The notes beneath the pieces are model-generated. The model was given only the letters and a program-made list of their open reading frames with translations. It was not told where the DNA came from and ran no database searches. This document shows, piece after piece, positions 1 to 64,000 of a stretch of DNA of 64,000 nt (positions within the stretch are counted from its first letter, which is position 1; each line of letters starts with the position of its first letter). Made by a program: the position numbers and the translations under genes. Source of the stretch: Planctomycetaceae bacterium (GTDB lineage: Bacteria > Planctomycetota > Planctomycetia > Planctomycetales > Planctomycetaceae); NCBI GenBank assembly GCA_020850695.1, contig JADZEF010000086.1, positions 1-64,000 on the forward strand, given 5' to 3'.

Positions 1-35
1 CCCCCCCCCCCCCCCCTCGCCCCACCCCCCCCTCG
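1..35. other. C-homopolymer-rich window edge, possible assembly artefact
   Basis: Sixteen C residues followed by a C-only region interrupted by a few other bases. In the frame of the tRNA ligase it reads as poly-glycine, where family members continue with ordinary helical sequence. It looks like a low-quality contig end (poly-G read tails) rather than biology. Confidence 0.6.
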
Positions 36-2785
36 CTCTGCCGCGATCGCCAGAACCGTCGCCGGTTCCGCCGGATGTACCAGTTCGAGAGGTCGTCGAT
101 GAACGCCGCTGCCGCACGGCAGGCCTCCGGCGAGTTGAACTCGGTAAAGGCCTTGCGGGTCGTCTGGATGAGGGCCTGCAGGTTCGACAGGATCCAGCGG
201 TCGATTTCCGGCCGCTCGCTCACCGGCACCTGCGGGAGCGACGGATCGAAGCCGTCGAGCCGGGCGTAGTTCACGAAGAAGGCGTAGCTGTTCCACAGCG
301 GAATGAGAATCTGCCGACGAACCTCGTCGCTCGGCTTGCTGGTGACGTGGTACGTCGTCAGCCCCTCGCGCGTCTTGGTGATCGGGCCGTCGACCGTTTC
401 GAGCGTCACCGGCTGGTCGGGGTGCCGCGTGCCGAAGCGGAGGTCCACGGCCGGATTCTGGGCCAGGTACATCCACCGCATCGTGTCGACGCCCAGCTGC
501 TCGGCCGCCTCCTCGAACCAGATGGCCGTGCCGTCCGACTTGTGCATCGGCTTCCCTTCCTCGTTCATCACGAGGCGATGGCCGAGCAGCGTCTTGAACG
601 GCCGCTTCTCTTTCGGGTCGTCCGTCTCGTCGTACCGCATCATCGTCGAGAGGGCGAGGAGTGAGTAGAACCAGTTGCGGAACTGGCCGGGGAAGCACTC
701 GGTGACGAAGTCGGGTGGATACCACTTCCGCCACTCGTCCTTGTTCGTGTTGTATTGCAGCGTCGAGAACGGAACGATCCCCGCATCGAGCCAAGGATTG
801 CCGACGTCCGGGATGCGCTGCAGCGTCGCCCCCGTCTTCGTGCTCTTGATTTTGACGCGGTCGATCCAGGGGCGGTGCGGGGTGTTGCCTTCGAAGCCGT
901 CCCAGCCTTCGACGGCACGTTCCTTCAGCTCGGCCAGCGAGCCGATGACGTCGAAGTCGGTCGGGTCGTCGGGGTTGATCCAGATCGGCAGCGCGAGCCC
1001 CCAGAATCGCTTCTTGGAGACCATCCAGTCGCGCATGTTGGTGAGCCACTCGGTCTCGCGGGTCTTGCCATCGATGCTGTCCGGCAGCCAGTTGGCTTCC
1101 GCGACGACCGCCTTGATCTCGTCCCGCCAGTCCATGTTGATGAACCACTCGTCGACGAGACGGAAGACGAGTTCGTCCCCCGTCCGCCAGCAGTGGGGAT
1201 AGATGTGCGGGTAGTCCTCGACGTAGACGAGGAGATGCTTCTCCTTGAGCTTGTCGAAGACGAGCTGGGCGGTGGCGGGGTCGATCGACGAGCGGCCGGT
1301 GAAGTCGCCGAAGCCTTCGTCGAACGTCCCGTCCTCGCGGAGCGGGGCGATCTCGGCGAGACCGAGCTGCTTGCCGATCTGGTGGTCGATATCACCGCAC
1401 CCGGGAGCGATATGGACGATGCCCGTACCCTCGCCGGCGACGACGTTCGGACTCCCCTTGAAGTCGCGCCCGCCGTCGATGACGCGGTGGCATTCGACGG
1501 CGGAAGGCGCTTCGGGCGACGACTCGGGGAAGCCGCCGGGAGACTGCTGGGCGGCGAGATCATCAAACGGACCGGCGTATCGCCAGCCGATCATCTCGGC
1601 CCCTTTGATCGTCGCCTCGATCTCGTAGCCCCCTTGCTCCTTGAAGAGCTGGCCGAGCGTCTTGAGCTTGGGCGTCCCCTGCGGCCAGCCCCACTCGGGA
1701 CGGCCGAAGCCTTCCTTGAACTCCTTGTCGAGCCGCTTGTACTCGAGGTTGTCCTTGGCGAAGTAGTAGATCGAGCCGTCACGCTTCGAACGGAGCTTGA
1801 CGTAGTCGAGGTCCGGATTGACGGCGCATGCGACGTTGCTGGTCAGGGTCCAAGGCGTGGTTGTCCAAACCAGCAGGTATTCAGCAGGGTGACTGGGGTC
1901 GAGGTTTTGCGAGCCCCCAGTGGAGCGCGCTGGAGGCTCACTTCGTTCGACCCCAGCCACCCCAGCGTCCGCCTTTACTCCTGTCTCCTGACTCCTGTCT
2001 CCTGTCTCCTTCACCAACGGAAACCGCACAAAGCACGCGCGGTGCGTCGTCAGCCGCCGGCCGTCCGCCACTTCCATCTGCGAGTACGCGCTCCCCGCAT
2101 TCCCCGACCACGGCATCACGTCGTGCCCGCGGTACACCTTCCCTCGCTCGTAACACTTCTTGAGGAACGTCCAGATCGTCTCGTTGTTCTCGGTCGAGAA
2201 CGTGAAGTAGCTGCCGCCCCACTCGGGGTTGCCGAGCCGCGCGACGAGTTCGTGCGCCTTCCCCTGCACTTGCTGCCCGCGCGGCGTCGTCAGTGTCACC
2301 GTCGCGTCGGTTCCGACCGCCTCGGCCAACTTGCGGAGTTCTTCGGGGTGGTCCCACTCCATCCAGTAGCCGAGGCGGATCGACTGCTCGGTCTGCCGGG
2401 CGGCGAACCGCAGCACGCGGCGCTTGCACTCGTTGACGAACCGGTCGATGCCGTAGCTCTCGATGGCCCGCTTTGTGCCGAGCTTCAGTTCCTTTTCGAC
2501 CTCAACTTCGACCCACAGCCCCTGGCAGTCGAAGCCGTTCTGGTACCGCTGGCGGTGCCCCGTCATGGCAAAGAACCGCTGGAAGGCATCCTTGTAGGTT
2601 CGCCCCCAGGCGTGGTGGACCCCCATCGGGTTGTTCGCCGTGATCGGCCCGTCGAGAAAGCTCCACTGCTTCGGGCTGAGAGCGTTCTTCTCGCGAAGGC
2701 GGGCGAAAATGGCCTGGTCGCGCCAGAAGCGAAGAACTTCGTGCTCGCCACGGACGAAATCAGGCTCGGAAACTTTGGAGAACAT
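1..2785 (-). CDS. ileS: Class I tRNA ligase, isoleucyl-tRNA synthetase type (C-terminal end cut by window)
   Basis: Charges tRNA in the cytoplasm, most likely with isoleucine. About 928 codons are open from the ATG at 2785 to the window edge. The HIGH-type signature is at residues 55-62 (GVHHAWGR) after [11 protein letters not shown], the editing-domain stretch [14 protein letters not shown] follows at about 305, and the KMSKS position reads PMHKSDG (about 746-752). These variants are, from memory, characteristic of a divergent IleRS-like family annotated as class I tRNA ligase in several phyla, not a sign of decay. Residues about 259-303 look foreign: they are encoded by a 7-bp repeat array and a palindrome (see repeats). 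The last codons run into a poly-C tract translated as glycine, where real sequence probably ends. No Shine-Dalgarno is visible because a repeat array abuts the start. Confidence 0.9.
1878..2011. repeat. Repeat-derived in-frame insertion inside ileS
   Basis: About 134 bp made of a 7-bp tandem array (1977-2010, five units of WCTCCTG) and an inverted repeat whose arms are near 1877-1895 (GGGTGACTGGGGTCGA) and 1948-1965 (TCGACCCCAGCCACCC). It keeps the reading frame and adds about 45 residues rich in S, G, E and P between the FVRFPLV and [11 protein letters not shown] stretches, which are adjacent in relatives as I recall the family. The composition resembles the intergenic palindromes elsewhere in this window. 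Boundaries are estimated. Confidence 0.6.
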
Positions 2786-2792
2786 CGGGGGA

Positions 2793-2830
<38 letters not shown>

Positions 2831-2962
2831 GAAGAGACGCCTGCTGCGGGACAGGTTCAATTCGGTCGGCAGCCGCCCCGTGGATTGCCGCTCTGTGCGA
2901 GCGTGTTTCCCCGAGGCGGAGCGTGATCGTGAGTCAGATCATGGCGGAAGGGCTGGCGGGAA

Positions 2963-3035
2963 CGTAGCACGGGCACTCATGCCCGTGCGTGAACCATTCC
3001 CTCGATTTGACACGGGCATGAGTGCCCGTGCTACG
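2963..3035. repeat. REP/BIME-like inverted pair, copy 1 of 3
   Basis: A perfect 25-bp inverted repeat (arms 2963-2987 and 3011-3035) around a 23-base loop. Each arm starts CGTAG and is itself a hairpin (CACGGGCA-ctca-TGCCCGTG). A GTAG tetranucleotide followed by a palindrome, in inverted pairs, is the hallmark of REP/BIME elements moved by REP-associated tyrosine transposases. No such transposase is in the window. Confidence 0.8.
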
Positions 3036-3423
3036 CGGCGTTTTTCGACATTCCCTATGCCCTTCCACTCCAGGCTGCGTGCGGGAATCTTCGATGCCTG
3101 TGGCCGGAGCGTCAAGGGTCGGCGTCGCTGAGGCAACGCACGGGATTCGACGAACCCGCCGCGGCGAGAACGAAGCGGGCGAACGGGATTCTTGAGAAGC
3201 TCCCAGCGAGCGGCCCAAACCGAACCCGGCCGCCCGCATCCCGAGGCGGCATGGATTCGGCGCGTCGGCCAGGCGAATCCTCCGCAACGCCAACCGTGCG
3301 GCGTACGACCATGCGCGACTTCTCGAAAATGTCGTCATTCATTTGACGAATCCGATTTTTCGCTGTATCGTCCGCGAATGTTTTGAGTAATCAAAAAGTT
3401 TGTCTTGGCTTGTGAGAATCGGC
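3036..3423. other. Intergenic spacer with no recognisable gene
   Basis: Divergent spacer upstream of the DUF1559 gene. Short open frames on the minus strand (3338 to 2934 and others) overlap the palindromic repeat and show no protein family signal. The AT-richer stretch 3340-3400 probably holds the promoter of the DUF1559 gene, but no clear -35/-10 pair can be assigned. Confidence 0.5.
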
Positions 3424-4389
3424 ATGCAATCATCACGACGCGGATTTACGCTCATCGAGCTCCTGGTGGTCATCGCCATCATCGGCATCCTGATCTCGCT
3501 ATTGCTCCCCGCCGTCCAACAGGCCCGCGAGGCGGCGCGGCATTCCCAATGCAAGAACAACATGAAGCAACTCGGACTGGCGATGCACAACTATCACGAC
3601 GCGCATCGCTCATTCCCGCCCGGATACATCGGAGACTTCAACTCCCCCTCCGCCGCCCCCACGACGCTCGACGGCCCGCCCGGCTGGGCCTGGGGGACGT
3701 TCCTGCTTCCGTACGTCGATCAGGCGCCCCTCTACAACAAGCTCAACTTCAATCTGCCCTGCTGGGACGCCGCCAACGCGCCGTTCGTCAGTACGAACCT
3801 GCCGCTGTTCCTCTGCCCCTCGGCCACCAACACCGATGGCCCGATGGCCGTGAAGAACGGGCCGGTGGCCACCGGGACGACTCTCGCGATGTTCGGCCGC
3901 TCGACCTACGTCGGCAACGTCGGGCAGGATGAGCCGTGGGGCTACACGAATCTTAAGGACTGGCACGCGGTGGCGACCGGTCCGCTCTACCGCAACTCGC
4001 GGGTGCGGGTGGCCGATGTCACCGACGGGTTGACAAATACGGTCTTCCTCGGCGAGCACGCTCCGCTCATCAGCAGCAAGACGTGGGTGGGTGTCGTTCC
4101 GAATGCTCAGGTCTGTCCGACCGATCCTCTCCGTCATCCGGCCACGACGTGCGATAACCCCGCCACGATGGTCCTGGCTCACAGCGGCCCGGCCGCAACC
4201 GAACTGGCGGTGATCCACGCCCCGAACGCGCCGACCTGCCACGTCTGCCAGATGTATGCCGAGCACACGGGAGGCTGCAACGTCCTGATGGGGGATGGCA
4301 GCGTGCGGTTTGTGTCGCAGTTCATCAACGTCGATACGTGGGCAGCACTGAGCAGCCGGGCCATGGGTGAAGTGACGGGCGAGTTCTAG
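3424..4389 (+). CDS. DUF1559 domain, prepilin-type N-terminal cleavage/methylation protein
   Basis: Exported pseudopilin-like protein of 321 residues, a family greatly expanded in Planctomycetes with unknown role. The type IV prepilin signature [12 protein letters not shown] is at residues 5-16, with a hydrophobic helix to about residue 30, then the [22 protein letters not shown] family block. The C-terminus carries the H-X9-DG motif (HTGG...GDGSVRF). I chose ATG 3424 over the upstream TTG at 3400 because it puts the prepilin cleavage site at the usual distance from the start. It stands alone: the lipoprotein partner seen beside the other two DUF1559 genes is missing, although a different small lipoprotein lies 256 bp downstream. 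REP-like elements flank the gene on both sides. Confidence 0.93.
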
Positions 4390-4414
4390 GCCTTGTCGAA
4401 TAGCTCGATCTTTA

Positions 4415-4488
4415 CGTAGCACGGGCACTCATGCCCGTGCGAACCCCATCCCACTCATCTCACACACGGGCATGAGTGCCGTGCTACG
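4415..4488. repeat. REP/BIME-like inverted pair, copy 2 of 3
   Basis: Same element as at 2963 and 13229: arms 4415-4439 and 4465-4488, the right arm missing one C. The loop (4440-4464) is also similar to the other copies (CGAAC..CATCCCA..). It lies 26 bp after the DUF1559 stop codon and may stabilise the 3' end of that transcript. Confidence 0.8.
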
Positions 4489-4644
4489 AATGAATCGGCA
4501 CTCCGTGTCCAGAGTTCTGCGACACTGCCTGGCTCACGCAACAGACTTCAGGGGCGGTTAACGAATCGGCCCAACGGTCACCGCGGAAAGCTCCGTAACT
4601 CGCGTGTCCGCTGAATCCTCACTTTCCCGTCGGTGCTGACCGCC

Positions 4645-4950
4645 ATGCGACCCCTGCTACTGACTTTCGCGTGCCTCTCGTTGCTCGCCCTCTGCGGATG
4701 CAGCCGCTATCCCGTCGTCAGCAAGGGCGAACACGTGGAGTTGATCGCCGCCTTGCGGACGGCCTGTTCCTCGAAGCGGACGGACCGACTGGACAAGGCC
4801 GTCAAGGTGATCGATGACCGTCACGCCGCAGGCGAGATGACGGATGCCGAGCACGACGCCTTCCAGGAGATCATCAAGAAGGCCCGGGCCGGCCAATGGA
4901 AAGAAGCGGAGGCCGCCACGTTCGATTTCCAAAAAGCCCAAGTGCGTTGA
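4645..4950 (+). CDS. Small putative lipoprotein
   Basis: 101 residues. The N-terminus is a lipoprotein signal (MRPLLLTFACLSLLALCGC) with a probable lipidated cysteine at residue 18 or 20, followed by a charged, mostly helical segment with no recognised domain. ATG 4645 is preferred to GTG 4633 because it gives a compact signal peptide. No close operon partner: the next gene is convergent. Probably anchored in a membrane facing the periplasm; function unknown. Confidence 0.7.
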   Translation: MRPLLLTFACLSLLALCGCSRYPVVSKGEHVELIAALRTACSSKRTDRLDKAVKVIDDRHAAGEMTDAEHDAFQEIIKKARAGQWKEAEAATFDFQKAQVR

Positions 4951-5099
4951 ACGCATCGGATGCGCCGACCGCGAACTTCGGTCACGGCCTTTCGTCCCTG
5001 GCGGCGTTGTCCGCCGCTTGGCTTCCCTGGAGCTTCCGCGCTGGCGTTGAGAGCGCGACGTCCGCCGCCATCCCGCGAGATCAGCGGTTTCCGACGCCG

Positions 5100-5531
5100 T
5101 CAGCTTTCGACGAAGTTCAGATGCCCGCTGCAGTGCTTGCAGACCACCTTCTGTCCCAGGTATTTCGGTGACGCCCGCAACTCCTGCTGGCAGGTGGGAC
5201 AAGGCGCGTAGGCCGCCAGCATTTCGACCTTTCCCTCGGGGGCGAATTCGAGCACGAACGGTCCCTCGCAGTGCTTGCAGACGACCTTCTGCCCGACGTA
5301 CTTCTTCGCGATCCGCAGTTCCTTGTCGCACCGCGGGCATCCCACGAAGTAGCCTGCGGGCGCCACGTCGACGTAGACATCCAGCTCTTGCAACGGCACG
5401 AAGACCGGGATCTCCACGCTGTCCGCCACCAGGTCCGAATTGAGCAGCGTCCGACAGTTGAAGCAGCGGATCAGGTTCTCGGGCACGTCCTCTCCGCAGG
5501 AGGGACAGGGACCGCCAGGCCAGGCCGGCAT
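5100..5531 (-). CDS. Triple zinc-ribbon protein
   Basis: 143 residues from ATG 5531. Three Cys-rich knuckle pairs are visible: PCPSCGEDVPEN..RCFNC near the N-terminus, then two near-identical modules (GCPRCDKELRIAKKYVGQKV followed by CKHC, and PCPTCQQELRASPKYLGQKV followed by CKHC), a probable internal duplication of about 45 residues. Each CxxC...CxxC set should bind one zinc. No catalytic domain or signal peptide is present, so it is likely cytoplasmic and may bind nucleic acid or protein. The longer open frame upstream (to 5645) has no family signal and was not used. Confidence 0.75.
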   Translation of the reverse strand: MPAWPGGPCPSCGEDVPENLIRCFNCRTLLNSDLVADSVEIPVFVPLQELDVYVDVAPAGYFVGCPRCDKELRIAKKYVGQKVVCKHCEGPFVLEFAPEGKVEMLAAYAPCPTCQQELRASPKYLGQKVVCKHCSGHLNFVES

Positions 5532-5791
5532 CGGAGTTTCCGTGCAATGGAGGAGCAGGGCAGGGGGGCTGGGCCAATACGACAAGATCGAGCAAACCCT
5601 TCCGCTGAAAGAACTGCCGGCCCGCAGTTCTGCAGCACGTAGCATCGAGCACGATCACCAGAATGCCGCAACACCCGCCCGAGTGCAAGGTGCAGCCGCC
5701 GCACGACGGGACGAAAGCCCGGGACCGGCTTTGAGCCACCTCGATATGCGGCTATGCTGGCCGCGCTCGACTCCCTTCTGCGAGGGCTGCC

Positions 5792-7351
5792 GTGGATGCT
5801 CTGCCTCAGGACAAGCGGGTGACGAACGTCGAATCGGACGCGTCTCCCGCCGACGCTCAGATCGTTCCCAGGACGGAATCGTCACACGCCGTCCTGCAAC
5901 GACGCCTGGGTCTCCCAACCGCCGTGGCGGTCGTGGTCGGAACGGTGATCGGCTCGGGAATCTTCTTCAAGCCCGGACAGATCGCCGGCGATGCGGGAAG
6001 CTTTCCGCTCATCTTCTCGGTCTGGATCTTCGGCGGCATCGTCTGCATCCTGGGGGCGCTCTGCTTCGCGGAGCTAGGGACGATGTTCCCGCACGCGGGG
6101 GGCCTCTACATCTATCTTCGCGAGGCCTACGGCCGGCCGGTGGCGTTCCTCTTTGGATGGAGCGAGTTCGCGTTCGGCAAGCCGGCCAGCATCGGGGCGC
6201 TCTCGGTCGCATTCGTCGGGGCGCTGTTCAATGCCGCGGGCCGCAAGACGGTGGCCGCAAATGAAGTCTCGCACATGCTGCAGGACGTGGGGCTGGTCTT
6301 CGTCCTGGTGACGGGGCTTGCGTGGATCAACATCCGCGGCGTCCACTGGGGAGCGGGCGTGGCGTTCGCGATCACGCTGGTGAAGATCGTGTTCGTCGGC
6401 CTCGTCAGTTTGATCCCCTTCGCGTTGACCCTCGCCGGCCACGACGCCGTGCACGCATCGAACTACTCCTCGACGATCACTCCGCTCCAGCCAACCTTTT
6501 GGACGCAGGCGACCGCCGCCCTGCTGGCCGTCAGCTGGGCCTATCACGGGTGGCATGGCCTCACCCCGCTGGGCGAGGAAATCCGCGATCCGCAACGCAA
6601 TCTGCCGCGCGGGCTGTTGTGGGGCGTGGGAATCGTCATGGCTCTCTATCTCGGGGCGAATCTCGCCTACCACGGCGCGATGACCATGGGCCAGATGGCG
6701 GCGGCCAAAAACGACGCCGCCCAACAGATGCTGACCAACCTGCTGGGCCAGTCCGGGTCGGCCGCCATGGCCGTCGTGATCGTCTGCAGCACCTTCGGCG
6801 CCATTAACGCCAACCTGCTCGAAGCTCCGCGGATCAGCTTCGCCATGGGACGCGACCGCGTCTTCTTCCGGCAACTTGGCCAGGTCCACAGCAACTACGG
6901 GACCCCGTCCATCGCGATCGCGACGACGGCGGCGATGGCACTCCTCGCCGTCACGCTGGTCGCGGTCGTCAAGATGGGGGCGGGAAAGGTCGATGCCAGC
7001 AACATCACCTGGAACTTTGGCAGGCAGCTGATGGTGTCGGTCCAGCAGGGAACGATCTTCGGCCTGCTGACCAATTTCGTGGTCTTCTCCTCGACGGTGT
7101 TCTTTGTGCTGTGTGTGCTGGCGGTGTTCATCCTCCGCTTCACCCGCCCCGGCATTCCAAGGCCCTACCGCACCTGGGGCTATCCGTGGGTGCCGCTCGC
7201 GTTCCTGCTCATCAACATCCCGTTTCTCTTCGCCACCTGGACGAGCAACCCGGCCGAGGCGCTGGCGGGGCTGGCCGTCCTCGCGGTGGGGCTGCCGGTC
7301 TACTTCCTCTTCTTCGCGAGAAACGCCGGCGTTCCGCAGCGGGAATCATGA
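5792..7351 (+). CDS. APC-superfamily amino acid permease
   Basis: 519-residue inner-membrane transporter with about 12 to 13 hydrophobic helices. TM1 carries the APC signature VVGTVIGSGIFFKPG (about residues 47-61) with the unwound GSG substrate motif, and TM6 the AVSWAYHGWHG region. Closest in type to LAT-like amino acid exchangers/permeases; the substrate cannot be read from sequence. A GTG start at 5792 is used; an in-frame GTG at 5819 is an alternative. The first 35 residues are polar and probably cytoplasmic. Monocistronic: the zinc-ribbon gene upstream is divergent and the next gene convergent. Confidence 0.88.
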   Translation: MDALPQDKRVTNVESDASPADAQIVPRTESSHAVLQRRLGLPTAVAVVVGTVIGSGIFFKPGQIAGDAGSFPLIFSVWIFGGIVCILGALCFAELGTMFPHAGGLYIYLREAYGRPVAFLFGWSEFAFGKPASIGALSVAFVGALFNAAGRKTVAANEVSHMLQDVGLVFVLVTGLAWINIRGVHWGAGVAFAITLVKIVFVGLVSLIPFALTLAGHDAVHASNYSSTITPLQPTFWTQATAALLAVSWAYHGWHGLTPLGEEIRDPQRNLPRGLLWGVGIVMALYLGANLAYHGAMTMGQMAAAKNDAAQQMLTNLLGQSGSAAMAVVIVCSTFGAINANLLEAPRISFAMGRDRVFFRQLGQVHSNYGTPSIAIATTAAMALLAVTLVAVVKMGAGKVDASNITWNFGRQLMVSVQQGTIFGLLTNFVVFSSTVFFVLCVLAVFILRFTRPGIPRPYRTWGYPWVPLAFLLINIPFLFATWTSNPAEALAGLAVLAVGLPVYFLFFARNAGVPQRES

Positions 7352-7429
7352 CGGCCGATATCGCGCCGCCCGTGTCGGGCGAAATGGTCAGCCGCGATTG
7401 TGAGGCGCGCGCCGTGGCAGACTCTGGCT

Positions 7430-7652
7430 TTACGCCAACGGCGTTGTACTCCGAAGCCCAGGGTCGCGAACGACGTGAGCGCACCCTGGGTTGCGGAAAG
7501 AGACGTACGCCAACCCCAACGGGGTTGTACAAGACGCTCTCGCGCGACTTGTCGAACTCCTTTGGAGTACGGGCTCAACACCAATCACAACCCAGGGTGC
7601 GCTCGCGGAACCTCGCGACCCTGCGCTCTGGAGTACAACGCCTTCGGCGTAA
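7430..7652. repeat. Long inverted repeat with embedded hairpin units
   Basis: Arms of about 64 bp (7430-7493 and 7589-7652) match at most positions when one is reverse-complemented; both contain the blocks TTACGCC, GGCGTTGTACTCC, CAGGGTCGCGA and GAGCGCACCCTGGGTTG. The centre holds a further palindrome (TACGCC-aaccCCAACGGGGTT-GTAC, 7506-7530). It fills most of the convergent spacer between the permease and the SHD1 gene. No coding signal. Confidence 0.8.
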
Positions 7653-7793
7653 GCAGCAAGAACACCCGCCGATCGGCAGAACCAACGGTCGCGCGATCTG
7701 CGACAGACATTTGTCTTGCGAATGTGTCCCCCAATCGCGGCCGGTCGTTCAGACCGATCGTTGGACGCGCAGACGTTTCACGGGACCGGTCTA

Positions 7794-9371
7794 TCAGCCC
7801 TCGCCGCGCGCCTTGTTGGCCCCATAGCCGATGCCCAGCAGTGCGCAGATCCCGGCGATCACCTTGCCGATGAGCACGCCGGGAATGCGGACTCGCGTCG
7901 TGCCGCCGCCCGTCGTCGAGCTGTTGTTCGACGTAAAGCTGCTGCCTCCCGCGGCAGGCGGCATCGCTCCAGCGCCGTTGTTCGCCAGACCGCCCGTGCA
8001 ATTCGGGCACTTGTCCATCATCTGGTTCTTGCGAGTCCATTTGTGCCCGCAACGGCTGCAATGGAACTCATAGGTGTTGCGGCAGTTCTCGCATTCGCTG
8101 ATCGGCGAATTTCCCGTCCATTCACGGCCGCAAGTGTCGCACTTGAACTGGTACTGCCGCATTCCAGCGTTCGGAACTGACCACGGATTGCCGCCGCCAC
8201 CTCCCGCCAGTCCGGCCCCTGGAGGCATTGGGTTCGGCATCGCGGGATTCGGCCTCGCGGGATTCGGCATTGCCGGGTTAGGAACTGCCGGGTTCGGAAT
8301 GCTCGACGGCGGCATCGGGCCGAACGGCCGGGCGCCGATCCCCTGCGGACCAAAACCGGGCGGACCAAAACCAGGGGGGCGGAAACCTGGCAGACCAGAT
8401 CCCGGAGGCATTCCTCCGGCATTCGGAAAGCCGCCGCCTCCCCCCGCGGCGGCAATCGGCGCATTGCCCGCCTGCGGTTGATTCTTCTGCTCCTGCGAGC
8501 CGATGTGATTCTTGTCGTCCTGGGACAGCCCGTTGAACGGGAACGTCTTGTTGACACCGCCGACTTCGATCGTCACCGAATTTCCCGAACGGCTCACGAA
8601 TTTGCCCGAGAGCCGCTCGCCCCGCCGATCGGTCCAGACGCGGTAGCCGCTCGACTCCTGGGCCGGGGTCGGCGCCACGAAGCCCCCTTTCGGGAAGACC
8701 TCAGCGTCGAGATCTTCCTTGAATGCGGCGATCAGGTAGTCGATGTCATCCCGGGAAAACAGGACGAACGGCACGCGGCGCGGCGATCCCGAGGCTTCCT
8801 TCAGGATGACCGCCCCGTTGGCTTCGATGTGGTCGAAGGTGCCGGTCAGCGTGTCCCCCATGATGTCGGTCCACGAACGATCCCTCTGCTCCTTCAGCAG
8901 CGGGTCCGTCGGAAGCTTCAGCGTATACATCGTCTTCGACTTGGATGCGTCAGCCCCGTTCGGCCCCTTCAGCGCCTCGTTGAATCCCGCGGCTCCCGCC
9001 GGTCCATTGACGTTGGGAATGGCCCCCGGCCCCGGACCGACCGCTCCCCCGGCAATCGGCCCTCCCGGCTGGTCGTTGCCGTTTCCGCCGCCGATCTCGC
9101 GGACAGCCGCCTGCATCAACTCGTTGAGCAGCTTGGTGTGCCGCTTGTCCTTAAGCCACTTGATGATGTAATCGCGGTCATCCAGGCTGAACGAGGACAG
9201 GGCGAACGGTTTGATCGTCGTTCGCTCCTTGAGCATCACCTGCCCGTTCTTCACGACCATCATTTCCGCTTTGATGGACTCCCCATCCTGGTCCGTGAAC
9301 GATCGCGGAGCGGCCGAAAGGAGGACGGGGGTAACGAAGAAAAAAAGAGTCGAGAGAATGCAGCGTTTCAT
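7794..9371 (-). CDS. SHD1-repeat protein with proline-rich linker, zinc ribbons and C-terminal membrane helix
   Basis: 525 residues from ATG 9371. A signal peptide (MKRCILSTLFFFVTPVLLSA) precedes three SHD1-like modules, each beginning R-x-[FW]-T-D-x-x-G (RSFTDQDG, RSWTDIMG, RVWTDRRG) and ending S-x-D-D-[RIK]. Next come a Gly/Pro/Met linker with repeated NPAMPNP units, two zinc-ribbon pairs (CDTC...CENC and CSRC...CPNC) and a final hydrophobic helix before a KARGEG tail. SHD1 is a short beta-rich module very common in exported planctomycete proteins, of unknown role. Fusion with zinc ribbons is unusual, because these normally sit in the cytoplasm. Confidence 0.8.
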   Translation of the reverse strand: MKRCILSTLFFFVTPVLLSAAPRSFTDQDGESIKAEMMVVKNGQVMLKERTTIKPFALSSFSLDDRDYIIKWLKDKRHTKLLNELMQAAVREIGGGNGNDQPGGPIAGGAVGPGPGAIPNVNGPAGAAGFNEALKGPNGADASKSKTMYTLKLPTDPLLKEQRDRSWTDIMGDTLTGTFDHIEANGAVILKEASGSPRRVPFVLFSRDDIDYLIAAFKEDLDAEVFPKGGFVAPTPAQESSGYRVWTDRRGERLSGKFVSRSGNSVTIEVGGVNKTFPFNGLSQDDKNHIGSQEQKNQPQAGNAPIAAAGGGGGFPNAGGMPPGSGLPGFRPPGFGPPGFGPQGIGARPFGPMPPSSIPNPAVPNPAMPNPARPNPAMPNPMPPGAGLAGGGGGNPWSVPNAGMRQYQFKCDTCGREWTGNSPISECENCRNTYEFHCSRCGHKWTRKNQMMDKCPNCTGGLANNGAGAMPPAAGGSSFTSNNSSTTGGGTTRVRIPGVLIGKVIAGICALLGIGYGANKARGEG

Positions 9372-9736
9372 GTCGCGGCCCAGAGTTGGGACTGAGAAAG
9401 CTGACGATGCGGACAGAATACTCGTGAACAGAATGCAATCCAAGAGGGAACCGCCGGAATTCCTCGATGCCCCGAACCCGGCTGTTGCGGGACGCCCTCA
9501 CGGAACGTTCACACGACTGGTTGACGTGTTGTCGGGCCACTTCTAAGCTGACCTGAACGCGCGGTTTGCGGGCAACATCCCTGTGGAAGCAGGCTGTCTC
9601 CCGGCCGAAGCGACGGGAAGTCCGCACGGCGTCGCCATCAACGACTTCCCATTGCGACCGAGCCGCGCCCGGCCCTTCCATCGTGCCCATCCATCTGCGC
9701 TGTCGTTCTGACGCGCCTCTCGGGGAGATTGTCCGC

Positions 9737-10906
9737 ATGTCTGTCATCGCTCGCCGCAGCGCTGCGGTTCTGGCGCTCGCCGCCCTGATCGCTTCGGAAG
9801 GTCCGGTTCTGGCTCAGCCCAAGCCGGCGACTCCCAAGCCCGCCGGTCCCACCGTCAACGTTCAGGATGCCAAGCCGTCCGATGCGGGGCCGGAGACGGT
9901 CCAGATCAAACGCGAGGCCATGAAGCTGATCGATCCGAAGACGTACCACGTTGGCCTCCAGCTCGAGCCGGTGGAATCGCTGGCCCTCGCCGCGCCCATG
10001 GATGCCGTGGTCTCGACGGTGGCCGTGCAGTCGGGGCAGAAGGTCGACTCCCAGGTCGACGTAATCCGGCTCGACAAGACCGAGCTCGACCTTCAGGTCG
10101 AGCGGGCCAAGGCCGACGTCCGAGCCACGACCGTCGAAGTGAGGAAAGCCAAAGCCGGAAAGGACACCGACGCTATCGAGCTCGCCGAAGCGCGGCACGC
10201 CGCGGCGGAAGCGGTGCTCAAGCTGGCCCAGCATCGCCTCGACCGCATCGCCGTCCGCACGCCGATGGCCGCCCAGGTCTTCCGCATCCATGTCGTTCCG
10301 GGCCAGGTGGTCCGCGCCGGCGAGCCGCTGGTGCAGGTTGGCAACACGAAGCAGTTGAAGGTCGAGATCCCCGTCGACCGCAAGGAAGCCGCCCCCGGCA
10401 AGACGATCCAGATCAAGATTGAGGACCAGACGATCCAGGCGAAGGTTCGCGACCTGCTGCCGCTCGCTCCGAAGTTCGAGCCGATCCGCGACCTCGTCGA
10501 CTCCGCCGCGTCGGCCGTGGTCATCATCGACAACGACAAGGGAACCTTCTCGGCCGGCCAGACCGTCTATGCGTCGCTCATTCCGCGAAACCCCGTGACC
10601 GAGGTCCCGAACACGGCAGTCGCCAACACGGCCGACGGCGGCCGCCGCGTGCAGGTCGTCCGCGACGACGTGATCCGCGACATCCCGGTGCAGATCCTGG
10701 GACAGATCGGCGCCGACAAGACGTTCGTGGCGGGCGCTTTCGCCGAGCGCGACGAGCTGATCGCGAGCACCTCAAAGGACCTCGCCGACGGCACGCGGAT
10801 CAAGATGATGGCCGGCCCCCCCAAGGCGACGGCGAAGGCAGGAACAGGCCCCGGCGTCGGTCAGGGCAGCGGAACCGGTCTCCCAGTGCCCAAGGCCGAC
10901 TTCTAG
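9737..10906 (+). CDS. HlyD-like periplasmic adaptor (membrane fusion) protein
   Basis: 389 residues. Signal peptide at 1-28 (AALIASEGPVLAQ), then the barrel-sandwich/lipoyl half-motif (AAPMDAVVSTVAVQSGQKV), a coiled-coil hairpin rich in A, K and E (about 120-165), the second lipoyl half (RTPMAAQVFRIHVVPGQVV) and a beta-barrel region. It resembles the adaptor subunit of RND or ABC efflux systems, but no inner-membrane pump or outer-membrane channel is adjacent. The start is set by GGGGAGA 9 bases before ATG 9737. The tail (from residue 360) is low-complexity Gly/Lys/Pro. Confidence 0.8.
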   Translation: MSVIARRSAAVLALAALIASEGPVLAQPKPATPKPAGPTVNVQDAKPSDAGPETVQIKREAMKLIDPKTYHVGLQLEPVESLALAAPMDAVVSTVAVQSGQKVDSQVDVIRLDKTELDLQVERAKADVRATTVEVRKAKAGKDTDAIELAEARHAAAEAVLKLAQHRLDRIAVRTPMAAQVFRIHVVPGQVVRAGEPLVQVGNTKQLKVEIPVDRKEAAPGKTIQIKIEDQTIQAKVRDLLPLAPKFEPIRDLVDSAASAVVIIDNDKGTFSAGQTVYASLIPRNPVTEVPNTAVANTADGGRRVQVVRDDVIRDIPVQILGQIGADKTFVAGAFAERDELIASTSKDLADGTRIKMMAGPPKATAKAGTGPGVGQGSGTGLPVPKADF

Positions 10907-10911
10907 GATTT

Positions 10912-10932
10912 GTAGGGTGGGCAATGCCCACC
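10912..10932. repeat. Solitary GTAG-hairpin (REP-like singlet)
   Basis: GTAG followed by the palindrome GGTGGGCA-a-TGCCCACC (10916-10932), 10 bp after the adaptor gene stop codon. Same GTAG-plus-hairpin geometry as the paired elements at 2963, 4415, 13229 and 27157. It could also act as a transcript-stabilising 3' hairpin. Confidence 0.6.
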
Positions 10933-11028
10933 ACGATCGGGAAGCGATGCTCAATCAAATTGTTGATCGATCGACAAACATGTGGACCGCGCTCTTTCGA
11001 CGGAACTCCTTCCAATCACGGATTCATC

Positions 11029-11571
11029 GTGCGGACGACACCACGCGGCATCCTCTTGATGTTTGTCGCTCTCGTTGGTTGCGACAGCACTAATCCCAAT
11101 CGCGAAGCAGCGCCACTGGATACCGGCCTTGGATTCTCGCTCACCGTATCACCCAAATTGAAGCAAAGCTCGGGAATTCCTGGGTTGGTAGCATTCACCA
11201 GAGACGGGAAAACCCCTTCACTCCCACTTGGAGATCCGCTGTTCCTTGTGGCTATTTCCAAGTCACGGCCTCCAGCGTCCAACCACAGAGATTTTGCCCT
11301 CATGCGGATCAGGAACACTTCGAAGACTTCGTTTCGGAGCATCAAATCTAATGAGCCAATCGTAGTCGCTGGCTTGGATGGGTTTGAATCCGTCGCCGAG
11401 GCGAGAAAACTTGATTGGGAAATGGATATTGTCCTGTACCAGCTGCTCCTGTTTGAGCAGGACCACTACATCATTTTTCAGGGGTTTGCCCGTCCGGGAG
11501 ATGTGCCCGAGTTTCTGCCGGAGTTTAAATCTATGGCGCGGAGTCTGGTCAAGTCGTCACCACAGGAGTGA
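11029..11571 (+). CDS. Putative lipoprotein of unknown function
   Basis: 180 residues from GTG 11029, chosen because it gives a short signal peptide with a lipobox (LLMFVALVGC, Cys about residue 18). The longer ATG at 10924 lies inside a hairpin repeat and is unlikely. The mature part has alternating beta-like segments ending FxGFARPGDVPEFLPEFKSMARSLV, a pattern reminiscent of PsbP/DcrB-like folds; this is only a resemblance. Base composition is lower in GC than its neighbours, suggesting a recent arrival or weak codon selection. Confidence 0.6.
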   Translation: MRTTPRGILLMFVALVGCDSTNPNREAAPLDTGLGFSLTVSPKLKQSSGIPGLVAFTRDGKTPSLPLGDPLFLVAISKSRPPASNHRDFALMRIRNTSKTSFRSIKSNEPIVVAGLDGFESVAEARKLDWEMDIVLYQLLLFEQDHYIIFQGFARPGDVPEFLPEFKSMARSLVKSSPQE

Positions 11572-11588
11572 CGCTGACCCGTATGACT

Positions 11589-12062
11589 TCACCAAAAAAC
11601 GGGCTGGCGGGCGGCGAGTTCCTGCGGAAAGTCGGCGTCCCACGGATATCGGTGCTGGCGATCGGGCCAGGCCACCTGGAGGACGGAGAGGGTGTCGCTT
11701 TGAGCGAGCCACAGCGCGTATCCGAAGTATGCGCGATGGTACCGCGCAGCGACCTGGCGAAACGTCACGTTGAAGCCTTCGAGCACGTCGCCCGCCTCGT
11801 CGCGATCGCGGAAACTGTCTCCGTTCCGAATGCGTTCCCCGATCATGTTGATCATCTGATGCATCAGGTCGAGATCGAGTCCGAAGACGACGACCTCGGG
11901 ATGCCGGAAGCTCCATTGAAGTCCGACGGAATAGGCGAACGCAGGCCCTTCGTCATCCTCAGGGATCTTCAATACATGCCAGCCGTGCTCACGGACGTCC
12001 GAGAGCAGTTTCTCGTCACCGGCGTCGCACGGCTCTGGAAGTGATCCAAGGCGATCATTCAA
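11589..12062 (-). CDS. DUF4262 domain protein
   Basis: 157 residues. The DUF4262 core is clear: DEKLLSDVREHGWHVLKI, the FAYSVGL block and HPEVVVFGLDLDLMHQMIN. The function of the family is unknown; it often occurs near accessory or toxin-immunity loci, which is not the case here. The start is uncertain. TTG 12062 has GGAG 10 bases upstream and leaves a short lead into the domain. An in-frame ATG at 12242 overlaps the stop of the upstream VOC gene (ATGA), which would fit translational coupling but adds 60 residues with no family signal. Confidence 0.75.
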   Translation of the reverse strand: MNDRLGSLPEPCDAGDEKLLSDVREHGWHVLKIPEDDEGPAFAYSVGLQWSFRHPEVVVFGLDLDLMHQMINMIGERIRNGDSFRDRDEAGDVLEGFNVTFRQVAARYHRAYFGYALWLAQSDTLSVLQVAWPDRQHRYPWDADFPQELAARQPVFW

Positions 12063-12238
12063 GGGACTTTCACTCCACAGGTCGCGTAGTACGCTTTGTT
12101 TCTTGCGTGGGCACGTCCCGCGACGATCGGGAATCGATTGCCAATCATGGTGTAAGCATCCTACGCAAGCCGGCAGCAAATCATCAAATTGCTGCGGTCC
12201 TTGTGCAGCGAAGGTTAGCCGAGATGGGGTCACGGTGG

Positions 12239-12595
12239 TCATCGCTGGTAGAGTTCGACCGCACGACCATCAGGGTCACGCACCAAGGCCCGCAAGCCCC
12301 ACTGCGTTGCCTGCGGCTCAGTGACAACCGGGGTGTCAAGGGCTTTCAGGGCTTCAACGACCTCGGCCAACCTGGCGACGGTGAAACCCAGCCGGGTAGA
12401 TGAATCAGCAGGCGTGCCGTCATCGGGGAGTGGGTAAACTTCAAGCACTACGCTACCGACTTGCCCGGCGAAATGGACCGGCCCCTTGCCGTGCTGTTCC
12501 TCGGCGAATTCGATGCCGAGCGATCCGTAGAACTTCCGCAGGGCGTTTACTTGCCGGGTCTTCAAGACCGCTAGCGAGAGCATTACGTTTCCCAA
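12239..12595 (-). CDS. VOC-family (glyoxalase/bleomycin resistance-like) protein
   Basis: 118 residues, a single VOC module pair: N-terminal LAVLKTRQVNALRKFYGSLG and C-terminal ALVRDPDGRAVELYQ with the Glu of the metal site. Members are metal-dependent isomerases, dioxygenases or drug-binding proteins; the substrate cannot be inferred. It sits 3 bases downstream of yjbQ and its stop overlaps a possible start of the DUF4262 gene, so the three may form one transcript. Confidence 0.82.
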   Translation of the reverse strand: MGNVMLSLAVLKTRQVNALRKFYGSLGIEFAEEQHGKGPVHFAGQVGSVVLEVYPLPDDGTPADSSTRLGFTVARLAEVVEALKALDTPVVTEPQATQWGLRALVRDPDGRAVELYQR

Positions 12596-12598
12596 GCC

Positions 12599-13024
12599 TC
12601 ACTCCCCAATGACCTTCACCAGCACGCGCTTCGGCCGGTTGCCGTCGAACTCGCCGTAGAAGATCTGCTCCCACGGGCCGAAGTCGAGCTTTCCCTTCGT
12701 GACGGCCACGACCACCTCGCGCCCCATGATCTGCCGCTTCATGTGGGCGTCGGCATTGTCCTCGCCGGTGCGGTTGTGGGCGTAAGTCTGCGGCGAGGCG
12801 TCGAACGGAGCGAGCTGCTCAAGCCACCGATTGTAGTCGGCGTGCAGCCCCGGCTCGTCGTCGTTGATGAAGACGCTTGCCGTGATGTGCATCGCGTTGC
12901 ACAGCACGAGCCCTTCCTGTACGCCGCTCTCCCGCACGATCTCTTCGATCTTCGGCGTGATGTTCTCGAACGCCATGCGGGCGGGAAGCTGAAACGTCAG
13001 GTAAACCGTGTGTGACTTCATCAT
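12599..13024 (-). CDS. YjbQ/UPF0047 family protein
   Basis: 141 residues, full length for the family. The signature block [19 protein letters not shown] and the downstream [20 protein letters not shown] plus [18 protein letters not shown] are all present, including the conserved histidines thought to bind metal or phosphate. The family is annotated as secondary thiamine-phosphate synthase on the basis of suppressing thiE loss; the physiological role is unsettled. Start at ATG 13024 or the adjacent ATG 13021. Confidence 0.93.
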
Positions 13025-13228
13025 TCGCAGCGATACGCCGTGAGCCGTCCAAAGAAAGTAGCCCTCATGCTCCGCATGAGGATAAGTCGTGCGCGCTATG
13101 ATCGCTGAAGAACGGCTCCGCGATCAACGTCACGACGGCCCAACCTGATGCGGAAGCATCAGGGCCGCGCTGCCGCCGCGGGCGCCACGCTTTGTCTGAG
13201 AACTTCGGGTTGGGAGTGCCGATACATT

Positions 13229-13303
13229 CGTAGCACGGGCACTCATGCCCGTGCGAAACACTTCCCAATTGGCTCACGCACGGGCATGAGTGCCCGTGCT
13301 ACG
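13229..13303. repeat. REP/BIME-like inverted pair, copy 3 of 3
   Basis: Perfect 25-bp arms 13229-13253 and 13279-13303, identical to copy 1, with a related 25-base loop. It sits between the 3' end of the HEAT-Hint gene and the yjbQ start, 22 bp from the HEAT-Hint stop. Confidence 0.8.
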
Positions 13304-13324
13304 TCCCAGCCGAGTCTGACAACG

Positions 13325-15217
13325 CTAATCTTCCAGCAGCCCGGGAACCGCCACCAGCGACGGCTGCCGCTCGGTGTTGTCGTAGCTGTAGACCCGCTTG
13401 TTGCCGACGAAGTAAGTGTGAAAGTAGGACACGACGAGGTTGAACGCCTTCGTCTGCGATTCTTCCTCTTTCACGTCGACCACCTTGACGGTGCCGCGCG
13501 GCGTGTGAAGCGCCATCCCTTTTTTCAGGCTGCGGGCCTTCAGCCAGCCATGCCCGGACACCCAGAAGTTGTGCCCCCCTGTCGCACGGATCCGCTCATC
13601 GTCTTCCAGGGTGATCTTCAGCAGCACGGCCGGCGGACGCTGCGTCGGCTCGACGACCGCCTTGTAGGCCAGTTCGCCCGTCTCCGGATGCTGTGATAGC
13701 ACAAGATCGCCTGTGCGGATCAACTCTACGGCGACCGGCCCCGCATCGGTCCAGATCTCGGTTCCCGGGGCAAGGCAACTCATCATGTCCCGCATCCCGA
13801 TGATTCGCTCCTTCGGGGTGTTGTCCATCGTCTGCACGCACATCAGGTGGGACACGTTGTGCTTCTTCTTGAATCCCTTCGGTTTCACGCTCACCGTCTC
13901 ATTCTGATCCTGCCACCATTTCCACCAGGCGTCCGGGGATTTGGCTTGCAGTTGTCCCGTCACCTGGGTCAGAAGCGATGAGACGCGCTCGTTCGAGGCC
14001 AGAATGCTCTGATTGACCTGATCGAGCGAGCGATTGCGGAGAGCCGCCTCGTTGCGGTACATGAGCCACGCGGGGTACGAGGCGCCGTAAACATCCCCCT
14101 GAAGATGAAAGACGTTGTCCAGCACCCCCAGCTGCTGGGAATCCTGCTTGTCGGCATAGAACACCTGCCGCCACAGGATCTGCCCCGAACCCAGGTTGAC
14201 CAGCGCCTCGCGCGTCAGCACCGGGCTTTGCAGCGTGGCGAGGAGTTGCGGCACGAAGCCGAACCAGTCGCGCTTGCGAAGCGATTGAACGGCCGCCTTC
14301 CGCACGTCGTCGGAAGGATGGCCCATCGCGTGCCGAACCAGCGACAGGGACGCATCCGCACTGGGCTGTGCCGAGAGACACTGGACGACGACCTTCGCCC
14401 CCGTCGCATCGGGAGTCGAAAGATACAGTTCCAGCGCCGGGATGTGTTCGACCCGGTCAAGTTCCTTCAGTTCGTCCAGGGCTTCCTGCGGCGTCATGTC
14501 GCCCGATTTCAACTGCAGGCTGATCCGCGTGAGCGCGACCTTGCTCTGCTTGAGGATCTCGGCGACCGCTTTCGTGTGAGCCTTCCGTCGTTCGTAGTCG
14601 GCCTTCGAGAGCCATCCCTCGTCGACCTTCACTTCCCCGAGACGCTTGCGGGCCGCGGCATGATCGGGCTCCGACCTCACGACCTGCCGAAGGTGCCCGC
14701 GTTCCTGCTCCGGCAGCTTGCTCTTGCGGCACAGGTCGGCCAACTTGAGTTGCGACCCCGGCGACGAATCGGCCTGCTTGCGGGCCTCCCGATACGCCGT
14801 CCATGCCGCAGACTTCACTTCGGCCGGAAAGTCCTCGAACCGGATCCAGCGGTCCTTGAACCGGACTTCCCCCCGCGCCCAGCGGGCCGGAGCGAAACCG
14901 GGGTCGCGCTCGACCACGTCGTCAAGCAGCGCCTCGCGATCCCCCGCGTCCGCTTCGAATTCGGTCCGCAACGCCTTGTAGACGTCACGCTCCTCTTCCG
15001 TCATCTCTGACTTGGAAGCGGCTTTCGGATGCCCTTTCGCCGCCGCAGCCGGGCCGGGATTGACCCCGTCTTTCTGAGGATTCGCCGCAACGGCGAGCGA
15101 CCCCAGCGTGGCCAGACCGATCCCCAGGGCGGCGAGACCAGCGCACATCAGGCATCGGTCGCGAAAGCCGAGTCGGGTCGGCGACGAGAGAATGGACGGC
15201 AGTCGCTGGAAAAGCAT
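13325..15217 (-). CDS. Exported HEAT-like protein with C-terminal Hint domain
   Basis: 630 residues. N-terminal signal segment (GLAALGIGLATLGSLAVAA, about 27-45), then charged helices and HEAT-like repeats (about 220-400). A Hint (intein/hedgehog autoprocessing) domain runs from about 481 to 614: Cys481 in CLAPGTEIWT, GD-V-L-S, the TGGH motif in ATGGHNFWV, GW-L-K-A and a final HTYFVGNKRVYSYDN. The last residues before the junction are YDN, where His-Asn is usual. Only 16 residues follow, so no toxin or other cargo is released. It is the second gene after the pseudo-protease gene (63 bp gap). RBS GAGGTG precedes ATG 15217. Probably periplasmic. Confidence 0.8.
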   Translation of the reverse strand: MLFQRLPSILSSPTRLGFRDRCLMCAGLAALGIGLATLGSLAVAANPQKDGVNPGPAAAAKGHPKAASKSEMTEEERDVYKALRTEFEADAGDREALLDDVVERDPGFAPARWARGEVRFKDRWIRFEDFPAEVKSAAWTAYREARKQADSSPGSQLKLADLCRKSKLPEQERGHLRQVVRSEPDHAAARKRLGEVKVDEGWLSKADYERRKAHTKAVAEILKQSKVALTRISLQLKSGDMTPQEALDELKELDRVEHIPALELYLSTPDATGAKVVVQCLSAQPSADASLSLVRHAMGHPSDDVRKAAVQSLRKRDWFGFVPQLLATLQSPVLTREALVNLGSGQILWRQVFYADKQDSQQLGVLDNVFHLQGDVYGASYPAWLMYRNEAALRNRSLDQVNQSILASNERVSSLLTQVTGQLQAKSPDAWWKWWQDQNETVSVKPKGFKKKHNVSHLMCVQTMDNTPKERIIGMRDMMSCLAPGTEIWTDAGPVAVELIRTGDLVLSQHPETGELAYKAVVEPTQRPPAVLLKITLEDDERIRATGGHNFWVSGHGWLKARSLKKGMALHTPRGTVKVVDVKEEESQTKAFNLVVSYFHTYFVGNKRVYSYDNTERQPSLVAVPGLLED

Positions 15218-15280
15218 GAGTCACCTCGTTCCCCGTCAGTGCGGTCGCGTTCGCCGACGATCGATCTACCGCCGGAAACG

Positions 15281-17236
15281 TCATTTCCAGGCGAAGTTCA
15301 ATACCTCGGACCGAGCCAGATTCTCTTTCCATCCGACGAACTTGTCCTCCCACCCGCTCGGAGCAGAGACAGCCGCCCGTTCGAGCGTCACCCCGGCCGC
15401 CGAATAATCCTTCGAGCGGGCCTGCGCGGCCGACAGCGCCAGCAGAGCCCGCCAGTTCCTCCACTGCGTCGCTTCGCACGCCTGAGCCGCCGTGTTCAAG
15501 GCTTTCACCGTCTCCGACCCCTTCTGAGACGTCGTCGAAATCAATAACGCCTGCGCGATCCCGATCTCCACGGCATCGCCCCCGCGCTCTTCCGCCTGCT
15601 TCAGGTGCCGCAATGCCGCGGCGAAGTTTCCCTGGTCCAGTTCGATCCGGGACAGAACCATCAGCAGGCGAGGATCATCGGGAATCTTCTTCGGAAGCTT
15701 GTTGAACAGGGCCGACGATTCCTTCTTCCCCTGCAGAAACGCCATCCGCCCACGAAAGGCGAGCGCCAGGTGTTCGAGCGACTTGTCGAGATCCCTGGCC
15801 TGAGCGATGGCGGCTTCGCAGGCGTCAAACTGTCGCAGCCGCAGGTGGAGCGTCGCGTTGACCAGCAGCGTGCTGGCGTTCGTTCCCAGCGCATCAGTGA
15901 CGTTGGGAAGCGCCGTGAGCGCTTTCTCCGCCTCCTGGCGTCCGCCGATCTCAAGCGGGTCCGCCGCGACGAACAGCTCATTCCACAGAATCACCATGCG
16001 GCGTTTGGCGACTTCGAGATCCTCTCCCGCCTGCTGAATCCTGAACTCCGTCTGCTGAAGGGCCGCCTGCGTCCGCGTGATCCGGCTGCGGATCTCGTTG
16101 GCTTCCCGCTCGAGGTTGGACAGAAACTGCTTCTGGCGTGGTGAAAACGCGTAGGTCGTCACATTGCGGACTTCCTGCCCTGGTTTCACACTCCCGTCGG
16201 GCAGAACCGTTTCGAACGTGACCAGCTTACGGTCGGTCCGCGACAGTTCGGGCTTCACCGACGCCGCCGTGTCCTGGACCTTCTGAAGCTGCTGAGTCAA
16301 ATCACGTTCGGTCGCCACTTGATTCTTGGCGACCACCCGCTGTGCGTCCTCGCGCGGACGACATTCGGCCTGCTCGGCATCTGCCGTCTGGATCCGCAAA
16401 GCGATCCCCGCGAACCAGTCGTCGATCGACTTGCTGCGGTCGTCGACGCCCGACGTCACCAGCGCCTGCGGGATCGAATCGGGAATGTCGGTCGGTGCGG
16501 TATCCTCGAAGTTCTTGAGCGTGATGAGCGCCTTCGGAGTCGATACGGCAGACTTCAGCAACTGCCTCACATGCCGCGCATGGACTCCGGAATTGATCCG
16601 GTCCGTGTGCGCCGGCGTGCTGACCAGCAACGCCTCCAGTTGACCGTCCGACGTCAGCACCGCACCGCCCACCCCGGTCTCGGGCAGATAGCCATCGATA
16701 GTCAGCCAGCACGTGTCGAGATCGGTCCCCACGGAAGGGAGCGGCCGCTTGAATCCGGCCACCACCTCGTCCCCCGACCGCACCGCCAGCAGACGCGCCC
16801 TCAGCACGTTGATCGGAGTCGTCTGCGGCCCGCCATGCAGAATCATCAGCGTCCCCGGATTCTGCAGCCCGTCGAAAAACTTGATCGGAGCAAGCCCTAG
16901 TGGAGGCTTCTTCGGACGCAGAAGGATGATGTCCTTCCCGCGGCGTGCGGCAACATAACCTAGAACGTCGGTCTCGGTCCCGTCGGCATACTTCACGCGG
17001 GCCTTCGTCCCCGAGGCGGCGACCGAGAAACTCGTCGCGATCAGTCCCGCATCGTTCACCACCACGCCTGACCCTGAGCGTCCCCCCGCCACCTCAATCG
17101 AAACCATCGCGGCCGTCGCTTGGGCGGGAGGCGGCAGTTCCGGATCGGGAACCTGAGCCGAGGCCTGTGCGGCGACCTGCAAGACCGCCAGCAGGCAACC
17201 GAGCCGCACAACGCGCCGTTCGTTCGGACCGGTCAT
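15281..17236 (-). CDS. Exported protein with degenerate trypsin-like domain, coiled coil and TPR-like region
   Basis: 651 residues with a signal peptide (to about residue 28) and GGAGG upstream of ATG 17236. Residues about 40-230 follow the order of a trypsin-like serine protease domain (GSGVVVNDAGLIATSFSVA, RRGKDIILLRPK, ETGVGGAVLTSDGQLEALL), but the histidine site reads SFSVA instead of xxHVV and the serine site reads GVGG instead of GxSGG, so it should be inactive. A coiled-coil region (about 310-420) and TPR-like helices (about 440-640) follow. It likely serves as a binding scaffold. First gene of a pair with the HEAT-Hint gene. Confidence 0.72.
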   Translation of the reverse strand: MTGPNERRVVRLGCLLAVLQVAAQASAQVPDPELPPPAQATAAMVSIEVAGGRSGSGVVVNDAGLIATSFSVAASGTKARVKYADGTETDVLGYVAARRGKDIILLRPKKPPLGLAPIKFFDGLQNPGTLMILHGGPQTTPINVLRARLLAVRSGDEVVAGFKRPLPSVGTDLDTCWLTIDGYLPETGVGGAVLTSDGQLEALLVSTPAHTDRINSGVHARHVRQLLKSAVSTPKALITLKNFEDTAPTDIPDSIPQALVTSGVDDRSKSIDDWFAGIALRIQTADAEQAECRPREDAQRVVAKNQVATERDLTQQLQKVQDTAASVKPELSRTDRKLVTFETVLPDGSVKPGQEVRNVTTYAFSPRQKQFLSNLEREANEIRSRITRTQAALQQTEFRIQQAGEDLEVAKRRMVILWNELFVAADPLEIGGRQEAEKALTALPNVTDALGTNASTLLVNATLHLRLRQFDACEAAIAQARDLDKSLEHLALAFRGRMAFLQGKKESSALFNKLPKKIPDDPRLLMVLSRIELDQGNFAAALRHLKQAEERGGDAVEIGIAQALLISTTSQKGSETVKALNTAAQACEATQWRNWRALLALSAAQARSKDYSAAGVTLERAAVSAPSGWEDKFVGWKENLARSEVLNFAWK

Positions 17237-17534
17237 GCGAAGAACCTCCGGGAGCAGGAGGAATCAGAGCGAAGAGGGACGCCGCTACTTGATCGCTTCG
17301 GTCATCTTCCGCGGTCGTTACCGGGATGGCAATGCGCTAACGACAAATCGTTCAGAGATCATTCCGCGAATCAATTGACACTCGACACATACGGAGAGCC
17401 GTCGCGGTGATCGCTGTGAAATCGCCTCTCGCTGGAACAAATCCCGATCTTTTTCCCCACTGACAGACTCGCATCAGCGCGTTACGATCCGTTTTGTCTT
17501 GGCCGGAATGCTCCCACGACACGGAGGCCCGGAT

Positions 17535-18848
17535 ATGTTGACGTTCTTCGGACCGGAACGGCCTTGCCGCCGGATGTCGCGACGCGATGTTCTTCAAGTG
17601 GGAGCCTTGGGTCTCGGCGGGCTCGCCTTGCCCGAAATTCTGCGACGGAAGGCGAGCGCAGAGCCGACCGGGGCAGGGCAGGGGAGTGTCGACCGGGCTC
17701 GCGGCAAGTCGGTCATCCTGATCTGGCTGCGGGGCGGGGCGTCGCACATCGACAGCTTCGACATGAAGCCCGCCGCCCCGGCCGAGATCCGCGGCGAGTT
17801 CAGCCCCATTGCGACCCGCGTCCCCGGCATCGACGTCTGCGAGCACCTCCCGCTCACCGCCGCGATGATGGACCGCCTCGTCATCCTTCGCGGCATCCGC
17901 TCGAACGACCTCGGCGACCACACTCCGCACTACATCATCACCGGCTCGCCCGACCGCGGAAGACGTCCCGCCTTCGGCTCGATCGTCAGCTATCTCCGCC
18001 CCAGGCACGACGGTCTGCCACCGTACGTCAGCCTGATGTACAAGCCGCCGGGGCTCTACGACAACGAGGCCCCGCTCTATACCGGCCCCGCACACCGCCC
18101 CTTCGTGCCGCGTGCGGACGGGCTCGCCAACCTCAGCCTCGCGAAAGGCGTCTCACTCGATCGTCTCCACGACCGCCGCACGCTCCTCAAGCACTTCGAC
18201 GGACTGCAGCGCGAGGCCGACGCCAGCGGCGTGTTCGCCGGAATGGACACCTTCACCGAGCGGGCCGTCGCGATGGTCACCTCCCCGCAGGCCCGCGACG
18301 CCTTCGACCTCAAGCAGGAATCGCCCGATACGCACGCCCGCTACGGCAAGTACTGCGAAAACTTCCTGATGGCCCGGCGGCTCGTCGAGGCGGGCGTGCC
18401 GGTCGTCACGTTGAAGGTGGGGGACTGGGACACGCACGAACGCAACTTCAAGGACATGCGGGACCAGCTCCCGCAGCTCGACCGCGGCTTCCACGCCCTG
18501 GTGAGCGACCTCTACGACCGCGGCCTCGACAAGGACGTCACGGTCGTCTTGTGGGGCGAGTTCGGCCGAGCCCCGCGGATCAGCCGCGGCGACGGCCGCG
18601 ACCACTGGCCCGAAGCGGGCGCGGCCGTCATTGCCGGCGGCGGATTCCGCACCGGCCAGACAATCGGCGAAACCGACGCCCAGGGGGGCCGCTCGAAGGG
18701 GACGCCCTATACCCCCGCCAACGTCTTCGCGAGTCTCTACCGCCACCTGGGCATCGACCCGTCGCAGACGATCCCCGACCACAACCGCCGCCCCATGCCG
18801 CTCCTCGACGACCGCCGGGCGGTGGAAGAACTCGCCGGCACAGCCTGA
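17535..18848 (+). CDS. DUF1501 domain protein (first of three)
   Basis: 437 residues. A short twin-arginine-type leader (MSRRDVLQVGALGLGGLALP, residues 14-33) is followed by the DUF1501 hallmarks: LIWLRGGASHIDSFDMKPAAP, GDWDTHERNF, and GEFGRAPRISRGDGRDHWP. The fold is sulfatase/alkaline-phosphatase-like; the activity is unproven. The gene usually follows a DUF1549/DUF1553 gene, which is absent here. ATG 17535 was chosen for the GGAGG 7 bases upstream. Confidence 0.92.
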   Translation: MLTFFGPERPCRRMSRRDVLQVGALGLGGLALPEILRRKASAEPTGAGQGSVDRARGKSVILIWLRGGASHIDSFDMKPAAPAEIRGEFSPIATRVPGIDVCEHLPLTAAMMDRLVILRGIRSNDLGDHTPHYIITGSPDRGRRPAFGSIVSYLRPRHDGLPPYVSLMYKPPGLYDNEAPLYTGPAHRPFVPRADGLANLSLAKGVSLDRLHDRRTLLKHFDGLQREADASGVFAGMDTFTERAVAMVTSPQARDAFDLKQESPDTHARYGKYCENFLMARRLVEAGVPVVTLKVGDWDTHERNFKDMRDQLPQLDRGFHALVSDLYDRGLDKDVTVVLWGEFGRAPRISRGDGRDHWPEAGAAVIAGGGFRTGQTIGETDAQGGRSKGTPYTPANVFASLYRHLGIDPSQTIPDHNRRPMPLLDDRRAVEELAGTA

Positions 18849-19311
18849 GGATACGGCGACCGCGGTTGAAGCATAGCGACCATTCCGGTCCTGCGCGCTG
18901 TGCCAAAACGCGAAGGAAGCGCCGTCCTGACGCGCTGTTTCATAGGCGGATCGACTCCCAGCAGGGCACGCGCTCGATTGAGGCAATTCACCCGATCGGG
19001 GAATTCCGAATCGATCGGGCAAATCGAGCGAACCGCTCGTTTCCGCCGCACGTTAAATACTGAGTCGCACCGCGACCAACGGATCGTTTTGCGCGGTGAT
19101 GATTAGTCCTAACTCGCGTGGCTTCTGGTATTTGTACCGACGCCTGTGTCGCTCCCGCGTGAGGATTTTCGCCTCCATTTCATCAAATGTAGATAAGTCG
19201 CCTTTATTCGACAGATTTTCCTTTGGAGCGACACGCCAAGATCGTTAAGACTGGAATAGTTCCGCGATCATCTCATCACGGAAGTTGCGTTCTCTCGCTC
19301 GGGCCAGAGCC
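18849..19311. other. Intergenic spacer, nothing recognised
   Basis: 463 bp. The part from about 19080 to 19260 is clearly AT-richer than its surroundings and presumably holds the promoter of the phosphatase gene; no hairpin repeat, RNA gene or reading frame with family signal is seen. Confidence 0.4.
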
Positions 19312-21111
19312 ATGATCGCATTTCTTGTCTGGGACACGGCCGCCGATGTGCTGTCGTGGACGGAGAGTTCTTCCCAGGTCCTCGATTGTCCTTCCGACGG
19401 CATGCCACGCTCCTGGCACGCCTGGCTGGAACGGATCTATCCGGAAGATCGCCCGAGGATTGCCGAAGCGGTCTCGCGGCTGATCCGCGATCGAGTCCCG
19501 TTTCGCCTCGAGCATCGAATCCTTCCGAATCGCTCGCAGGTGCGACGCGTCCATTGCGATGCCGCTCCCCTCTCGCCGACGATCGTCGTCGCCAGCCTCA
19601 CGTCTGCCAGCGAACCTCCGAGCGATGACGATCTCGACCTGAGCGGCGCGTTAGAGGCCCGGGCCGATCTCGCGCGATTCTTCGAACTGTCGCCCGACCT
19701 CTTCTGCATCGCCGACGTGCATGGCTACTTCCGCCGCGTCAACGCCAATTTCCGCCGCGTGCTCGGGCACGACGAGTCCGAGCTTCTCTCGCGCCCCTAT
19801 CTCGATTTCGTTCATCCGGATGACCGTGCGGCGACACTGGAAGAGATGGCGCGGCTCAGCCGCGGAGACGACTGCATTCAATTCCGCAATCGATACCGCG
19901 ACGTCAACGGCGCATGGCGATGGTTCGAATGGACCGCACGGCCGGCGCCGGGCACCGAGATCGTTTACTCCGTCGCCCGCGACGTCACCGAGCGGATGGA
20001 AATCGAATCCCAGTTGCTGAACCGGGAAGTCCGCGAGCGGGCGGTGCTCGACAACATCGCCTCGCTGATTCATCTGCGCGATCGCCAGGGACGATTCGAA
20101 TTCTGCAACCGTCGTTTCCTCGAAACGTTCGATCGCTCGCTGGACTCCATTCTCGGACGGACGGCGCGGGAAGCTTTCCCGGAGCCCGTGGCGGAACTCC
20201 TGGAGCGGGGCGACCAGCAGGCGATCGTGACGGGACGGGTTGAAACCTCCGAAGAAGTTCTGACGTGCGCTCAGGGCGTGCGAAACTACATCACTTCACG
20301 CATCCCGCTCCGCGATTCACGGGGCAACATCGAAGCCCTGGCCTCCGTCTCCACCGATATCACCGAGCAGATCCGTGCCCGCGAGTCGTTGCGGCAGTTC
20401 GAGATGGCCCGCACCGTGCAGCAGAAGCTCTACCCAGCGAGACCGCCAGTTCTGCCCGGTTTCGACATCGACGGAGTCGCCCGTCCCGTCACCCAGCTGT
20501 GTGGGGACTACTTCGACTTCGTCCCGTCCCGAAAGGGGCGGATGAACGTGATCGTCGGCGACGTCAGCGGGCACGGGCTCGGCCCGGCGCTGCAGATGGT
20601 CGAGTTGCGGGCGCTGCTGAGAACCTTCCTGCGTCGATCCAGCAACCTCCCGCAAATCCTCGAGGATGTCAACGAACTGCTGTGCGCAGACCTCCCCGAC
20701 TCGATGTTCATCAGCCTTTTCCTGGCCGAACTCGACCCACAGGCGCGAAGTCTGCGATTCGTCTCCGCCGGTCATCCCGCATGGCATCTGCCAGCCGATG
20801 GTCCCGCCCGTCAACTGAAAAGCACGGGGATGGTTCTTGGACTCGTTCCAACGGCCGAGTATCAGCCCGAAGTCGGTCCAATCTCCCTGAAGCCGGGCGA
20901 TATCGTGCTGCTGTCGACCGACGGCGTCGTCGAAGCCATGTCTTCCGACATGGAGCTCTATGGCAAGCACCGCATGCAGGACATCGTGTCGCGAAACCGT
21001 CATCGCCCGTCGCGCGAGATCCTCGAAGCCCTGTTCGCCGACATCCGCAAATTCGTTGGCGGCCGCCCCATCACGGACGACATGACCGCCATCATCGTCA
21101 AGGCGACGTGA
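19312..21111 (+). CDS. PAS-PAS-PAS-SpoIIE-type PP2C phosphatase
   Basis: 599-residue cytoplasmic signalling protein without transmembrane helices. A partial PAS_3-like module (about 1-85), a PAS/PAC pair (about 120-235, ending SVARDVTERMEIE) and a PAS_4-like module (about 240-355, ending TDITEQIRARESL) lead into a SpoIIE/RsbU-type phosphatase (about 370-599). Metal-binding aspartates are seen in LCGDYFDF, VGDVSGHGLGPAL, STDGVVEA and ITDDMTAI. Such proteins dephosphorylate STAS-domain anti-anti-sigma factors; a STAS protein occurs at 51827, far away. ATG 19312 is preferred to TTG 19285. Confidence 0.88.
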   Translation: MIAFLVWDTAADVLSWTESSSQVLDCPSDGMPRSWHAWLERIYPEDRPRIAEAVSRLIRDRVPFRLEHRILPNRSQVRRVHCDAAPLSPTIVVASLTSASEPPSDDDLDLSGALEARADLARFFELSPDLFCIADVHGYFRRVNANFRRVLGHDESELLSRPYLDFVHPDDRAATLEEMARLSRGDDCIQFRNRYRDVNGAWRWFEWTARPAPGTEIVYSVARDVTERMEIESQLLNREVRERAVLDNIASLIHLRDRQGRFEFCNRRFLETFDRSLDSILGRTAREAFPEPVAELLERGDQQAIVTGRVETSEEVLTCAQGVRNYITSRIPLRDSRGNIEALASVSTDITEQIRARESLRQFEMARTVQQKLYPARPPVLPGFDIDGVARPVTQLCGDYFDFVPSRKGRMNVIVGDVSGHGLGPALQMVELRALLRTFLRRSSNLPQILEDVNELLCADLPDSMFISLFLAELDPQARSLRFVSAGHPAWHLPADGPARQLKSTGMVLGLVPTAEYQPEVGPISLKPGDIVLLSTDGVVEAMSSDMELYGKHRMQDIVSRNRHRPSREILEALFADIRKFVGGRPITDDMTAIIVKAT

Positions 21112-21203
21112 GTCGCGGCGGGCGTTCGACAAGCTGAGAAGCACGGAGGCCGGGGCCAACATTCGACCCCGACCTCACGTCGTCATGGCAATGAGCCAGC
21201 CGT

Positions 21204-21725
21204 TCACTTCGCTTCGGGCTTCGCCGTCCCCTCGGTCGTCTTCTTCGCTTCCCCTTCTTTCGGCGCGTCCGGCTTCGTCACGGTCTTGCTCCCCTCGGTC
21301 TTCGCCGCCGCTTCCTTCTTCCTCGCTTCGAGACGCTCCGCCGTCTTCTTCTTCGACTCGGCCCGCACCTGCGCCAACCGTTCTTTCTGGGCCGGAGTCA
21401 GCACGGCTTCGCTGTCGGCGTCCCGCTTCTCCGACAGCGCCTTGATCTGCTCCTTCAGCGCTTCGAGTTTGGCGTCGTACTCGGAATCGATGGCATACAA
21501 CTTCTCGCGCTGTGCGGTGGTGAGATCGAGCTTCGCAAAATTGGGCGGAACACGATTGTCCCCTTTCTTCGTTGCCTTCTTTTGCCCTTCGGCAGTCGCT
21601 TCTTTCGCCGCGCCTTCCTTCGCGGCGGGCTTGGACTCCGCGGCTCTCTCCTGCGCCCGCAACGTCACACCCAGCGACAATACAAGAGCGAGACCGGTCA
21701 CAGCGCAAGTCGGCACGAACTTCAT
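21204..21725 (-). CDS. Exported Lys/Glu-rich protein, Spy/CpxP-like hairpin
   Basis: 173 residues: signal peptide (MKFVPTCAVTGLALVLSLGVTLRA), a low-complexity A/K/E linker, then one helical hairpin containing LTTAQREKLYAIDSEYD and LTPAQKERLAQV, the LTxxQ pattern of Spy/CpxP-like periplasmic proteins, and a highly charged A/K/E/T tail. Small proteins of this kind are frequent in Planctomycetes; the role is unknown, perhaps chaperone-like or metal binding. Confidence 0.7.
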   Translation of the reverse strand: MKFVPTCAVTGLALVLSLGVTLRAQERAAESKPAAKEGAAKEATAEGQKKATKKGDNRVPPNFAKLDLTTAQREKLYAIDSEYDAKLEALKEQIKALSEKRDADSEAVLTPAQKERLAQVRAESKKKTAERLEARKKEAAAKTEGSKTVTKPDAPKEGEAKKTTEGTAKPEAK

Positions 21726-21868
21726 GGCAGACGACCTTTGTGGTAGGGCCGGGGAAAGCAGACAGGCGCCAGATTCTCGACGCCCGTCCGAACGGAACGA
21801 ACGATCACAACAGCATGCCCGGACGCGGACCTGAGTTCAAGCGATCAGTTCGCCGAATTCCGCGGGCC

Positions 21869-23290
21869 TCACCCGAAGAGCGACAGAATCGGCTGGCCTT
21901 CGGGCAGCAGATTGAACGGACGCCCCTGCTTGTCGACCGCTTCCAGGTCGTCGATCCCCATCGCGTGGTAGACTGTCTTCGTCACGTCGGCCGGCGTCAC
22001 CGGTCTGTTCGCGGGATACTCGGCATAGCGGTCGCTCGTGCCGAAAGTCTGGCCCCCCGCAATGCCGCCGCCGACCAGCACGTCGGTCAGACAGTGGGTC
22101 CAGTGGTCGCGGCCCGCGGCATATCTTCCGTTGGACCGCGGGTCGCCGATCTTCGGCTTGCGGCCCATCTCGCTCGTGATCATCAGGAGCGTCTCATCGA
22201 GCATTCCGCGATCGGCGAGGTCTTCAATGAGCGCGCTGAATCCCCGGTCGAACTCCGGCAGCAGATCCTCCTTCAGACACGCGAAGTTGTTGCCATGGGT
22301 GTCCCATCCGCCGCCGCTGAGGCACTTCTTCGAAACCTGCTCATCCTGCTCCGACCAGAAGACCGTGACGAACGGCACTCCCGCTTCCACCAGCCGGCGG
22401 GCCGCCAGCAGGCTCATTCCGTTGATGGTCGCGCCGTAGCGGGCAATCGTCTCCGGGCGTTCGCGGGTGACGTCGAACGCCGCCGTGGTCCGGCCCGATG
22501 TGAGCAACGAAACGGCCCGCTCCTGCTGGCTGTTCCAGGTCTGCACCGCGCCGAACTGGTCGAGATCGCGCCGCGCCGCATCGAGGCCGCTCAGCAGTTC
22601 CCGGCGGTTGCCGAATCGACCCGCGGCGACGTCCGACGACAACACCAGATCCGGGGCCTTGAACTCCGTCGGCTTCGCATGGCTGCCGTAAACGTACATC
22701 GGGTCGTATTTCACGCCGAGCTTCCCGGCGAACTGACCCGGCCGCGTATACGGCGCCTGGCTCGGCTTCCAGGGAAGCGTGACCGCATTCGTCATGCCCG
22801 GCTGCTGCGGACGCTTGGACGCCACCACGCAGCCCATATACGGCCAGTCGTCGGGGTAGGGGGTCCGGTTGTTCCCCTGCGACAGAAACGTGATGTCGGG
22901 AACGTGACCCGTCAGGTTGTGATAATACCCCGCGTGATGGTCGTTCGTGTTGACGGTCGCCCCGACCGAGTTGATGAGGGCGATGTGATGCGCCTGCTTC
23001 GCCAGCAACGGCAGGTGCTCGCTCAACCGCACGCCGGGGGCCGTCGTCTCGATCGGCTCAAACGGCCCGCGGTATTCCAGCGGGGCATCCGGCTTGAGGT
23101 CCCACATATCGATGTGTGAAGCCCCGCCGCACAGAAAGAAGAGAATCGTCGACTTCGCCGGCTTGCGGACTCGCGCCGTCGGGCTCGGCGCCGCCGTGAC
23201 GGGCCGCGCCGCCGGCAAACCGGCCACCGCGGAAGCCGACGCCACCAGAAAGGTGCGGCGGTCGAAACCGATGATCTGATGAGGATTCAT
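21869..23290 (-). CDS. DUF1501 domain protein (second of three)
   Basis: 473 residues from ATG 23290, set by GGGAG 6 bases upstream; longer frames to 23389 exist. Leader GFDRRTFLVASASAVAGLPA resembles a Tat signal. DUF1501 motifs: ILFFLCGGASHIDMWDLKPDAP, GGWDTHGNNF, EMGRKPKIG, GRDHWTHC. Sulfatase-like fold, activity unproven, exported. No DUF1549/DUF1553 partner next to it; both neighbours are unrelated. Confidence 0.92.
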   Translation of the reverse strand: MNPHQIIGFDRRTFLVASASAVAGLPAARPVTAAPSPTARVRKPAKSTILFFLCGGASHIDMWDLKPDAPLEYRGPFEPIETTAPGVRLSEHLPLLAKQAHHIALINSVGATVNTNDHHAGYYHNLTGHVPDITFLSQGNNRTPYPDDWPYMGCVVASKRPQQPGMTNAVTLPWKPSQAPYTRPGQFAGKLGVKYDPMYVYGSHAKPTEFKAPDLVLSSDVAAGRFGNRRELLSGLDAARRDLDQFGAVQTWNSQQERAVSLLTSGRTTAAFDVTRERPETIARYGATINGMSLLAARRLVEAGVPFVTVFWSEQDEQVSKKCLSGGGWDTHGNNFACLKEDLLPEFDRGFSALIEDLADRGMLDETLLMITSEMGRKPKIGDPRSNGRYAAGRDHWTHCLTDVLVGGGIAGGQTFGTSDRYAEYPANRPVTPADVTKTVYHAMGIDDLEAVDKQGRPFNLLPEGQPILSLFG

Positions 23291-23523
23291 CACGTCTCCC
23301 GGAAGTGGCCGACGACCCGGAGCGACGGGCCGCGCCCCATGGGGCATCAACACCTTTTCATTCGTGAAGTTATATCGCGGTCCGGGCACCTGCGGAAAGA
23401 GAGCGTCCGGGTCGGGCCGTGCTGATTCGGGAAGATGCGACGACAGGGCGACGGATCGAACCGGTTGTACGGCGATGCAGCGGCCGAACCGGCGAAATCC
23501 GGCAGCAAGTCAGCCGATGCTCG

Positions 23524-24042
23524 TCATGTGGTGGCTGTGAAGAATTCGCGCTGCGCAGCGACCTGTTCGCCACGTTCGAACGCAAGGAGCCACCTCTTCT
23601 TTTCAACGCCCCCCGCGTAACCCGTCAGCCTTCCGTCCGCACCGACGACCCGATGGCACGGGACGAGAATCGAGATGGGATTGCGGCCGTTGGCATTCCC
23701 CACGGCCCGCGAGGCGCCCGGTTGGCCAATCCGCCGCGCCAGCTCGGCGTAAGTGATCGTTGTCCCGAACGGGATCCGTTGCAGCTCCCGCCACACCTGC
23801 CGCTGGAACGAAGTCCCTTCCGACGAGAGAGAAATGTCAAACTCCTGCCGCGAGCCGGCGAAGTACTCGGCGAGTTGATCGCGCACGGCGGAGAAGGGGG
23901 CTTCGGACCGCACCCACGCCTTATCGGGGCCGTTCCATCCCTTGTGCTGCGGAAGATACAGCCCTGTCAGAAACGATCCATCGCTGAGTGCCACGAGCGG
24001 CCCCAGCGGGCTTTCGATGGTGGTGTAGTAATTGATGGCCAT
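23524..24042 (-). CDS. ogt: Methylated-DNA--protein-cysteine methyltransferase
   Basis: 172 residues. Removes methyl groups from O6-methylguanine by transfer to its own cysteine, a suicide reaction. The active site PCHRVVG (Cys129) and the helix-turn-helix block QVWRELQRIPFGTTITYAELA are intact, as is the Asn hinge region (GNANGRNPI). ATG 24042 has AGGAG upstream and its A is the last base of the stop codon (TGATG) of the Ada/AlkA gene, so translation is probably coupled. Confidence 0.95.
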   Translation of the reverse strand: MAINYYTTIESPLGPLVALSDGSFLTGLYLPQHKGWNGPDKAWVRSEAPFSAVRDQLAEYFAGSRQEFDISLSSEGTSFQRQVWRELQRIPFGTTITYAELARRIGQPGASRAVGNANGRNPISILVPCHRVVGADGRLTGYAGGVEKKRWLLAFERGEQVAAQREFFTATT

Positions 24043-25586
24043 CAATCTCTCCTGGCATTCGGATGATGTCTCACGCGGAGTGCGACGAGCCCCCTGGGCT
24101 GCGCGGAGGCAACCATCGCTCGCTCGGCCGTGCGTCGCGTCGAACCTTTGAGCGACTCCCAGAGATGCATGGCCGCATACGATCGCCACGGACGCCATCT
24201 TTGGGCAGCCTGCTCGAGAACTTTCACGGAACCAGCCCCGGACGCTCTCAAGAGTCCGAGATCACCCGATGGAAATGCATCGGGCCAGCGGAGCGATCGC
24301 ATGGCGATGTACTCGGCGGTCCACGGGCCAATGCCCGGCAACGTCATCAACCGCTCGACGGTCGACGTCGGGGCGAGTCCCGGTTCCAGGTCGATCTCTC
24401 CGCAAGCGACCTTCCGCGCCAGCGAACGAATGCTTTCGGCCCGCGCCGCGGGAAGTCCGAGAGCCGCCAGTGTCGACGTGCGGGCCGCCGCAAGCGTCTC
24501 CGCTCTGGGAGCGATGCGGCGGAGTCCGGGGATCGGCGTTTCGATCGGTTCGCCAAATCGTTCCGCGAACCGTCCCGCCAGCGTCGACGCGCCACGCACC
24601 GAAACCTGTTGGCCCAGTATCGCCCGCAGCGCCAGCTCGAACGAATCGAACGCTCCCGGAACGCGCAACCCGGGAGACCTTTCAATCGATGGGGTCAGCA
24701 ACAGGTCCTGGGCCAGATGGCCGGCAATGACGTCGGGCCTCGCGTCGAGATCGAACAGATTCCGCAAACGGACCAGAATGGAAGGGAGCGCCGGGACCAG
24801 CGAGGTCGCCATCTCGACCGCGAGCAGCGGCCGATCGGCCACCGGCGAGACGCTCAGCCAGCCACGACGTTCTCCCACGGCCACGGTGCGGTGATAATTC
24901 GATCCCACCACGCACTCGACGCCCGGAATGGCCCGCGCCGCCAGAAACGACAGCAGGGCGTCCCATTCATACGGCGGCCGGTAGGCGAGCGTCAGCCGCA
25001 GCGCATCCTTTGGCCCGGCCGACACGGTGGATCGCCGGAGTTCGCTGGGGCTCAGGCGATAATGACTGCGGAAGAGCGCATTGAACCGCCGCACGCTCTC
25101 GAACCCCGCCGCGAACGCGACCTGAGTCATCGGCAGCGGTGTCTCGCCAATCAATCGCTTCGCCAGCAACAGGCGATTCGTCTGCGCCAGCTCGATCGGC
25201 GACACGCCCAATTCCTTTCGCACCGCCCGCCGCAGCTGCCGCGAGCTGAGCCCGAGACTCGCCGCGAGATCTTCAAGACTGCCCCCGTCGTTGAGCGCCC
25301 CCGCTTCGATCCGCGTCGCCGCCACACGGGCCACGGTGCGGGTGCTGTCGACGGGAGCGTGCCCGGGAGCGAGCTCCGGCCGGCACCGCAGGCAGGGCCG
25401 AAATCCCGCCTGCTCAGCCAGCGGGGCGCTGGCAAAGAAGCGACAGCTCGTCCGTCCGGGCGTCCGTGCGGTGCAGACGGGCCGGCAGTAAATGCCGGTC
25501 GTCCGTACTCCGACGAAGAAGAGCCCGTCGAACCGCCGGTCGCGGGCGGCCAGCGCTCGATAGCAGGTGTCGTCGTCAAGCGTCAT
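24042..25586 (-). CDS. Ada-type regulator fused to AlkA DNA-3-methyladenine glycosylase
   Basis: 514 residues. The Ada metal-binding domain (Cys34, Cys38, Cys65, Cys68; ARDRRFDGLFFVGVRTTGIY) senses methyl phosphotriesters; an AraC-type helix-turn-helix pair follows (about 85-190, LPMTQVAFAAGFESVRRFN); then the AlkA N-terminal domain and the HhH-GPD glycosylase (about 300-490) with LPGIGPWTAEYIAMR and the catalytic Asp in PSGDLGL. It excises alkylated bases and probably activates its own operon on methylation. First gene of the pair with ogt. Confidence 0.93.
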   Translation of the reverse strand: MTLDDDTCYRALAARDRRFDGLFFVGVRTTGIYCRPVCTARTPGRTSCRFFASAPLAEQAGFRPCLRCRPELAPGHAPVDSTRTVARVAATRIEAGALNDGGSLEDLAASLGLSSRQLRRAVRKELGVSPIELAQTNRLLLAKRLIGETPLPMTQVAFAAGFESVRRFNALFRSHYRLSPSELRRSTVSAGPKDALRLTLAYRPPYEWDALLSFLAARAIPGVECVVGSNYHRTVAVGERRGWLSVSPVADRPLLAVEMATSLVPALPSILVRLRNLFDLDARPDVIAGHLAQDLLLTPSIERSPGLRVPGAFDSFELALRAILGQQVSVRGASTLAGRFAERFGEPIETPIPGLRRIAPRAETLAAARTSTLAALGLPAARAESIRSLARKVACGEIDLEPGLAPTSTVERLMTLPGIGPWTAEYIAMRSLRWPDAFPSGDLGLLRASGAGSVKVLEQAAQRWRPWRSYAAMHLWESLKGSTRRTAERAMVASAQPRGLVALRVRHHPNARRD

Positions 25587-26075
25587 GTCCGGATTGTAGC
25601 CATGTCCGCACCTTGGACTGGCCGTTTTCGGACATGCAAATGGGATCGTTCCATGCGTCGTTCAGGCGGGTGCAGCGCACAAAACACGATCCACCCGGGA
25701 TGGTGACCTCAGCCCGTTGCCACCCGTCCAGACAATGCCTGAGATCGTCTTACGTTAGGGTACATATCCACAATACACCTGACATCCTTTCACATAGAGC
25801 CCATAGCGTCGAAGTTTCGACACATTTGGAATGCAATCCAGGATAGGCAATATGTGTGCATATGGAGACCGCGATCGCGTGGGGATTGCATGATGAAGTG
25901 GCACGAATGCGCGGAATCGGTGCGAAGTGGATAGCCAATTTCAGTCGAAACAACTGATTCCGCGCGGCACAAGGCTTGCGTGATCTCACCCTCTGCTTAG
26001 CATTGAATCTGATCTTCATTCGCCTTGCTGTCGTGCGGGGCGTAACGTTCTGTCCACTGCCTTTCGGGAGTCTTG
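25587..26075. other. AT-richer spacer upstream of the second DUF1559 gene
   Basis: About 490 bp between divergent genes. The stretch 25750-26000 has clearly lower GC than the flanks. Minus-strand open frames (to 26019) show no family signal. Likely contains the promoters of the repair operon and the DUF1559 gene; no operator or hairpin could be assigned. Confidence 0.4.
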
Positions 26076-27044
26076 ATGATGCGTCTCGGTCGACGGGGTT
26101 TCACCCTCATTGAATTGCTGGTGGTGATCGCGATCATTGCCATTTTGATTGCGCTGCTATTGCCAGCCGTACAGCAGGCTCGCGAAGCGGCTCGCCGCAC
26201 GCAATGCCGGAACAACCTGAAGCAGCTGGGCCTGGCACTGCACAACTATCTGGATGCTCTGCAGGTCTTTCCGCCGGGACTTCTGAATCGTTGCACAGGA
26301 ACCTATCCGGACCAGCATCACAATGGACTGGCATTGCTTCTGCCGTACATTGACCAGGCGCCGCTCTACAATAAATGGAACTGGAACGCGGCATCTTCGA
26401 ACGTGGAGGGATCGGGGTATGAGTCGGGGACTGTCGGTTCGGGCACCCTCGACCCGGCGACGACCGGCAACCTGTCCCTGGTTGCGACCCGTCTCCAGGC
26501 TTTTCTCTGCCCCACCGACAACGGCAAGCTGCAGACCGCCTCTTCGGCGTACAACCCAAGCTCTTCGAGCAGCCAGGGTGGGGCGATGACGAACTACGAT
26601 TTTGTGACGTCGAGCAACGTCGCTTATTACAACGTTTGCCAGCCGTGGGGATCGGCGGCCCCATCGTCGAAAGCCGCCTTCGGCGATAACAGCTTCTGCT
26701 CGATGCGTGACCTGGTCGACGGTTCGAGCAACACGGCACTCATGTGCGAGATGACGCGTGAAGTGGCCAACGGCCACGGCAACACGTGGGGCTATCGCGG
26801 CCATGTGATGGTTGGCGTCTGGCTGGCGTCGTACGCCATCAATGACTGGAACTGGCCCTACACCACTCCCGCAATCGTGCCCGGACGTTCGGCGAGCTGG
26901 GCTTATCCGGCCAGCCTTCACACTGGCGGCGTGCACATTCTGCTGGGGGACGGCGCGGTCCGATTCATCAGCGAGAACATCAACAGTTCCACCCGCGCCT
27001 ACCTGACTTACATTGGCGACGGACAGGTCGTGGGGGAATTCTGA
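26076..27044 (+). CDS. DUF1559 domain, prepilin-type protein
   Basis: 322 residues. Prepilin motif [12 protein letters not shown] at 6-17, the [20 protein letters not shown] block, and the H-X9-DG tail ([22 protein letters not shown]). ATG 26076 is preceded by GGGAG; the TTG just upstream is not needed. Followed by a terminator-like hairpin, a BIME-like element and a carboxypeptidase-regulatory-like lipoprotein gene, the same order as at 56563-55053 on the other strand. Confidence 0.95.
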
Positions 27045-27086
27045 TCCGCCGGCCGCTTTGTGTCTTGCCGTCAGCAGTCCATGCTT

Positions 27087-27127
27087 CGGGGGCGTCCGAA
27101 TCGACGCCCCCGATTTTGGTTTCCTTT
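27087..27127 (+). terminator. Hairpin followed by a T-rich run
   Basis: Perfect 10-bp stem CGGGGGCGTC / GACGCCCCCG (27087-27096 and 27103-27112) with a 6-base loop, then ATTTTGGTTTCCTTT. Typical intrinsic terminator, 42 bp after the DUF1559 stop. Confidence 0.8.
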
Positions 27128-27156
27128 ATTGCGCATTACCTTCTCGTTTTTCGCTT

Positions 27157-27218
27157 CGTAGCCCGGCCTTCCAAGGCCGGGCGTCAGATTTCGTCCGGCC
27201 TTGGAAGGCCGGACTACG
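27157..27218. repeat. BIME-like inverted pair, second sequence family
   Basis: Arms 27157-27180 and 27195-27218 match at 23 of 24 positions with a 14-base loop. Each arm starts CGTAG and contains the palindrome CCGGCCTT-cc-AAGGCCGG. Same architecture as the elements at 2963, 4415 and 13229 but with different stem sequence. Confidence 0.75.
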
Positions 27219-27347
27219 GAAAACCCGGCGTAACGCGCACCAGGGCGAAGGGCGTCCGATCCCGCGTCCGTCCACTCACGTACCACATTCCCGGCGTTTC
27301 TCCCGGATCCAGGATCGAGAGAATTCGCCAAGATCACAGAGACATCC

Positions 27348-27794
27348 ATGCATCGTGCGATTCTGGCACTCGCCCTAGTGACTTCTCTCGTCGGATGCGG
27401 AGGAGGCGCGCCCCCGTCGAAGCCGCTCCCCAAGACCGAACCGGTCACGGGCACCGTCACCCTCGACGACCAGCCCCTTTCCGGCGCTCTGGTCACGTTC
27501 GTTCCCATGGGCGACACCCAGGGAGTGGAGTGCTCGGGCAAGACCGATGAGTCGGGCAAGTTTACCCCCCAGCAGCTCCGCGGAGCCGAGGGCGTGCCCG
27601 CCGGAACCTATCGGGTCTACATCCGGCGGCCGCTTCGCGGGGGCAAACCGATCACAGATGATGCGTCCGGCGCCGCGGGAGGCGTGGTTGTGGAATCGCT
27701 CCCGCCGAAGTACAGCAACCCGACCGAATCCAAGCTGACCGCCACCATCCCACCGGGGGGAGGCCCCGTGGAGTTCAAACTCACATCCAAGTGA
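27348..27794 (+). CDS. Carboxypeptidase-regulatory-like lipoprotein
   Basis: 148 residues. Lipoprotein signal MHRAILALALVTSLVGC (Cys17), a G-rich linker, then one Ig-like/carboxypeptidase regulatory domain: VTGTVTLDDQPLSGALVTFVP, DESGKFTPQQL, VPAGTYRVYI. These small lipoproteins regularly follow DUF1559 genes in Planctomycetes, which suggests that the pair works together at the cell surface or periplasm; no function is known. Spacing to the DUF1559 gene is 303 bp and contains a terminator, so it may have its own promoter. Confidence 0.88.
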   Translation: MHRAILALALVTSLVGCGGGAPPSKPLPKTEPVTGTVTLDDQPLSGALVTFVPMGDTQGVECSGKTDESGKFTPQQLRGAEGVPAGTYRVYIRRPLRGGKPITDDASGAAGGVVVESLPPKYSNPTESKLTATIPPGGGPVEFKLTSK

Positions 27795-27967
27795 GCGAAC
27801 GCCCGCATCGAGCGCCCGCCGATGTCCTGCAACGTCCATTTCGTGCGCGCATCGCTCTCGACTCGAAAGCATCGTTGTCCGTCGCCGACTCGTACAACGC
27901 TCGTGTCCAGAAGTTCGACGTGGGGGAGTGAGGCCGCGCCCGGCTCTCACTCCCCGTCGAGTTCACT

Positions 27968-29305
27968 TCACTTCTGAGGCGCAATCTCAAAGTGCAGCTT
28001 CTGCGGCTTTGCCGCGGCGCGGATCTTCGCGTCTTCCGCTTCGACTCTCCGTCCTGTCTCGGCAAGCTGCTTCATCGCGTCACTCTCGGGACCCGCGGCA
28101 AGCGCCCGCTGAGACAAGCCGCGGAACTGACTGACGACCCCTTCCTTCAGTTCGACCGCCTTCAGAATCGCCTGGGCCTGGGCGTTGATGGGATTCTCCG
28201 TGCCGTTCGAGATCGGAACGAAATCGGTCAGGTTGAGGCCGCCGGCCAGCTGCTTGTCCGTGACCACCGAACACGGCTTGCCATTGATCTTCAGCACGTA
28301 CGAGCCCGAGGGGAGCCCCTTCACGGTCAGCAGGTATTGACTCAGCTCGAGCACTTCGGGAGCGAGCGGAAGGACCGGCCGCGCCGCATCGGCGATGGGG
28401 AAGGGAAGGCATTCGTCGGTGCGGTCGAAGGACAGGACGCCATCCGTTTTCTTGACGTCTGACACGACGCACCCCTTGGCCTCGCACGCCGGCTGTCCCG
28501 CCGCGGACGAATCGATCGCCACGCTGCTGACGAACGGCTCGGCCCCCAGCCGCTTCAGCAGGGCGGCCGCCATCATCAACTGCCCGCACGGCCCCGGATG
28601 CACCGGGTCCCCCTGCATCGAGACCAGCTTCACGGGGTTCTGCTCATGCACCTTCAAGAAGGCCCGCAGGTGCTCGACCCCTTCGAGGCTGTTGTTCCCC
28701 GCCATCGACCGCACCGTCGCCAGGTTTCCCGCGAGAATCTCCTGCGGCTTGTTCTTGCCCCACACATCGAGGAGGGCATGGAACTGGTCGGCATAGGGGA
28801 TGTTCTCCTTTTCGCTGAAAGTCTTCAGGGCGTTCGCGTACTCGTCCAGGCGGAGGTTGCGTCCGTTGAGGCTCGCCTGCCGGGTGCCGTCGTTCACCGG
28901 ACTGGCCGACAGAATGACGGGCCGGGCCCCCGTCTTGCGGATCCGTTCGACCATCGTCCCCATGTTCTCGACGAACTTGTCGGTAGGCGTGCTGCCGCTG
29001 TCGTTCATGCCCAGCTCGACCGAAATGACGGTCGGCTTCCAGGCCGCGACGTCGTAGTCGAACCGCGCCAGGGTCGAGGGAATGGTATGTCCGCCGACCC
29101 CGGAGTTGCGGAACGCGAACTTCAGCTTCGGATAGCGGGCGAAGCAGAACGCCTCGAAGTAATTCGAATGGAGATGCTGGGCCGTGATGCTGTCGCCAGC
29201 CATGACCCACACGTCCCCGTCCTTCAGGGGGAACTCTGCGGCGGATGCCGAGCCCGCAACAAACAACGCGGTCACGACGGCGAGGCAGAGCGAGAGAGAG
29301 CGCAT
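27968..29305 (-). CDS. Exported SGNH/GDSL-type hydrolase
   Basis: 445 residues. Signal peptide (MRSLSLCLAVVTALFVAGSASA), then GDSI with nucleophile Ser39 (VMAGDSITAQ), the Gly block (NSGVGGHTI), the Asn block (LGMNDSG) and a candidate catalytic DPVHPG histidine (about 230). An additional C-terminal region with a beta-domain and helix follows. Likely a periplasmic esterase, for example a carbohydrate deacetylase. AGGAGAC lies 6 bases before ATG 29305. It lies downstream of the sialate O-acetylesterase gene on the same strand; both esterases may act on the same polysaccharide. Confidence 0.88.
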   Translation of the reverse strand: MRSLSLCLAVVTALFVAGSASAAEFPLKDGDVWVMAGDSITAQHLHSNYFEAFCFARYPKLKFAFRNSGVGGHTIPSTLARFDYDVAAWKPTVISVELGMNDSGSTPTDKFVENMGTMVERIRKTGARPVILSASPVNDGTRQASLNGRNLRLDEYANALKTFSEKENIPYADQFHALLDVWGKNKPQEILAGNLATVRSMAGNNSLEGVEHLRAFLKVHEQNPVKLVSMQGDPVHPGPCGQLMMAAALLKRLGAEPFVSSVAIDSSAAGQPACEAKGCVVSDVKKTDGVLSFDRTDECLPFPIADAARPVLPLAPEVLELSQYLLTVKGLPSGSYVLKINGKPCSVVTDKQLAGGLNLTDFVPISNGTENPINAQAQAILKAVELKEGVVSQFRGLSQRALAAGPESDAMKQLAETGRRVEAEDAKIRAAAKPQKLHFEIAPQK

Positions 29306-29339
29306 GAAAAAGTCTCCTGAGCGAAGAGAGAGCCATTCG

Positions 29340-29368
29340 CAGAGCAGGGCAGGGCAGGGCAGGGCAGA
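29340..29368. repeat. Short GGGCA tandem repeat
   Basis: Four to five units of GCAGG/GGGCA between the two esterase genes. Simple sequence; no evident function. Confidence 0.6.
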
Positions 29369-29399
29369 GGGGGCCGACGATGGCAGCCCGAAGATGAGA

Positions 29400-30944
29400 T
29401 CACTTGGCCGAGGGCGGATTCGAGCGGAACGGGCACGCGGGGAGGTCCGCACCGTTGACGAGGTTCGGCTTCTCCGACTCGGTCCAGCCGTATCGAACAC
29501 TTTTCGGCTCACTCACCTTGGCGCTGCTGACCACGATCGACTCGCCATCGATCTTCGCTTCGGCCGGTTCGTACTTTCCGTCGGCTCCCGCCACTTCGAA
29601 CCACTTCGGCGCGGCGCCGTCCGTCGTCTTGAGTCCCTTGGCAAAGTCATATGACACGCGAATCGTCGCCCCTTCCGGCTTCGCCGACTTGAACAGCGGG
29701 CCGAAGTAGACGAGGTCTTTCTTGCCGTAGGTGTTGGCCAGCGCCCACAGCGCGAGCCGCTTGCCGACGGCCTGCTTGTTGTTCGGATGGATGTCGGCCA
29801 GGTTGCCGATGTCGGTCGTCACGGCCATGCCGGTGTTGGGGACCGCCAGCGTCGCGGTCTGGGCTTCCCACAATCCGGCGATCACTTCCCACGAGTTGTT
29901 GCCGTAGCGAAACGGGGCGAGCTGCACGAAGAGGAACGGGAAGTCTCCCTGTTTCCACACCTTCCGCCAGCCGCCGATGAGGGCTTTCATCTTGTCGTGA
30001 TACAGCATCCCTTCGGAGAGGTTGGACTCCCCCTGATACCAGATGGCGCCGCGGATGCCGAAGGGGACGATCGGGCTCACCATGCCGTTGTAGAGTCCCG
30101 TCGGGGCGCCGGCATTGGCGAGCGGATGGGACGGCCAGGCGGGTGGCGGCTGGATGTCCTTACCCGCCGCGGCGTCCTTCCGTGACTTCGCCGCCCACGC
30201 TTCCATCTGGTCAATCAAGGCCAGCTTCTGCTTCTCATATCCGGCCTGCACTGCTTCAACGTCCTTCGCGATCTTCGACACCGCCGGATTCTCGACCGAT
30301 TCGAACCCGACCGGCGGCGTCCACGGCTCGATCCGCGTACCGCCCCACGACGTGTTGATCAGGCCGATCGGCACGTCGAGTTCCTTGTGCAGTTCTCGGC
30401 CGAAGAAGAACGCCACGGCGGAAAAGGTAGGAACCGTCGAGGGATCGCAGGCTTTCCAGTCGGCCACGACATCATCCACGGGCTTGCCCGCAGGAGTCTT
30501 TGGAATGTGGAACAGACGGATCTTCGGATACTTCGCCGCGGCGATTTCCTTCTGGGCGTCCTTCGTGGCCGTCATCGGCCATTCCATGTTGGACTGCCCC
30601 GAGCAGACCCACACATCGCCCACGAGGACGTCGGTCAGGTAGACGACGTTCTTGCCCGCGACGGTGATCTCGTGCGGGCCGCCCGCCTTCTGCTTCGGCA
30701 GCTTCAGGCTCCACTTCCCCTTTTCGTCAGCCTTCGCCGTCGCCTTGGCATCACCGAGAGTGACCGAGACTTCTTCCCCCGGATCGGCCCAGCCCCAGAA
30801 CGGGAGCTCGATGTCCCGCTGAAGGACCATGTGCGATCCGAAGATCTTCGGCATCCGGACGGCGGCATCGGCCGGTGCGGCAAGGAGTGCGACGAGGGCC
30901 AGCAGTCCGAGCGACTGCCAGAGGGAGCGGGCGGAACGAGTCAT
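29400..30944 (-). CDS. Sialate O-acetylesterase-like (SASA domain) protein
   Basis: 514 residues from ATG 30944 (GGAGAATT upstream). Signal peptide to about residue 27, N-terminal beta domain (MVLQRDIELPFWGWADPGEEV), nucleophile Ser118 in VCSGQSNMEWP, RGAIWYQGESN, and the catalytic DIHP in NLADIHPNNK. C-terminal beta-sandwich. Planctomycetes and Bacteroidetes use such enzymes to remove acetyl groups from complex polysaccharides; true sialic acid specificity is not implied. Confidence 0.93.
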   Translation of the reverse strand: MTRSARSLWQSLGLLALVALLAAPADAAVRMPKIFGSHMVLQRDIELPFWGWADPGEEVSVTLGDAKATAKADEKGKWSLKLPKQKAGGPHEITVAGKNVVYLTDVLVGDVWVCSGQSNMEWPMTATKDAQKEIAAAKYPKIRLFHIPKTPAGKPVDDVVADWKACDPSTVPTFSAVAFFFGRELHKELDVPIGLINTSWGGTRIEPWTPPVGFESVENPAVSKIAKDVEAVQAGYEKQKLALIDQMEAWAAKSRKDAAAGKDIQPPPAWPSHPLANAGAPTGLYNGMVSPIVPFGIRGAIWYQGESNLSEGMLYHDKMKALIGGWRKVWKQGDFPFLFVQLAPFRYGNNSWEVIAGLWEAQTATLAVPNTGMAVTTDIGNLADIHPNNKQAVGKRLALWALANTYGKKDLVYFGPLFKSAKPEGATIRVSYDFAKGLKTTDGAAPKWFEVAGADGKYEPAEAKIDGESIVVSSAKVSEPKSVRYGWTESEKPNLVNGADLPACPFRSNPPSAK

Positions 30945-31065
30945 GAGAATTCTCCGGGGGAGCGCGGAAGAAGCATGATCCAATGTTGATGGTTCGCGAG
31001 CGTATCTCATCGGAGAGTCTCTCGGACGTCAATGATCCCGGCGGGGCAGGGGAGGGCAGCGGACA

Positions 31066-31112
31066 TGCTTCAATCGGAAGCGGTGCGTCTGATGACGGAT
31101 CTCGGCTCCTGC
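31066..31112. repeat. Dispersed repeat, copy 1 of 2
   Basis: About 47 bp that match 35683-35729 at roughly 80 percent, including GGTGCGTCTG and CGGCTCCTG. Located just before the long inverted repeat at 31129. Function unknown. Confidence 0.5.
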
Positions 31113-31128
31113 GTCCGCGCAAGCCATT

Positions 31129-31343
31129 TTCACCACGGAGTCACGGAGAAGAGAAAGACATTTAACAGAAGCAAGCAGAGGGAGCAGAGAAAAGGCAGGC
31201 GGCGAACGGCTCGGAAAGCGACGTGGGTGAAAGCAATCTTCTCCCCTCTGCTGGTCTTCTCTCTGCTTCCTCTGCTTGCTCCTGTCGAATGCCTTTGCAT
31301 TTCTTCTCTGGTTTTCTCCGTGACTCCGTGTCTCCGTGGTGAG
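31129..31343. repeat. Long inverted repeat built of short purine-rich words
   Basis: Left arm 31129-31202 (CACCACGGAGTCACGGAGAA, later GCAAGCAGAGGGAGCAGAGA) pairs with right arm 31243-31343 read in reverse (CACCACGGAGACACGGAGTC, later GCAAGCAGAGGAAGCAGAGA). The arms share word order with small indels. It fills the divergent spacer between the esterase and the 966-residue protein gene. Confidence 0.75.
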
Positions 31344-31643
31344 ACTCGTCCTGGATCTCATCGGCCGGCCGTCGCCATGCACAGCTGATGCCCCCATCAA
31401 GTCAAGGATGCACCCGGGAATTCATGCCTCATCACGTCCTCGGGAATTCGCCGACTGGTTGAACGAGCGGAGCATGCGAGAGTGACTCTTCCTGTCGATG
31501 GCGCGTCGTCTGAAACCGGTCCGTTCGCCCGCAACCGGTTCCTCGCGTTATAAATCGCAATCGGCGTCGCCTGTGAGGATGGCAGGCCGATCGTCCGCGC
31601 TGTGGACGGCTTCGCTGCGTCACGACTCTCACCGGAGTGGATC

Positions 31644-34544
31644 ATGCGTTCGGAACCAACGACTCGGCCCTCTCGAGTGGAGCGGCGTCGACTTCTTCTG
31701 CGGCCGCTCTGCGTGGCGCTGCTGCTGACGGGAGTCGCCCGCGGCGAGGACTCGTACTACGCGGTTTCTCTCTCGAAACTGAAAATCACAGAAGGGGAAC
31801 TCCCTGAGCAAACCTACCGAGACATGCTCGGGAACTTCGCGAGTCAGTGGCACCACTCGTTTGCGGTGCTCGACGGGGAAGGCGAAGCGTATCTCGACGT
31901 CGGATCATCTCAGTTCGAGCGTCCGACGGGGACCGTCCAGAGGAGTTCCGATCGGCACAAGCCCCGTCTACTGACCACCGACAGCGAGGGGAAGAAGCTG
32001 ACCATCGACATTCCGGTGCTTGCGATCCGGGTTCCCCATCAGAACGAGGTCTCCGGTCAGTTGTACTTCGCCCGGAACAGCGCCAAGGACGAAGTCCACC
32101 GCGTGAAGTTCACGCTGCCTGCCGACAGGGCCAAAGCCGAGTCGCGCGACGCGTTCCTCGCGGCAAAGATCTTCTATTGCGAGAAACGGTCAAGCCAGAA
32201 CACGCCGGGCGCGGCGTGGTTCCGCGCGCAGGCACTCGAAGCCCGCCGCATTCTGGAGAAGCGGGGACGCGTCGATGACGTTCTGGCGACTCCCGCGCCC
32301 GAACGCCCGGAAGGCCGGTCAAGCGCGGAGACGGAGTTCGATGTCTTTTCCGGCGGACGCGCGATCAGCGAGAACCTGCAACTCGACCGCCTGCTCCGTC
32401 CCACGAAGCCGGGCGAGGCCGACCAGCCGATCGAAGAGATCGAAGGCATTTCGGTCAAGGAGATGGACTGGAAGCCGCTGGTCAAAGATATCAATCCGAA
32501 GCTCGACCCCCTCGCCAGCGTCATTCCCGCCGACCAGCACGCGGTCTTCTTCCCGACGTTTTCCGCCTTCGCCCGGATTCTCGACGAGACCGAGAAAGCG
32601 GGATTGCCGGTCGCCCGGATGCTCCAGCAGGATCCGGCGGTCCGTGAACGCTACGAGAAGCAGATCTGTCTCGAACTCGACGGCGTGGCCCGTGCGGCGG
32701 GGGATAGGTTTATCGCGAGCATCGCCCTCACCGGCGGCGACCCGTACCTCCTGACGGGGACTGACGTCGCAATCCTTATGGAAGCGAAGTCCGTCGACAC
32801 CCTCACGACCGCCATCACCGCACGGCACGTCCTTGCGGCGAACACCTTCGCGGGGTGTGAGCAGGTGAAGGGAACCGTCGCCGGCGTGGCCTACACCGGC
32901 GTGATCACTCCTGACCGCAGCATCTGCTCTTACCTGGCGACACTCGATCGGACCGTCGTCGTCACCAACTCGCTCGTGCAACTCGAACGTCTGGCAAACG
33001 CGGCGAACGGCAGCGAGCCGAGTCTTGCGTCACTCGCCGAGTACCGGTTCTTCCGGCACCGCTATCCGCGCGACAACGGCGACGAGACGGGTTTCCTGAT
33101 GATCAGCGACGCGACTCTGCGCCGCTGGTGCGGTCCGAAATGGCGGATCGCAACTGCACGTCGCGTCCGCGCGGCCGGCATCCAGATGCAGCACCAGGCG
33201 ACGCATCTTGAAGAACTCGCGACCGGAATGGCCAAGCCGCAGAAGCTGTCGACGAACCTTTACGTCCCCAACCTCGGGACGCTTGAATTGACGAACGAGG
33301 GAGTGACGTCATCGACGTATGGAACACTCGCCTTTCAGACGCCGATCAGCGAACTCGACCTGACGAAAGTGACGAAGGACGAAAAGGAGGCCTACGTGCG
33401 GTGGCGGGAGGGCTACCAGCGGAACTGGCGGCAGTTCTTCGACCCCATCGGCCTGAGCTCCTCACTGAAGGACACGACCGCAACGGCCGACCTCACCGTG
33501 ATGCCGCTGATCGCGTCCAGCGAATACCAGCATTTCATTGGTGTGGTGGGGAAGTCGAAGCTCACCCCGACCTCAGCCGACCCGCACGCGGGAACGTTGT
33601 TCCACTGGGCGATGGCCTTCGATCCGAAGTCGCAGCCCGTGCAGCAGGCGGGGAATGCGGCTCAGTCCTTCGTCGCGGGGCTGACCGGCGGGCCCTTCTC
33701 GTGGATGGGGGAGTCGATCGCTCTGTACGGCGACATGGACCCGTTCTGGCAGGACCTCGCCAAGGCCGAGAACACCGACGACTTCATGAGGAAGGAGTTC
33801 TACCGGCTGCCGATGGCACTGAGGGCCGAAGTGGCCGACTCGGCCCGGCTGGTGGTGTTTCTCGGCATTGTCCGGAAGACGATCGAAGGTGCGGCGCCGG
33901 ACCTGACGAACTGGGAGACGCTCAAGCACAATGAGCGTTCGTACGTGAAGGTCAGCCCGCGAAACCCCGAGATGCTGGGGGGCGTTCCAAACCGGATCGC
34001 GCTTTACTACGCGGCCACTCCGAAGTCGCTGGTCGTGTCGCTCAATGAAGACGTGGTGAAGCGCGCGATGGACCGCGAAGCGAAGGGCGGAAAGGACGGG
34101 AAACCGGACGAGAAGCCGCAACAGGAGGACGACTCGGCGAAGGGGAAGCCGTGGCTGGGAACGGCCCTCGGGCTGCAGATCGATCGCAGCGGGTTCGACC
34201 TGCTGTCCAAGGTCGCCGATCGTTCCGCGCAGGAGCAGCTTCAGTTGCGGTCGTGGCAGGCGATCCCGATTCTCAACGAGTGGAAGCGGCTCTTCCCGAA
34301 ACAGGACCCGGTGGCCCTGCACGCCCGGTTCTGGCAGGTGACGCTCGTGTGCCCCGGCGGAGGCCGCTACGTCTGGAATGAAAAGGACCGCACGATGGAA
34401 TCAACGGTCCTCGGCCACCCCGGCCGCCCGAAGTCCGACGCGACGGTGCCCGACTTGCTCCAATCAATCCGCGGAGCGAATTTCGGACTGACGTTCGAGA
34501 ATCAGGGACTGCGGGCGCGTGTTGAGGTCGAGCGCAAGCCGTGA
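31644..34544 (+). CDS. Large exported protein of unknown function
   Basis: 966 residues from ATG 31644 (GGAG upstream). The N-terminus after a basic stretch has a hydrophobic signal segment (LLLRPLCVALLLTGVARG). No known domain was recognised. Visible features: an N-terminal beta-rich segment, a mixed region with DPLASVIPADQHAVFFPTFS, and a Lys/Asp/Glu-rich stretch (about 810-835, AKGGKDGKPDEKPQQEDDSAKG) that may be a flexible linker or loop. No repeats or transmembrane helices. The gene is monocistronic and followed by a strong hairpin. Codon use is like its neighbours. Confidence 0.75.
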   Translation: MRSEPTTRPSRVERRRLLLRPLCVALLLTGVARGEDSYYAVSLSKLKITEGELPEQTYRDMLGNFASQWHHSFAVLDGEGEAYLDVGSSQFERPTGTVQRSSDRHKPRLLTTDSEGKKLTIDIPVLAIRVPHQNEVSGQLYFARNSAKDEVHRVKFTLPADRAKAESRDAFLAAKIFYCEKRSSQNTPGAAWFRAQALEARRILEKRGRVDDVLATPAPERPEGRSSAETEFDVFSGGRAISENLQLDRLLRPTKPGEADQPIEEIEGISVKEMDWKPLVKDINPKLDPLASVIPADQHAVFFPTFSAFARILDETEKAGLPVARMLQQDPAVRERYEKQICLELDGVARAAGDRFIASIALTGGDPYLLTGTDVAILMEAKSVDTLTTAITARHVLAANTFAGCEQVKGTVAGVAYTGVITPDRSICSYLATLDRTVVVTNSLVQLERLANAANGSEPSLASLAEYRFFRHRYPRDNGDETGFLMISDATLRRWCGPKWRIATARRVRAAGIQMQHQATHLEELATGMAKPQKLSTNLYVPNLGTLELTNEGVTSSTYGTLAFQTPISELDLTKVTKDEKEAYVRWREGYQRNWRQFFDPIGLSSSLKDTTATADLTVMPLIASSEYQHFIGVVGKSKLTPTSADPHAGTLFHWAMAFDPKSQPVQQAGNAAQSFVAGLTGGPFSWMGESIALYGDMDPFWQDLAKAENTDDFMRKEFYRLPMALRAEVADSARLVVFLGIVRKTIEGAAPDLTNWETLKHNERSYVKVSPRNPEMLGGVPNRIALYYAATPKSLVVSLNEDVVKRAMDREAKGGKDGKPDEKPQQEDDSAKGKPWLGTALGLQIDRSGFDLLSKVADRSAQEQLQLRSWQAIPILNEWKRLFPKQDPVALHARFWQVTLVCPGGGRYVWNEKDRTMESTVLGHPGRPKSDATVPDLLQSIRGANFGLTFENQGLRARVEVERKP

Positions 34545-34556
34545 AAGCGACCGCTC

Positions 34557-34590
34557 GCACCCAGGCTGCGGGCTTCAGCAGCCTGGGTGC
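34557..34590. repeat. Perfect 13-bp stem hairpin after the 966-residue protein gene
   Basis: GCACCCAGGCTGC / GCAGCCTGGGTGC with an 8-base loop, 12 bp after the stop codon at 34544. No T tract follows, so it is not a classical intrinsic terminator. A similar CACCC..GGGTG dyad recurs at 34663-34694 in the same spacer, before the thiG stop. Confidence 0.7.
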
Positions 34591-34715
34591 CGGAGCAATG
34601 AGGGCGTGGTCATGAGTTGACCAAGCGAGAGTAGTGAAGCAGCGAATGGCGCACTTTGATTCGGCACCCAGGGTGCTCCGAGCCGCACCTTGGGTGTAGC
34701 ACATCGCATTCGCCT

Positions 34716-35555
34716 TTAGCTCCGCGCCGAGGGCGAAATCACACCCGCATCGGGGCTCGACGCCGTCGCATAGAGCTTCTTCGGAATTCGCCCCGCCAGG
34801 TACGCCAGCCGGCCCGATGTGCAGGCCTGCCGCATCGCCACGGCCATCGTCAGTGGGTCGCGGGCTCCAGCAATTCCGGTGTTGAGCAGCACGCCGTCGC
34901 AGCCGAGCTCCATTGCAAAGGAGACATCGCTCGCCGTTCCCACCCCCGCATCAATGATCACCGGGTAATCCGCATCCCCCTCTTTCAGGTATTCGAGGCA
35001 GATGCGGATGTTGTTGGGGTTGAGCACTCCCTGTCCGCTGCCGATGGGGCTGCCGGCCGGCATGACCGACGTCGCCCCCGCATCCTTCAGCCGGCGGGCG
35101 GTCATCGGATCGTCCGTCGTGTAGCACAGCACCTGGAAGCCGTCGGCCACGAGTTGCTTCGTCGCCTCGAGCGTGGCGACAGGGTCGGGAAGCAACGTCT
35201 TCTTGTCCCCCAGCACTTCGAGCTTCACCCAGTCGGCCCCGGGGTTCTCAAGACCCGAGAGGATCTCCCGGCCCAGCCGCGCCACCCGCACCGCATCCTC
35301 GGCGGTGAAGCATCCGGCGGTATTGGGCAGGATCGTGTACCGCGAGAGATCGATGTACTCCAGGATGTTCCGGCCCTGGGCGTCGATCAGTCGTTCGCGG
35401 CGGACGGCCACGGTAATGACTTCCGACCCGCTCGCCTCGAGGCACTCGCGCATCAGTTCGAACGTCGTGTACTTCCCCGTCCCGACGATCAGCCGCGAGG
35501 TGAGCTTGTGCGTGCCGAGAACGAGTGGCTTGTCGGGAGAAGCAAATTCCGCCAT
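34716..35555 (-). CDS. thiG: Thiazole synthase
   Basis: 279 residues. Makes the thiazole phosphate moiety of thiamine from deoxyxylulose phosphate, dehydroglycine and ThiS-thiocarboxylate, in the cytoplasm. TIM-barrel with the Schiff-base lysine in WVKLEV (Lys111), PNTAGC, and [21 protein letters not shown]. No thiS or other thi gene is adjacent and no TPP riboswitch was recognised upstream. Start ATG 35555. Confidence 0.95.
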
Positions 35556-35888
35556 CGGGGCAAGGCCTTGGGCGCTGAGGAGCGAAGCAGCAAGTGGAGA
35601 ACCACAACCGCGAATTATGGGTCCACGGGGACTCGCCGAAAAGGGTGGCGACCGGAGTCGGAGGGATCAGAGGGGATTCTTCCGTTGGAGGCTGTGCGTC
35701 TGGTCAAGGATCGCGGCTCCTGTCATCTCGCAAGAATGCAAGGGGGCTTGAATTCGTCTGTCGCTCAATGTCGCACCAAATGCGTTTCGGTGGTGCGTCT
35801 TGAGGCTTGGGCGCGGGACCCTTGCTGGATTGTCGTTTCGACGACCGATATGATCGGGCTCGAACTGAGCACGACCACGAGGAACCGC
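35556..35888. other. Divergent spacer thiG/sucC with a dispersed repeat
   Basis: 333 bp. The segment 35683-35729 is the second copy of the repeat at 31066 (GGCTGTGCGTCTG...CGCGGCTCCTG). The open frame continuing upstream of sucC through this region is not supported by any family signal. Promoters for both genes are expected here but not assignable. Confidence 0.45.
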
Positions 35889-37076
35889 ATGAAGATCCAC
35901 GAGTATCAGGCCAAGCAGTTGTTTGCGGCGGCGGGCGTCGCCGTGCCGAAGGGGATTGTCGCGAAGACGCCGGACGAGGCGGCCGCGGCCTTCACCGAGC
36001 TTGGCGGCCCGCTCGCGGTGGTGAAGTCGCAGATCCATGCGGGGGGGCGCGGCAAGGGACGGTTCAAGGAACATCCCGAGCAGGCGGGCGTCGTGCTGGT
36101 GCGGTCGGCCGACGAGGCGAAGGCCAACGCGGCCCGGATGCTGGGGAAGACCCTCGTCACGATCCAGTCGGGCGAGGAAGGGAAGACAGTCAACACACTG
36201 CTCGTCGAGCAGGGACTCAACATCGCACGCGAGCTGTATCTCGGCGTCGTGGTCGATCGCGAAGCGGGCGGTCCGATCCTCATCATGTCGTCCGAAGGGG
36301 GCATGAACATCGAGGAAGTGGCCGAGAAGCATCCCGAGAAGATTCTGCACGAAGCGTTCGACCCGGCCGCCGGTCTCCAGCCGTTCCAGGCCCGCAAGAT
36401 GGCCTTTGAGCTGGGACTCGAAGGAGAAGCCCTGAAGAGTGCGGCGAAGTTCCTGCCGGCGGTCTGCAAGTTCTTCGTCGACAACGACTGCAGCATGACC
36501 GAGATCAACCCGCTCGTCGTCACGAAGGAAGGGGCACTCATCGCTCTCGACGGCAAGGTGACGTTCGACGACAACGCCTTGTTCCGCCACAAGAACTTCG
36601 AGCCGCTCCGCGACCTGAACGAGGAAGAGCCGGCCGAAGTGCGGGCGTCGAACACCGGGCTCAGCTATGTGAAGCTGGACGGCAACATCGGCTGCCTGGT
36701 CAACGGGGCCGGGCTGGCGATGAGCACGATGGACCTCATCAAGTATCACGGGGGCGAGCCGGCGAACTTCCTCGACGTCGGCGGCGGTGCGAACGTCGAT
36801 CAGGTGACCGAGGCGTTCCGCATCATCCTCGCCGATCCGAACGTGAAGGCGGTACTGGTCAACATCTTCGGCGGCATTATGAAGTGCGACACCATCGTCA
36901 CCGCACTGCTTGAGGCGTACGAGAAGGTCGGCTTCCACGTCCCGCTGGTGGTGCGGCTGGAAGGGACCAATGTGAAGATCGCCCGCGAGATGCTGGCCAA
37001 CAGCGGCCGAAACATCATCGCGGCGAACGACCTGACCGATGCGGCGAAGAAGGTGGTGGCGACCTTGAAGGCATGA
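35889..37076 (+). CDS. sucC: Succinate--CoA ligase, ADP-forming, beta subunit
   Basis: 395 residues. TCA-cycle enzyme subunit with the ATP-grasp fold: [35 protein letters not shown], the nucleotide contacts and [12 protein letters not shown] near the C-terminus. ATG 35889 has GAGGAA upstream; this is the classical start. The alpha subunit gene follows, but is displaced by a 602-bp insert. Confidence 0.97.
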
Positions 37077-37081
37077 AGCCG

Positions 37082-37127
37082 GAGTGCGAAGAGTTTGAAA
37101 GGTGCGAAGAGTGTGAAGAGCTGGAAC
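37082..37127. repeat. Left arm of inverted repeat around the S23-type gene
   Basis: Begins 5 bp after the sucC stop. Composed of the words GTGCGAAGAG, TTTGAA, GTGTGAAGAG. Matches the reverse complement of 37623-37668 at about 36 of 43 positions. Confidence 0.85.
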
Positions 37128-37200
37128 GCTCTCGCGTTGTCGGGAGCGGGTTGAATTGAGCTCAGTCATCAGGTTCATAGATCGAGGCTCGCGTCGATCC

Positions 37201-37608
37201 ATGAGAAACTCTTCCGCGGAATCGTACTTCGCGCCCCTTGCACGATCGTTCGAGCAACTGTGGATCTGGCAGCAATCGCGAGAGATGGTTCGCGAGGTCT
37301 ATCGCGATTTCAGCGACGAAGGGCCGGCTGCTCGAGACTTCGGATTCAGAAAGCAGGTTCAATGTGCTGCCGTCTCGATCATGAACAACATCGCGGAAGG
37401 TTTTGAACGCGACAGCGATGCTGACTTCGCACGATTCTTATCCATTGCCAAAGCGTCATCCGGCGAAGTCCGAAGCATGTACTACGTCGCAGAAGATCTT
37501 CACTATGTCACACCGGACATCGCCGCGGAGCGGCGAGGAAAGCTACGACAAATCTCCGCCGGAATCACTTCGTTCCGGGCACGCTTGATACCTCAGCAGG
37601 CGGAATGA
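37201..37608 (+). CDS. Four-helix-bundle protein (S23/intervening-sequence family)
   Basis: 135 residues, normal for the family. Family blocks: [19 protein letters not shown] (16-34), [32 protein letters not shown] (59-90). Homologues are encoded in 23S rRNA intervening sequences and, as Avd, beside diversity-generating retroelements; they form ring-shaped pentamers binding nucleic acid. Here it is free-standing, bounded by inverted repeats and placed between sucC and sucD. No reverse transcriptase, variable repeat or transposase is near. ATG 37201 used; an in-frame TTG at 37156 is less likely. Composition is lower in GC than sucC and sucD, consistent with a mobile insert. Confidence 0.9.
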
Positions 37609-37622
37609 TCCAGATCATCGGC

Positions 37623-37668
37623 GTCCTGCTCTTCGCACTCTTTACACTCTTCAAACTCTTCGCACCCT
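37623..37668. repeat. Right arm of inverted repeat around the S23-type gene
   Basis: Reads CTCTTCGCACTC..ACACTCTTCAAACTCTTCGCAC and ends 10 bp before the sucD start. Pairs with the left arm at 37082-37127; the two arms could close a 590-base hairpin in the sucCD transcript. Confidence 0.85.
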
Positions 37669-37678
37669 GCCTGCCCCT

Positions 37679-38584
37679 ATGAGCATCCTCGTCGACAAGA
37701 ACACCCGCATCATCTGTCAGGGCATCACCGGCAAGGTCGGGTTGTTCCACAGCCAGCAGTGCCGCGCCTACGCGAAGGAATTCCGCCCGAACGAGAACGT
37801 CTTCGTCGGGGGCTGCACGCCGGGGAAGGGGGGGACCGAGGTCGACGGGTTCCCGGTGTTCAACACCGTGGAAGAGGCGGTGAAGAAGGCGGGGGCGAAC
37901 TGCTCCCTGATCTTCGTGCCGCCGCCGGCGTGTGCGGACGCCATCATGGAAGCGGCCGATGCGGGGATCGACTTGATCGTCGCCATTACCGAGGGAACAC
38001 CCGTCATCGACATGGTGCGGGCGGCCAATTACCTCAAGGGAAAGAAGAGCCGGCTGATCGGCCCGAACTGCCCCGGCATCATCACGCCGGGCGTCGCCAA
38101 GATCGGCATCATGCCGGGGTACATTCACAAGCCGGGCTCGGTGGGGCTCATCAGCAAGTCGGGAACGTTGACCTACGAAGCGGCCTGGCAGTTGGGGAAC
38201 CTGGGCTTGGGGCAGTCGACCGCCATCGGCATCGGCGGAGATCCGATCATCGGCACGACGTTCATCGACCTGCTCCGGATGTTCGAGGAAGACCCCGGCA
38301 CCGAAGCGATCCTCATGATCGGCGAGATCGGCGGCAACCTCGAGATCCAGGCGGCCGAGTACATCAAGCAGCATGTGAAGAAGCCTGTCGCGGGGTTCAT
38401 TGCAGGGCAGACGGCCCCTCCGGGCAAGCGGATGGGGCATGCCGGGGCCATTATTTCGGGTGGGAAGGGAACCGCTGCGGAGAAGATCGCCGCGTTGGAA
38501 GCGGCCGGTGTCGTCGTGGCGAAGAGCCCCGCCGAAATGGGGGCCGCGATGAAGACCGCCATCGAGCGTCGCAACAAGAAGTGA
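37679..38584 (+). CDS. sucD: Succinate--CoA ligase, ADP-forming, alpha subunit
   Basis: 301 residues. CoA-binding Rossmann domain ([18 protein letters not shown]), [21 protein letters not shown] and the phosphorylated His254 in [14 protein letters not shown]. Functions with SucC in the TCA cycle. Unusually for the second gene of this operon, the leader just before ATG 37679 (CCTGCCTGCCCCT) has no Shine-Dalgarno sequence, because the repeat arm lies there. Confidence 0.97.
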
Positions 38585-38590
38585 GCTGCC

Positions 38591-39382
38591 GTGGAGCAGA
38601 TTCCGGTCGAAGCGGTGTGGATCGGCGGGGGTCTTGTGGTACTGGCGGGGTTGTTCTACCTCGGCATCCCGCTGCTCATCTTTCAGAACACGCAGTTCGA
38701 GGCCGATCCCAAGATCGTCCCGTTCGACGTGAACACCCAGAAGTGGCCGAAGCCGATCGAGCGGCTGTTCAACACCGCCCGCGAGGCGCTCGACGAGATG
38801 GGGTTCGAGATGATGGAGGGGATCAAGCTCCCCTCCGCGGCGCCGAACGTCCGGACGGTGGCGATCCTGTTCCTCAACCGCGAGTCGCGCGACTACGCGA
38901 TGGCGACCGCCATGCATGCCGTGCCGTTCGAGCCGGGAGGGCTTCAGACCCTCTATGTCGAGTTCACCTGCCGCTTCCGGAACAAGGTGGTCGTCAACAC
39001 GAACAACTCGCACCAGTTGAGCGGGCTGCCGTCGCGCGAGCATGTCGTCTCGAACTGGCTGCCGAGCGTCACCGACCCGGCCGATCTGTACGAGATTCAT
39101 CTCCGGATTGCGGACGACGTCCAGAGCCGGTCGCAGAAGATCCTGCGCCACGAGGCGGAATTCGGCGGCGACATGCAGGCCTATGTGCAGGCCGCGATTA
39201 CCGAGTCGTTCGAGGATGCGGCTCAGGCCGGCTGGCTGTACCTGACGTCCGACGGGCGGTACTTCAAGCCGACGCTCAAGGGGGCGTACCTCATGACCTG
39301 GGGCGAACTCTGGCCGATGAAGATGTTCCGCAAAGGGAAGCGGAACAAGATCGAGCGCGAGGTGCTGGCGCGTTATGGATGA
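38591..39382 (+). CDS. Membrane-anchored protein of unknown function
   Basis: 263 residues with GTG start, 6 bp after sucD, so probably co-transcribed with it. One N-terminal transmembrane helix (IGGGLVVLAGLFYLGIPLLIF, about 11-31), then a soluble domain with a beta-rich middle (VRTVAILFLNRESRDYAM, LYVEFTCRFRNKVVVNTN) and basic C-terminus (MKMFRKGKRNKIERE). No family recognised; it may be a planctomycete-specific conserved protein. Confidence 0.75.
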   Translation: MEQIPVEAVWIGGGLVVLAGLFYLGIPLLIFQNTQFEADPKIVPFDVNTQKWPKPIERLFNTAREALDEMGFEMMEGIKLPSAAPNVRTVAILFLNRESRDYAMATAMHAVPFEPGGLQTLYVEFTCRFRNKVVVNTNNSHQLSGLPSREHVVSNWLPSVTDPADLYEIHLRIADDVQSRSQKILRHEAEFGGDMQAYVQAAITESFEDAAQAGWLYLTSDGRYFKPTLKGAYLMTWGELWPMKMFRKGKRNKIEREVLARYG

Positions 39383-39437
39383 CGCCGCTATGATCGGGGA
39401 GAAGGTCGCGCTTCCGAAAGAAATGGGGAACCCTGCC

Positions 39438-40232
39438 ATGCCGTCGCCGTTTCCAGGAATGGACCCGTATCTCGAAAATCCGGCGACCTGGCCGAATCTG
39501 CATCTGAACCTGATCGCTGGCATTCAACGTCGACTGACGCGAGATCTTCGCCCGCGGTATTTCGCCCGAGCGGAAGAGAGGGTCTACATTTCGGACGAAG
39601 ACGATCCCGGACGCCCGGTGATCGTCCCGGACGTCCGGATCATCGCGAAGCAGGATGATTCGGCCGCGATCTGGAATCGGCCCGAGGGCTCGGTGGCGAC
39701 GATCGAGCCGGTCGTCATGACGACTTTAATCGAGGACGAGATCCACGAACCGCGCGTCGAGGTGATCGATGCGAAGACGAAGAGCGTCGTGACGGTCATC
39801 GAGGTGCTGAGCCCCACGAACAAGATCGCGGGTTCGCGCGGGCAGGAGAGCTTTCGGAAAAAGCGGTCGGAGGTGATGGGGTCGAGCTCGCACTGGGTCG
39901 AGATCGATCTGCTGCGAAGCGGCTTGCGGTTGGTCGCCGGGGAAATCCTGCCGCGGGGCGACTATTTCGTCCACGTGTCGCGGGTCGATCGCCGTCCCAA
40001 GGGGCTGGTGTGGCCGATCCGTCTGCATCAACCGCTCCCCGTCGTCGACATCCCGCTGCTGCCGGGCGACGACGACTACCGTCTTGACCTTCAGCAGATT
40101 CTGAACGCGGCATACGACGATTCCGGCTACGATCTCGAGACCGACTACACGGTCGATCCACCGCCCCCGCTGACGGCCGAGCAAGCCGAATGGATCGACC
40201 GGCACCTGCGGTCGCAGGGCCTGCGGAAGTGA
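39438..40232 (+). CDS. DUF4058 family protein
   Basis: 264 residues beginning MPSPFPGMDPYLE, the classical N-terminus of this family, which decided the start over ATG 39375 and ATG 39423. Core motifs VIEVLSPTNK and a conserved WVEIDLLRSG are present; VIEVLSPxNK resembles the ExK part of a PD-(D/E)xK nuclease-like core. DUF4058 is common in cyanobacteria and planctomycetes with unknown function. Confidence 0.88.
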   Translation: MPSPFPGMDPYLENPATWPNLHLNLIAGIQRRLTRDLRPRYFARAEERVYISDEDDPGRPVIVPDVRIIAKQDDSAAIWNRPEGSVATIEPVVMTTLIEDEIHEPRVEVIDAKTKSVVTVIEVLSPTNKIAGSRGQESFRKKRSEVMGSSSHWVEIDLLRSGLRLVAGEILPRGDYFVHVSRVDRRPKGLVWPIRLHQPLPVVDIPLLPGDDDYRLDLQQILNAAYDDSGYDLETDYTVDPPPPLTAEQAEWIDRHLRSQGLRK

Positions 40233-40268
40233 TCTCCGCCCCGGGGGGGACGAGAAACAGAGGACGCG

Positions 40269-40994
40269 ATGGATTCCGTGCGAGACCAATCGATCGTCGT
40301 TGTCGGGGCATCGAGCGGCATGGGACGGGCCTCGGCGGCTCGGCTGGCCCGCGACGGGCATCGCGTGCTCGCGGTGGCCCGCCGGGCTGAACGGCTTGAG
40401 GAACTGCGGGAAGATCTCTGGAAGGACGGGCAGACCCTCGCGACATGCGCTGCCGACGCGACGCAAGTCGCGGAGGTCGATCGCGTGATCGCCACGGCGG
40501 TCGAACAATTCGGGCGGATCGACGCACTCGTCTATGCGACCGGCACCAACATTCCCTCCCGGTCTCTCGAAGTCCTCTCCGCCGAGGATTGGGAACTGCT
40601 GCTGCGCACGAACCTGACGGGCGCGTTCCTCTGCACGAAGGCAGTGCTCCCCGTCATGCGACGGCAGCAGTCGGGACTCATCGTCTACCTCTCGACCGGA
40701 GCGGTGCAGTACCCGGATGTGTCGGGCGTCGCCTACCAGGCGAGCAAACACGGCCTCAACGGGTTGTCATATGGGACGCGGGTCGAAGAGAAAAAGAACG
40801 GCATCCGCACGACAATCCTGTACCCCGGGCTGTGCGACACCGAGATCCTCTTGAAGCGTCCCGTTCCGACGCCGAAGGAGGTCGTTGAGCGGGCACTTCG
40901 GCCCGAGGACGTGGCGGACGTCGTGGCCTTTCTCTGCACGATGGATCCGCGCTGCCATGTCCCCGAAATGCAGTTGTTCCCGGCGTTTGTCTGA
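40269..40994 (+). CDS. Short-chain dehydrogenase/reductase
   Basis: 241 residues with a complete catalytic set: GASSGMGRA cofactor loop (12-20), Ser142, Tyr156 and Lys160 (YQASK). The residue after beta-2 is Arg-rich (VARRAERL), favouring NADP. Typical classical SDR; the substrate is unknown. The NNAG motif is replaced by YATGTN. Confidence 0.9.
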   Translation: MDSVRDQSIVVVGASSGMGRASAARLARDGHRVLAVARRAERLEELREDLWKDGQTLATCAADATQVAEVDRVIATAVEQFGRIDALVYATGTNIPSRSLEVLSAEDWELLLRTNLTGAFLCTKAVLPVMRRQQSGLIVYLSTGAVQYPDVSGVAYQASKHGLNGLSYGTRVEEKKNGIRTTILYPGLCDTEILLKRPVPTPKEVVERALRPEDVADVVAFLCTMDPRCHVPEMQLFPAFV

Positions 40995-41019
40995 CCGACC
41001 GGGCGGCGCGCGGGCGCGA

Positions 41020-42279
41020 TCACTCCGAGCTGCCGTCGTCTCGCGCGCGTTGTCTGCCGTCGCGGGCGTCCGAGAGAACCTTCACGGTGAAACCGCCGTG
41101 CATTGCTCCCTCCGCGTCGGTCCGCAGCCAGTCATACACTTCGGCGACCCGCGTCTGAATCCGGTCCCCCATCTTGCTTCGAGAGATGATTGGATCGTTC
41201 CCCAGCGTGCCGAAGATGACGCCGTTTTCGATTGCCGTGACCATTGCCCAGATGAACTCGACCTCGTCCCCTTCGCGCAGCGGAAACTTGATCGAATAGG
41301 TCTCATCCTCGGAACGCGACACGAAAGCCTGTTCGAACTCGGGCCAGCGGGCTCGGGCTTCGGTGACGGCGGCGAGCATCCGCGGATCATCATGGGCGAC
41401 ATGGACGATCGGCGCTTGATACACGTCGTCGAGCGAACGGATCGGATCGGGACGGCGGAGGTTGGCTTCGGTTTCTTCATCGTAGACGAACATCCGGACC
41501 GCGCGGGGGCACAGAATGGCGACACACTGGTCATCGATCAGTTCCGCGAGGAGCGGGCCGAGAAACTCGTAGATTGCGGCGTCCGAAAGCGGGGGGAGCC
41601 CTTCATCGCGATTCAGCAGGTCGACCGAAATCCACGCTTTGTGTGCGAGCACTGCTTGCCGGTGACGACCTTCCCAAACCGTCTCGGAGAACTTTTTCAC
41701 GTCGTCGAAATAAGGCCGATCTTGATGGTGGACGGCGATGGTGTCATTCTCCCGCCGAATCAGGAATAGCGGGTTTTCCCCCACCACGTAGTTCTCCGTC
41801 TGTTCGCCGGACGCATCGGCGGCGGTGAATGGCGTTCCCCAGGCCTGTGTGGCCGCCCGCGCGATGGCGGCGGCGTCGAGATACCCGTGCTCGCGGACGA
41901 GGGCGACCAGCGAGTGCGGCCAGTCCTTGTCGGTCTCTTCGCCGTCCCGTTGATGCCAGTTCCTGGCGATGTCCACGAGACACCAGATTGCGCCGCTGAC
42001 GGCAATCAGACGTCCCCACGAGAACTGTTGCGCCAGACCGAAGGCGGAGACGGCACCGAACACGAGCACGTAGCCGAAGCAGATCCATCGGCCCCAGTTC
42101 CAGCGACCGATGAGCAGCACCGCCACCGCAAGCGAAATCGCGCCAAGACCCGCCAGCCAGGGAATCATCCAGAGTTGCGGGTTGCGGAGGGAAAGCCAGG
42201 TGATCGCAACGACGATCGCTGTCGCGAGAAAGTTCAGATCGTCGCTCAACCACTGAAGCGGTCGTTTGAAAATCTGCAT
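41020..42279 (-). CDS. Membrane protein with C-terminal DUF2314 domain
   Basis: 419 residues. N-terminal block of four hydrophobic helices (about 15-105), a middle soluble domain of about 200 residues, and a C-terminal DUF2314 domain (about 305-400: EARARWPEFEQAFVSR, FPLREGDEVEFIWAMV, DRIQTRVAEVYDW). DUF2314 (YegJ-like) is of unknown function. It lies 48 bp downstream of the ThuA gene on the same strand. Confidence 0.78.
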   Translation of the reverse strand: MQIFKRPLQWLSDDLNFLATAIVVAITWLSLRNPQLWMIPWLAGLGAISLAVAVLLIGRWNWGRWICFGYVLVFGAVSAFGLAQQFSWGRLIAVSGAIWCLVDIARNWHQRDGEETDKDWPHSLVALVREHGYLDAAAIARAATQAWGTPFTAADASGEQTENYVVGENPLFLIRRENDTIAVHHQDRPYFDDVKKFSETVWEGRHRQAVLAHKAWISVDLLNRDEGLPPLSDAAIYEFLGPLLAELIDDQCVAILCPRAVRMFVYDEETEANLRRPDPIRSLDDVYQAPIVHVAHDDPRMLAAVTEARARWPEFEQAFVSRSEDETYSIKFPLREGDEVEFIWAMVTAIENGVIFGTLGNDPIISRSKMGDRIQTRVAEVYDWLRTDAEGAMHGGFTVKVLSDARDGRQRARDDGSSE

Positions 42280-42327
42280 CCCGTCGGTCCCAGTGGGTGG
42301 TATGGGGAGCGTGGCGGCAGCGGTCGG

Positions 42328-43215
42328 TCATTCCACCGACAAGGATTTGTCCGCGGTCGGAAAGCTCTTCGGAATGGGCAGCGTCACCTTGTCGGTGGCC
42401 ACCCATTCGCAGCCGCGGGCGACGATCGTCTGGAAGCCGACGCACTTCATCGAGTAGTCGCCATGCCCCATGACGGTGGTGAAGACCTTTCCTTTGCCAA
42501 AGGGAATCCACCAGACCATCGGCTCGTGAGCGTCGGTCCCGCCGGTGCTCTTGGTCGAATAGGCGGTGGCGAGGAGGTGCATGTCGGCGGCAGGGCCGCG
42601 CTGGCCGTGATAGAGCTCGTCCTTGGCGTGCATCCATTCGATGGGCAGCCCCATCATGACGGGATGCTGGCGGTCGCGGGTGACGACCGAGAACTCGTGC
42701 TGCGCTCCGTGGCCGGCGCCGGGGCCTTCTCCTTTGGCGGTGCGGACAACGGACCCCTTGTCGTCGACGGTGACGCGGTCGCCGAAGCCCGCACCGCGCC
42801 AGCCGAGGCCGATCATGCGGTTGAACTCGGGCCAATTGGGAAACGCGTTGTTGGCGGCATGCACGATGACGAGCCCGCCTCCGCCCGAAACGTACTCTTC
42901 GAGAGCCTTCTGCACAGGCTTCGGCCAGAGCTCGCCGTTGTAGTTGCTGAGGACGACCTGGTAGTTCGAAAAATCCGGCCGGAACGCGTCCCAAGCGCTT
43001 CCTTCCGCCTTCGCCGGAGGCGACGTCGCGACGTCCACGGTGAAGCGGCCTGACTTTTCGAGGAACGACTTGAGCACGGGAGTCGTCCGCTTCCAGTCGT
43101 GGTTGTTCTGGCCGTCGATGAGGAGGAGGTTCAATGGATCCGCAGCAAAGGCCGGCGTGATGAGGCAAAAAAACGCGGAAAGGCACAGCGACGACTTCGT
43201 CAACGTAGATCGCAT
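42328..43215 (-). CDS. ThuA-like (trehalose utilisation type) exported protein
   Basis: 295 residues, signal peptide (LSAFFCLITPAFA), then the class I glutamine amidotransferase-like ThuA fold: LLIDGQNNHDWKRTTPVL, LSNYNGELWP, GGGLVIVHAANNAFPNW, VMGHGDYS. GAGGAA precedes ATG 43215. ThuA proteins are linked with disaccharide 3-keto metabolism and are numerous in Planctomycetes; the precise reaction here is unknown. Confidence 0.88.
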   Translation of the reverse strand: MRSTLTKSSLCLSAFFCLITPAFAADPLNLLLIDGQNNHDWKRTTPVLKSFLEKSGRFTVDVATSPPAKAEGSAWDAFRPDFSNYQVVLSNYNGELWPKPVQKALEEYVSGGGGLVIVHAANNAFPNWPEFNRMIGLGWRGAGFGDRVTVDDKGSVVRTAKGEGPGAGHGAQHEFSVVTRDRQHPVMMGLPIEWMHAKDELYHGQRGPAADMHLLATAYSTKSTGGTDAHEPMVWWIPFGKGKVFTTVMGHGDYSMKCVGFQTIVARGCEWVATDKVTLPIPKSFPTADKSLSVE

Positions 43216-43232
43216 CGATTCCTCGCTGGAAG

Positions 43233-43259
43233 AAAAAAGGGGCCTGCAAATCAAGCCCC
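43233..43259 (-). terminator. Intrinsic terminator of the metallopeptidase gene
   Basis: On the minus strand GGGGC - 11-base loop - GCCCC followed directly by TTTTTT. Lies 33 bp after the peptidase stop codon and before the ThuA start, separating the two transcripts. Confidence 0.75.
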
Positions 43260-43291
43260 TGGCACCCGACTCAAGGATTGCCCCACGTCCA

Positions 43292-44335
43292 TCAGACTCG
43301 CTTGACGCTCAGAGTATACGATCCTGTCCCTGTCGAGCCGTAGTGCCCCAGTCGTATGGAGTACCGCCCTGGCATCAAATTCCGGATGATCCTTGGCTGG
43401 AGATTCCCGCCGCTGTCGTCATCGTAACTGAGGCGGACGTTGTTCGAGTCGAAGATTGTCATGACCAGATCGGTGCCTCCAGTCGTTTCGAAGCGGTATC
43501 GCCCCGAGGTCAACACCTCAAAACTGTAGATGTCTTCCTCGCCTGCGGCGCTGATTGAACTGGAGATCGGGGCATCCAGTCGCAAGGGGGTGTTCGAAGG
43601 GGTCACACTTCCTCGGCCAGGATACATGCGAGCGATCACTTGTTGATCGATTGCCGAAAGCACCGAGTTCTCGTGCGTGCCCACGCCGTTGAGAGTCAGC
43701 CGCGAGGGGTACGAGTAGAGCATGATCGAGTCGGGATCAAACTGGCTCCCGTTCGTCACCGTCTCGCTGTAACGCAGGATGACGTTGCGGCGAACCTTGT
43801 CCGGATCCCAATTGTTCGGCGGGCCGCCGAAGTATCGGATCACTTCGGGTTCGTTCCAAACGATCGGATTGCTGCGCGGGTTCTGATGTTCGTGGATCAT
43901 CCCCAACGCGTGTCCAAACTCGTGCAGCACCGTACCTGACGCCTGCCATCCAAAATTCATTGTTGGCTGATCGAGTGGAATCTGAGTGGCATCATTCCCG
44001 ACATAGGACCAGGAGCCGTATGGACCAAACGAAATTCGGATCTCTGAGGATCCGGCATTTGTGAAATCGAAATCGAGGTTGGCGTATCGACTCCATTCGA
44101 CGGCGTACTGGCGAACAAAGGCCTGCTCAGACGCGGTTCCATTCAGAAATCGCACTTTTAACCGCGTCCCGTTTGGCCAAGTTTTTCCGAGCAAATAGGC
44201 TGCTTCAGTGCGGGCAACTTCGCTGATCGCCTCGTTCGCCGGGCGGTTGCCGGCCATTGCTCCACTGTGAATCTGTCCCAGGAGGTCGTCACTCGGAAGG
44301 GATCGATCGAAGCAAACCAGGTCAATTGTGGACAT
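43292..44335 (-). CDS. Zinc metallopeptidase (astacin/matrixin-like) with pre-peptidase C-terminal domain
   Basis: 347 residues. The zinc motif HEFGHALGMIHEH (His138, His142, His148, Glu139) and the Met-turn SIMLYSYP (Met205) define an active metzincin of the M12/M10 type. Residues about 245-345 form a PPC beta-sandwich (DIYSFEVLTSGRYRFETTGG, YTLSV) typical of secreted peptidases. Yet the start at ATG 44335 gives no signal peptide (MSTIDLVCFDRS), so export would need another route. GC is visibly lower than in the neighbouring genes, suggesting acquisition. A terminator follows. Confidence 0.88.
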   Translation of the reverse strand: MSTIDLVCFDRSLPSDDLLGQIHSGAMAGNRPANEAISEVARTEAAYLLGKTWPNGTRLKVRFLNGTASEQAFVRQYAVEWSRYANLDFDFTNAGSSEIRISFGPYGSWSYVGNDATQIPLDQPTMNFGWQASGTVLHEFGHALGMIHEHQNPRSNPIVWNEPEVIRYFGGPPNNWDPDKVRRNVILRYSETVTNGSQFDPDSIMLYSYPSRLTLNGVGTHENSVLSAIDQQVIARMYPGRGSVTPSNTPLRLDAPISSSISAAGEEDIYSFEVLTSGRYRFETTGGTDLVMTIFDSNNVRLSYDDDSGGNLQPRIIRNLMPGRYSIRLGHYGSTGTGSYTLSVKRV

Positions 44336-44510
44336 CTTGTTTCCCACAGTGTTCAGGAAATGGATTACCAACACATGAACACAATGGCATTATTCCCGCA
44401 ACGATTCAAGAGTGTGGTTTCATTCCCTTGCGCATCGGCGATCGCGAATCGCACCCAATCGAAGCTGCGCAGCACCTCGATCAGTATCGTCTCGCGATTT
44501 CCGCGAGCGC

Positions 44511-45989
44511 TTAGAACAACCCAAGCACGGGCGTCCCGTGTTCTGTCAGTCGTCGAGGCCGGTTGAGCGTGTCCGGATATTCGCTGGCGGGGTCGATGCC
44601 CAGGGCATGGTGGACGGTCGCCAGCAGATCGAACGGATGGACCGGGTCGGACTTCGGGAAGGCGGCCCAGCGGTCGGACTCGCCGTAGACGTTGCCCGGA
44701 CGGACGCCGCCGCCGGCGATGACGCACGAGTAGCATTCGGGCCAGTGGTCGCGGCCGCCGGGGCCCACGTTGTTCGTGGTTTGCACGCCAAGCTGCGGGG
44801 AGCGGCCGAATTCGCCGACGCAGAGGACCAGCGTCCGCTGGAGCAGACCACGGTCATGCATGTCGGCCAGCAGCGCCGAAAGCGTGTGGTCGAAGACGGG
44901 GCACCGGTCGTTCCGCAGGGTGGTGAAGTTGTTGCGGTGCGTGTCCCACGAACCATCGGGACCGGGAACGGGCTCGTCGTCCGAGCGGGCGGGCCACGTC
45001 ACCTGCACGAACCGCGTTCCGGCCTCGATCAATCGCCGGGCCAGCAGACAGCTCTGGCCGAACCGCGTCATGCCATATCGCTCTCGGACTGTGACGGGCT
45101 CTTCTTCCAGCCGGAACGCCTGGACGGCCCGCTGCCCTTGAAGAAGCGACAGCGCCTGGTCGTAGTAGGCGTCGAAGTTCGTCATTCCCGTTCCGGCGGC
45201 GGGAAGGACGTCGAGCTGCACCGTCCGGCCGGGGAGCGGTTGTCGCTCGACGTGTTCGGCCACGACCCGTCGCAGGTCGAGCCGCTGCTGGAGTCGATCA
45301 CTGTTGACGCCCGCCGGGAGCGAGAAGGCGTCGAGGGTCAATGGCTTCGTCGGGTCGTCGTACATCGGGAAGGGATCGTAGGCGGCCCCCAGCAAGCCGG
45401 CCGATTGACCCACTCCCTGCTGCGCGCCTTCCTTCACCGGACCGCACAGCGCCACGTAACCAAACGAGCCGCGCGGGGCAGGGCGGAAGCGGCTGACGAC
45501 CGAACCCAGCGACGGAAGGTCATCGCGCGATGGCGGCACTGCGAGCCCCGTCGGCGAGAAATTTGACGGGTCGTGCCCCGTCATCAGCATGTAGATCGAC
45601 GAACCGTGATTCCGCAGCCCCTTGGGCTTCACCCCCATCGAGCGGATGATCGTGAACTTGTCCGCATGCTGCGAAATTTTCGGCAGCACTTCGCCGATCT
45701 GAACGCCGGGGGCGGACGTCGCGATCGGCTGGAACTCGCCGCGGATCTCGGCGGGGGCATTCGGCTTCAGGTCCCACAGATCGATGTGGCTGGGGGACCC
45801 CTGCATGTAGAGAAACAGCACGGAGTCCGCGCGGCCGAAGCCGGGTAAAGACGAGGTGTCACGTCGAGACTCGGCCCGCAGCAACTGCGGGAGCGACATT
45901 CCGAGGAACGACAACCCGCCGACGGTCAGCAACTCGCGTCGCGACGTCCCGTGGCACAACCGCCCTGCATCGCCCAGGATCGAAAGCAT
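44511..45989 (-). CDS. DUF1501 domain protein (third of three)
   Basis: 492 residues from ATG 45989 (AGGAG upstream). Leader with SRRELLTVGGLSFLGMSLPQLL (Tat-like). Motifs LFLYMQGSPSHIDLWDLKPNAP, GSWDTHRNNF, GEFGRSPQLG, GRDHWPECYS. Sulfatase-like fold, exported. Again without an adjacent DUF1549/DUF1553 gene. Confidence 0.93.
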   Translation of the reverse strand: MLSILGDAGRLCHGTSRRELLTVGGLSFLGMSLPQLLRAESRRDTSSLPGFGRADSVLFLYMQGSPSHIDLWDLKPNAPAEIRGEFQPIATSAPGVQIGEVLPKISQHADKFTIIRSMGVKPKGLRNHGSSIYMLMTGHDPSNFSPTGLAVPPSRDDLPSLGSVVSRFRPAPRGSFGYVALCGPVKEGAQQGVGQSAGLLGAAYDPFPMYDDPTKPLTLDAFSLPAGVNSDRLQQRLDLRRVVAEHVERQPLPGRTVQLDVLPAAGTGMTNFDAYYDQALSLLQGQRAVQAFRLEEEPVTVRERYGMTRFGQSCLLARRLIEAGTRFVQVTWPARSDDEPVPGPDGSWDTHRNNFTTLRNDRCPVFDHTLSALLADMHDRGLLQRTLVLCVGEFGRSPQLGVQTTNNVGPGGRDHWPECYSCVIAGGGVRPGNVYGESDRWAAFPKSDPVHPFDLLATVHHALGIDPASEYPDTLNRPRRLTEHGTPVLGLF

Positions 45990-46090
45990 CTTCGGCTCCT
46001 GCGAGTGACTCGCCAACCGGGTCATCGTATCGCTGCCCGCGACGATTCGGAAGCCGTTGATGCGATTGATGTCTGCGTGTCGAAATCAAC

Positions 46091-47653
46091 TCATGCCGCC
46101 ATTTCGCCGCTGGCGGCCTGCCGGGGGAGATGGATGTGGAACGTGCTTCCCTTGCCGGCCCCTTCGCTCAGGGCCTCGATCGTTCCGCCATGCTCGCTGA
46201 TGATGCGGTGGCTGATGGAGAGGCCGAGCCCTGTTCCTTTGCCGTCCTTCCGCTGCGTGAAGAAGGGCTCGAATAGGTTGTCGATCACCTCGGGTGTCAT
46301 TCCGCACCCCTGGTCCTGGAATGACAGGATCACCTGGTCGGTCTGCTCGGTGATGCGGATCTTGAGAACGCCCCCGGGGTCCATCGCTTCGAGGGCGTTG
46401 GAGACGAAGTTGAGAATGACCTGCTTGAGCTCGGGTCCGTTCACGCAGACGGGGCAGGGGCCCTTGGGGAAGAACTCGATCTTGCGGTCGCGGAACTTGC
46501 TGAGGTGGCTGACGAGCGAGAGGACCTCGGTCGTGAGCGTCACGAGGTCGAAGCGGCCGCGGGCGCTGTCCTGCCCGCGGGCGAAGTTGAGCAGTTTCGC
46601 GGTGATGTCTTTGCAGCGTAGCGACTCGCTGCGGATCATGGCGAGGTACTGCTTGACGATCTGAACGTCGGTGGGGTCGGCCTTCGCGAGGAACTCGTCG
46701 GTGCGGCCGTCGAGCGACTCGGCCGCGATGGTGATGGCCTGCAGCGGGGTGTTGATTTCGTGGGCGACGCCGGCGGCGAGGAAGCCGAGCCCGGCGAGAC
46801 GTTCCGAGCGGACGAGCTGCTTGCTGCGCTCGCGGACCTGACGGTCGAGGTCGGTCTGAATCTCCTGGAAGCGGGCGGTCATCTTGTTGAAGGCTTCGGC
46901 GAGCTCTCCCATTTCGTCGTCGGTGTCGAGGTCGACCCGGTAGTTGAAGTCTCCCTGGGCGACGCGGAGCGCTCCGTGATGCAACGTCGAGAGGGGCGAG
47001 AAGACTGCCTGGTAGGCATAGCTGGCCAGCAGACCGAACAGCAGGATGCTGGCTCCGGCCGACCACCACAGGAACTTCTGCCGCGACCGATACACTTTGC
47101 GGGCGGACTGGAGCTTTTCGTTGAGTCCCCATTGGTAGTCGGGCACCGAGATTGCGATGGAGAGGAGCTCGAGCACCTGGCCGTGCATTTCGTGGAGCGT
47201 CTCGGTGTAGTTCGGGCTGGTCGACAACCCTTCTTTGGATCGATCGAGCTTGTCGAGCCCTTCACGGATTTTTTGAAGCAACTGCAGCGTGACGTCCTGC
47301 TTCGCGTCGAAGTATTTGATCGGCGGCAGACGATCGAGCTTTCGCTCGTAGGACTGGATTCGGGTCCGCGTCATCTGGAGCTGGTCGGCGAATTTCTGCT
47401 GCTGCAACTGCTTGATGCGCTGAGTCGGCGGTTTGCCCCCATGGGCGAACAGCAGAGGCTGCGACAGCGCGCCGATGGCAGCGACGAGATCCTCGCCGCG
47501 CGGGGCTTCACTGATGCTGAACTCGAGGTCGACAACGACCTGCTTGTACGACGACATCCCGGAGAGTCCGCCCACGGCGAGGACGAACAGCATCACGAGA
47601 ACGAACGCAAGCCCGACCGCCATCTTGCGGCGAATGGTGCGAGTGAAGAGCAC
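46091..47653 (-). CDS. Transmembrane sensor histidine kinase
   Basis: 520 residues, GTG start with GGGAGG upstream. TM1 at about 11-30, a helical periplasmic sensor of about 165 residues, TM2 at about 195-217, a HAMP segment (SPLSTLHHGALRVAQGDF), a coiled coil, HisKA with phospho-acceptor His298 in AAGVAHEINTPLQ, and the HATPase domain with N box (NFVSNALEAM), G1 (DQGCGM) and G2 (GKGTGLGLSIS). No response regulator gene is nearby, so its partner is unknown. Confidence 0.93.
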   Translation of the reverse strand: MLFTRTIRRKMAVGLAFVLVMLFVLAVGGLSGMSSYKQVVVDLEFSISEAPRGEDLVAAIGALSQPLLFAHGGKPPTQRIKQLQQQKFADQLQMTRTRIQSYERKLDRLPPIKYFDAKQDVTLQLLQKIREGLDKLDRSKEGLSTSPNYTETLHEMHGQVLELLSIAISVPDYQWGLNEKLQSARKVYRSRQKFLWWSAGASILLFGLLASYAYQAVFSPLSTLHHGALRVAQGDFNYRVDLDTDDEMGELAEAFNKMTARFQEIQTDLDRQVRERSKQLVRSERLAGLGFLAAGVAHEINTPLQAITIAAESLDGRTDEFLAKADPTDVQIVKQYLAMIRSESLRCKDITAKLLNFARGQDSARGRFDLVTLTTEVLSLVSHLSKFRDRKIEFFPKGPCPVCVNGPELKQVILNFVSNALEAMDPGGVLKIRITEQTDQVILSFQDQGCGMTPEVIDNLFEPFFTQRKDGKGTGLGLSISHRIISEHGGTIEALSEGAGKGSTFHIHLPRQAASGEMAA

Positions 47654-47770
47654 GACGACCTCCCTGTCCGCGGGCCGCGACGCACCGGCTCAATCATGGA
47701 GCCCCCGACGCGGCCGATTCTGTCCGGAAGTTTAGCGGGATCGGGCAAGCGGGGAAATTGCAGTTTGCAA

Positions 47771-47857
47771 AGTGGGTAGTGGGTAGCCAGAAGGAGCTGG
47801 CAGTTCGCTCTTTTGCTTTTCTGGCTCCCCACTATCCACTACTAACTATCCACTATT
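47771..47857. repeat. Inverted repeat overlapping the PP2C stop codon
   Basis: Left arm GTGGGTAGTGGGTAGCCAGAA (47773-47792 core) and right arm 47820-47857 (reverse: AGTGGATAGTGGGGAGCCAG). An inner GGAGC...GCTCC pairing extends the structure. The stop codon of the PP2C gene (47853-47855) lies inside the right arm. Confidence 0.75.
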
Positions 47858-49169
47858 CCCCCTTGCCCGTGGCAGTCTTTTTCCACCGCGCCTCGTGGTG
47901 CTGCTGTCGGCGCTGTGAGTGGACGCCCAGCATCAGAGCGTCGATCGCCTTGGCATATTCGCGGAAGGCCCGAGGATTGTCGCCGGCCGCGGCCGCTTCC
48001 TGCGCTTTCTTGAAGGCCTCGTCGTGCCGGGCGCGGTCGACGGTCCAGCCCTCTTCGTCGACCGTTCGCAGGAGTTCGGCTTCGATGGCGGCGACCAGCG
48101 TCAGGAACTTCTTGTTGAGCTTGGCCGATGCCGTGCGATAGGGGCGCCAGAGCGTAGTGCGGGAATCGTCGTTGATGTGGATTTCGGTGCGGGGGTGGCG
48201 ACGCGAATAGAACCAGCCCAGGATGCAGCCCGCGAGAAACCCAAAGCCCGCGACGATGCTGCCCGGCACGACGTTCCCGAGAATGGCGGAGGCGACCCCC
48301 AGCACGAAGATGAGGGCGACAACCCAGAAGCCCGCCAGCCACCAGGCGTTCGACGGTTCCGGCTGATTGAGCAGGATCGGCATGTCCGTCGTGGAGCCGG
48401 CCCCTTGCGGGAGGTCGCCAACGCGGACGATGACCACCGTGATGTTGTCGGAGCCGCCCCGCAGGTTCGCGAGATTCACCAGCAATCGGCACGCTTCGCC
48501 GGGGGGAAGCTCGCGGACAATCTGCCCGATCTCGGGATCGGCGACGTGTCCGGTGAGACCGTCCGAACAGAGCAGAAACGTATCGCCCGGCAGGACGGGG
48601 AAAGGGCCCTCGACGTCGACTTTCACCGTCGGCTCGGGCCCCAGCGAGCGTGTGATGACGTTCCGCGGCTCGAAGAGATAAATGTCTTCGGGTTTCATCT
48701 TCCCCTGCCGCAGCAACTCCCATTGCAGGCTGTGGTCGAAGCTGAGCTGGTCGATCCGATCATCGCGCACGCGATAGACGCGGCTGTCGCCGACGTGGCC
48801 AATGACGGCCCCCTCAGAGCAAAGGACCAGGGCGGAGCAGGTCGTTCCCATCCGCTCGAAATCGCGGTTCATCGAGCCACGCTCGTTGATGGCGGCGTTC
48901 GCCTTCTCGAGGGCATCCTTGATGGCGGGAGCGATCTCGGCGTCGCGGGTTTTGTAGTAGACGTGCGGGACGGTGTCGGCGGCGATTTTGCTGGCGAGTT
49001 CGCCGACCGCGTGCCCGCCCATGCCGTCGGCTACGAGAAAGAGATGCCCGCGCTGGCGGAAGTCGAGCTGTTCGGCGCAGACCTGCACGGCCAGCGAGTC
49101 CTGGTTGTTCCGACGGCGAAAACCGATATCGGTGATCGACGCGTATTGAACGGGCTGCTCCCAGCGCAT
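47853..49169 (-). CDS. PP2C-type Ser/Thr protein phosphatase with membrane segments
   Basis: 438 residues. Phosphatase domain 1-240 with metal ligands in NNQD (Asp24) and VADGMGGH (Asp48), GDSRVYRV, SDGLTGHV and GGSDNITVVIV. Two hydrophobic segments (about 280-325, WVVALIFVLGVASAIL and GFGFLAGCILGWF) place it in the membrane, followed by a cytoplasmic helical tail with TPR-like AAAAGDNPRAFREYAKAID. Probably reverses Hanks-type kinase signalling; no kinase gene is nearby. ATG 49169 preferred to TTG 49181. The final codons run into an inverted repeat. Confidence 0.92.
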   Translation of the reverse strand: MRWEQPVQYASITDIGFRRRNNQDSLAVQVCAEQLDFRQRGHLFLVADGMGGHAVGELASKIAADTVPHVYYKTRDAEIAPAIKDALEKANAAINERGSMNRDFERMGTTCSALVLCSEGAVIGHVGDSRVYRVRDDRIDQLSFDHSLQWELLRQGKMKPEDIYLFEPRNVITRSLGPEPTVKVDVEGPFPVLPGDTFLLCSDGLTGHVADPEIGQIVRELPPGEACRLLVNLANLRGGSDNITVVIVRVGDLPQGAGSTTDMPILLNQPEPSNAWWLAGFWVVALIFVLGVASAILGNVVPGSIVAGFGFLAGCILGWFYSRRHPRTEIHINDDSRTTLWRPYRTASAKLNKKFLTLVAAIEAELLRTVDEEGWTVDRARHDEAFKKAQEAAAAGDNPRAFREYAKAIDALMLGVHSQRRQQHHEARWKKTATGKGE

Positions 49170-49435
49170 GGAATCGAACAACCGTTGAGGGGCGGGCAGC
49201 GAGGAGTCGGAACGAGGATGAGGCGTGGGGTGGCGGTCGTGGTTTCACACCTCAAGGGACGACTGACGTCGGCCAGCGTGAGAAACGTCGAACCCGGGGA
49301 TGAGTCAACGCGTCCCCGCGTCCCCCGAGCCGGCCACACCTTCCTAATTCTATCGCTCGTCCCTATTTGCGGCCAACAAGACGGCCGGTGCGATCGTCGG
49401 TCTTCTCGCTGGTTCCGTGTCATCTCAGGAGAATT

Positions 49436-49499
49436 GTCGTTGGTCGTTGATCATTTCAAAAAATGATCAATGATCAACGGCCAATGACCAACGACCAAT
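49436..49499. repeat. Inverted repeat of short words (TTGGTCGTTGATCATT)
   Basis: Left arm 49439-49456, right arm 49461-49498 in which the ATGATCA and CAATGACCAACGACCAA words are repeated. Lies in the divergent spacer between PP2C and the PEGA lipoprotein. Confidence 0.75.
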
Positions 49500-49665
49500 C
49501 GGCCTGGCTGGATGTCTTCCCATGGCCCCCGTTTTCTGGTCTTGGCGGACCGGCGCGCTCGCGATACATTCCCCGCCCCGTCCAGCGGCCGTTCCGCGCC
49601 GATCGTTCCCCTTTCCTCGAATCGTCCTGCCGTCCATGACGGTTTCCCGACCTCAACCCGAAGCC

Positions 49666-50088
49666 ATGAGCCGGCGGTCGTCCCTGCGGACGATGGCCCT
49701 GGCCGCGATGGCGCTGGCGGTCTGCCTGCTGCAGACGGGTTGCGTCTTCCGGCGGATGACCGTCCGCTCGGACCCGCCCGGCGCGCTGGTGCTGGTCGAT
49801 GGGCAGGAGATCGGCTACACGCCCTGCTCGATGGACTTCACCTATTACGGGACGCGTGAAATCAAGCTGGTGAAGGATGGATACGAAACGCTGACGGTGA
49901 TGCAGAAGCTGCAGGCCCCGTGGTATCAGTACCCCGTCGTCGAGTTCTTCGCCGACAATCTTTCGCCCCACAAGATCACGAACCGTCACGAGTTCAGCTA
50001 CCGGCTCCAGCCACAGGCGATCGTCCCGACCCAGGAACTCCTCGATCGGGCCAACTCGCTCCGCTCGGATACGCAGGTCGGACCGTAG
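49666..50088 (+). CDS. PEGA-domain lipoprotein
   Basis: 140 residues. Lipoprotein signal MALAAMALAVCLLQTGC with the lipidated Cys near residue 26, then one PEGA domain (MTVRSDPPGALVLVDGQEIGYTPCSMDFTYYGTREIKLVKDGYE), which is a short beta fold thought to bind surface polymers. Start ATG 49666 was preferred to ATG 49636 for signal-peptide length; both fit. Convergent with manA. Confidence 0.85.
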   Translation: MSRRSSLRTMALAAMALAVCLLQTGCVFRRMTVRSDPPGALVLVDGQEIGYTPCSMDFTYYGTREIKLVKDGYETLTVMQKLQAPWYQYPVVEFFADNLSPHKITNRHEFSYRLQPQAIVPTQELLDRANSLRSDTQVGP

Positions 50089-50140
50089 TCGCGTGGCGCG
50101 AAACGATCCCAGTGAAATGTCGAGCCGGCATTCGGCGCGG

Positions 50141-51112
50141 TCAGCGCTCGGGCAGAAAGGCGTCCAGCAGGGCGACCGGTTCCGAAGGTTGGATTTCGAT
50201 CGTTCCGCGCGCCGCACAGGCGAGCAGTGTTTTCCCCGGTCCGGCCTGAAACGACTCGTCGCCGCAACACACGCGTGCGGAGCCCTCCAGCACCATCAGC
50301 ACGTGGAAGCGGTTGTCGGGCGGAATCTCACAGGGTTCGCTTGCGGTGTGGCGGGCGATGACGAAGTAAGGAGATCGCACGAGTTCGTGCGTCGGTTGCG
50401 ATGAATCGGCGCTCGATCGGACCGGGTCGACCGGCCCGCGGTCGAAATCGATACAGGCGAGCGACTCTTCGACGTGAAGCGGCCTCGGCTTGCCGTCGGT
50501 TCCCACGCGGCCCCAGTCGTGCAGGCGGAACGTGATGTCGCTCGACTGCTGCACTTCGGCGAGCAGAATGCCTTCGCCGATCGCGTGAACGGTGCCCGCC
50601 GGAATGAAGACGCAATCGCCCGATTTCACCGGGAACGAGTGCAGAGCCGCTTCGATGGATCCGTCACGCAAACGCCCCGCCAATGTTTCCCGGTCGACCC
50701 CCGGCTTCAGTCCCGCATACAGCCGGCTACCCGGCGCAGCATCGAGGATGACCCACGCTTCGGTCTTTCCATTTTCGAGCGGATTGATCTGCCGGGCCTG
50801 TTCATCGTTCGGATGAACTTGAAGCGACAGCCGGTCGGACGCGTCGAGGAACTTGATGAGAAGCGGGAATTGCGTGAGGCCCGCATGCTGGCCGAACAGC
50901 GCGGCATTCTCGTCACGCACCAGTTCCGCCAGGGTACGGCCGATCCAGGGGCCGGAAGCGACCATGCTCTGATCGACGCCATGGTCACACACTTCCCAGC
51001 TTTCGGCGGCGTCGTTCGCATCGCCGATGGGCTTGTTGAGTTGCGTGCCGAGGCGCGTCCCTCCCCAGCGGATGCGCTTGATGAGTGGCTGGAAGTCGAG
51101 GAGTGCGGGCAT
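50141..51112 (-). CDS. manA: Mannose-6-phosphate isomerase, class I
   Basis: 323 residues, short form of the family. Interconverts fructose 6-phosphate and mannose 6-phosphate for mannose use or GDP-mannose synthesis. Cupin metal site: QVHPND (His100), KTEAWVIL (Glu), and AGTVHAIGEGILLAEVQQSSDITFRLHDWGR. ATG 51112 chosen over TTG 51124; there is no good Shine-Dalgarno, and an inverted repeat starts 16 bp upstream. Confidence 0.95.
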   Translation of the reverse strand: MPALLDFQPLIKRIRWGGTRLGTQLNKPIGDANDAAESWEVCDHGVDQSMVASGPWIGRTLAELVRDENAALFGQHAGLTQFPLLIKFLDASDRLSLQVHPNDEQARQINPLENGKTEAWVILDAAPGSRLYAGLKPGVDRETLAGRLRDGSIEAALHSFPVKSGDCVFIPAGTVHAIGEGILLAEVQQSSDITFRLHDWGRVGTDGKPRPLHVEESLACIDFDRGPVDPVRSSADSSQPTHELVRSPYFVIARHTASEPCEIPPDNRFHVLMVLEGSARVCCGDESFQAGPGKTLLACAARGTIEIQPSEPVALLDAFLPER

Positions 51113-51127
51113 TTGGCAGTCCAAGGC

Positions 51128-51251
51128 GGAGGATTGAGGGATGGAGAGATTGAGGGACAGAGAGAGGGATTCCGCCGATCACGAAGTCGGTTGAACGTTC
51201 TTTCCCACAATCCCTCTGTCTCTCCGTCCCTCAATCCTCCCTGGATTCAGT
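51128..51251. repeat. Inverted repeat of GAGGGA/GGATTGAGGGA words upstream of manA
   Basis: Left arm 51128-51170 (GAGGATTGAGGGATGGAGAG...), right arm 51209-51251 (reverse: GGAGGATTGAGGGACGGAGAG). The arms match with one or two short indels. It occupies the manA promoter region. Confidence 0.75.
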
Positions 51252-51394
51252 TTGTCATGAACGGCAGCGCGTGTTATAACCTCGCACTTGTTTCATCGGC
51301 AGGCAGGGACGCCCTCGATGGAGTCCCTTCCGGGAACCGGACTTCCCGGATGAGTACGGTCGAAGACTGCATAGCATTCGTACGGAGACCATGC

Positions 51395-51598
51395 ATGCCG
51401 GAACAGGAATTCAACCTCCGGGTCGGCGAGACGCTTCGCATTGGCGATTACCTCGTGACCGTGGTGGATGTGGAAAATGGCGGAGTGGGCGAAGTCGCCT
51501 TCCAGATTCAATCGGGCTCTGCCGGAGTCCTGGTGGGAACCGACGACTTCCTGAGTGTCCCTCGCGAACGAGACCGACTCCGCGCCCTCGCGAAGTAG
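51395..51598 (+). CDS. Small CsrA-like beta protein
   Basis: 67 residues, GGAG 8 bases before ATG 51395. The run LRVGETLRIGDYLVTVVDVENGGVGEVAFQI has the spacing of the N-terminal strands of CsrA (GExIxIGDxIxVxVxxV), followed by a short tail FLSVPRERDRLRALAK that could be the C-terminal helix. The typical CsrA VxVxREEI block is not obvious, so it may be a distant relative or merely a similar small barrel. No transmembrane segment. Confidence 0.6.
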   Translation: MPEQEFNLRVGETLRIGDYLVTVVDVENGGVGEVAFQIQSGSAGVLVGTDDFLSVPRERDRLRALAK

Positions 51599-51826
51599 CT
51601 CGGCCGGCTCGAGTGCAGTCGTCGGCGCCTGTCGTGGTCGTCCTTCTGCGACGTGTGGAACCCTTCTGCGCGCATCGAGCAGCGCATGAACCGATCGGGC
51701 TTCATTCGACGCGCGCCCGGGTTCTGACCGGCACGTCCGAACCAGCGGCAGATTGGGCCACTCGATGTGTGACGGCAGCGGGGCGGGGGGTGCCCCGCCT
51801 CACGATCGAACCGCCGACGCGGCAGG

Positions 51827-52201
51827 CTAGGCGTTCACCTTCTTCAGCAGATGCGCCACCGCCTCGCGCGACGTGCCGGCGATCTTCCACAGCTTGTCGA
51901 GATTCGTGATCTCGATGACTTCGCGGCAATACGGGGTCAAGCTGCTGATGGCGAATTCGCCCTTGCGGGCGTGCAGCCGGTTCCAGGCGCGGAACAGGAC
52001 CTCAATGAAGGCCGAGCCGAAAAACTTCGTGTGCGCCATGTCGAGCACGACGAAGGGCGGGTTCGCCCCGTCGACCGCCTTCAGGAGGCTTTCGCGCAGC
52101 TCGTCCAGGCCGTGTTCATCCAGGCTCTCATATTCGGGCCCCAGATGAATCACGGTGATTCCGTCTTCGACGGTGACGGTCGGCTTGCGCGAAATAGGCA
52201 T
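51827..52201 (-). CDS. STAS-domain protein (anti-anti-sigma type)
   Basis: 124 residues. Single STAS domain: TVTVEDGITVIHLG, DGANPPFVVLDMAHTKFFGSAFIEVLFRAW, FAISSLTPYCREVIEITNLDKLWKI. The phosphorylated serine position is Ser in FFGSAF (usually DxSG). Such proteins bind anti-sigma kinases and are controlled by SpoIIE-type phosphatases such as the one at 19312. No anti-sigma gene is adjacent. ATG 52201 chosen; an upstream frame to 52327 lacks signal. Confidence 0.88.
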   Translation of the reverse strand: MPISRKPTVTVEDGITVIHLGPEYESLDEHGLDELRESLLKAVDGANPPFVVLDMAHTKFFGSAFIEVLFRAWNRLHARKGEFAISSLTPYCREVIEITNLDKLWKIAGTSREAVAHLLKKVNA

Positions 52202-52398
52202 GTCAGTGTGACTGAGCGGGAGGCCGGACCTCACGGCGAGAAAACCAGTCCGTGTGGAGGAACCGTGAGGAAGGTTCGACTGCCGGCCGGAGCGGCAGCG
52301 ACGACCGTGCATCGTACTCCGCGCCACTCAGGTGTCAACGGGGAGCGCCGCGCGTACTCTTCGGGCCGGCCTGAAACACCGGGTCGCGGGGAGCGCGA

Positions 52399-52800
52399 TC
52401 ACCACACTCCTTCCGCCGTCAGCGCCCCGCGCAGCGCGACTCGATGCGGAAGATTCATGGCCAGGCAAGCGACTGTCCCTCGGCCGGTCGGGGTCGTCCC
52501 TTCGATGCGTGCGCCAACTCTTTCAAAATGCTCTTCCCAGGACTCTTTCCGAGGATTGAACAAGGGGACGATTCGACCTTCGGAGTCTTGCCAGTCGACT
52601 CCCGCAAGGTTGGGCCCTTTGTGGTTGTTGCAGGCGAGACATGCCCAGGCCAGGTTGTCGAGCGTCGAGGGGCCTCCGTGTTGCTGAGCGATGACGTGAT
52701 CGATCTGGAACGGAAGCGGAACGAATTCGTCGGGAATTCTGCAATACTCGCAACGACCACCGGCGCGGGCACGCACGGCTTCCAAGTGGGGCGAGACCAT
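52399..52800 (-). CDS. HNH endonuclease-like protein
   Basis: 133 residues. GGRCEYCRIPDEFVPLPFQIDHVIAQQHGG and LDNLAWACLACNNHKGPNLAG supply both CxxC zinc pairs and the DH...N catalytic beta-beta-alpha-metal core. It is a widespread stand-alone type. Its start is 4 bp after the stop of the small gene upstream, so the two are translated together. Function unknown. Confidence 0.9.
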   Translation of the reverse strand: MVSPHLEAVRARAGGRCEYCRIPDEFVPLPFQIDHVIAQQHGGPSTLDNLAWACLACNNHKGPNLAGVDWQDSEGRIVPLFNPRKESWEEHFERVGARIEGTTPTGRGTVACLAMNLPHRVALRGALTAEGVW

Positions 52801-52803
52801 GAG

Positions 52804-53082
52804 TCAGGCGTCCGCGCTCTGGCGGAGGGAAATCCGGGCCTTTGACTGAAGGATACCGATCATGTGTCCTACCCGTTCATAACTGTCGAGTTCCTGCTGC
52901 TCGATCGGCGCGAGGTGTCCGGCTCGAGCTTTGGCAGAAAGCTCGTTCATCCGTGCGACGTCCTCTTCACTGAACGTCAGGCTGAGGAGCGACCGCGCGG
53001 CATCCGCCGAGAGAGTCGGCTGCTCGGGGCGAACGACACGGCTGAAGAGATCAAACTCGTCGGGTGCGGTGAGTGTGGTCAT
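52804..53082 (-). CDS. Small helical partner of the HNH protein
   Basis: 92 residues from ATG 53082. The C-terminal half (SLTFSEEDVARMNELSAKARAGHLAPIEQQELDSYERVGHMIGILQSKARISL) is a pattern I recall in small genes that precede HNH genes in many phyla. Probably cytoplasmic and helical. Its tight linkage to the HNH gene suggests a functional pair, possibly a toxin-antitoxin-like or nuclease-regulator unit, which is not demonstrated. Confidence 0.8.
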   Translation of the reverse strand: MTTLTAPDEFDLFSRVVRPEQPTLSADAARSLLSLTFSEEDVARMNELSAKARAGHLAPIEQQELDSYERVGHMIGILQSKARISLRQSADA

Positions 53083-53243
53083 AGGTCTATGATAGCGAAG
53101 ACCGCGACCTGTCAGATACGCCCACTTTGCGGAAATCGCTGCGTGACGTCTTTCCTCCGCCGTGGTATGCTTCCGTTCAACACATCCAAGGCCCGGTCGC
53201 GGCCTTGAAATCTGGTCCCTGACGGTGGGCAAGGGTGCGTCTT

Positions 53244-54977
53244 ATGTCACCAGCGCGCGCGGGCGGACTTTGGTCGACTTTCGGTGTTGGCCTTCTGGCG
53301 GCGGTCACTGTCGCGTTGGTCTTCGTGTGCGGGCCCGGCGAGGCGGCCGCCGCGGACGGTGATGAAATCATCGTCGAGAAGATCAACGAATACGTCCGCC
53401 GCGGCTGGGACGACAACGAGATCAAGCCCTCCGACCGCACGGCCGACGGCGAGTTCGCCCGGCGGGTCTCGCTCGATATTGCGGGGCACATTCCATCCTT
53501 CGAAGAACTGATGGAGTTCCTGGAGGATGACGCTCCGGACAAGCGGCTCGAGCTCGTCAACCAGTTGCTGGAAGAGTCGAACTACGTCCGCTACTGGACC
53601 AACATCTGGGCCAACCTGCTCGTCGGCCGCGGGAATCGCCGAACCGATCGCGGCGACCTCGAGCGCTATCTTCGCACCAGCATCGCCCGCAACGAGCCTT
53701 ACGAAAAGTTCGTCTATGAGCTGATCTCGGCGGAAGGGAACAGCAACGAGAATGGGGCGGTCGCGTTCCTCGCCGCCCATCTCAATGACGGTCAGGTGCC
53801 GGCCACGTCGATCACGTCGCGGGTCTTCCTCGGCCTGCAGGTGCAGTGCACCCAGTGCCACAATCACCCGTTCAACGATTGGAAGCAGGACCAGTTCTGG
53901 AGCATGAACGGGTTCTTCCGCGGGACGACGCGGCAGGGGGCCGGCAACGCCAATCGCGGCGAATTCGCCCTCTACGACGGCCCCGATACGCGGATCGTCT
54001 TCTTCGAGAAGCGGAACGGCCTGATGCAGGCGACGCCGCGGAAGTTCGTCGACGGGACGGCCGTCTCCATGACCGAGTACGACAAGCCACGCGAACAGTT
54101 GGCGAAGCTGGTGACCGATCCGACGAAGCCCTTCATGGCCCGCACGCAGGTCAACCGGATGTGGGGGCACTTCTTCGGATACGGCTTTACGAAGCCGCTC
54201 GACGACATGGGTCCGCACAACCCGCCGTCCCATCCGGAACTGCTGGACTACCTCGCCGACGAGTTCCGCAAGTCGGGGTACGACAACAAACGGCTCATCC
54301 GCTGGATCTGTGCGTCCGACGCCTATCAACTCAGCAGCCGTGCCCACGACGGGAACGTTGAGGACGACCCCGCGGTCGGCAACACGCCCCACTTCAGCCG
54401 GATGTACGTGAAGCCGTTCTCGTCCGAGCAGCTCTACGATTCGCTGCTGATCGCGACGCAGGCGGACAAAGCGGGCGGCCGGTCGTACGAGCAGGCCGAG
54501 CAGCAGCGCCAGCAGTGGCTGGCGCAGTTCGTCCGCACGTTCGGAACGGACGAGAACGATGAGAACACGACATTCAACGGCACGATCCCACAAGCCCTGG
54601 TGATGATGAACGGCAGCCTGACGAAGACAGCGATCAACGGGGCGGAGGGGAGCTTTCTGCGGCGGGTGCTCGAATCGCCGACGGGAGATCCGCGGTCGCC
54701 CAAAGCAACGAACGCAAAGAAACCGGCCCGCACGGCGACGAAGACCGTGGCGTCAAAATCTCCCGGCAAGCCGGCCCGTGGAAAGAGTGCGGCGAAAGGA
54801 ATCCCGGCGAAGATCGAGACGCTGTTCCTCGTGACACTCGCCCGCACGCCGACGGACAAGGAGCTCAACGCGTTCAACAACGTCTTCCAGAAGTCCGGCG
54901 CGTCTGACCCGATCCTCGGCCTCCAGGACGTCTTCTGGGCACTGCTGAACTCGAACGAGTTCATCATGAATCATTGA
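53244..54977 (+). CDS. DUF1549/DUF1553 domain protein
   Basis: 577 residues, signal peptide to about residue 37. DUF1549 (about 45-240: RVSLDIAGHIPSFEELMEFL, YWTNIWANLLVGR, and CTQCHNHPFNDW with a CxxCH of haem-binding shape, Cys202-Cys205-His206) then DUF1553 (about 285-560: FMARTQVNRMWGHFFGYGF, HPELLDYLADEF). AAGGG lies 8 bases before ATG 53244. Usually followed by a DUF1501 gene in planctomycetes; here it stands alone. A Lys/Ala/Thr-rich linker (about 490-520) interrupts DUF1553. Confidence 0.93.
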   Translation: MSPARAGGLWSTFGVGLLAAVTVALVFVCGPGEAAAADGDEIIVEKINEYVRRGWDDNEIKPSDRTADGEFARRVSLDIAGHIPSFEELMEFLEDDAPDKRLELVNQLLEESNYVRYWTNIWANLLVGRGNRRTDRGDLERYLRTSIARNEPYEKFVYELISAEGNSNENGAVAFLAAHLNDGQVPATSITSRVFLGLQVQCTQCHNHPFNDWKQDQFWSMNGFFRGTTRQGAGNANRGEFALYDGPDTRIVFFEKRNGLMQATPRKFVDGTAVSMTEYDKPREQLAKLVTDPTKPFMARTQVNRMWGHFFGYGFTKPLDDMGPHNPPSHPELLDYLADEFRKSGYDNKRLIRWICASDAYQLSSRAHDGNVEDDPAVGNTPHFSRMYVKPFSSEQLYDSLLIATQADKAGGRSYEQAEQQRQQWLAQFVRTFGTDENDENTTFNGTIPQALVMMNGSLTKTAINGAEGSFLRRVLESPTGDPRSPKATNAKKPARTATKTVASKSPGKPARGKSAAKGIPAKIETLFLVTLARTPTDKELNAFNNVFQKSGASDPILGLQDVFWALLNSNEFIMNH

Positions 54978-55052
54978 CAGCGTGAATGCCGCACCGGCCG
55001 GGCGAGGAACATCCCGCATTCCGCCACAGGGCGAAACAGTGCTCGCCTCAGG

Positions 55053-55493
55053 TCACTTCGCCTTGGTGTCGAAGTCGAACTTCGTCTGCGTCGCGCTGAC
55101 ATTCGCCCGCAGCGGGCTTTCGGGCCCGAATTTCGCGAACTCGGGATTGGCCGGATTCGCGGCGGCGTTGTTCGGGTCGACTTCGGTCTTTGCCGCGGAG
55201 GCCGGCATCAGCGTCACCTGGTACTCGGCGGGATAGACCTCGGCGATGCTGTATTTGCCCTCGGCGTCGGTCGTCGCGTGGACATAGCGAACGTTGGCGG
55301 GAAGGCCCTTGCTGATGGCCATGAAGCCCACAGTCACATCGGCCAGGGGCTTGGAACTGCTTGTGATCTGACCGCTGACGGCGACCGGTTCAGGCAGTTT
55401 CTCCGAGGAGCCGCAGCCCAGGCACGCCGTGGCCAGGAGTGCGGCAACGAGAGACGATCGTGTTGCGAAGGGACGGAGCGGGAAACGGCGCAT
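55053..55493 (-). CDS. Carboxypeptidase-regulatory-like lipoprotein
   Basis: 146 residues. Lipoprotein signal (SLVAALLATACLGC), then an Ig-like domain: VSGQITSSSKPLADVTVGFM, DAEGKYSIAEVYPAEYQVTLMP. Second member of a DUF1559-lipoprotein pair in the same order as 26076-27794. A hairpin separates it from the DUF1559 gene upstream. Confidence 0.85.
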   Translation of the reverse strand: MRRFPLRPFATRSSLVAALLATACLGCGSSEKLPEPVAVSGQITSSSKPLADVTVGFMAISKGLPANVRYVHATTDAEGKYSIAEVYPAEYQVTLMPASAAKTEVDPNNAAANPANPEFAKFGPESPLRANVSATQTKFDFDTKAK

Positions 55494-55531
55494 GATTCAC
55501 CAGGAGAGATTCGGCGGGTTTGAAAGAACGA

Positions 55532-55565
55532 AGGGACACTCCGACGTTTCCACCGGAGTGTCCTT
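55532..55565 (-). terminator. Hairpin between DUF1559 and lipoprotein genes
   Basis: Stem of about 12 bp (GGACACTCCG / CGGAGTGTCC) with a 10-base loop, followed on the minus strand by a T-rich CTTCGTTCTTTC. Likely terminator or attenuator, 54 bp after the DUF1559 stop; compare the terminator at 27087 in the sister pair. Confidence 0.75.
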
Positions 55566-55618
55566 GAGGGATATCTGGCGTCATCAGGGTCGGGATCGCC
55601 GGCCGGGGACCAGCCGCC

Positions 55619-56563
55619 TCAGAACTCGCCCACCGGCGTGCCGTTGCGCGGCGTGCCGATGTTGACCCACACGGCTCCGCTGATGTTCTCGCTGATGAAC
55701 CGCACGGTCCCGTCCATCAACAGGCCATGAACACCACCCGTGTGGTAGCTGCGGGCGGTCCCCCAGTTGTAGTTCACGTCGTAAGTCGGGTAGGGGCTGT
55801 TGGGGGTCGCCGTCGCCATGATGCTGAACTCGGTGCTGCCGTAGTACGGGACGAACCAGCTGAAGCCGTAGGTGTGGGTGGCCGGCGCCGCCCCCTTGAT
55901 CCCATACGCGAACTCCGAAAACGCCAGGGTGTTGCTGGTCCCGTCCTGAATCCCCGCAAGCGTCATCTGCTGATCCATGGCCGTGTCGTCCGTGCCGCCG
56001 TAGGCGTTGTCGGCCCCCCGGTTCACGAGCCCCCAGCGGCTGGCGAACATACCGTTCGCAGTCGAAGATCCATGGATCCCGCACAGCCCGTAGCCGTGCG
56101 CGGTTCCGGCGGCCGGATAGTTATGGTAGCCGGCGGTCGGATAGCTGCCGTTCGGAGGCGGTGCGATCGCGGACGGGCAGATGTAGGCAGGGATCTTCAC
56201 CCGCCAGACGGGCTCATTCACCGCGTTGGTCTGCAGAACCTGGAAGTTGATCTTGTTGTAGAGGGGAGCCTGATCGATGAACGGCAGGAGCATCGTGTGG
56301 ATCGTGTAGCCCATTTCCCCCGAGTCGGTCTCGCAGCAGCAGGGCCGCCCCGAGAAGTGATTCACGCCGCGAGGAATGACGCCGTTCGTCTGATCGATAT
56401 AGTTGTGGAGCGCGAGGCCGATCTGCTTGAGGTTGTTGCGGCACTGGGTGCGTCGGGCCGCTTCGCGAGCCTGCTGGACGGCCGGCAGCAGCAGGGCGAT
56501 CAGGATGGCGATGATCGCGATCACCACCAGCAGTTCAATGAGCGTGAAGCCGCGTTTCTTCAT
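55619..56563 (-). CDS. DUF1559 domain, prepilin-type protein
   Basis: 314 residues. Begins [20 protein letters not shown], an ideal prepilin leader; [20 protein letters not shown] follows, and the tail has [21 protein letters not shown] (H-X9-DG). Close in type to the protein at 26076. Upstream of a lipoprotein gene on the same strand. Confidence 0.95.
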
Positions 56564-57154
56564 GAGAGAATCCGTCGCAGGTGAGAGTTAACCGTCAAAG
56601 ACGCCAATGAGGACAACGGGATCGGACAATCCCGCAGCAAAGCGAGGGGGGGGATCCGTGCCGCGGAGCGATGAAGGCGCTCGACGGGGCAGGAGAAGGT
56701 CGACTCTCGCGATCCTCAGAGGGTCGCAGTGCCCGCAGACCGACCAGAGTCGTCGCTGCAGACAGCCAGAAAACAGATCGACCGGTTTCGACTCTAGTGC
56801 AAGCCCCGTACCTTAAGCAAGCGCAAGAGGCGAACGAGACCGGCCAAAGCGGCCAAAAACGACGGCATCGGTACTTCGTCCAGGAGAATGCACGGCTGTC
56901 AACGCCGTGCCGGGGGTCTCAACCTCGAATGATTTGGACTTCCCTGCGCACTTGTGCGGCAGGATCTGTTGCTATTGAAGGCAGGATCCTCTTTGCGGGA
57001 GCATTGTGAATGCGGGGCGAGAGTGGCTCCGCGGGAACCGTGTCTGTCGTCGTGATCCGACTGCGCTCCCTCAGTCGCTGTCGAGCGATAGAATCGGTCC
57101 GGCCAGTCGACTCGGATCGACCGGAATGCTGAGTTGTGGTTTGGAGCGCGTGGA
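56564..57154. other. Intergenic spacer, nothing recognised
   Basis: About 590 bp between the divergent DUF1559 and trpC genes. No long inverted repeat, RNA gene or credible reading frame is seen; open frames in it have no family signal. Confidence 0.45.
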
Positions 57155-57955
57155 ATGAGTGTGCTGGACCGGATTGTGGAGAACACGCGAAGCGTCATCG
57201 CGGAGACCCGTCGACGGCGGCCCGAGGCCGCACTGCGCGACGCATTGCCGCACGCGGCTCCCGTCCGGGATTTCGTGGCTGCGTTGAAGGGGGCCGCCCG
57301 GGACAACATCGCCGTGATCGCGGAGGTGAAAAAGGCGTCGCCATCGGCCGGACTGATCCGCGCGGACTTCGACCCTGTGGCGATCGCCCGCGCCTACGAA
57401 GCGAACGGCGCGGCGTGTCTCAGCGTGCTGACGGACGAGAAGTATTTCCAGGGGCATCTCGATTATCTTCGCGCGGTGCGGGCTGCGGTGTCGATTCCGG
57501 TGCTTCGGAAAGACTTCATCGTCGATCGTTACCAGGTTCTCGAGGCGCGGGCCGCCGGGGCCGACTGCATCCTGTTGATCGCCGAATGCCTCAACGACTG
57601 CGAGATGCGTGACCTCTACTTCTATGCCTCCGAACTGGGCATGGAGTGTCTGATCGAGTTGTACGAACCGGAGAACCTCGACCGCGTCCTGAAGCTCGAC
57701 CCGCCGCTTGTGGGAATCAACAACCGCAATCTCAAGACGATGATCACCGATCTCGATCATTCGCTAAGGCTGCGCGAACAGATTCCCGAATCGATCCTGC
57801 TGGTGAGCGAAAGCGGCATCAAGACGCGGGCCGACGTCGAGCGCCTGCTCGAGCACAACATTCGGGCGATTCTCGTGGGTGAATCGCTGATGAAGCAGGC
57901 GGATGTGGGCGAGGCGCTCGCTTCGCTGCTTAGCGGAGCGATGCGCAAGGAGTAG
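57155..57955 (+). CDS. trpC: Indole-3-glycerol-phosphate synthase
   Basis: 266 residues. Closes the indole ring in tryptophan synthesis. TIM-barrel motifs: [13 protein letters not shown] (catalytic Lys), [37 protein letters not shown] and VSESGI; GGAG upstream of ATG 57155. No other trp gene is adjacent, as is common in dispersed planctomycete pathways. Confidence 0.96.
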
Positions 57956-58100
57956 GTCACCGGGTTCAAGGCATTGCGAACCCGCAAGCGTGACCTGGTT
58001 CCCTTTTCGGCCACGCGCGGCCAAACTCCATTCGAACGGAAGCGGCGCTTTGACAGCCGCCTTGTCACTTGACCCTCGTCCCGAGTCCCTCGACCCTCCC

Positions 58101-58685
58101 ATGACCGAACACGTTCTCGTCGTCCCCACGCTTCTGTTTCATGAGGTGGGCTACTTTCAGGGGTTCACCGACAACATCGCTCCCTATGTGCGGACGCTGT
58201 TCGACCCGGCCCATACCAGCTTCCGGCCCCGCGACCAGATGGAGACCGATCCAAGCTACAAGCAGCTCATTCCGTACTGCATCTTCAAGTGCGGCGACCT
58301 GGTCTTCAGCTATCGCCGCAGCAAAGGGCAGGGGGAGGGACGGTTGCACGGGAAGCGATCGCTTGGCGTCGGCGGACACATTTCGTCGACCGACTCGATG
58401 GTGAGCGACATTCCCTATGCGGCCGCGATGCGGCGAGAGATCGAGGAAGAAGTGTTCGTCGAGACGCCGTTCACCGAGAAGTGCGTCGGACTGATCAACG
58501 ACGACGTGAGTGAAGTCGGGAAGGTGCACCTTGGAATTGTGCACGTTTTTCAGGTCGAAGCGGCAAAAGTTCGCCCGCGGGAAGAGTCGATGATAGAGGC
58601 AGGGTTTGCCTCGCCGGCAGAGTTGATCGCGGCGCGCGAGGAATTCGAGACGTGGTCTCAGATCTGTCTGGACCATTTGTTTTAA
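58101..58685 (+). CDS. Nudix-like phosphohydrolase
   Basis: 194 residues. A modified Nudix box is visible: [11 protein letters not shown] then REIEEEVFV (about 100-130), with the catalytic Arg-Glu-x-x-Glu-Glu retained but the first Glu and the box Gly missing. No signal peptide. The substrate is unknown; it may hydrolyse a nucleoside diphosphate derivative. Start ATG 58101 ([17 protein letters not shown]). Confidence 0.8.
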
Positions 58686-58720
58686 GCAGTGGGTAGTGGG
58701 TAGTTGGCAGTGAGTAGGGA
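58686..58720. repeat. Half copy of the GTGGGTAGT repeat
   Basis: GCAGTGGGTAGTGGGTAGTT and GGCAGTGAGTAGGGA words directly after the Nudix-like gene stop. Same words as the left arm of the element at 47771; no matching second arm is present. Confidence 0.6.
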
Positions 58721-58802
58721 AGGCGAGTCCTCGGCGCGCTGAGGAATGGACCGGCCGACCACTGACGATCCGCGACTGCCCTATTGACAAAGGAGTGTCC
58801 CC

Positions 58803-59501
58803 ATGAAGATTTCCGTGCGTGGATGGTCGGTCGTCCTCGTGGTGGCGGCCATCCTTGCGGCCCTGGCGGTGGCGCGGCGTTCAACTGCGGCCGGCGACGG
58901 TCCCGACATTCGATCGGGCCAGCTGACCGAGCGGTCGCTGGGCAACCTCATCGAGGCGATGGGACTTCAGTACAAGAAGGAGCAGCAGCGGTATGACTTC
59001 GCCTTCAAGGCGAAGCATCAGGGGGCCGAGTGGGAACTCTCGATGTCGGCCGTGCTGGCGCAGAACGGCGAATCGATCTGGGTCATGGCGTGGCTCGACC
59101 AGATGCCCGACCGTCCGTCAATCACCGACGTTCCGCGGCACTCCCTGCTGCGTCTGCTGGCCCTGAACGACACGCTCGGCCAGGGGAAGTTCTTCGCCTA
59201 CATTTCGAGCAACAAGCGGTTCGTGCTGCAGCGGGTCGTTCCGAACCAGGGGATGTCGACCGAAGTGTTCAACAACATCCTGCAGGACCTCGGGGCGTCG
59301 GTCGTGCAGACCTATCCGTATTGGTCGATCGAGAAGTGGAAGGGAACGGGTGAGGGTGCGGCGCCTGCTTCGGCCGCGGCGGCGAACCAGGAAGAACCGG
59401 CTCGCACCGCGAGCGCGGCCCCGGCCGCTCAAAGCCGCCGCGTTCCGGCGAACACGGCGGTGAACGATTCGAACTTCCGCACGGCTCCCGCCAAGCGGTG
59501 A
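58803..59501 (+). CDS. Exported protein, possibly with a YbjN/CesT-like fold
   Basis: 232 residues, strong RBS (AAAGGAG) before ATG 58803. Hydrophobic leader (VVLVVAAILAALAVA) then an alpha/beta domain of about 130 residues (LTERSLGNLIEAMGLQYKKEQ, FAYISSNKRFVLQRVVPNQGMSTEVFNNILQDL) with order alpha-beta-beta-beta-alpha, similar to T3SS-chaperone/YbjN-like proteins, and an Ala/Pro-rich tail. The function is unknown. A terminator follows. Confidence 0.7.
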   Translation: MKISVRGWSVVLVVAAILAALAVARRSTAAGDGPDIRSGQLTERSLGNLIEAMGLQYKKEQQRYDFAFKAKHQGAEWELSMSAVLAQNGESIWVMAWLDQMPDRPSITDVPRHSLLRLLALNDTLGQGKFFAYISSNKRFVLQRVVPNQGMSTEVFNNILQDLGASVVQTYPYWSIEKWKGTGEGAAPASAAAANQEEPARTASAAPAAQSRRVPANTAVNDSNFRTAPAKR

Positions 59502-59534
59502 TCGTCGCTGAGTGGTCAATCTGAAAGAGATCAC

Positions 59535-59572
59535 AATCGCCCGCGGCAGACATCGTTCTGCTGCGGGCGATT
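59535..59572 (+). terminator. Hairpin terminator after the exported protein gene
   Basis: Sixteen-base stem AATCGCCCGCGGCAGA / TCTGCTGCGGGCGATT with one mismatch and a 6-base loop, then TCGCTTT. Lies 33 bp after the stop at 59501. Confidence 0.75.
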
Positions 59573-59607
59573 CGCTTTGAATGAGTTTGGAGCCAAGCAA
59601 GAAGACA

Positions 59608-59770
59608 CTTTACCGCAAAGACGCGAAGGGCGCAGAGAAACGCAACGGCCGAACTGATCATGAACGAGAGGGCAGCGACGCCACATCAATAGACATCATG
59701 CCAGCCTCCCAAGAGTTGACGGCCATCGCACCCCATTGCGCTTCTTCGCGTCGTTGCGTTAAAAATGCCT
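59608..59770. repeat. Inverted repeat of CGCAAAGACGCGAAG type
   Basis: Left arm about 59610-59632 (TTACCGCAAAGACGCGAAGG) and right arm about 59743-59765 (reverse: TTAACGCAACGACGCGAAG). Matches at about 17 of 20 positions. Spacer about 110 bp. Confidence 0.6.
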
Positions 59771-59785
59771 TTGCAACGGGCGCAT

Positions 59786-59813
59786 AAAAAAGCCCGGCTC
59801 GACGGAGCCGGGC
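59786..59813 (-). terminator. Intrinsic terminator of the ArsR gene
   Basis: Perfect 9-bp stem GCCCGGCTC / GAGCCGGGC with 4-base loop, followed on the minus strand by TTTTTT. It lies 134 bp downstream of the ArsR-family stop codon and faces its direction of transcription. Confidence 0.85.
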
Positions 59814-59947
59814 GATTCATTTCATTTGTTCGCACGACGCTGACGCGATTCCCGCAAAGGCACGAACTCCGTCGAATCGTGCAGTCAGCAGAACCGTCAT
59901 CCAGGCGTCGTGCGATGCCGGACCGCAGTCCGGCGCCTCTTCAACAC

Positions 59948-60370
59948 TCAATGATTGTCGTGCGTCAGCACGAACTCGTCGAACCGCAGCTCTTCCGTCT
60001 CGGGGTTGCTGATGCTTCCGAAGAGTTCCGCGATGATGCGGTGGAAGTGGACCTTGCGGATCGAGTAGAAGTTGTGCTTGCCGTCCCGGCGGGCTTCGAT
60101 GAGGCCGGCCACGCGGAGCAGGGCCAGGTGGTGGCTGACGGCCGGCTGGCTCTGTTCGAGGCGATCGCACAGGGCGGTGACGTGGAGTTCGCCTTCGCGG
60201 GCGAGGTACATCAGGATGCGGAGCCGAGTCTCGTCCGAGAGGAGCTTGAAGACCTGAACGAGGTCTTTTTCGAGCTGCTGGGAGAGTTCGGGGAAGCGGA
60301 ACTGCGACTCGTCGGCGGCACCGGCCTTGTCCGCCACTTCGGGTTCCAGTTCGGCCAGGTTCGTACTCAT
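59948..60370 (-). CDS. ArsR-family winged-helix regulator
   Basis: 140 residues from ATG 60370. ArsR-type winged helix: VFKLLSDETRLRILMYLAREGELHVTALCDRL, QSQPAVSHHLALLRVAGLIEARRDGKHNFYSI. The usual metal-binding CxCxx pattern in helix alpha-3 is absent (only one Cys, in ALCDRL), so the signal is probably not arsenic or cadmium. An upstream ATG at 60448 would add 26 residues; neither start has a strong Shine-Dalgarno. Confidence 0.88.
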   Translation of the reverse strand: MSTNLAELEPEVADKAGAADESQFRFPELSQQLEKDLVQVFKLLSDETRLRILMYLAREGELHVTALCDRLEQSQPAVSHHLALLRVAGLIEARRDGKHNFYSIRKVHFHRIIAELFGSISNPETEELRFDEFVLTHDNH

Positions 60371-61187
60371 GTTGTCGTCTTCACTTTCTTGAGAGACTGG
60401 GATTTCAGGCGAGCGCGCCTGTGAGTCCGGCTCATCCTCGCCAGACATGGATTGCTCAGATGACAAGGATCTGTCCTTTCGGGTGATAGTTTCACGACGG
60501 AGGCGTCCCCGAAACGGGCGCTTCCGCGGCAGGACCACCGCCCCACAACGCGGTGTCGGCGTCCGTGCTCAGTCGGCGAACGTCACCGGAAAGGAATCCG
60601 GGAACGTTGAGAAATACGAATTGAGGGTAAACATCGGCGAGAGCCGGGCCAAAAGACCCATCCTGGTCGCTTTGCGGATCATCCGCTGCGTTTGAGTTAG
60701 CCCGAAGGAGTTTGCCGCAGAAAGGAGACCAGCAGCCGATTGCATGCCAGAAGGGTAGCAAAAGGCGAGGAATCAGAACCGTGCGCTCTCGGTTGTCTGA
60801 GAATCAGACAAGTCGAAGTTCAGCAAACCCGCGTGGGGACCTGCATCAAGAACGCACCGGAAAGATGGGATCGTGGCTCGGAGTTCTGACTCCGACCCCA
60901 TTATTGCGGTGCCTCTTCGAATCGTCAACGACTTTCGTGAGAATTTATCGGAGATGAGAATCCATGAGAGAAGTATTTGTCCCGCAACGGGTTATGGTGA
61001 ACTGGAAGAGGCTTTTTTTGAGGTTTTCGACGGTCTGAAGCAGGGACATTGCACACGCCCCCCGGACTCCCGTCACGGCTTCACGGCATAACATCATGAC
61101 ACTCGTTGATATTACGCATGCGTCGGCTGTCGACGCCGGATTTTTCCCATGAAATCGAGTTCGTTCCGCATAACCTGTTCTTAGAAA
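60371..61187. other. Long intergenic region, one dyad, no gene seen
   Basis: 817 bp between divergent ArsR and SDR genes. A perfect dyad TTGTCTGA-gaa-TCAGACAA sits at 60793-60811 and could be an operator. From about 60880 to 61180 the sequence is AT-richer. Small open frames show no family signal. No tRNA or riboswitch was recognised. Confidence 0.45.
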
Positions 61188-62000
61188 ATGGCTTACACGG
61201 ATGCGGGGTTTCAGATGCCTGACAGCAAGATTTTTGCCTCGCTGGCTGGACGACGGGCTCTTGTGACAGGTGCCTCCCATGGCATCGGGAAAGCGATCGC
61301 GCTCGCGTTCGCCGCCGCGGGGGCCGATGTCCTGGTCCACTGCCGTAAATCGGTCGATGCGGCACAAGATGTGGCCCGAGAAGCACGTGCTGCGGGGGTG
61401 CGGTCCGACGTGTTGCTGGCCGATGTTTCCCGTCCGGCGGACTGTGCACGTCTTGTGGACGAAGCGTGGCAACAGTTCGGAAGCCTCGACGTCTGGGTCA
61501 ATAACGCGGGCGCAGACATTCTGACAACCGATGCCCGCACGGCGAGCTACGACGATCGACTGCAACTGCTGTTCGAAACCGATGTCCGAGGAACGATGTT
61601 GTTGTCGCGCCTCATCGGCGACCGGATGCGCGGCACCGGGGCGGATGCGGGAGACCGCGCGATCCTGACGATCGGGTGGGATCAGGCCGATCGTGGGATG
61701 GAAGGGGAGAGCGGCGAACTCTTCGCCGCAACGAAGAACGCCATCATGGGATTCACCCGTTCTCTCTCGCTCAGCCTGGCGCCCGATGTGCGAGTGAACT
61801 GTATCGCTCCCGGCTGGATCCGCACGGCCTGGGGAGAATCGGCCAGTGATCCCTGGCAGGAACGCGTTCTCCGCGAGACCCCGCTCCGCCGCTGGGGAAC
61901 CCCGCAAGATATCGCCGCTCTCGCTCGATTTCTCTGCAGTTCCGACGCGTCCTACCTTACCGGTCAGGTGATCAACGCCAACGGGGGGGCGGTGCGTTAG
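61188..62000 (+). CDS. Atypical SDR lacking the catalytic Ser and Tyr
   Basis: 270 residues. Classic SDR frame: TGASHGIGKA (28-37), NNAG (105-108), and the C-terminal PGWIRTAWGE and FLCSSDASYLTGQVINANGG. At the active site the YxxxK motif reads FAATK (Phe179, Lys183) and the preceding Ser position reads TIGW (161-164). It can probably bind NAD(P) but not catalyse the usual hydride transfer with Tyr. Start ATG 61188. Confidence 0.85.
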   Translation: MAYTDAGFQMPDSKIFASLAGRRALVTGASHGIGKAIALAFAAAGADVLVHCRKSVDAAQDVAREARAAGVRSDVLLADVSRPADCARLVDEAWQQFGSLDVWVNNAGADILTTDARTASYDDRLQLLFETDVRGTMLLSRLIGDRMRGTGADAGDRAILTIGWDQADRGMEGESGELFAATKNAIMGFTRSLSLSLAPDVRVNCIAPGWIRTAWGESASDPWQERVLRETPLRRWGTPQDIAALARFLCSSDASYLTGQVINANGGAVR

Positions 62001-62075
62001 TCGTCTACTCCGCGACTGCGAAGACGAAGTTGCTCCCTACGCACCTCGGCTCGATTCCGCGCTGCGATTCGAGCG

Positions 62076-62912
62076 TCACTTCTTCTCCAGTGCCAGCCGC
62101 ACGACATACTCGATTGCCTTCCTCGAATCGTCGTAGTCGGTCGAGTGCCCGCCGTCCGGGTGGTGGATCACCAGGACGTTCGGATTCTTCTTCCGGACCG
62201 CCTCCGCAAGGCGGAGCGCACTCGCTGGCGGCACAAGAGTGTCCTTGCCGCCCGTCGTGATCGCCAGAGGCATCGTGAACTTTTCCGGGAAGAACTCCGC
62301 ACTCCGGCGACGGTATTCGTCAGGAGCCTCGGCCTTGGTGCCGCCGTACGATTCGGCGATCGCCGGCAGGAAATTGGGATACTCGACCAGGTTGGCCGTG
62401 CCGTTGAGTGACGCAACTCCCGCGATCAGGTCCGGATGAAGAGCAGTGAAGGTCAGGGCTCCGGTTCCCCCCATCGATCCCCCGCACAGAAGGACCTTCC
62501 CGATGCGGTACTGCTTCCGCAGGTCCTCGATAATCTGCACGACATCCGATTCGGCCCTTGGTCCCATCCAGGATGTGCGGGCGCGGTAGTCCGGCGAGAC
62601 GAACAGCATTCCATGGGCTGCGGCCACGTCTCGCGCCGCGCGACACTCGGCCCGATTGTCCTTCACGAACTGCCAGCGGTCCGAGCCGTGACCGTGCAGG
62701 GCGATGAGGGCGGGCGTTTCCTTCGTCGCGTCGAATCCGCTGGGCTTGATGAGGACGTAGCGTTGCTCGGAGTGATCGCTGTTTGCCTTGAAGACGACGT
62801 CTTCACTCGCTGCTTTTGTCGGGTCGGAGTCGTCCGCTTTCACCTGAAGGGGAACCAGGAGCGCCAGCGACGTGACGCAGAGAATGATCCAGAGACGCAA
62901 CAGCGAGAGCAT
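62076..62912 (-). CDS. Exported alpha/beta hydrolase
   Basis: 278 residues. Signal segment (LLRLWIILCVTSLALLVPLQV), oxyanion region ALHGHGSDRW, nucleophile Ser146 in CGGSMGGTG, Asp in GGKDTLVPP and His in GGHSTDY. Similar in layout to esterase/poly(3-hydroxybutyrate)-depolymerase-like prolyl-oligopeptidase-type hydrolases; the substrate is unknown. Monocistronic. Confidence 0.9.
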   Translation of the reverse strand: MLSLLRLWIILCVTSLALLVPLQVKADDSDPTKAASEDVVFKANSDHSEQRYVLIKPSGFDATKETPALIALHGHGSDRWQFVKDNRAECRAARDVAAAHGMLFVSPDYRARTSWMGPRAESDVVQIIEDLRKQYRIGKVLLCGGSMGGTGALTFTALHPDLIAGVASLNGTANLVEYPNFLPAIAESYGGTKAEAPDEYRRRSAEFFPEKFTMPLAITTGGKDTLVPPASALRLAEAVRKKNPNVLVIHHPDGGHSTDYDDSRKAIEYVVRLALEKK

Positions 62913-63022
62913 GGGAACTCCGCGAATAAGGGCAGGGGAGTGTGGCTCGTTTGTTCTGATATCAATGCCGGTTCGACCGCGAGATGCAATGGAGTCGATT
63001 CAGGACGACAGCAACCGCCGGC

Positions 63023-64000
63023 TCATGATTCGTCCTTGCGGCGGGCGTGGGCGCTCGCTTCCGGCAACGTCAGGAAGCCCCATTGCAGGGCCTCGTCCTG
63101 CGTGTATTGCTTACCTAGAGTCAATGCGGTGACGGCTTTGCTCAGTTCGTAGCCCAGGTAAAACGCATGCGAGGCGTCGAGGCCCGGGGAGTCGGCGTTG
63201 AAGTGGTCGAAGAGCTCATAGGCGTCGCGGCCGTGCCAGTAGCCGTCGCGATTGAGGACGTGGATCTCGCCGCGCTCGACGAATAAGCGGAAATTCGGAT
63301 CGCGGATGGACTCTGCCAGCCGCTGCAACTCTTCCGGCCCCATCTCGCGGAGCCGCGCGTCCCGCAGCAACACCAGCTGTGAACTGAGGTGCTTCGGCAG
63401 GACTCTCTCGTTGACCGCATGAAAGACCAGCCGGCGGGCGAGGTCGAATTCCTTCACGGCGGTGCGGGCCCAGTTGATCACCTGGGTCGCCAGGACGCTG
63501 CGGATGCCCAGCTCCTGGCATAAGCCGGCCAGCAGGAGATTCATGCCGCCGGTATCGGCTTCGGAAAGTTCGGTCACATTTCCAATTCCCATCATGATCG
63601 GCAGGTCGGGCCAACGGCGGCGTGCCTCGGAATATCGCGCGAGGGATGCGGCAAAGCCAAAGCCGATCGGTTCGAGAATCGGGTCGATGCGGAAACGGGC
63701 GCCCACCGCCGTCAGCCGTTCTATAACTGGTTCGAGCGTATCGAGGCGGTGCGGGTCGTCGGGGATGGCGACCAGTTCGACACCCAGCCCGGCCGCCCAA
63801 TCGATGTTGGAACTGTTGCAGCTGAGCACAAGCTCGGCGCCCGCCTCGACGGCCGCGTCCACTTCGCTCCGTTCAAAGCTGTCGATTGAAAGCCGGAAGC
63901 CTTCCCCCCGCAGCATCGTCACTACTTCCCGCACCCGCGTCCAGGGTTCCCCGGGGATGCAGCCGAGGTCGATGATGTCGGCCCCGTCGCGGCGATAGCC
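63023..64000 (-). CDS. DUF6513/dihydropteroate synthase-like protein (start cut by window end)
   Basis: About 325 codons of the C-terminal part; the frame runs off the window edge. GADIIDLGCIPGEPW and FRLSIDSFERSEVDAAVEAGAELVLSCN carry the beta-strand motifs of the DHPS barrel; FRIDPILEPIGFGF and MGIGNVTELSEADTGG follow, then a C-terminal region. The family (DHPS-related, DUF6513) accompanies tetrahydromethanopterin-dependent C1 metabolism in archaea, methylotrophs and planctomycetes. No other pterin gene is visible because the window ends. Confidence 0.85.
   Translation of the reverse strand, partial: GYRRDGADIIDLGCIPGEPWTRVREVVTMLRGEGFRLSIDSFERSEVDAAVEAGAELVLSCNSSNIDWAAGLGVELVAIPDDPHRLDTLEPVIERLTAVGARFRIDPILEPIGFGFAASLARYSEARRRWPDLPIMMGIGNVTELSEADTGGMNLLLAGLCQELGIRSVLATQVINWARTAVKEFDLARRLVFHAVNERVLPKHLSSQLVLLRDARLREMGPEELQRLAESIRDPNFRLFVERGEIHVLNRDGYWHGRDAYELFDHFNADSPGLDASHAFYLGYELSKAVTALTLGKQYTQDEALQWGFLTLPEASAHARRKDES

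What the first reader, a model, noticed from the sequence alone, without database searches (positions are those of the whole stretch)
37077..37678. S23-type gene bracketed by inverted repeats splits the sucCD operon
Seen: a complete four-helix-bundle gene (135 residues) lies between sucC and sucD, with near-matching inverted arms at 37082-37127 and 37623-37668 beginning 5 bp after the sucC stop and ending 10 bp before the sucD start. Known: S23 family proteins are encoded in 23S rRNA intervening sequences, and Avd works with DGR reverse transcriptases. Inference: this is a free-standing intervening-sequence-like element that has entered an essential operon. The folded RNA could be excised from, or processed within, the sucCD transcript, leaving two mRNAs.
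Basis: partly seen in the sequence, partly recalled or inferred. Interest (0 to 1): 0.78.

Follow-up and report, generated by a model that had tools for sequence, protein, structure and literature searches.

The report
S23 gene inside inverted repeat arrays
A small gene of unknown function (S23) sits between two matching, inverted arrays of short repeats inside an essential metabolic operon, and the same arrangement, with gene-less copies of the same repeats scattered in the genome, recurs in about a dozen bacterial phyla, which points to a widespread, apparently undescribed family of tiny mobile elements.

Summary
Between sucC and sucD lies a PF05635 (S23) gene, 135 codons from its ATG, flanked by inverted arms. 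The arms are inverted arrays of a 9-nt tandem repeat, not ordinary terminal repeats. This anatomy is a rule for S23 genes: arms score >=36 at 66% of 94 planctomycete loci, 57% of 76 loci from other phyla, and 27 of 29 loci related to the Xanthomonas S23. Cross-paired flanks reach that score in 0.5-0.9%, ordinary ORFs in 0.5%. The unit (mostly 7 nt) differs between loci but matches within a locus. S23 is absent from this spacer in 29 relatives. The arms recur in the genome as gene-less inward pairs. In Mesorhizobium one site is empty, full, degenerate or gene-less in different species, and S23 is under purifying selection (dN/dS 0.07). S23 is co-oriented with operon neighbours (94 vs 13). Best reading: a dispersing element family with S23 as its gene and gene-less, MITE-like companions. 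How it moves, and what S23 does, are not shown. RNA excision remains possible, but tests for pairing selection gave no support.

The parts
35889..37076 (+). sucC (succinate-CoA ligase beta), upstream host gene; start inferred from the family match
   Evidence: NCBIfam equivalog PRK00696, E 3e-165
37082..37126 (.). Left arm: tandem array of a 9-nt unit (GAGTGCGAA type), C-poor on the + strand
   Evidence: the repeat finder and tandem repeat finder; related arms dispersed in the genome
37156..37608 (+). S23 gene (PF05635, four-helix bundle); ATG at 37201 gives 135 aa, in-frame TTG at 37156 gives 150 aa
   Evidence: Pfam E 1.2e-29, TIGR02436; PDB 2gsc E 5.5e-13
37623..37668 (.). Right arm: inverted array (CTCTTCRCA type), complementary to the left arm
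   Evidence: pairs with the left arm in the predicted RNA fold, z -3.4
37679..38584 (+). sucD (succinate-CoA ligase alpha), downstream host gene
   Evidence: NCBIfam equivalog PRK05678, E 5e-133
47771..47857 (.). Gene-less mini-element of another arm family (AGTGGGTAGCCAGA), the family that brackets the S23 between atpG and atpD in L004
   Evidence: sequence; family search

Best explanation
The sucC-sucD spacer holds a member of a widespread family of very small dispersing elements: one S23 gene between two inverted arrays of a 7-10 nt tandem repeat. SHOWN: gene and arms recur together at unrelated sites; the same arms occur as gene-less inward pairs; one site can be empty, full, degenerate or gene-less in related species; the protein is under purifying selection; the gene usually points the same way as its operon neighbours, so it rides as an extra cistron. 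INFERRED: the element copies itself to new sites and S23 is its own protein, probably an oligomeric nucleic-acid-binding protein (related solved structures have five chains, Avd is a homologue) that recognises the arrays as single strand or hairpin, in cis and on gene-less copies. Cutting and copying would be done by host or trans-acting enzymes, since the element encodes no transposase or reverse transcriptase. Likelihood: dispersing element about 0.7; S23 acting directly on the arrays about 0.4.
For: Arms score >=36 in 66% of 94 planctomycete S23 loci vs 0.5% cross-locus; 57% of 76 loci from other phyla vs 0.9%; 27 of 29 relatives of XCC0516; 0.5% of 400 control ORFs. Gene-less companions with the same arms and inner ends in the own genome (inward:outward pairs 12:0 and 24:1) and in Mesorhizobium. 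Empty sites: 29 sucD loci without S23; Mesorhizobium occupied, empty, deleted and gene-less states at one site. dN/dS 0.072. Orientation bias 41:11 and 53:2. Same intergenic sites hold S23s that are not one clade.
Against: No near-identical S23 copies were seen in one genome (best own-genome pair 71-72% aa), so no recent transposition was caught. No target-site duplication and a ragged junction in the one well-matched empty site (L293 vs L335). About a quarter to a third of S23 loci lack clear arms. Some elements have mismatched arms (L308, L318). No direct evidence that S23 binds or moves anything. Site presence/absence in Mesorhizobium could partly reflect loss and recombination.
Confidence: 0.68

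Rival explanations
1. IVS-like RNA processing element. The arms pair in the sucC-S23-sucD transcript, RNase III cuts the stem, the S23 RNA is released and the operon mRNA is split. The arms are kept for this RNA function.
For: The S23 ORF is closed by a long predicted stem. Coxiella IVS has the same layout (28-bp terminal stem, S23 ORF, RNase III cleavage; PMC4990558). Strong co-orientation with neighbours.
Against: Mismatches between arms show no G-U excess (110 vs 133). Left and right array lengths are not significantly correlated in 25 Mesorhizobium elements (rho 0.28, p 0.18). It does not explain gene-less copies at many sites.
Confidence: 0.2
2. The arrays are mobilised by another enzyme (a Y1/RAYT-type transposase as for REPINs, or a reverse transcriptase), and S23 is a passenger gene.
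For: The layout resembles REPINs (inward pairs, gene-less copies; PMC3116915). RVT_1 is in 54 of 59 and Y1 in 48 of 59 relatives, including the own genome.
Against: Four S23-bearing genomes lack RVT_1 (G012, G040, G042, G043), three lack Y1 (G010, G043, G054), and G043 lacks both although its S23 is armed. No other gene was found repeatedly inside such arms in 825 kb of unbiased or window sequence. S23 is under purifying selection.
Confidence: 0.2
3. The arms are ordinary intergenic tandem repeats made by replication slippage, and S23 happens to lie among them.
For: Single arrays without a partner exist (window 58688-58717; L302, L311). Array length varies rapidly.
Against: Inverted matching is locus-specific (66% vs 0.5%) and far rarer in direct orientation (11%). 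Pairs are almost all inward and share non-repeat inner ends.
Confidence: 0.04

Closest known systems
23S rRNA intervening sequences with an S23 ORF (Coxiella, Leptospira; PMC4990558)
   Same: S23 ORF inside an insertion whose ends are complementary and can form a long stem.
   Different: Here between protein genes, not in rRNA; arms are short tandem repeat arrays with a locus-specific unit; gene-less companions are dispersed; RNA cleavage untested.
REPIN-RAYT systems (PMC3116915)
   Same: A gene between inverted repeats and many gene-less inward pairs of the same repeats in the genome, mostly intergenic.
   Different: The gene is S23, not a Y1 transposase; the repeats are 7-10 nt tandem arrays rather than 20-40 nt palindromes; the unit changes between loci and species.
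Heptamer repeat families, e.g. GGGAATC in Xanthomonas (PMC4692102) and TAACTGA in Beggiatoaceae (PMC4679880)
   Same: Intergenic 7-nt arrays; in Xanthomonas 70-75 convergent pairs per genome; the same unit flanks S23 genes of relatives of XCC0516.
   Different: Those papers report no link to S23.
MITEs
   Same: Short, gene-less, inverted ends, intergenic, multiple copies.
   Different: No transposase relative identified, no target-site duplication seen, ends are tandem arrays.
Avd of diversity-generating retroelements (PMC10053308)
   Same: S23 and Avd are reported as homologous.
   Different: No reverse transcriptase on this contig.

Membership tests
S23 / 23S_rRNA_IVP protein family (PF05635, TIGR02436) | Profile match above the curated cut-off | tested here: met
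   103.1 bits vs 33.8; 92.7 vs 24
23S rRNA intervening sequence | Inserted in a 23S rRNA gene | tested here: not met
   Lies between sucC and sucD
23S rRNA intervening sequence | Complementary ends forming a stem around the ORF | tested here: met
23S rRNA intervening sequence | Excision from the transcript by RNase III | not testable with these tools
   Needs RNA data
REPIN-RAYT | Inverted repeat pairs dispersed without the gene | tested here: met
REPIN-RAYT | Y1 (RAYT) transposase gene between the repeats | tested here: not met
   The only family found in the ORF is S23; G043 has an armed S23 and no Y1 match
DNA transposon / MITE | Target-site duplication | tested here: not met
   None in L293 vs L335; one well-matched site only
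Diversity-generating retroelement (Avd) | Reverse transcriptase near the avd gene | tested here: not met
   No RVT_1 match on contig C87
Diversity-generating retroelement (Avd) | Template and variable repeat pair with adenine-specific differences | not tested
   Not pursued in the absence of a reverse transcriptase; no long direct repeat in 36900-37800

The most novel reading that the evidence does not exclude
S23 elements are a new class of mobile element: a four-helix-bundle protein with no recognisable catalytic domain acts on inverted arrays of short tandem repeats whose unit can change while the two arms stay matched, and disperses itself and gene-less copies across much of the bacterial domain. 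This would also explain orphan heptamer-repeat families such as GGGAATC in Xanthomonas.
Probability: 0.45. Interest if true: 0.92.

Novelty: new variant of a known kind. Interest (0 to 1): 0.8.

Why it matters
S23 genes ('four helix bundle protein') are annotated widely without a function, and heptamer arrays between bacterial genes have been described repeatedly without an agent. These data tie the two together in about a dozen phyla. If S23 drives the repeats, it would be a mobile element with no recognisable enzyme of its own and a source of variation inside operons such as sucCD and atp. It would also give a free-living context for Avd and the rRNA IVSs. The occupied and empty Mesorhizobium sites make it directly testable in cultured bacteria.

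Tried and rejected
G-U wobble test for RNA-pairing selection: no asymmetry. Correlation of left and right array length: not significant. Reverse transcriptase or Y1 transposase as an obligatory partner: not supported, since some S23-bearing genomes lack one or both, but the test is weak because both families are near-ubiquitous. A universal AG dinucleotide per unit: only a trend (49 of 112), and the GGGAATC arms break it. Rfam: no match. Defence and phage libraries: nothing significant; no match in 50,697 phage records. The search for related loci with a diverse S23 alignment failed, so a narrower alignment was used. X. campestris XCC0516 itself was not reached; only relatives 60-76% identical were in the sampled genomes. 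Structure prediction was not run because solved homologues exist.

Full report
THE OBSERVATION. The spacer between sucC (ends 37076) and sucD (starts 37679) is 602 nt and holds an S23-family gene (PF05635, 103 bits against a cut-off of 33.8; TIGR02436) of 135 codons from ATG 37201, or 150 from TTG 37156. Its flanks are inverted repeats of each other (82% over 49 nt). Each arm is itself a tandem array of a 9-nt unit, about 4 units.

NOT A LOCAL CURIOSITY. I collected 94 distinct S23 loci, mostly from planctomycete relatives, and aligned each left flank with the reverse complement of its own right flank. 66% score >=36, against 0.5% for left flanks paired with right flanks of other loci and 11% for the direct orientation. 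The arms are nearly always short tandem repeats; the unit differs from locus to locus while the two arms of one locus match. In 76 S23 loci from other bacteria (Bacteroidota, Acidobacteriota, Pseudomonadota, Chloroflexota, Verrucomicrobiota, Fibrobacterota, Synergistota, Patescibacteria and others, with a few planctomycetes) 57% score >=36 against 0.9%. Ordinary ORFs from genome samples give 0.5%. Over the pooled armed loci the period is 7 in 89, 8 in 18 and 9 in 4. The arm upstream of the gene is C-poor (13% C, 36% G). S23s on three plasmids (Nostoc, Riemerella, Pseudanabaena) are armed as well. The sample of other phyla was drawn by similarity to one S23 type and capped at 80, so its percentages are not population estimates.

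THE ARMS BELONG TO DISPERSED FAMILIES. A search of the window's own genome with the element returned a second S23 copy (L002, about 71% identical protein) and arm-only matches. Several of these are gene-less inward pairs with short loops: L129, L133, L136, L138, L141 (inside a tRNA cluster) and L142. They share non-repeat inner ends (GCAGGA ... TCCTGC) with L002. For the core GTGCGAAGAGGCAGGA (up to 2 mismatches) neighbouring hits within 250 nt are inward in 12 cases and outward in none. A second family, AGTGGGTAGCCAGA, brackets the S23 between atpG and atpD (L004; gene names from reading the flanks) and makes 24 inward pairs and 1 outward; one is in the window at 47771-47857. The same companion rule holds in Mesorhizobium, where TAGGCAG arms bracket S23 and also form mini-elements (L303, L304, L306, L309).

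OCCUPIED AND EMPTY SITES. None of the 29 fetched sucD loci of relatives contains S23. Where sucC was recognised upstream (19 loci) the spacer is 9-226 nt, except two that hold another gene (863 and 1294 nt). One relative (L030) has a gene-less inverted heptamer pair in that spacer. A finer test came from 119 Mesorhizobium genomes. S23 with TAGGCAG arms lies in one intergenic site in about 27 of them. Twelve sites that I read directly are empty (L335-L339, L351-L357). Others have internal deletions of S23 (L344, L345, L347, L348), and three have a gene-less pair with a different unit, TAGTGAA (L341-L343). In several genomes the first repeat unit supplies the stop codon of the upstream gene. Compared with the best-matched empty site (L335), the insertion replaces about 14 nt and leaves no target-site duplication. 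In L348 both arms have changed from a 7-nt to an 8-nt unit; in L318 and L308 the arms differ, so matching is frequent but not absolute. In a tree of the flanks, S23-bearing, gene-less and empty sites are interleaved; recombination and loss may contribute.

SELECTION AND ORIENTATION. Across 24 Mesorhizobium S23s the median dN/dS is 0.072, so the protein is maintained. Between co-directional neighbours S23 points the same way in 41 vs 11 planctomycete cases and 53 vs 2 in the second set (simple ORF-based gene calls). At several intergenic sites S23s from different genomes do not form one clade in the protein tree, which suggests repeated insertion at the same places, though a 100-residue tree is weak.

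THE XANTHOMONAS LINK. The closest solved structure is 2gsc, XCC0516, which I take to be from X. campestris. A 2015 paper reports GGGAATC heptamer arrays in Xanthomonas with 70 and 75 convergent pairs in two genomes and in general no link to mobile elements (PMC4692102). In a family of genomes whose S23s are 60-76% identical to XCC0516 (family not named by the tool, presumably Xanthomonadaceae), 27 of 29 S23 genes lie between arrays of GGGAATC, GGGATTC, GTGATTC or close variants. XCC0516 itself was not reached.

MECHANISM. Shown: gene plus arms behave as a unit, with gene-less relatives and site polymorphism. Inferred: the unit disperses, and S23 is its own protein. Given the reported homology to Avd (PMC10053308) and the five-chain crystal entries, a role as an oligomeric nucleic-acid-binding protein acting on the arrays is my preferred guess, with host or trans enzymes doing the chemistry. 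RNA excision as in rRNA IVSs (PMC4990558) is structurally possible but finds no support in the pairing statistics. Co-occurrence makes neither a reverse transcriptase nor a Y1 transposase strictly necessary: G043 has neither.

NOVELTY. I found no paper linking S23 genes to inverted short tandem repeats in the open-access library searched; most subscription literature is not in it. Both ingredients are known separately; their union is, as far as I could see, new.

Noticed in passing
window 1978-2010 and 2793-2830: Heptamer arrays (CAGGAGT type) in inverted orientation: one just upstream of the start of a minus-strand ORF that looks like isoleucyl-tRNA synthetase, the other inside that ORF as an in-frame insertion of about 45 residues.
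   Followed up: partly
window 58688-58717: Single AGTGGGT array without an inverted partner, of the arm family seen at 47771-47857.
   Followed up: no
L022, L023 (sucC-sucD spacers of relatives); also upstream of sucD in L010, L012, L033: A gene resembling DUF4058 by eye lies in or beside the same spacer, ending in a short tandem array in L022 and L023; a similar gene lies in the window at 39375-40232.
   Followed up: no
G000 contig C40, about 9.8-11.3 kb (L141): A tRNA cluster carries several mini-elements of two different arm families within about 1.5 kb.
   Followed up: no
L341-L343 (Mesorhizobium): Gene-less inverted pairs with unit TAGTGAA occupy the same site as the TAGGCAG S23 element in three genomes from different parts of the tree.
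   Followed up: partly
L340, L350 (Mesorhizobium): A different short, roughly palindromic repeat (ATGCATGTCGCCCAAAAGTG...) is inserted in the same intergenic site.
   Followed up: no
L425 (Pseudanabaena galeata plasmid): An armed S23 gene lies between cas6 and cas4.
   Followed up: no
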